A stretch of 20,528 nt of DNA from a virus. Where the stretch lies: positions 1 to 20,528 of IMG/VR virus record IMGVR_UViG_3300046167_000028; one strand, written 5' to 3'. A model generated the notes under the pieces. It had not been told where the DNA came from. It worked only from the letters and a program-made list of their open reading frames with translations, and searched no databases. Positions 1-20,528 of this stretch are shown here, piece by piece. The position numbers and the translations under genes were made by a program. Position 1 is the first letter of the stretch. Every line of letters starts with the position of its first letter.

Positions 1-1
1 C

Positions 2-883
2 TGGTCGGCTCAACCGTACACACCTGAAGGTATCGTTGGTGCTGGTGAGCTACGTGATCTGATTAAGAAGCCTCTCACCAAGGCAGAGGTACAGTACCCA
101 TTCGAGGGACTGAACAAACACCTGTATGGTATACGCACGGCGGAGCTGGTTACTATTTGTGCAGGCTCTGGGCTAGGTAAGTCTACACTGCTACGTGAGA
201 TTGTTAGCTCCATCATGGCGCAGTCTGAGGACAACCTTGGTCTGATGTTTCTTGAAGAGACACCTGAGCGTACCATGCGTGGGCTTGTCGGTCTTGAACT
301 GAACAAACCTATCCACTTACCTGACTGTGAGTACGACGACCAAGACATTGACCTTGTGTACGATACGATGGACTATGAGAACCGTGTCTATCTGTGGGAA
401 CACTTCGGTAGTAACGAGATAGAAAACGTACTGGGCCGTATGAGATACTTCGTCAAGGTACTAGGCGTACGTTATATCGTACTCGATCACGTCTCTATCC
501 TTGTCTCTGACCAGAGCAACGGTGATGAACGACGAGCCTTGGATATGATCATGACTAAGCTGAGGACGTTCGTACAGGAGATGGGTATTTGTATGTTCCT
601 TGTGAGCCACCTACGACGCCCTGAAGGGAAGCAGTTGGAGGACGGTGCTGTCACTAGCCTTGGTATGTTACGTGGCTCTGCGTCGATTGCACAGCTCTCT
701 GATGCAGTCATTGGTGCTGAACGTAACAGCCAGAGTGACGACGCTGTTGTCAGAAACACGACCGTGCTACGTGTGTTGAAGAACCGATACACTGGCAAGA
801 CAGGTAAGGCGTGTGAGGTATTCTACAATGAGGCAACTGGACGATTAACACAGCGTGAGGAGAAGGACAGTGCTATCTTATAA
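2..883 (+). CDS. Replicative DNA helicase (T7 gp4 / Twinkle-like), C-terminal part; 5' end outside window
   Basis: Ring helicase that unwinds the phage replication fork using NTP hydrolysis. The frame is open from base 2, so 293 residues of the C-terminal RecA-like domain are visible; the ATG at 215 is internal because the Walker A loop lies upstream of it. Seen in order: Walker A GSGLGKST (fragment residues 55-62), the EET segment after LGLMFL (motif H1a), Walker B YIVLDHVSIL, motif H3 LVSHLRRPEG, and an H4-type stretch RGSASIAQLSDAVIGAERN that closely follows T7 gp4. It ends with a KNRYTGKTGKA block as in gp4. Whether a primase domain is fused upstream cannot be seen. The next gene starts inside its last codons, so the two are translationally coupled. 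The family call is firm. Confidence 0.95.
   Translation, partial: WSAQPYTPEGIVGAGELRDLIKKPLTKAEVQYPFEGLNKHLYGIRTAELVTICAGSGLGKSTLLREIVSSIMAQSEDNLGLMFLEETPERTMRGLVGLELNKPIHLPDCEYDDQDIDLVYDTMDYENRVYLWEHFGSNEIENVLGRMRYFVKVLGVRYIVLDHVSILVSDQSNGDERRALDMIMTKLRTFVQEMGICMFLVSHLRRPEGKQLEDGAVTSLGMLRGSASIAQLSDAVIGAERNSQSDDAVVRNTTVLRVLKNRYTGKTGKACEVFYNEATGRLTQREEKDSAIL
858..872 (+). promoter_or_regulatory. Shine-Dalgarno that decides the nuclease start
   Basis: AGGAGAAGG at 858-866 lies inside the end of the helicase gene. Its AGGAG core is 7 bases before a GTG at 870. The longer in-frame option, GTG at 855, would place this site inside the coding region and has no comparable site of its own, so 870 is preferred. 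Confidence 0.6.
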
Positions 884-1367
884 GCTAGGTAAGAATGAGC
901 AGAAAGTTTGTGAGTCTATCGCTCGTATGCGTTACGAGAATGCTAGAGAGAAAGGCTTTGGTAAATCAGACATACTAGAAGTTACGTCGTACAAGAGCAT
1001 TGATGTTGATGGCGTTGGCTCTGAGATGGCAGCAGCAAAGATACTCAATGTGTACTACGATATTGAGACAGACTTTCAAGCAAGCGAACTACCTACACAT
1101 GACTTGATATGTAAAGGTAAGACTGTCGATGTGAAGACAACCAAGTACAGAACAGGCAGACTTATTGTTATGCCTCACAAGAAGAACGACCAGTGTGATT
1201 TGTATTTGTTAGTGGTGGGTAGCTTTCCTGAATATAGTGTAGTAGGTTATGCTACTTACGATGAGATAGTGCAAGAGGAAAACTGGGGCGATCCTTTTGG
1301 TAGAAACAAACCAGCCTACTTTTTAGATCAGTACAAGCTGACGCCGGTAGAGGAACTTATTGAATGA
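870..1367 (+). CDS. Putative PD-(D/E)XK-type nuclease
   Basis: A 165-residue protein from the GTG at 870 (an upstream GTG at 855 is possible but less likely). It has a nuclease-fold signature: an acidic residue in a helix (SEMAAAKIL, E52), then HDLICKGKTVDVKTTKY, where D78, D87 and K89 give the D...(D/E)-x-K pattern, followed by hydrophobic strands (CDLYLLVVG) that fit the central sheet. This pattern is typical of restriction-like and Holliday-junction nucleases. The function here is inferred from the motif and from its place between helicase and polymerase; a role in degrading host DNA or processing replication intermediates is plausible. Its stop overlaps the next start as ATGA. I do not recognise a named family. 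Confidence 0.6.
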   Translation: MLSYKLGKNEQKVCESIARMRYENAREKGFGKSDILEVTSYKSIDVDGVGSEMAAAKILNVYYDIETDFQASELPTHDLICKGKTVDVKTTKYRTGRLIVMPHKKNDQCDLYLLVVGSFPEYSVVGYATYDEIVQEENWGDPFGRNKPAYFLDQYKLTPVEELIE

Positions 1368-1606
1368 GATGTATAGCGTGTGACGTAGAGCTAACAGACT
1401 ACGAAGCTACAAGACGGTTTGCTGTTAGCCAAGAGTTTGTAGACTTGTGCAACAGATGTTTCGCTGTTAGTTTAGATGACGGAGATGTGATTGACCGTGC
1501 TGATCTACGAACACTCGCAGACATAGAGGAGATGATACACCATGAGCAAGATTGGGACTTGGATATTGGAACAGGAACAGTTGATGGAGACTTACCAGAA
1601 GTTTAA
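1364..1606 (+). CDS. Small zinc-ribbon protein
   Basis: An 80-residue protein with two CxxC knuckles, C3-x2-C6 and C29-x2-C32, spaced as in a small zinc ribbon, followed by a very acidic C-terminal half. The start overlaps the previous stop (ATGA), so it is probably co-translated with the nuclease. I recall similar small proteins beginning with a CxxC pair and a DYEATRR-like segment in replication regions of marine phages, but no function is established. It could bind DNA or a host protein. The gene call is good; the role is unknown. Confidence 0.75.
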   Translation: MRCIACDVELTDYEATRRFAVSQEFVDLCNRCFAVSLDDGDVIDRADLRTLADIEEMIHHEQDWDLDIGTGTVDGDLPEV

Positions 1607-1772
1607 CCATGAGCCTGAACGTAACGAATTGAACGAGAAATACAATGAATACATGCTACTTGGACATAGAAACAAGCTTGGATCACTCAACGATCTGGTG
1701 TGCCGTTACGAAGGTGAAGAACAGCACCCAAGTACACACAACACCAGAGTCTTTGAAGAAGGTATTACGTGA
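1542..1772 (+). CDS. Doubtful small ORF overlapping the zinc-ribbon and polymerase genes
   Basis: A 76-codon ATG frame with a usable ribosome site (GAGGAG at 1526-1531, 10 bases upstream). The first ~35 residues are charged and look protein-like (MSKIGTWILEQEQLMETYQK). It overlaps the zinc-ribbon gene by 65 bases and runs 128 bases into the polymerase gene in another frame, where residue choice looks less natural. The true polymerase start at 1645 lies within it. It may be a short real gene whose end has drifted into the polymerase, or a chance frame. It matches nothing I know. Confidence 0.3.
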   Translation: MSKIGTWILEQEQLMETYQKFNHEPERNELNEKYNEYMLLGHRNKLGSLNDLVCRYEGEEQHPSTHNTRVFEEGIT

Positions 1773-3285
1773 TGCGGAACAAGTTATCGGACATAATCTC
1801 ATTGGATTTGATTGTCGTGTTCTCGATAGTGTTTGGGACGTACGCATTCCTAGGCATCTTGTTGTGGATACTTTATACCTCTCCAGACTCTACAATCCAA
1901 GCCAAGAAGGTGGACATTCACTGCGTAACTGGGGAACAATCCTTGGAGGAACAGGCAAGCTCGACTTTACAGACTACGACGGTGGACTAACAGACGAGAT
2001 GATCGAATACTGTATCGCTGACGTTGAACTAACTGAGCGTGTACACAAGTGGTTGGATATGCAGCTATTTAAAGAGGGCTTTTCTGAGAAATGTATTGAT
2101 CTTGAACATCGTGTAGGCTGGATCGTAACTGAGCAGGAACGCAACGGCTTCAAGCTTGACACACCCTTCGCTGAGAAGTTGATGATGGATCTTATGTTTG
2201 AGATGAACAACATCGAAGCAGAGTTACAAGCTATCTTCCCACCTATCATTGAAGAACGTATCTCTGAGAAGACAGGTAAGAGACTGAAGGACAAGGTAAC
2301 AATCTTCAATCCCGGATCACGCAAGCAGATAGCAGAGCGACTGCAAGGTCTTGGTGTTACGTTTACTAAGAAGACTGAGAAGGGTAACATCATCGTTGAC
2401 GAGAAGGTGTTGGACAGTATAGATCTTCCTGAAGCTAAAGCTGTTGCACGTTACATGATGTTGCAGAAGAGAGTAGCTCAGATAGATTCATGGTTGAAAG
2501 CTGTCAAGGACGATGGTAGAGTACATGGCAGAGTCATTACCAACGGAGCTGTGACAGGACGTATGACACACCTATCACCTAACATGGCACAAGTACCGGC
2601 AGTATCTGCACCGTTCGGTACTGAGTGCCGCTCATGTTGGACAGTGGATGAAGGTAACAAGTTGGTTGGTATAGATGCCAGCGGACTAGAGCTACGTATG
2701 TTGGCTCACTACATGGATGACGAAGACTATACTAATGAAATACTCAATGGCGATATTCATACGGCTAATCAACGAGCAGCTGGACTTGAGAGCCGCCCTC
2801 TTGCGAAAACATTCATTTATGCGTTTCTGTATGGAGCCGGAGATGCTAAGATCGGAGCTATCGTTGGAGGAAATAGCGTTACTGGACGCAGACTTAAAGA
2901 AACATTTCTTTCTAACACGCCGTCTCTTGAAAGAGTTAGAAGAGATACTCACGGACAGGCTGCATCAGGCGTCCTTACTGGACTCGACGGACGAAAGCTC
3001 AGAGTCAGATCAGAACACGCCGCATTAAACACGCTACTTCAAGGTGCTGGAGCTATCGTTATGAAAGAAGCTTTGACACTGTTGAATGCTAAGTTGCTGT
3101 ATATACCACATAGATTTGTAGCAAACGTACACGATGAGTGGCAGATAGAAACACCTGCCCACTACGCTGACACAGTCGGACGTATGGGTGTACGTGCAAT
3201 CAGAATCGCCGGTGAGACATTAAACCTACGGTGTCCCTTAGACGGCGAGTATAGAGTAGGTAACAATTGGGCAGAGACACATTAA
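1645..3285 (+). CDS. Compact family A DNA polymerase with 3'-5' exonuclease
   Basis: Replicative phage DNA polymerase, 546 residues. The proofreading domain shows Exo I LDIET (D7, E9), Exo II around NLIGFD (D56) and Exo III YCIADV (Y122, D126). The polymerase domain shows motif A DASGLELRMLAHYM (D344), motif B RPLAKTFIYAFLYGAG (R384, K388, Y392, Y396) and motif C VHDEW (H496, D497). Motifs A and B are nearly T7-like. It is about 150 residues shorter than T7 gp5 (704), which fits absence of the thioredoxin-binding insertion. Y392 aligns with E. coli Pol I F762, a tyrosine as in T7. The ATG at 1645 is chosen because Exo I begins at residue 6. A strong Shine-Dalgarno for the next gene overlaps its stop. 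Confidence 0.96.
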   Translation: MNTCYLDIETSLDHSTIWCAVTKVKNSTQVHTTPESLKKVLRDAEQVIGHNLIGFDCRVLDSVWDVRIPRHLVVDTLYLSRLYNPSQEGGHSLRNWGTILGGTGKLDFTDYDGGLTDEMIEYCIADVELTERVHKWLDMQLFKEGFSEKCIDLEHRVGWIVTEQERNGFKLDTPFAEKLMMDLMFEMNNIEAELQAIFPPIIEERISEKTGKRLKDKVTIFNPGSRKQIAERLQGLGVTFTKKTEKGNIIVDEKVLDSIDLPEAKAVARYMMLQKRVAQIDSWLKAVKDDGRVHGRVITNGAVTGRMTHLSPNMAQVPAVSAPFGTECRSCWTVDEGNKLVGIDASGLELRMLAHYMDDEDYTNEILNGDIHTANQRAAGLESRPLAKTFIYAFLYGAGDAKIGAIVGGNSVTGRRLKETFLSNTPSLERVRRDTHGQAASGVLTGLDGRKLRVRSEHAALNTLLQGAGAIVMKEALTLLNAKLLYIPHRFVANVHDEWQIETPAHYADTVGRMGVRAIRIAGETLNLRCPLDGEYRVGNNWAETH

Positions 3286-3298
3286 GGAGAAACTTATG
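3284..3298 (+). promoter_or_regulatory. Strong Shine-Dalgarno of the SSB gene
   Basis: AAGGAG at 3284-3289 overlaps the polymerase stop codon and sits 6 bases before the ATG at 3296. It is the cleanest ribosome site in the plus-strand operon, which fits high expression of a protein that coats ssDNA stoichiometrically. Confidence 0.7.
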
Positions 3299-3700
3299 TC
3301 TGCAAACAAACTACCACCCATCACTGTACGCGGTACCGTCTACTGGTGTGAGCGTAACAAGCTTAATAAGTTCAGTAACAAGTATCAGGTACAACTTGGT
3401 AACCTCAGCGATAAAGCTGTTGAGGCCATCGAAGAGATGGGTATTGCACCTAGCAACAAGGGTGATGACCGTGGCTTCTTTATCACCATGAAGAGCAACA
3501 ACCCTATGCGTCTAACAGATGAGAACGGTGTTGAGATTCCTGAAGATGTTCTTATTGCTAACGGATCTGAAGCCATTGCTGTTGTAGGATATTATGACTG
3601 GTCTGTTGGTACAGGACGTTCACCATCCATGATTAAGATGAAGGTTACTAACCTGATCGAATACGCTGACAACTCAGTCTCTGAAGCGGAAGCGTTGTGA
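3296..3700 (+). CDS. Probable single-stranded DNA-binding protein
   Basis: A 134-residue protein expected to coat ssDNA at the fork. Visible are an N-terminal ITVRGTVYWCERN strand segment, a KYQVQLGNLSDKAVEAIEEMG block that I associate with small phage ssDNA-binding proteins, and an acidic tail (SVSEAEAL) of the kind such proteins use to contact polymerase and helicase. It lies between the polymerase and the 5'-3' exonuclease, as expected for a gp2.5 functional equivalent, though it is much shorter than T7 gp2.5 (232). Its stop overlaps the GTG start of the next gene (GTGA). The role rests on pattern memory and context, not on a catalytic motif. Confidence 0.65.
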   Translation: MSANKLPPITVRGTVYWCERNKLNKFSNKYQVQLGNLSDKAVEAIEEMGIAPSNKGDDRGFFITMKSNNPMRLTDENGVEIPEDVLIANGSEAIAVVGYYDWSVGTGRSPSMIKMKVTNLIEYADNSVSEAEAL

Positions 3701-4389
3701 TCCTGATTGACGGTGACATTGTGGCTTATCGTTGTGCATTCAAGTGCGACGATGAGTCAGTCAAGACTGCCTGTTATACTACGGGCAGTTTCTTGTCTGA
3801 TCTGGTAAGCGATCTATACACCATGATAGACGGCGAACCAGACTACCGTGTCTACCTAACAGGCAAGGGTAACTTTCGTAACGACGTGGCTGTGACTGCG
3901 CCTTACAAAGGTAACCGTAAGGACGTAGAAAAACCTGCACACCTTGAAGCTATACGTAAGTACCTGATCGAAGACTGGAAAGCTGTTGTATCAGAAGATG
4001 AGGAAGCTGATGACTTGATTGCTATCGACGCTACCACCATCCCTGACAGCATCATTGTCAGTCTTGATAAGGACTTTAAACAAGTACCGTGCAGACACTA
4101 CAACTTCAACAAGCGTGAACTGTCTTCTGTTACTGAAGAGGAAGGACTGTTATTCTTTTATCGTCAGATCATCATGGGCGATAGAGCTGATAACATCATG
4201 GGTGTACACGGCATCGGTGAGAAAAAGTCTCAGAAGATCCTTGAAGGTTTGTCAGAGATAGAGATGTTCAACAAGTGCGTTGAGTTGTTGGAGACAGAAG
4301 AGCGTGTCATCGAGAACGCTAGGCTGCTCTGGCTACGTCGTGAACCTAATCAACTATGGGAAAGACCAAGTGAAGAGAACGAAGCGTAA
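3697..4389 (+). CDS. FEN-like 5'-3' exonuclease (T7 gp6 type)
   Basis: A 230-residue flap/5' nuclease for removing RNA primers and degrading duplex DNA from the 5' end. Metal ligands and motifs: IDGDIVAY (D5, D7), YKGNR (70-74) like the helical arch of 5' nucleases, EDEEADDLIA (E103, D105, D106), SLDKDF (D124, D126), GDRADN (D162, D165), then the helix-hairpin-helix GVHGIGEKKSQKIL (169-182). This is the full active-site order of the family. The start is GTG overlapping the SSB stop. The 3' end overlaps the endonuclease gene by about 20 bases. Confidence 0.9.
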   Translation: MILIDGDIVAYRCAFKCDDESVKTACYTTGSFLSDLVSDLYTMIDGEPDYRVYLTGKGNFRNDVAVTAPYKGNRKDVEKPAHLEAIRKYLIEDWKAVVSEDEEADDLIAIDATTIPDSIIVSLDKDFKQVPCRHYNFNKRELSSVTEEEGLLFFYRQIIMGDRADNIMGVHGIGEKKSQKILEGLSEIEMFNKCVELLETEERVIENARLLWLRREPNQLWERPSEENEA

Positions 4390-4777
4390 CATACCTAAAG
4401 GGTACGATAGCTGGTTCGAGTATGACCTTCACCAGAAGTTCAGACGATGCGAGTACCATGTTGGTAAGTTAACATATACCCAAGTCAAGACGTATGAGCC
4501 TGACTTTGTATATTACAGTACACATTCTACTATATATATTGAAGCTAAAGGGAGGTTCCGTGACCGCGCAGAGGCGAGGAAATATGTTGACATTAACAGC
4601 AGCCTTGGGGAGAAGGAGGAGCTGGTCTTTGTCTTCCAGAACCCAAGAACTGCAATGCCCGGAGCAAGACGTAGAGCTGACGGGACACGATACACCATGC
4701 AAGAATGGGCAGAGAAGCAAGGTTTCGCATGGTACACACCAGAAACCTGTCCTGTCGGATGGAGTAAAAAGCAATGA
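4370..4777 (+). CDS. Endonuclease I (T7 gp3-like Holliday-junction resolvase)
   Basis: A 135-residue branched-DNA endonuclease that can resolve junctions and break down host DNA. Conserved positions line up with T7 endonuclease I: E17 in SWFEYDL, D45 in TYEPDFVYY, and E58/K60 in IYIEAKGRF, corresponding to E20, D55, E65 and K67. A longer frame from a TTG at 4280 would overlap the exonuclease by 110 bases and adds residues without family resemblance. GTG at 4370 (20-base overlap) gives a family-like N-terminus; GTG at 4340 remains possible. The ribosome site is weak, so coupling to the upstream gene is likely. Its stop overlaps the next start as ATGA. Confidence 0.88.
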   Translation: MKRTKRNIPKGYDSWFEYDLHQKFRRCEYHVGKLTYTQVKTYEPDFVYYSTHSTIYIEAKGRFRDRAEARKYVDINSSLGEKEELVFVFQNPRTAMPGARRRADGTRYTMQEWAEKQGFAWYTPETCPVGWSKKQ

Positions 4778-5538
4778 CGAGACACCTAGTAATACCTGAC
4801 ACGCAAGTCAAGCCCGGTAACAGTGTTGATCATTTGTACTGGGCTGGTAAGTATGCAGCCGCAACAAAGCCTGACGTTATCATTCATCTGGGGGATCACT
4901 GGGACATGGAAAGTCTCAGTAGCTATGACGTAGGTAAAAAGTCCTTTGAAGGACGGCGGTACACACGAGACATACGAGCAGGACAGAACGCTATGGAGCA
5001 TTTCCTAGCGCCTATCGAAGCAGAGAAGGAACGCTTGCGTAGTAACAAGAAGAAGACATGGACACCACGGATGGTATTCTTGTTGGGTAACCACGAACAG
5101 CGGATCGAACGTGCTATTGAATCTGATCCGAAACTAGAAGGACTTATGAGCTATGATCATTTCTTATTGGAAGAAGCAGGATGGGAGGTTGTCCCTTTTC
5201 TACAACCAATCATCATTGATGGCATCGCGTACTGTCACTACTTCACGAGCGGAGTCATGGGCAGACCAGTCACCTGTGCAAAACTCATGTTGCAAAAGAA
5301 GTTCATGTCGTGCATCATGGGACACGTCCAAGACAGAGACATAGCCTACGCACGTAAGGCAGACGGTAGTAACATCACTGGATTGTTTGCTGGTATATAT
5401 TACAACCACAGTGAAGGCTACTTAAACCCTCAAACAAACGGTAGCTGGTCTGGAATATGGATGCTAAACGAAGTAAACGACGGATCCTTTGACGAACTAC
5501 CTGTTAGTATGCAGTATCTTAGGAGGAAATACGGATGA
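4774..5538 (+). CDS. Calcineurin-like metallophosphoesterase
   Basis: A 254-residue two-metal phosphoesterase. The family metal-binding blocks appear in order: PDTQ (D9), HLGDHWD (39-44), GNHEQR (105-110), a CHYF histidine (H155) and GHVQ (H184). The fold is certain but the substrate is not; such enzymes act on nucleic acids, cyclic nucleotides or phosphoproteins. Its place after two nucleases and before nucleotide-metabolism genes suggests DNA end or nucleotide processing, which is inference. It starts by ATGA overlap with endonuclease I and ends by ATGA overlap with the DUF3310 gene. Confidence 0.88.
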   Translation: MTRHLVIPDTQVKPGNSVDHLYWAGKYAAATKPDVIIHLGDHWDMESLSSYDVGKKSFEGRRYTRDIRAGQNAMEHFLAPIEAEKERLRSNKKKTWTPRMVFLLGNHEQRIERAIESDPKLEGLMSYDHFLLEEAGWEVVPFLQPIIIDGIAYCHYFTSGVMGRPVTCAKLMLQKKFMSCIMGHVQDRDIAYARKADGSNITGLFAGIYYNHSEGYLNPQTNGSWSGIWMLNEVNDGSFDELPVSMQYLRRKYG

Positions 5539-5822
5539 GTATTGACAATGCAACACCTGAAGAGTGGGACACAATTACAGCACTTAACAACTTGTCTATC
5601 AGAAAGAAAGCAGATCCGGTAGAACAACCTGACCACTACAACAAAGGCGCAGTTGAGGCTATTGAAGCAATCAAAGCATCAATGCCTGAACATGAGTTTC
5701 GTGGGTATCTCAAAGGCAACGCATTGAAGTACCTATGGCGTTACGATTACAAAGGTAAACCCATCGAAGACTTACGCAAGTGTAGGTGGTACATTGAACG
5801 ACTAATTAAGGAACTAAATTAA
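5535..5822 (+). CDS. DUF3310 family protein
   Basis: A 95-residue protein carrying the DUF3310 signature: a DPVEQPDHYNKG start of domain (from about residue 27), then EAIEAIKASMP, FRGYLKGNALKYLWRYDYKG and a closing helix DLRKCRWYIERLI. The family is common in phage nucleotide-metabolism regions, often near thymidylate or ribonucleotide enzymes, and has been considered a possible nucleotide kinase partner or small nucleotide-binding protein; no reaction is proven. Here it is coupled to the reductase by TAATG, which supports a link to dNTP supply. Confidence 0.9.
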   Translation: MSIDNATPEEWDTITALNNLSIRKKADPVEQPDHYNKGAVEAIEAIKASMPEHEFRGYLKGNALKYLWRYDYKGKPIEDLRKCRWYIERLIKELN

Positions 5823-7693
5823 TGGACGCATATCAACAGTACATACACAAGTCACGCTACGCACGTTACCTACCAGAGGAGCAGCGCCGTGAGACTTGGG
5901 AAGAAACAATTGACCGTTACTTAAGCTTCTGGATTGAGAAGGGTAAGCTAACACTAGAGCAGGCTAACGGCATCTTTGCAGACATTCATGACATGGGTGT
6001 TATGCCTAGCATGAGAGCGTTGATGACCGCTGGTGACGCTCTTGACCGTGACAACGTAGCTGGCTTTAACTGTAGCTACCTACCTATTGACCACCCTAAA
6101 GCGTTCGATGAGATGATGTACGTACTTATGTGCGGTACAGGCGTAGGCTACTCTGTTGAACGTCAATACGTATCTAAACTACCAGAAGTAGCGGAGGAAT
6201 TTCATGATACCGATTCAGTTATACACGTCGCCGACAGCAAAATTGGATGGGCTAAAGCTTACAGGGAACTTGTTAGCTTGCTCTATTCAGGCCAACTTCC
6301 AAAATGGGACGTGTCTGGAGTACGACCTGCAGGGGCAACCCTTAAGACCTTCGGAGGTAGAGCATCTGGTCCAGAGCCTCTTGTCGATCTGTTCAACTTC
6401 ACAGTCAGCGTCTTTCGGGAGGCTGCTGGACGTAAACTTAGCTCCATCGAATGTCATGATTTGTGCTGTAAGATTGCACAGATCGTCGTCGTCGGCGGTG
6501 TACGCAGGTCCGCTCTCATCAGTCTGTCTAACCTCACTGACGATAGACTCCGACGATGCAAGTCAGGCCAGTGGTGGCAGGATAATCCTCAACGGGGACT
6601 AGCCAACAACAGCGCATGTTATACTGAAAAGCCAGACTTTGAGGCATTCCTAAATGAGTGGAAAAGTTTATACGAGTCCCGATCAGGAGAGCGAGGTATG
6701 TTCTCTAGAGTCGCAAGTCAAAAGCAAGCTGCAAAGAACGAGCGACGAGATGCTACCTATGATTTTGGAACTAATCCATGTAGCGAGATTATCCTACGAC
6801 CAAACCAGTTCTGCAATCTATCGGAAGTTGTTGTCAGGGCAACCGATACGCTCTCAGACTTGCAACGAAAAGTACGTACTGCGGCTATCCTTGGAACTTT
6901 ACAGGCTACCTTGACAGACTTTCGCTACCTTCGTAAGGTATGGCAGAAGAACACTGAAGAGGAAGCGTTACTAGGCGTTAGCTTGACAGGCATCATGGAT
7001 CACCCCATGTTGTCAGGGAGAGAAGATCGTGAGAAACTTAAGACGTGGCTTAATACCCTCAAGGAAGAAGCGATTAACACTAATAAGGAATGGGCTACTA
7101 AGCTTGGTATTAATATTAGCACTGCCATCACTGCTGTTAAACCTTCCGGTACTGTTAGTCAGTTGGTTGATTCTGCTTCTGGCATCCACCCTAGATACTC
7201 AGATCAATACATTAGACGAGTTAGAGCAGACTCAAGAGACCCCCTCTGCCAAGTCCTAGAAGCTGCAGGAATCCCTGTAGAGGACGATGTAATGTCACCT
7301 AGTACCAAGGTATTCAGCTTCCCTATAAAGTCTCCTGACGGGGCTGTAGTGGCCTCTGAGATGGGTGCTATGGAACAGTTAGAACTATGGGAGATTTATC
7401 AGGACTACTGGTGTGAACACAAACCGTCAATGACTTGTTACTATCGTGACGATGAGTTTCTTGAGGTAGGTCAGTGGTTGTATAACAAGTTCGACAAGAT
7501 CAGTGGTATATCATTCTTGCCTTACTCAGAGCATACCTATCAACAAGCACCTTATGAGCCTATTGATTTAGAGACTTATGAGAAGTTGAAGGAAGAGTTT
7601 CCAGAGACTATTGAGTGGAACATCTCTGAAAACTCTGACATGACTGAAGGGTCACAGACGTTAGCCTGTACTGGTAACAACTGCGAGATTTAG
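5822..7693 (+). CDS. nrdJ: Class II (B12-dependent) monomeric ribonucleotide reductase
   Basis: A 623-residue adenosylcobalamin-dependent reductase that turns ribonucleotides into deoxyribonucleotides. It follows the Lactobacillus leichmannii RTPR pattern. The disulfide pair is C84 (NCSYLP) and C331, 11 residues after the radical cysteine, as in C408/C419. The active site is N318, C320 and E322 in NPCSEI. The C-terminal CTGNNCEI holds C616 and C621 with the same x4 spacing as RTPR C731/C736. KPSGTVSQLVDSASGIHPR (440-458) is a phosphate-binding stretch. It is somewhat shorter than RTPR (739). No class I small subunit is seen. It is the last gene of the operon and is followed at once by a hairpin terminator. 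Confidence 0.93.
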   Translation: MDAYQQYIHKSRYARYLPEEQRRETWEETIDRYLSFWIEKGKLTLEQANGIFADIHDMGVMPSMRALMTAGDALDRDNVAGFNCSYLPIDHPKAFDEMMYVLMCGTGVGYSVERQYVSKLPEVAEEFHDTDSVIHVADSKIGWAKAYRELVSLLYSGQLPKWDVSGVRPAGATLKTFGGRASGPEPLVDLFNFTVSVFREAAGRKLSSIECHDLCCKIAQIVVVGGVRRSALISLSNLTDDRLRRCKSGQWWQDNPQRGLANNSACYTEKPDFEAFLNEWKSLYESRSGERGMFSRVASQKQAAKNERRDATYDFGTNPCSEIILRPNQFCNLSEVVVRATDTLSDLQRKVRTAAILGTLQATLTDFRYLRKVWQKNTEEEALLGVSLTGIMDHPMLSGREDREKLKTWLNTLKEEAINTNKEWATKLGINISTAITAVKPSGTVSQLVDSASGIHPRYSDQYIRRVRADSRDPLCQVLEAAGIPVEDDVMSPSTKVFSFPIKSPDGAVVASEMGAMEQLELWEIYQDYWCEHKPSMTCYYRDDEFLEVGQWLYNKFDKISGISFLPYSEHTYQQAPYEPIDLETYEKLKEEFPETIEWNISENSDMTEGSQTLACTGNNCEI

Positions 7694-7694
7694 T

Positions 7695-9305
7695 TTATGG
7701 GGCTTCGGCCCCTTCTTTATTAGTTTCAGCCAACATTTGTGCTAGCATAACCTTATCAGCACGTAGGGTTGCCATGGTATCTGCAGTTACGTTAGTACCT
7801 TGTATCATACGGTCAGTGGCTTTAATTAAGTCTCTTATAATAGCCTCTCGCCTTCTTTTACGACCTAAACGAGCTATACCGACTAATCCGGTGCCTGCTC
7901 CAATAGCCGCCGCAACTGCAGGCATGCCCCCTAAGGCAGCAGAACCAGCAGCAGCAGTAGCACCTAGAGCCAATGGCGTAGTAGGAAAACGAAGACCAGA
8001 AAAGTCTTCGATACCTTTCACCGTTCGTCCCAACATGCTCTGGTTTATGGCTTTACCTGCTTTAACATCTAATAGGTTCTTAGCCCTAAATAACATAGAC
8101 ATACCGTTAATTAAACGATAGGCTTCGTCATCAGGCATTAACTTAAGGAATGCTTGGTTCAGCTCGTCTCTTACGTACTTACCTGCTACTTCTTTTGCGC
8201 TTGCCAAGTCAGGATTCTCAAGACCTGCTGAAGGTTTTTTGCGGAAGATCTGCTTGTCCAACTGTCGGCGTACCTCAAGAATATCTCTGGCAGTAATCTT
8301 ACCGCCTTCGGAAGCTTTGTCGTTCAGTCTTTTGATAGCAGTGTCAATTAACAGGTCTACTTTTCTCTGTGCGTCAGGCATCAACTCAACGTAGTCATCA
8401 AGATCATGGAAGCCTGTCTTAAGTTCTTCCAAAGTACTAGACAGGTCAGCTACGTTGGTATTAGGGTTCTTAGACCGGTTGATGTATGATTGCAAGTCTG
8501 CTTCATGTTTTGCTAGTTGACCGTCTACAACCTTAGCGTTTACAGCAGGGTTTCGGTCACCTTTGTACTCAGGAAGTTTTGCCAAGTAGTCAATCACGTT
8601 GTCTTCGGAAGGTGAAGGCACGTACACGTTACGGTTCATCATTCCAGTAGGCTCCACAGTTCCCGGAGCTTTGACGTAGTCTTCAGGTAGCAAACTATCT
8701 GCTACTGCCTTACGTTCTTCCTCTAGGACAGCCCGTGTGGCTCTTTCTGAGGCCGTACGTACTGAAGCACTGGGTCTTGGGATAGACGGGAGTAGTGCCA
8801 TCTTAGGCCCAACACCAGCAATGTTAAGAAGAGCTTCAGCAGTAGTAGCCTCCTCTGGGTATGCCTGTGCTAACTCACCGACCTTTTCCATTCCACGCTG
8901 AAGCATAGAACCTTCGTACGCCTCTGAGACACCACGTTGAACAGCTTCAGGAGTGTACCTACGGTAGGCTTCTCCTGCTACTTCTCCTAACGTCTCTCCA
9001 GCAGCCCCAACACCAGCGGCAAGCGTAGTGCCTACCCTGAACTTACCGGGCAGTCTTTCAACATCCCCAGCAAGAGTACTTCTGTAACGCTCACGGGTCT
9101 CCGCAAATCGCTCTGGTGTTTCTGCAATCATTTCTCGCATACTCTCAGGTTCACGAGGGCGTGGAGGGGTTACAGTAAATGTTTCTCCCTCAACAATACC
9201 AATAACTTCTCCTGTCTCTTTGTTAGTGGCAGTCTTGAGCGGCAACCATTGTTCACCGTCCCAGTATATTTTCTGTCCTGTCTGTGGATTAGTCGCTGTC
9301 TTCAT
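7695..9305 (-). CDS. Probable internal virion / DNA-ejection protein (536 aa)
   Basis: Not assigned to a named family. The N-terminus carries two copies of a short unit, KTATNPQTGQ (2-11) and KTATNKETGE (24-33), around a YWDGEQWLPL stretch; I recall comparable N-termini in structural proteins of marine podoviruses. The middle is helical and charged. A Gly/Ala-rich hydrophobic segment lies at about 443-478 and is followed by RKRRR, which could insert into a membrane. It is the last gene of the virion block, after two other Ala/Gln-rich proteins, the place where short-tailed phages often keep ejection proteins. The start follows the upstream stop by 3 bases. Its last codons (GAEAP) form the hairpin that terminates the opposing operon. 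Confidence 0.7.
   Translation of the reverse strand: MKTATNPQTGQKIYWDGEQWLPLKTATNKETGEVIGIVEGETFTVTPPRPREPESMREMIAETPERFAETRERYRSTLAGDVERLPGKFRVGTTLAAGVGAAGETLGEVAGEAYRRYTPEAVQRGVSEAYEGSMLQRGMEKVGELAQAYPEEATTAEALLNIAGVGPKMALLPSIPRPSASVRTASERATRAVLEEERKAVADSLLPEDYVKAPGTVEPTGMMNRNVYVPSPSEDNVIDYLAKLPEYKGDRNPAVNAKVVDGQLAKHEADLQSYINRSKNPNTNVADLSSTLEELKTGFHDLDDYVELMPDAQRKVDLLIDTAIKRLNDKASEGGKITARDILEVRRQLDKQIFRKKPSAGLENPDLASAKEVAGKYVRDELNQAFLKLMPDDEAYRLINGMSMLFRAKNLLDVKAGKAINQSMLGRTVKGIEDFSGLRFPTTPLALGATAAAGSAALGGMPAVAAAIGAGTGLVGIARLGRKRRREAIIRDLIKATDRMIQGTNVTADTMATLRADKVMLAQMLAETNKEGAEAP
7699..7720 (+). terminator. Intrinsic terminator of the replication operon
   Basis: GGGGC (7699-7703), TTCG loop and GCCCC (7708-7712) form a 5-bp GC stem with a stable C(UUCG)G tetraloop, followed by TTCTTTAT. 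It begins 5 bases after the reductase stop. The 3' side on the plus strand is U-rich. The opposite side is not, so it is best read as a plus-strand terminator. It lies inside the last codons of the convergent minus-strand gene. Confidence 0.8.
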
Positions 9306-9308
9306 GTC

Positions 9309-10565
9309 TTAGTCCAATTCAAAACCTTCGGGAAGTTCTGCTTCTGGTGCTTCTGGCTCCTCTGGCATGGTTATGCTTGGGAAGCTAGTCATATTTTGTT
9401 CGCCTACACGTTTTGCAGTAGCAGTTCTAACCTTGTTAAAGTTATTCACAGTCTCAACCATAGAACGTCTGCGGATCTTCAACAAGTTAAACAGGGCTTC
9501 CTGCTGTGTGGTAATGTCAGCAGCAGCAATTAACTTAGCGTACTCTCTATCCGCATCTGACAAGCCCGTGCCTGAACCAAAGTCTTTAATCTGGTCAGCA
9601 ACAATCTTACCTGCTTCAGACACAAACTCCTGAGCATTTGTAACATTAGGGTCATAAGGCAAACCAATAAGCTCACCAAAGCGTCTAAGGTTTAACTCTG
9701 TCTCAGCCAAAAGGCCCGTAGGCATACCGCCTTCTAAACGTGCAGTCTGTCTGTCGATCAACTCAATCATGTCACGAGCATCTTGAGCCTTGGTGTTAAA
9801 CTCAACAAAACTCTTGACATTGGCTTCTGCCATTGCTCTTGCACCTACTTCTTGACCTTTGTCAACAACTTCTTGAACCTGTGGAGCCTTACGAACCAAC
9901 CCTAGCTCACTGGCCTTGACATATGTGTTAGTCTGGTCATTGTAGACTAAACCAAAGTCGTTGACGTTGACGGCCTGAATTTTACCCTCTGAGTCCTGCC
10001 AAGCCTCTAGCTTACCAGTCCGTCCCTTCAACAGGTCGTCTGCTTCTTCAGCCGAAAGAGTACCCATAGCAGTAATCTGAGGAGCAGTAAACCCAGCCAT
10101 TCTTAATCTTGCTTTGATAACTTGAGGATTGTCTAAAGGTAGTTGCTCAATCTGAAACTCTCGTACGTCCTTGCTGATAGCACGTAGTTCGTCCATGTCC
10201 GTAGTAGACCGTGCAGTCGCTGCTTGGTCCGTAAGGCCTGCTGCTTCTGCTGCTACTGCTACTTGCTCTTGAAAAGCGCTTAGTTGGGTTTGTGCTGCGG
10301 CCTGCGCTTGTAGTTTACGTGCCGCTTCTTCGTACTTTACAGCATTAGGAATGTCACCCTGCTGTCGGTAAAACTGAGCTAACTGAAGCAACCCTTCGGG
10401 CGAGCTAGTGTCAATTTGAGACAGTTGTTGTTTTTCTTGTTGCTGCTGTTGCTGCAAAGCCCTCATCTGAGGAGCTTGACCAATACCACGCGCAGCAGTA
10501 AACAAACCCTCTTGATAAGAAGGTTGTAGCATGCTCTGTAAAAATGCTTGTGAAAACTTAGCCAT
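9309..10565 (-). CDS. Probable internal virion protein (418 aa)
   Basis: A helical, Gln/Ala-rich protein. It has a short N-terminal segment ending in ARGIGQAP (to residue 32), a glutamine run (38-43), long charged helices, and near the C-terminus DFGSGTGLSDADREYAKLI (about 328-346), a block I associate with internal or ejection proteins of podoviruses. It ends in a Pro/Glu-rich acidic tail (PEEPEAPEAELPEGFELD). No enzymatic motif is visible. It lies between two proteins of similar bias, and all three are spaced by 2-3 bases or overlap, so they are probably made and packaged together. The structural role is inferred. Confidence 0.7.
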   Translation of the reverse strand: MAKFSQAFLQSMLQPSYQEGLFTAARGIGQAPQMRALQQQQQQEKQQLSQIDTSSPEGLLQLAQFYRQQGDIPNAVKYEEAARKLQAQAAAQTQLSAFQEQVAVAAEAAGLTDQAATARSTTDMDELRAISKDVREFQIEQLPLDNPQVIKARLRMAGFTAPQITAMGTLSAEEADDLLKGRTGKLEAWQDSEGKIQAVNVNDFGLVYNDQTNTYVKASELGLVRKAPQVQEVVDKGQEVGARAMAEANVKSFVEFNTKAQDARDMIELIDRQTARLEGGMPTGLLAETELNLRRFGELIGLPYDPNVTNAQEFVSEAGKIVADQIKDFGSGTGLSDADREYAKLIAAADITTQQEALFNLLKIRRRSMVETVNNFNKVRTATAKRVGEQNMTSFPSITMPEEPEAPEAELPEGFELD

Positions 10566-10567
10566 GA

Positions 10568-11650
10568 TTAACCCCCGAATAGACCGCTAAACAAGCCACC
10601 AAGAGCGCCGCCGATTGATTCGACACCACTTCCAATACCTGTAAGAACATCACCAACATCACCAAAGCCGCCGGGACTAAGAACAGTGCCAGACTTAGTA
10701 ACCTGCGGTGTTAACAAACCAGCAAGTACGTTAGACCCTATACCGCCTAGAAGGTTAGCTCGTGCTTGCTCTGCCAACAATTTAGACTCCAGACCAGACA
10801 TTGCAGTTTCACCAAAGAGTCCTGTACCGTACAACTGAGCCTGTTGCTGTAGCTCTGCCATGCGCTGTGCTGGCTGTGTGGCTGCCAACAACTGTGCCTG
10901 CGGTATATAACCAGCACCAAGGAACTGTTGTCCTAGTCCTGCTTGTTGCATTTGCTCTGCCTGAGCCTGCTGCATAGCGCCTAGCATAGATCGTGTACGT
11001 GCTTCTTCTTGAGCAGTCGCCATTGCTAGTTGCTCAGGAGTAGCACCACCGTATGCTGCTGAGGACGTACCTAACCGGCCCTGTGCAGCTAGACGTTCTT
11101 CTAACGCAAGACGTTGACGCTCCTCTTCAGGACGCTGCGCTGCTCGCATACGCTCAAAGATAGCTTGCTCACGATCTACAGTAGGTTGTACTGCCTGACC
11201 AAAGAACTGACCTGCACCGCCTAGTAGCTGTTGTTGCAATGCTTGTTCTTCAGGAGCTAAACCCATTGTTGTTTCAACAGCGCCTGTTGGTGTAACACGA
11301 GTACCTAGTTGACCCCCTGTAGCAGTAGTAACAGTAAACGGTCTAAACTGTGACTCTGCTTGACCACGTTCAGCTAACGCTAAAGCCTCACGTTGAGCCT
11401 CACGACCTACATCACTAAGACGGTTGTAGGCTTCGCCTGTCAGTAACGTACCAGCAATGCCCGGCAGAGCAGGAGAGATGGCTGAACCTATATCTTTAAT
11501 TCCACCAAAAAGATCGCTAAAGAAACCTCCACCGGCAGTGGCTGTTGAAGTATCTACACCTAACCCTTGCAATGTTGAACCAATTGTTGCAACATCCTGC
11601 ATAGGATTAAATGTGCCGTAGTTAGTAATTGATGGATCCATAAGAGCCAT
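10568..11650 (-). CDS. Probable virion / DNA-transfer protein with Gly-Phe ends (360 aa)
   Basis: A Gln/Ala/Gly-rich protein. Both termini carry a similar glycine-phenylalanine unit, GGFFSDLFGG (41-50) and GGLFSGLFGG (351-360), flanking a central helical region (EERQRLALEERLAAQGRLG, then many QQA segments). This composition is common in DNA-transfer or tail-associated proteins of short-tailed marine phages, but I cannot name the family. The start is fixed by a TAATG overlap with the upstream 77-residue gene. An internal ATG three codons later is possible. Membrane activity of the ends is only a guess. Confidence 0.7.
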   Translation of the reverse strand: MALMDPSITNYGTFNPMQDVATIGSTLQGLGVDTSTATAGGGFFSDLFGGIKDIGSAISPALPGIAGTLLTGEAYNRLSDVGREAQREALALAERGQAESQFRPFTVTTATGGQLGTRVTPTGAVETTMGLAPEEQALQQQLLGGAGQFFGQAVQPTVDREQAIFERMRAAQRPEEERQRLALEERLAAQGRLGTSSAAYGGATPEQLAMATAQEEARTRSMLGAMQQAQAEQMQQAGLGQQFLGAGYIPQAQLLAATQPAQRMAELQQQAQLYGTGLFGETAMSGLESKLLAEQARANLLGGIGSNVLAGLLTPQVTKSGTVLSPGGFGDVGDVLTGIGSGVESIGGALGGLFSGLFGG

Positions 11651-11883
11651 TAGTACGTACCTCCGTCAATTGTTCCTGTAGACAACGTACCTGTAAAAGT
11701 CAATGCAGGAATTGTCACTGTGCCTGTAAACGTAGGGGAAGCAATGTCCGCCTTCGTAGCGATAGCTGTAGATATGGCGTCAAACTCTGTTTCAAACTCA
11801 GCGCCCTTAATGATTTTACCGCTGTCTCCGGAAGGTAGACTGTCTTTAGCGGCAAAGTCAGTGGTCTTTGTATAGTTACTCAT
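11650..11883 (-). CDS. Small fibre-head-like protein (77 aa)
   Basis: The sequence looks like the virion-anchoring start of a tail fibre: FETEFDAISTAIATKADIASP (about 29-49) followed by PTFTGTVTIPALTFTG-type short repeats. In many marine phages such a segment leads into a long fibre, but here the protein stops after TIDGGTY. It overlaps the gp10-like gene (ATGA) and the next gene (TAATG), so it is a regular member of the operon and not a broken remnant by position. It may be an adaptor or cap at the tail tip, or a shortened fibre. Gene call secure; role inferred. Confidence 0.75.
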   Translation of the reverse strand: MSNYTKTTDFAAKDSLPSGDSGKIIKGAEFETEFDAISTAIATKADIASPTFTGTVTIPALTFTGTLSTGTIDGGTY

Positions 11884-13406
11884 AGTACTTTACCCATTAG
11901 TGCTAATACGTTAATCTCTTGGAGAGACAAACCTGAACCGTCTATGTCTGCTTCCAACCCAATTGTTATAACTCCACCGCCTCCGGTAGTGTTTATGCCA
12001 CGGCGTGACGTAAGATCACCACCTGTAAATTCTGCTGTACTGTTGTACTCACTCTCATTAAAGTAGCCTGTAACTTGATTACCTACAGTAAACTCTGCCG
12101 TTTGAAAGAACGTACCAAAATCGTAAGCCCACTTAAGAAACATAATAGCACTGTTAGCACCAACAATAGTAGGACGTAGCTTCTTAAGTATCTTTAGTCT
12201 TGATGGGTCGCCAAAGGTTAGACCGGGACTGTAGTACTTGAAACGATATTTACTACCGTTGTCTCTGTAGCCGCTGTACTCACCTATACCTTCACCGTTA
12301 CCAATCAACAATGTGCCGTCATCTTTCCTACCATAAGCAGTAAAGCCTGTACCGGGCCAACGTGTTACACGGTATGCACCGTTTTCTAGTGTTCCTCGAA
12401 CGTCGAAGCAAAAGGTCGTGTCTTGAGCAGTGAAAGTTAACAAGTAAAAACCTTCTTCTGGGCTGTACACAGAGCGATAAAACTCAGTCTCGTTCTGCAG
12501 CAGACCAATAATGTCTTTAGAAATAGTGCTTGACAAACTTGTAATAGGCATTGACTTTTCTTGTATAGTCCTACCAAAGCTTTTGAGTCCAGTGTGTGAT
12601 AAGAACAACACGTCTGTACCAGTGTACTGCACTGTGTCACGAGCAACACAACCTACGCCTGCTACGGTGTCTGCAAGTGACATTGTTGCTGGAGCTTCAG
12701 CGCCTTGGTACACAACAATGCTGTGCTTACCAAAGATAATCAACAGTCCGTTATGTGCAGCCAGCGCAACAATCTCGTCATACCCGTCAGGCCACACCTT
12801 AGACAAATTAATAGAGCCGCTAGTACCACCAGACCAGTCATGTCCAATTAACAAGTCAGACCAATAAACAGTAGACTTGTCGTTGTTTACGTCTGCTGTC
12901 CAGAGGCGTCCATAAGCCGCTAACACCTCGTTACCGTACATAGCACTAGTAACACCCGCTGCGCCAGAAACACTGCTCAGGGTCACTACAGAGCCTCCTA
13001 CAGCGTCATAGACTAACGGCTCATTACTGCGCTGAAAAAAGTAAATCTTATCGTTGAAGTTTACCATCTTCCAGTTGTCTTGAGTAATCGTAACTGATAC
13101 AGGTGTTTCATCAACAAGTGTTGTAGTACCGCTAAGTATTTTGTTGTTACCTACAGAAAATACTTTGGTGTTGCCAGCGTTGTCTTCAAACTCTTTAATT
13201 GCTCTGATCTTTGCAGAGCCTAGTTCAGTCTTGTCTGTTGTGATAACACTGTAACCCTTACGTGACGCAATACGACCACGCTTGTCAATCACTGCGTTGT
13301 CAGCAATGTCAGCAAACGAAGGGTCTTGTGCCAAAGGAGAATCTTCTGTATTGATTCCTTTGAAGGCTGGTGCAACAAGATTAATACTTTGTAATTGTTG
13401 AGCCAT
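11880..13406 (-). CDS. Tail hub / DNA-stabilisation protein (P22 gp10-like)
   Basis: A 508-residue protein with the N-terminal pattern typical of this group: APAFKGINTEDSPLAQDPSF, then ADNAVIDKRGRIASRKGY. A beta-rich body follows with repeated short strands (VFSVGNNKILSG, WKMVNFNDKIYFFQRSN) that suggest a propeller-like fold. P22 gp10 (472 residues) closes the portal channel after packaging and forms the tail hub. It lies directly downstream of the gp4-like gene, the same order as in P22-like tail machines. Its ribosome site (GAGGT) overlaps the upstream stop codon. Confidence 0.75.
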   Translation of the reverse strand: MAQQLQSINLVAPAFKGINTEDSPLAQDPSFADIADNAVIDKRGRIASRKGYSVITTDKTELGSAKIRAIKEFEDNAGNTKVFSVGNNKILSGTTTLVDETPVSVTITQDNWKMVNFNDKIYFFQRSNEPLVYDAVGGSVVTLSSVSGAAGVTSAMYGNEVLAAYGRLWTADVNNDKSTVYWSDLLIGHDWSGGTSGSINLSKVWPDGYDEIVALAAHNGLLIIFGKHSIVVYQGAEAPATMSLADTVAGVGCVARDTVQYTGTDVLFLSHTGLKSFGRTIQEKSMPITSLSSTISKDIIGLLQNETEFYRSVYSPEEGFYLLTFTAQDTTFCFDVRGTLENGAYRVTRWPGTGFTAYGRKDDGTLLIGNGEGIGEYSGYRDNGSKYRFKYYSPGLTFGDPSRLKILKKLRPTIVGANSAIMFLKWAYDFGTFFQTAEFTVGNQVTGYFNESEYNSTAEFTGGDLTSRRGINTTGGGGVITIGLEADIDGSGLSLQEINVLALMGKVL

Positions 13407-13413
13407 AGCTACC

Positions 13414-14061
13414 TCACGGCGTGTAGAAGACTACTTCTTCTGGATGCTTCTGAGCGTCTAGTGCAATAGCATCAGACAAATACTGGTTAGCAATGTTGAA
13501 GTACTCAGGAGCAGACGTGCCACCTGTCTCACCACGCTCACGAGCCAACAAAGCAATAGCTAAGTGGATGATAGGCATAGTAGGTACTAACGTCTCATCA
13601 CTGTCAGCAGATAAATCTACATCACGTTTGACACAGTTAAACCTAATTGTGTAAGCTTTATCAGGCGTTGGGTAAATATCAATTTGCGTATCGCCGTTAT
13701 TGTCAACACCATTATACGTGTAGTACGTTGGAGCGCCTGTACGTGGTTGTGAAATTAAATAAGCCTCATCAAAAAACGTAGCTGTCTTATACTCCATAAA
13801 TAAATTAGCAGTATCGTTAAGTACATTAAGTGCTTTGATTCTGTTTTGGCTACCTGTAAGTACATAGTTAAAAATATCTTGAGTAGTAGTAATCGTCAAG
13901 GTAGTCCGAAGTGCTGACCAATCCCAAGAATCTTCTACGATGCGCTTTGCATCATTAACAAAGTCACCTACCATCTTTGCATAGGTACTGCCTTGTACAG
14001 ACGACACTTCTTCTTCACGAAGACGGCGCAGTACGTTGTTAACTAAGTTAAGGTATGTCAT
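13414..14061 (-). CDS. Head-tail adaptor / tail tubular protein (P22 gp4 / T7 gp11-like)
   Basis: A 215-residue protein that starts with a helix MTYLNLVNNVLRRLREEEV, then VGDFVNDAKRIVEDSWDWSALR and later a strand-rich region with DNNGDTQIDIYPTPDKAYTIRF. These blocks are characteristic of adaptor proteins that dock on the portal ring in short-tailed phages. The gp10-like gene follows after 7 bases. The start codon overlaps the stop of the collagen-like gene (ATGA). No peptidoglycan hydrolase motif, as found in P22 gp4, is evident. Confidence 0.78.
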   Translation of the reverse strand: MTYLNLVNNVLRRLREEEVSSVQGSTYAKMVGDFVNDAKRIVEDSWDWSALRTTLTITTTQDIFNYVLTGSQNRIKALNVLNDTANLFMEYKTATFFDEAYLISQPRTGAPTYYTYNGVDNNGDTQIDIYPTPDKAYTIRFNCVKRDVDLSADSDETLVPTMPIIHLAIALLARERGETGGTSAPEYFNIANQYLSDAIALDAQKHPEEVVFYTP

Positions 14062-17000
14062 ACGAGCATTCCTGTTTGTCTACCTAAAAATTTATTAAGT
14101 TCGCCTAAAGCGTCTGTTTGTTTTTGTGGAGCAAGTGCTATAGGTGTTAGCATTTGAAACGGGCTAAGACCTTTAAGGAACGGGTCAAACGGTATAGGAT
14201 CTGGCCTAGCAAGTTCAGCAGCAAGCTGTTGTTGTTGCTGTCCTAGCCCTAACAAACCCACACCTAAACCAGCTCCTAATCCTGCAACACCTTGACCAAG
14301 ACCAGCAAGACCTTCACCAAGACCTGCTACTTGTTCACCTAAACCAGAAACTTGTTGTTGTACTACGTCAAACTGCTCACCAAACTGCGACTGTAAACCG
14401 CCCTCAACTTCAGCAAGTTGTTGTAATACACCTGCTTCCACGCCTGTAATTTGTGACAACAAACTAGCTTCAGTATCTGATAAGCTTGTAGCAAATCCTT
14501 GCTCTGCTTCTTCAAGACGTTCTGTTAAGGTCTCTTCTGTTTGCTGTGAAGTTTCCTCAATAAGCTCTCGCATTGCTGCTTCTTGAGTTAACATACCCTC
14601 TTGAAGAGCGTTTAAGTTAACACCAACACGTAAACTCAACTCATCAATACTAAGACCAAGCTGGTCATAACGCTGTCTACTTGCTTCGTCCAGCTCTTCA
14701 ATGCGACCACCAGCACGTATAACATCCTCAGCAACACGAGCCACATCTGTTGTTAACGTACCTAACCTACCGCCTAGTTCTGCTCGTTCTTCAGTAGCTA
14801 TGTCAAGTTGTTCACCTGTTTGTTGCTCATAAGCATCAATACGTTCCGTTAAACGCTCGTTCATGCCTTCTATTTGAGCAGCAGTTTCACCACGAACGCC
14901 TGTAAGCTCTTCGGTTATTTGATCGCTTAGTCCACGACTACTAGCAATAGCAGCAGCCTCAACGTTTGATATACCTTCTAAAAACTCTGACTGTATATTT
15001 AAAAGCTGTGCAAGTTGTTGTGCAGAATTAGCATTAATTTGTTCTTCAAGACCAGTAATTCTTTCGCCTGTGCGTTGTTCTGAGGCTGCAATATCCGTCC
15101 TTAAAGTACCAGTAATATCGTCAAAACGTCTGCCTTGACTTTCTAAGAGTCTTGTAAATTCTTCGGCGTCTCCTGCGGCTTCTGCTAATAATCTTTCTTC
15201 AACACCTGAAAGCTCTGATAGCATACGAATTTGAGTTTCAGATAAAGCTGTTGCTGATCCTTGTCGATATTCTTCAAGACTATTAATAAGATTTTGTTCA
15301 ATACGTATACGATCTTGTGCAGCTTGTTGTTGACCCGCAGTAAGTTCTTGATACTGTTGCTCTTGTTGTTGTGCTATTTCTTGTCTTTCTGTTGCAGCTT
15401 GTTGTATATCTTCTTGTAAACCGCTTACGTTTTCAGCAAGACCATTAACAACTTCAGTAACACCACCAAGGTCGTTAATAATTTGTTGTTGGTTTTCATC
15501 AAGATTTTCTATCTGACCACCTTGACGGACAAACTCACGTACTGCTTCACTTTGTTGTTCTGTAAGGACACCTAAAGAAGTTTGTATTCCTTCTATTTCT
15601 GTATTTTGATCTTCAAGAGATGCTAATATAGGTTCAATATTTGAACTAAGCATTCCTTCAAGAACTGCAGGATCAACGTCTCTACCATCTCTACCGTCTA
15701 CACCGTCAACGCCATCTCTACCGTCTACGCCATCACGACCATCTACTCCGTCAACGCCATCTCGACCGTCAGCACCATCTACCCCATCAATGCCATTAAT
15801 GCCGTCTATACCGTCTGTACCATCTCTGCCATCAACACCGTCTATCCCGTCTATTCCGTCTCTGCCGTCTATACCATCAACGCCGTCACGACCGGGATCG
15901 CCTTGCGGCCCTTCAACAGGCTGAGGAAAGTATTCAGAAAACATCTCTTCAGTAATAGTAGATTCAGCCTCAAGACCTGTTTCCTCTGCTGTTGTGTCAG
16001 CAAAAATATCTTCTGTAGGTTCTTCTGTAGGTTCTTCTGTTTGTTCAGTTTGCTGTTGTTGTTCTTCTTCACCAACAGATCCAAAACCCGGTAAATTAAA
16101 AGTAGCCTGTCCTTCTGTTGCTGTTGGGTAAGGAGATGAAGAAGACTCCATTGATTCAAGAACATTAACAACACCTTGAGCAGCGCCTGAAGACTCAAAA
16201 GCATCAGCAACAATGTTTATAAAATCAGAAGTAGTTCTATCTATTTCTGCAACTACAGCGTTTCCTGCTTCTGCTGCTTGAGTAATAAAATCACTGTAAA
16301 AAACTTCTGTTCCATCACTAAGCGTAACAAAAGTATTGTTACCGTAAGTATTAATTGGTAGTTCTGTACCGTCAGCTAACTGTACTGTATCTTGAGTAAG
16401 ATCGTTTAAAGACTCTGTAAGAGTCTCTAAAGCACCAGACTCTTGTAAGTAGTTAATAGCAGAAGTAGACAAACCTGCACTTAGCGCAGACTGAAGAGCT
16501 TGACTTAGGTCTACTTCTCCAGTAGCTAAAAGCTGCGTAGCTGAGTTTGTAATACCTGCAGAAGCCCCTGCTGCAAGAGCAGTGTTACCGCCAAACACAG
16601 GACCTAAAGCTTGCGTTAATGCACCACCAACATAAAACGATACGGCTGCTAAAAGACCTGCTTTTACAAAATCACCAGCACCGGGATGCTCTATGTCTAC
16701 AGTTTTTACATAAGAAGAACCATTCCACTGAAACTGATCGCCAGTCTCGCTGTAAACTGTAGTTTGTACACCGTACTTTTCAAGTAACGCTTGGTTAACT
16801 TCAGAGTTAAGCCAATCTTCATAACCTGATCTTTGTAGATTAGTTTCAGCTTCAGCGGCTAAATAAGCGCCACCAGTGCCTCCTGCGCCACTTATACCAA
16901 GCTCACCACCTCCTCCAATAGTCATTCCAATGTCTATTGCAGGAATTTCTACTACAGTACCGTCTTCTAGAGTTATTGTTTCTGAAGGAGTACTTATGTT

Positions 17001-17522
17001 TCCGGCGCTACCCCAATCACCAAGCGTTAACTCACCTGACTGAATTAACTCCTCACGCTCAGTCATATAAGCAAGGTAGTTATCAAATGAGCCAAATACT
17101 TCTGGTAGTCTGTTAGTGCGCTTGGGATCGTTAAAGTAATCTCGCAGGTAACTTTCAGTAACTTGTTGTGGCTCTACTGATTGACCATATAATTCACCGG
17201 GCCTAGCGTCACCACGCTCAGAGCCTTCAATAAACGTAAAGGTCATTTCTGCTGGTTCTGGTGCAGTCTCTTCTGATTGCTCTTCAGCAATCGTAATGCC
17301 TTGATTGAGAGGATCGTTTGGATCAAAACCCATATCTACCGTAGCGTTTCCTGCGTCATCATCTTCAAGGCGTGGAAGATTAATAATCTCAGGAAGTTGG
17401 CTAGCTGGGGCCTGTGGTCGTCCAATTGCAGGAGCTAAAATAGGTTCCTGTTTAATTGGCGCCTGCTTTGTGGGAGCGCCTTTAACATAACCCGTCATCA
17501 TACCTTTTGTAGGTCTTAACAT
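14058..17522 (-). CDS. Giant collagen-like and coiled-coil structural protein (1154 aa)
   Basis: Probably a long virion fibre or appendage; I do not recognise the full-length protein. Layout: Pro/Glu-rich N-terminus (1-110); mixed domain (110-280); Gly/Ala-rich hydrophobic segment (about 284-355); QTEQTEEPTEEPTED acidic spacer (490-505); 26 uninterrupted Gly-X-Y triplets (538-615), nearly all GVD, GID or GRD; long helical coiled coil rich in Q, E and L (640-1060); Gly-Leu-rich segment (1058-1094, GLGEQVAGLGEGLAGLGQG); poly-Q (1095-1099); and a short conserved-looking C-terminus ending LGRQTGMLV. The GXY block should form a collagen-type triple helix, so the protein is likely a trimer. It lies between small membrane proteins and the tail adaptor. 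Start ATG is 2 bases after the upstream stop. Confidence 0.8.
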   Translation of the reverse strand: MLRPTKGMMTGYVKGAPTKQAPIKQEPILAPAIGRPQAPASQLPEIINLPRLEDDDAGNATVDMGFDPNDPLNQGITIAEEQSEETAPEPAEMTFTFIEGSERGDARPGELYGQSVEPQQVTESYLRDYFNDPKRTNRLPEVFGSFDNYLAYMTEREELIQSGELTLGDWGSAGNISTPSETITLEDGTVVEIPAIDIGMTIGGGGELGISGAGGTGGAYLAAEAETNLQRSGYEDWLNSEVNQALLEKYGVQTTVYSETGDQFQWNGSSYVKTVDIEHPGAGDFVKAGLLAAVSFYVGGALTQALGPVFGGNTALAAGASAGITNSATQLLATGEVDLSQALQSALSAGLSTSAINYLQESGALETLTESLNDLTQDTVQLADGTELPINTYGNNTFVTLSDGTEVFYSDFITQAAEAGNAVVAEIDRTTSDFINIVADAFESSGAAQGVVNVLESMESSSSPYPTATEGQATFNLPGFGSVGEEEQQQQTEQTEEPTEEPTEDIFADTTAEETGLEAESTITEEMFSEYFPQPVEGPQGDPGRDGVDGIDGRDGIDGIDGVDGRDGTDGIDGINGIDGVDGADGRDGVDGVDGRDGVDGRDGVDGVDGRDGRDVDPAVLEGMLSSNIEPILASLEDQNTEIEGIQTSLGVLTEQQSEAVREFVRQGGQIENLDENQQQIINDLGGVTEVVNGLAENVSGLQEDIQQAATERQEIAQQQEQQYQELTAGQQQAAQDRIRIEQNLINSLEEYRQGSATALSETQIRMLSELSGVEERLLAEAAGDAEEFTRLLESQGRRFDDITGTLRTDIAASEQRTGERITGLEEQINANSAQQLAQLLNIQSEFLEGISNVEAAAIASSRGLSDQITEELTGVRGETAAQIEGMNERLTERIDAYEQQTGEQLDIATEERAELGGRLGTLTTDVARVAEDVIRAGGRIEELDEASRQRYDQLGLSIDELSLRVGVNLNALQEGMLTQEAAMRELIEETSQQTEETLTERLEEAEQGFATSLSDTEASLLSQITGVEAGVLQQLAEVEGGLQSQFGEQFDVVQQQVSGLGEQVAGLGEGLAGLGQGVAGLGAGLGVGLLGLGQQQQQLAAELARPDPIPFDPFLKGLSPFQMLTPIALAPQKQTDALGELNKFLGRQTGMLV
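15678..15911 (-). repeat. Collagen Gly-X-Asp repeat tract (26 triplets)
   Basis: 234 bases encode GPQ GDP GRD and then 23 more triplets, all but one (GIN) with Asp in the third place. On the plus strand this appears as imperfect 9-base units of the type (a/g)cc(a/g)tc. Such tracts expand and contract easily by slippage or recombination. The encoded tract is read in phase with the surrounding protein. Confidence 0.9.
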
Positions 17523-17524
17523 AA

Positions 17525-17872
17525 TTACTTCTTCCAGTTAGCCAGACCACGTAGGCCAAACGATGCTGCAACAGCAGCGCCTAGAAAACCTTTGTACCAC
17601 TCAGGCATAGAATCTAACGCAGCAAACCCTTGCATAACTACAGGAACCATAGACGGGAAAGAACGCAAGTACACAAGGAACTGAAAACAAAATAGGTAAA
17701 CCATTCGTCTTTCCATGAGTTAGCTGCGTTGTTTGCATGGATGTTTTCCCAGTTACCGTCCTGCTGTATAGCTACCATCTTACGCTCATGGACAGCCTTC
17801 TTCTCTTCTGACTTACGCTGAAAGGTGTCCACCAACAAGATTAACAATAGGGCCTATCAAAGCCTGTATCAT
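17525..17872 (-). pseudogene. Broken small membrane protein (holin-like), three apparent one-base excesses
   Basis: Reading from ATG 17872 gives MIQALIGPIVNLVGGHLS and then a stop. Sensible protein resumes in other frames: KSEEKKAVHERKMVAIQQ and NNAANSWKDEWFTYFV, then VPCVLAFFP, then SMVPVVMQGF through LRGLANWKK. Dropping one base from each of three homopolymers (17821-17823, 17684-17687, and 17655-17660) restores one 114-residue frame ending at 17525. The restored protein has a short N-terminal helix, a charged helix and a membrane hairpin. I recall intact proteins of this shape in marine phages; the 3TM gene-transfer-agent holin type is the nearest description. It could be a true pseudogene or a local sequencing error. 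The start overlaps the upstream restored gene (ATGA). Confidence 0.7.
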
Positions 17873-18067
17873 CTAGCAAACTCCAAGATAGCAATAGCCA
17901 TAGTCACGATAATAGCAATAGAAGCAAAGCCACCCTGTCATCATCTTCTCTAGTTTGTCAAAGCGTTGATTGTGTGCGTCCAGTTGCATCTGAATCATTT
18001 CATAACGAATACTACACTCACGCTCATGAGCTTCTAACCGACTTAATGCTTGCTCTAGATCTGACAT
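17869..18067 (-). pseudogene. Broken small coiled-coil / one-TM protein (XhlA-like), one apparent extra G
   Basis: The literal frame gives MSDLEQALSRLEAHERECS through RFDKLEKMM and then an unlikely Tyr/Cys-rich end (stop at 17873). Removing one G from the GGG at 17933-17935 continues as GGFASIAIIVTMAIAILEF plus Arg, a clean transmembrane helix, with a TGA at 17869-17871 that overlaps the next gene's ATG in the usual ATGA form. The restored protein has 65 residues: a charged N-terminal helix and a C-terminal membrane anchor, the shape of XhlA-type phage membrane proteins. It has a good ribosome site (AAGGAA) overlapping the upstream gene end. Role in lysis is inferred from shape and neighbours. 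Confidence 0.7.
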
Positions 18068-18069
18068 GA

Positions 18070-18432
18070 CTATTCCTTACCGCTTTGGTGATCGACAGTC
18101 ACCTGTGCATTTAACTTACCTATCTCTACTTCTACTTTATTTAACTGCCTACGTAACTCGTGTATCTCTATGTTGCGTTCTTCCAGAGCCATAATCTTAG
18201 CGTTCTGTATAAGATCATCTGGTAACGCACCACGTAGACCTAGAGGCCATTCACGAACAAACGCAGAGTTTTCCAGTATGTTCATGTTCTGTATTTCCTG
18301 ACCGTGTTCAATAGAGATGATACGAGTGTCAAGAGTTACGTAAGCAGTAGTAGCCATAACGATGCCAGCACCAAGAGCAACTAAGTTCCTTAGCGGTATA
18401 GCTACTCTGGTGTTGTCATCAATCTCAGGCAT
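18070..18432 (-). CDS. Small membrane protein with coiled-coil tail (possible spanin-like)
   Basis: A 120-residue protein from ATG 18432, chosen because it overlaps the upstream stop as TAATG; a TTG two codons earlier is less likely. One membrane helix lies at about 15-34 (RNLVALGAGIVMATTAYVTL). The rest is a soluble part ending in a coiled coil (EERNIEIHELRRQLNKVEVE, 85-104). An inner-membrane helix plus coiled coil resembles an inner-membrane spanin, but no partner outer-membrane spanin or lysozyme is in the window. It is next to two other small membrane proteins. I recall similar proteins of unknown function in marine phages. Confidence 0.7.
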   Translation of the reverse strand: MPEIDDNTRVAIPLRNLVALGAGIVMATTAYVTLDTRIISIEHGQEIQNMNILENSAFVREWPLGLRGALPDDLIQNAKIMALEERNIEIHELRRQLNKVEVEIGKLNAQVTVDHQSGKE

Positions 18433-18749
18433 TACCAAGGCATACCATCAGCAGACACAGGGTTCTTCTGTGCTTCGATGTTAGCTGTCAGTGCCGCCTC
18501 AGTAGCGTCTTGGTCTACTGACTCGTGTACCCATGCCAGTACAGCAGACTCAGTAAGGTCATCGTAAGCTACAAAGCCGTCAGCATCAGCGTCAGGTGTA
18601 AAGCCTACAGTTCCGTATGAAGATGCAGTGTAAGTCACAGCGTCATCGCCAGTACCAACAGTTTCAGATTCAGTAACACGCCAGTGTGCAACGGTTACAC
18701 CGCCGTCTGCCACGTTACGCTCAAGGTTTGCGATAGTCCATGTAGCCAT
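18432..18749 (-). CDS. Small conserved marine-phage protein downstream of tail fibre
   Basis: A 105-residue protein beginning MATWTIANLERNVADGGVTV, with a beta-rich first half (AHWRVTESETVG, VTYTASSYGTVGF) and an Asp-rich helical second half ending in GMPW. I recall close relatives next to tail-fibre or structural genes in many marine phages, catalogued as a domain of unknown function. Both ends overlap neighbours by TAATG (18749 and 18432). It may be a fibre-assembly or virion accessory protein; that is inference from position. Confidence 0.75.
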   Translation of the reverse strand: MATWTIANLERNVADGGVTVAHWRVTESETVGTGDDAVTYTASSYGTVGFTPDADADGFVAYDDLTESAVLAWVHESVDQDATEAALTANIEAQKNPVSADGMPW

Positions 18750-20528
18750 TAGGCTTCTCCTTCAAGTTGTGCAACTCTTGCACGTAGTGATTGAATTTCT
18801 TTTAACATCATAGGCACTAGCTTTGAGTAGTCTACGCCCATCATTTTTTCAGGGTCTTCTGGTTGACTTACTGCGTCAGGAACAACAGTTAGCAACTCTT
18901 GAGCTATTAAGCCATAAGATTGATGGTATCCATTTTCTACCCAATCAAACTGTCGTACTTGGATAGCGTCAATGTCGTCAGAAGCAGATGAGGCGGCTAC
19001 AATGTTTTCTTTGAGACGTTGATCTGAAGTGACGTTATATCTAACTTGATTACCTGTTCTGTTGTAATCAATATTTCCTCTTTCAGTTGCTGAGCTTTCG
19101 GTAAAAAACTTTACGAATAAATTGTTTCCAGTTGTGGCTGTTTGCCATACTGCTAAGGGAAGACTTGCGGCCGCTCCGCTGTTTTTTTGTATTGCAACTG
19201 TAGTATCTGACGAAGAACTTACAAAACAATGGTCGTTGCCTGCTAAGGCAGAAGTAGTACCAACCAGCAAGTTGCCGCTAGAGTCAATACGCATGGCTTC
19301 TGTACCAGCTGTGGAAAAGCCCAGTGCATTTGTTGTGGCCCTAAACATTCCGGAATCAGAGTCGGCATAAAAAGACACAGACGGTTGTGATGCACTTCCT
19401 GCACCTGCTCTTAACTGTGTATCTACAAAAGCACTGCCTGACAGGTAAAGGTCTTTGAACTTTACAACATCTCTTCCTAAGTCAATGGCCGAGCCTCTTG
19501 CCGCGTTTGTAGAAGCATCGTGCGGAACCAACGCATCTCTTAAAGAGTCAAAGAATAAAGATGTGTCGCCCGAGCCAACATATATTTTTGAGGATAAAGT
19601 ACCAATACTACCGACTGACGTGCCTGACTTGAAAAAGCTAATCAATGACCCGTCTGTACCGTTTCTATTTACACCGACAGGATTGGTGTTTGTGTCACTA
19701 ACCTGAATAGCACCTGCGGCTAATGCTTCAAAGCCATCTGTTGTGTAGCTGGAAGTTGTCTTACCAACCAGCAAGTTGCCGCTAGAGTCGATGCGCATGC
19801 GTTCTGTTGAGTTAGTAAAAAAACCAAAGCCATGGTTAGATAAAGTTCCAACAACGCCGATACTATCTTGGCCTCTTGCTTGCAATAATGTGGTAACTGT
19901 TCCGTCTTTTATTTGTGCGTAAGTTCCTTGTCCGCCTTGAACTACTAAAGCAGAGTCTGGACTGCTAGTGCCGATACCCAACGACTCCGCAGAAGCATCC
20001 CAGAACAACTTCGCAGTCGTGCCAGTGTCTTCGTAGAAACTAATGTCGTTATTAGAATCAATTTTTAAAGCAGGGGTTGCCGCATTATTAACGTGAAACC
20101 TAAAGTCATTTCTTGCTCGAATTGTTGACGTTCCAGTGGTGTCCACTAATGCAATTTGCGCTTCTGTATCTGTAGACTGGAAAGTAGCAACTAAGTTTTC
20201 TGCCCCAGAGTTAACAGTCAAACCATCAGCAGTCACTGTGCCAGTTACGTCGATGCCTGTTGGGCCTAGTGTTGCTAGAGTAGCTCCATTGTCTACAAAT
20301 AATATTGGGCCTATGTCGGCATCAATACCACCGATGTACAGATTATTTGCGGCATTTACACCAAACGCCCTAGTAGAACTTCCGCTAGAGTTTTTTACAC
20401 TTAAATATTCAGCATTATTTTCTAGCGTTAAACCGTTAGAAACAACTGTGCCCGTTACGTCGATGCCTGTGGAGGTTGTGGCTAGTTTGGTTGACCCTGA
20501 GTGGTTTAGTGTTACTGCCCCAGAAGCA
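18749..20528 (-). CDS. Tail fibre with C-terminal S74 self-cleaving chaperone; N-terminus outside window
   Basis: The frame is open to the window edge, so 592 C-terminal residues are visible; the GTG at 20236 is internal. The body is made of short beta repeats: two TGIDVTGTV modules 70 residues apart, then two MRIDSSGNLLVG units, typical of trimeric fibre shafts. The last ~92 residues match the intramolecular chaperone (peptidase S74) domain: SDQRLKENI, with a Ser and a Lys five residues later (the catalytic pair), then IQVRQFDWVENG, YGLIAQEL and a closing coiled coil (LKEIQSLRARVAQLEGEA). Autocleavage before that Ser (codon 19025-19027) would free the mature fibre. It is the likely receptor-binding protein. 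The next gene overlaps its stop. Confidence 0.92.
   Translation of the reverse strand, partial: ASGAVTLNHSGSTKLATTSTGIDVTGTVVSNGLTLENNAEYLSVKNSSGSSTRAFGVNAANNLYIGGIDADIGPILFVDNGATLATLGPTGIDVTGTVTADGLTVNSGAENLVATFQSTDTEAQIALVDTTGTSTIRARNDFRFHVNNAATPALKIDSNNDISFYEDTGTTAKLFWDASAESLGIGTSSPDSALVVQGGQGTYAQIKDGTVTTLLQARGQDSIGVVGTLSNHGFGFFTNSTERMRIDSSGNLLVGKTTSSYTTDGFEALAAGAIQVSDTNTNPVGVNRNGTDGSLISFFKSGTSVGSIGTLSSKIYVGSGDTSLFFDSLRDALVPHDASTNAARGSAIDLGRDVVKFKDLYLSGSAFVDTQLRAGAGSASQPSVSFYADSDSGMFRATTNALGFSTAGTEAMRIDSSGNLLVGTTSALAGNDHCFVSSSSDTTVAIQKNSGAAASLPLAVWQTATTGNNLFVKFFTESSATERGNIDYNRTGNQVRYNVTSDQRLKENIVAASSASDDIDAIQVRQFDWVENGYHQSYGLIAQELLTVVPDAVSQPEDPEKMMGVDYSKLVPMMLKEIQSLRARVAQLEGEA
19259..19789 (-). 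repeat. Repeat encoding MRIDSSGNLLVG (27-bp exact copies)
   Basis: 27 identical bases occur at 19259-19285 and 19763-19789, 504 bases (168 codons) apart, and both copies are followed by closely similar sequence toward higher coordinates. Both encode the DSSGNLLVG part of the shaft unit that precedes the chaperone domain in many fibres. Confidence 0.85.
20244..20470 (-). repeat. Repeat of the GIDVTG fibre module (17-bp exact copies, 210 bp apart)
   Basis: An identical 17-base stretch occurs at 20244-20260 and 20454-20470 (gttacgtcgatgcctgt on the plus strand). The 210-base spacing is exactly 70 codons, so the two lie in the same frame and encode the same TGIDVT stretch. More copies may lie beyond the window edge. 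Confidence 0.85.

Follow-up and report, generated by a model that had tools for sequence, protein, structure and literature searches.

A predicted phage structural protein of 1154 amino acids, encoded on the minus strand (14058..17522) of the window (the whole stretch of DNA analyzed, a viral sequence record 20,528 bases long, with a G+C content of 45.4%), contains a tract of 26 unbroken Gly-X-Y triplets (15678..15911, minus strand; residues 538-615), 23 of which carry Asp in the Y position. This tract probably forms a homotrimeric collagen triple helix that would serve as a stiff stalk midway in an elongated, tail-associated fiber protein and would be resized and swapped as a unit. The observations behind this reading are the sequence itself, its match to the collagen family, the position of the gene, the variation in length and the presence or absence of the tract among relatives, the mosaic junctions around it, and the predicted helical region on its flank. 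The feature is a real, if modest, variation on the collagen-like stalks known from phage tails: it is of a known kind, and its charge layout is a variant for which we found no description in the open-licence PubMed Central literature.

A collagen tract built of Gly-X-Asp triplets

Translated from the minus strand, the tract opens with GPQ GDP and continues with 24 triplets, 23 of the form Gly-X-Asp, the only prolines being residues 2 and 6 of the tract. The Y positions hold Asp in 23 cases and Gln, Pro and Asn once each, and the X positions hold Arg (8), Val (8), Ile (6), and single Pro, Asp, Thr and Ala residues; with 24 Asp and 8 Arg residues, each chain carries a net charge of -16. A recount bore out the initial annotation with respect to the 26 unbroken triplets, the 23 Asp residues, the two prolines at the start, and the occupancy of about one third of the X positions by Arg (8 of 26). 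The interval given there for the tract, 15678-15911, is also correct; on the plus strand, this interval encodes an unrelated frame rich in Val, Ser, Thr and Ile.

The longest run of triplets starting with Gly, 26, compares with 5 across 2000 shuffles of the 1154-residue protein. The Pfam family PF01391 (Collagen) scores 48.2 bits with the whole protein and 69 bits with the tract alone, over the curated cut-off of 27.2. In both the unbroken series of Gly-X-Y triplets and the family score, the tract resembles PF01391 collagens, from which it differs in having two prolines only and Asp in 88% of the Y positions. When the PDB was searched by sequence with the tract, the matches were ordinary collagens and an entry for a spindle/axial fibril, the best being a 780-residue collagen-like chain named spindlefibril/axialfibril (8zxl, 9ius).

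Recent DNA slippage alone is insufficient to account for the tract, because synonymous Gly and Asp codons vary in their third positions while the encoded residues stay constant: Asp is written with 13 GAC and 11 GAT codons, Gly with all four of its codons, and the rows of tandem repeats that cover the tract show 69-87% matches.

The host protein and its gene neighborhood

The protein consists of an N-half that is poorly modeled, the collagen tract, and a C-half that is mostly helical by prediction. In the AlphaFold2 model of the N-half (mean pLDDT 47.3), the best-predicted stretch, residues 91-170 (17013..17252, minus strand), is mainly helical, with block pLDDT values of 70-94; a second, weaker one spans residues ~231-270 (pLDDT 72-85), and helices are predicted at residues 282-361, inside a Gly/Ala-rich region. 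A Foldseek search of viral folds with this model returned nothing at E<=0.001. Beyond the tract, residues 618-1072 (14307..15671, minus strand) are predicted to form mostly long, amphipathic, coiled-coil-like helices; the model of the C-half (539 residues), whose mean pLDDT is a low 48.5, places helices, with breaks, over its residues 3-457. When the hydrophobic periodicity across residues 616-1075 was scanned between 85 and 120 degrees, the maximum was at 99.5 degrees, as expected of an amphipathic coiled coil, and none of 300 shuffles reached as high a peak. An adjacent trimerization domain is usual in collagen triple-helix proteins, without being strictly defining. Close to the C-terminus, there are Gly-rich heptad repeats, GLGEGLA/GLGQGVA (14284..14324, minus strand; a tandem repeat with a 21-nt period), followed by a C-terminal tail ending in QTGMLV (14061..14210, minus strand), which, in the family alignment, is kept in most relatives, the exceptions being L021, L022 and L024.

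Fifteen PHROG families match the protein, chiefly through the tract repeat: 10 are tail families, one is a virion structural family, and four are of unknown function. The two best matches are family 1806, "collagen like minor tail" (E 6.3e-14), which covers residues 533-611 only, and family 8745, "tail fiber protein" (E 6.2e-16), which covers residues 372-613 against a profile of 1803 positions. Outside the tract, Pfam yielded no family at the curated cut-off. Searches with tblastn against 50,697 named phage records, in which the BLAST low-complexity filter masks the collagen repeat, gave no match with the whole protein (E<=1e-5), with a 240-residue piece of the N-half (E<=1) or with the C-half (E<=0.1).

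The gene of the tract protein sits among tail structural genes. Its stop overlaps the start of a gene for a head-tail adaptor-like protein (13414..14061, minus strand; PF24175, SU10 adaptor), which comes immediately after it in 27 of the 28 family loci; the remaining one, L023, ends inside the gene. The adaptor gene next door, the PF01391 match and the 10 tail families among the 15 PHROG matches all agree with the initial assignment of the collagen to a phage structural protein. Further downstream is a nozzle-like structural protein (11880..13406, minus strand), whose name derives from its place in the gene order and from weak PHROG matches that include virion structural and head closure families, the best one being annotated as amidase; it shares 25.8% identity over 55% with a structural protein of Pelagibacter phage HTVC104P. 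Three ORFs downstream of the nozzle (10568-11650, 9309-10565 and 7695-9305), which have no PHROG or Pfam match, possibly encode internal proteins. Upstream of the tract protein, a separate tail fiber with a C-terminal S74 endosialidase chaperone (18749..20527, minus strand; PF13884 and PHROG tail-fiber families) is cut by the end of the window. In two longer related records, the gene order is terminase, portal, scaffold-like, capsid-like, tail fiber, small ORFs with a putative lysis gene, and then the collagen-family protein, adaptor, nozzle and further ORFs; most of these names are a reading of position and sequence, and that of the adaptor comes from Pfam. A marine origin of the record is likely because its DNA polymerase is nearest to those of Pelagibacter phages HTVC103P, HTVC104P and HTVC115P (49-51% identity).

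A 77-residue ORF (11650-11883, minus strand) is similar to the N-terminal portion of a 1017-residue tail fiber ORF in the related record G001 (76% identity, partial), as if it were a stand-alone copy of a fiber attachment domain; it adjoins the nozzle-like gene in L001 and L002 as well as in the window. G001 (37,662 bases; L239/L240) carries the same terminase and neighboring ORFs at both ends, which suggests an overlapping or circular assembly. At 17525-17847 (minus strand), a small gene looks split in the window by a frameshift or a sequencing error, because two overlapping ORFs match separate halves of PHROG 2524 (profile positions 63-125 and 16-74); several relatives have, in its place, a different ORF of 132 residues, of which no counterpart was found in the window.

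Variation and probable exchange of the tract among relatives

A scan of IMG/VR identified 29 loci, of which 28 were retained as relatives; L029 was excluded because it matches only via a collagen repeat of other composition, with Asp in Y in 3 of 32 triplets. The tract is present in 16 of the 28 relatives, with 12, 18, 20, 22, 23, 24, 26 or 28 triplets, and cleanly absent in 8 (L003 and L007-L013), where the N-half passes directly into the helical part and the residues at the junction are identical save one substitution; the other 4 (L004, L014, L023 and L026) do not span the site. These counts are not counts of independent events: the 16 tract loci include near-copies (L005/L006, L017/L018 and L024/L025), and the eight tract-free loci resemble a single lineage in this place. 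The initial annotation had proposed counting triplets in related genomes as a check for length variation, and such variation exists, from 0 to 28. By eye, the lengths of the C-parts follow no clear compensating trend with tract length.

Across the 13 distinct tracts of the family (that of the window included), Asp occupies 219 of the 255 Y positions and Arg 75 of the 255 X positions, and Lys never occupies X; in L021 and L022, only 15 of 22 and 14 of 23 triplets, respectively, carry Asp in Y. All 13 keep the Gly register, by which, however, they had been found. With a rise of ~0.288 nm per residue, the value expected for the EPcl collagen domains (PMC3368898), the 78 residues of the tract would form a rod of about 22 nm, and the tracts of the relatives, rods of about 10 to 24 nm.

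A linker of ~36 residues and the tract that follows it (15678..16021, minus strand; ORF nucleotides ~1502-1845, delineated by blastn) together look like an exchangeable stalk cassette, because their DNA recurs in proteins whose N- or C-halves are dissimilar. In L005 and L016, blastn of the ORF gave 91-93% DNA identity from nucleotide 1509, which lies ~100 nt ahead of the tract, across the tract and onward, and upstream of this point no DNA match is listed, save 69 nt at the start of L005; over residues 51-450, the amino acid identity of these two proteins to that of the window is 12-29% in aligned blocks, and a distant kinship of the N-halves is possible. In L015, L024 and L027, a block from nucleotide 1502 or 1510 to 1766 is shared at 84-85% DNA identity, along with shorter pieces of the N-half (72-90%). 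Past nucleotide 1766, the repeat aside, L015 and L027 have little DNA match until the extreme C-terminus, and L024 has one matching piece of 67 nt. The mosaic pattern fits the separation of domains by phage collagen-like repeats (PMC5601072) and the suggestion that such repeats are recombination hotspots (PMC7242381).

In the arrangement that we propose, the N-half would attach the protein to the virion close to the adaptor, the rod of collagen would come next, and the long trimeric-type coiled coil and the C-terminal tail would extend the fiber outward. The flanking helical region, rather than the sequence of the tract itself, probably keeps the triple helix in register. The tract and the short upstream linker would be exchanged, lengthened, shortened or lost as one unit, a process that would vary the length of the fiber and connect different N- and C-halves, with the rod as a spacer between them.

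Comparison with other collagens

Asp in Y at the level of the window is unusual. In viral tracts of at least 20 triplets sampled regardless of Asp (116 among the matches listed), Asp occupies a mean of 5.3% of the Y positions, and the highest value among these listed tracts is 45%, with none reaching 50%, compared with 88% in the window. The sample comprised the longest tract from each of 119 listed loci, minus 3 in which Gly was present in X or Y in more than 30% of the triplets; one locus from the same pattern scan, L147, was left out. When the 119 listed loci were rechecked for tracts in every frame, none of the 188 obtained was at 50% either; none of these loci had tracts on both strands, and the tract was in the longest ORF in 53 of them. 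The charge layout of the tract is the reverse of that of published viral collagens, for which Table 4 of Ghosh et al. 2012 (PMC3368898) gives acidic residues in 35.3% of X and 7.8% of Y positions, and basic residues in 6.0% of X and 38.1% of Y positions.

In absolute numbers, Gly-X-Asp runs are not rare. Ten such triplets in a row occur in at least 119 IMG/VR stretches, as against 95 in total for Gly-Asp-X, and twelve in a row in at least 117 stretches in GTDB genomes, some of which are simple repeats (e.g. Gly-Thr-Asp) and might not be collagens. We found no description of Gly-X-Asp collagens as a class in the open-licence PubMed Central literature; PMC12217137, found there, concerns a vaccine peptide and is not a collagen study.

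Parallels in architecture are known from phage tails. EPclA and EPclB, side-tail collagens of Escherichia coli O157:H7 prophages, likewise combine collagen and alpha-helical coiled-coil domains, and a likely role as a phage side-tail protein has been described for trimeric EPclA (PMC3368898). Their charge layout is opposite to that of the tract: X contains 48.1% Pro and 35.6% acidic residues, and Y contains 31.0% Arg/Lys and 0.1% acidic residues (PMC3368898, Table 4), whereas the tract has Val, Arg and Ile in X and Asp in 88% of Y, so it lacks the combination of Pro or acid in X with Lys or Arg in Y. The order of domains also differs, the collagen being placed ahead of the helix (N-half, collagen, helix) rather than as in the EPclA-type PfN-PCoil-Col-PfC. 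For flanking domains of the PfN and PfC type, the comparison covered Pfam profiles, none of which scored at its cut-off outside the tract. In Streptococcus thermophilus phage adhesins, collagen segments lie between distinct domains of host-binding proteins (PMC9437275, PMC5601072), and the collagen-like linkers of streptococcal phage adhesion devices vary in length (PMC9437275), although the phage type and the flanking domains are different. Among bacterial collagens, the Scl2/SclB adhesin family (NCBIfam NF038329) matches the window protein via the tract at 58.7 bits, far under the equivalog cut-off of 325, and Scl2 is, according to the family name, LPXTG-anchored.

Stability of the tract and alternative explanations

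In model collagens, charged residues are generally unfavorable except for Arg in Y, and Lys-Gly-Glu and Lys-Gly-Asp pairs, with the base in Y and the acid in the next X, are stabilizing (PMC7824840). Twenty-three Asp residues in Y are therefore unexpected for a stable rod, and the tract, with the acid in Y and the base in X, is opposite to these pairs. One route to stability is plausible by analogy with Scl2.28, in which pH 2.2 lowers the melting temperature from 35.6 to 24.2 degrees C, a drop attributed to the loss of Asp/Glu charge and hydration networks (PMC8968730). Most likely, the chains are assembled by the flanking helical region, after which hydration, counter-ions and the Gly register would be enough to maintain the helix.

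The initial annotation had instead proposed pairing of Arg in X with Asp in Y or stabilization by a metal, such as calcium, in seawater. That Asp in Y would coordinate cations or pair with Arg of a neighboring chain is a rather improbable explanation, even though the prevalence of both residues in the window and across the 13 family tracts, where no Lys is found in X, is in its favor, and some counter-ion compensation is likely because of the net charge of -16 per chain. The reported stabilizing pair is reversed, and no Lys or Arg is present in X in 42 of the 117 viral loci listed with at least ten Gly-X-Asp triplets in a row (a set that omits some loci, such as L025, and includes at least five contigs of the family, L001, L002, L005, L021 and L024) and in 70 of the 113 listed genomic loci in which the run is in an open frame (out of 117); Lys or Arg fills at least 25% of X in 42 of the 117 and 34 of the 113, respectively. 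A general requirement for Arg-Asp pairing is thus rejected, and Arg in X could still help the stability of the tract in the window. A seawater-specific feature is rejected as well, given that the titles of the listed genome records with at least 12 Gly-X-Asp triplets name, among others, bacteria from rumen and horse faeces, Halorubrum and Streptomyces, and the idea of calcium and seawater has no support beyond plausibility. Nor did Pfam report a calcium-binding family for the tract: PF01391 was the only family returned even at E<=10, a search in which HMMER filters drop many weak matches. A better-supported calcium beta-roll, which the initial annotation had named as an outcome that would refute it, was not found in this Pfam search, on the basis of which we rejected this fold; RTX-type beta-rolls consist of nonapeptide GGxGxDxUx repeats. 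More broadly, the repeat might adopt some other Gly-X-Asp structure, namely an RTX-type roll, a polyglycine-II bundle or a disordered acidic linker. The paucity of Pro and the generally unfavorable effect of charged residues such as Asp on model triple helices would fit this, and absence from 8 of the 24 relatives that span the site implies that the tract can be dispensed with, as would be expected of a flexible linker. Such a structure nevertheless appears improbable to us: the Gly register has no break in any of the 26 triplets and is maintained in the other family tracts, there are no turns to split the tract into the strands of a bundle, and a disordered linker has no need of Gly in every third position.

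The location of the protein in the virion can also be read differently, with the protein being internal or ejected and the collagen an extended spacer inside the particle or in an ejection conduit. The helices predicted in the Gly/Ala-rich N-half, the genes for the adaptor and nozzle alongside, and the presence of a separate S74 tail fiber in the same record are compatible with this possibility, which we regard as unlikely. The 11 matched PHROG families with an assigned function comprise 10 tail families and one virion structural family; the three ORFs downstream of the nozzle provide other candidates for internal proteins; and a rigid 22-nm rod joined to a long coiled coil would be better suited to an external fiber.

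A broader and more tentative proposition is that Gly-X-Asp collagens constitute a separate class of triple helices, widespread in phages and bacteria, with acid in Y, hydrophobic residues or Arg in X and almost no proline, stabilized outside the Lys(Y)-Asp(X) code. We consider this conceivable but doubtful; the stabilizing factors would be, for instance, hydration or cation shells around the Asp spiral, or folding wholly imposed by flanking trimer domains.

Implications

Tracts that reverse the reported rule of Lys in Y and acid in X occur in many virus and microbe sequences, and a recombinant Gly-X-Asp tract would be a direct test of whether the stabilizing charge rules are complete. Such a tract could yield a highly acidic collagen with almost no proline. 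In terms of phage biology, the tract of the window has the appearance of a stalk cassette, exchanged and altered in length from one fiber to another.
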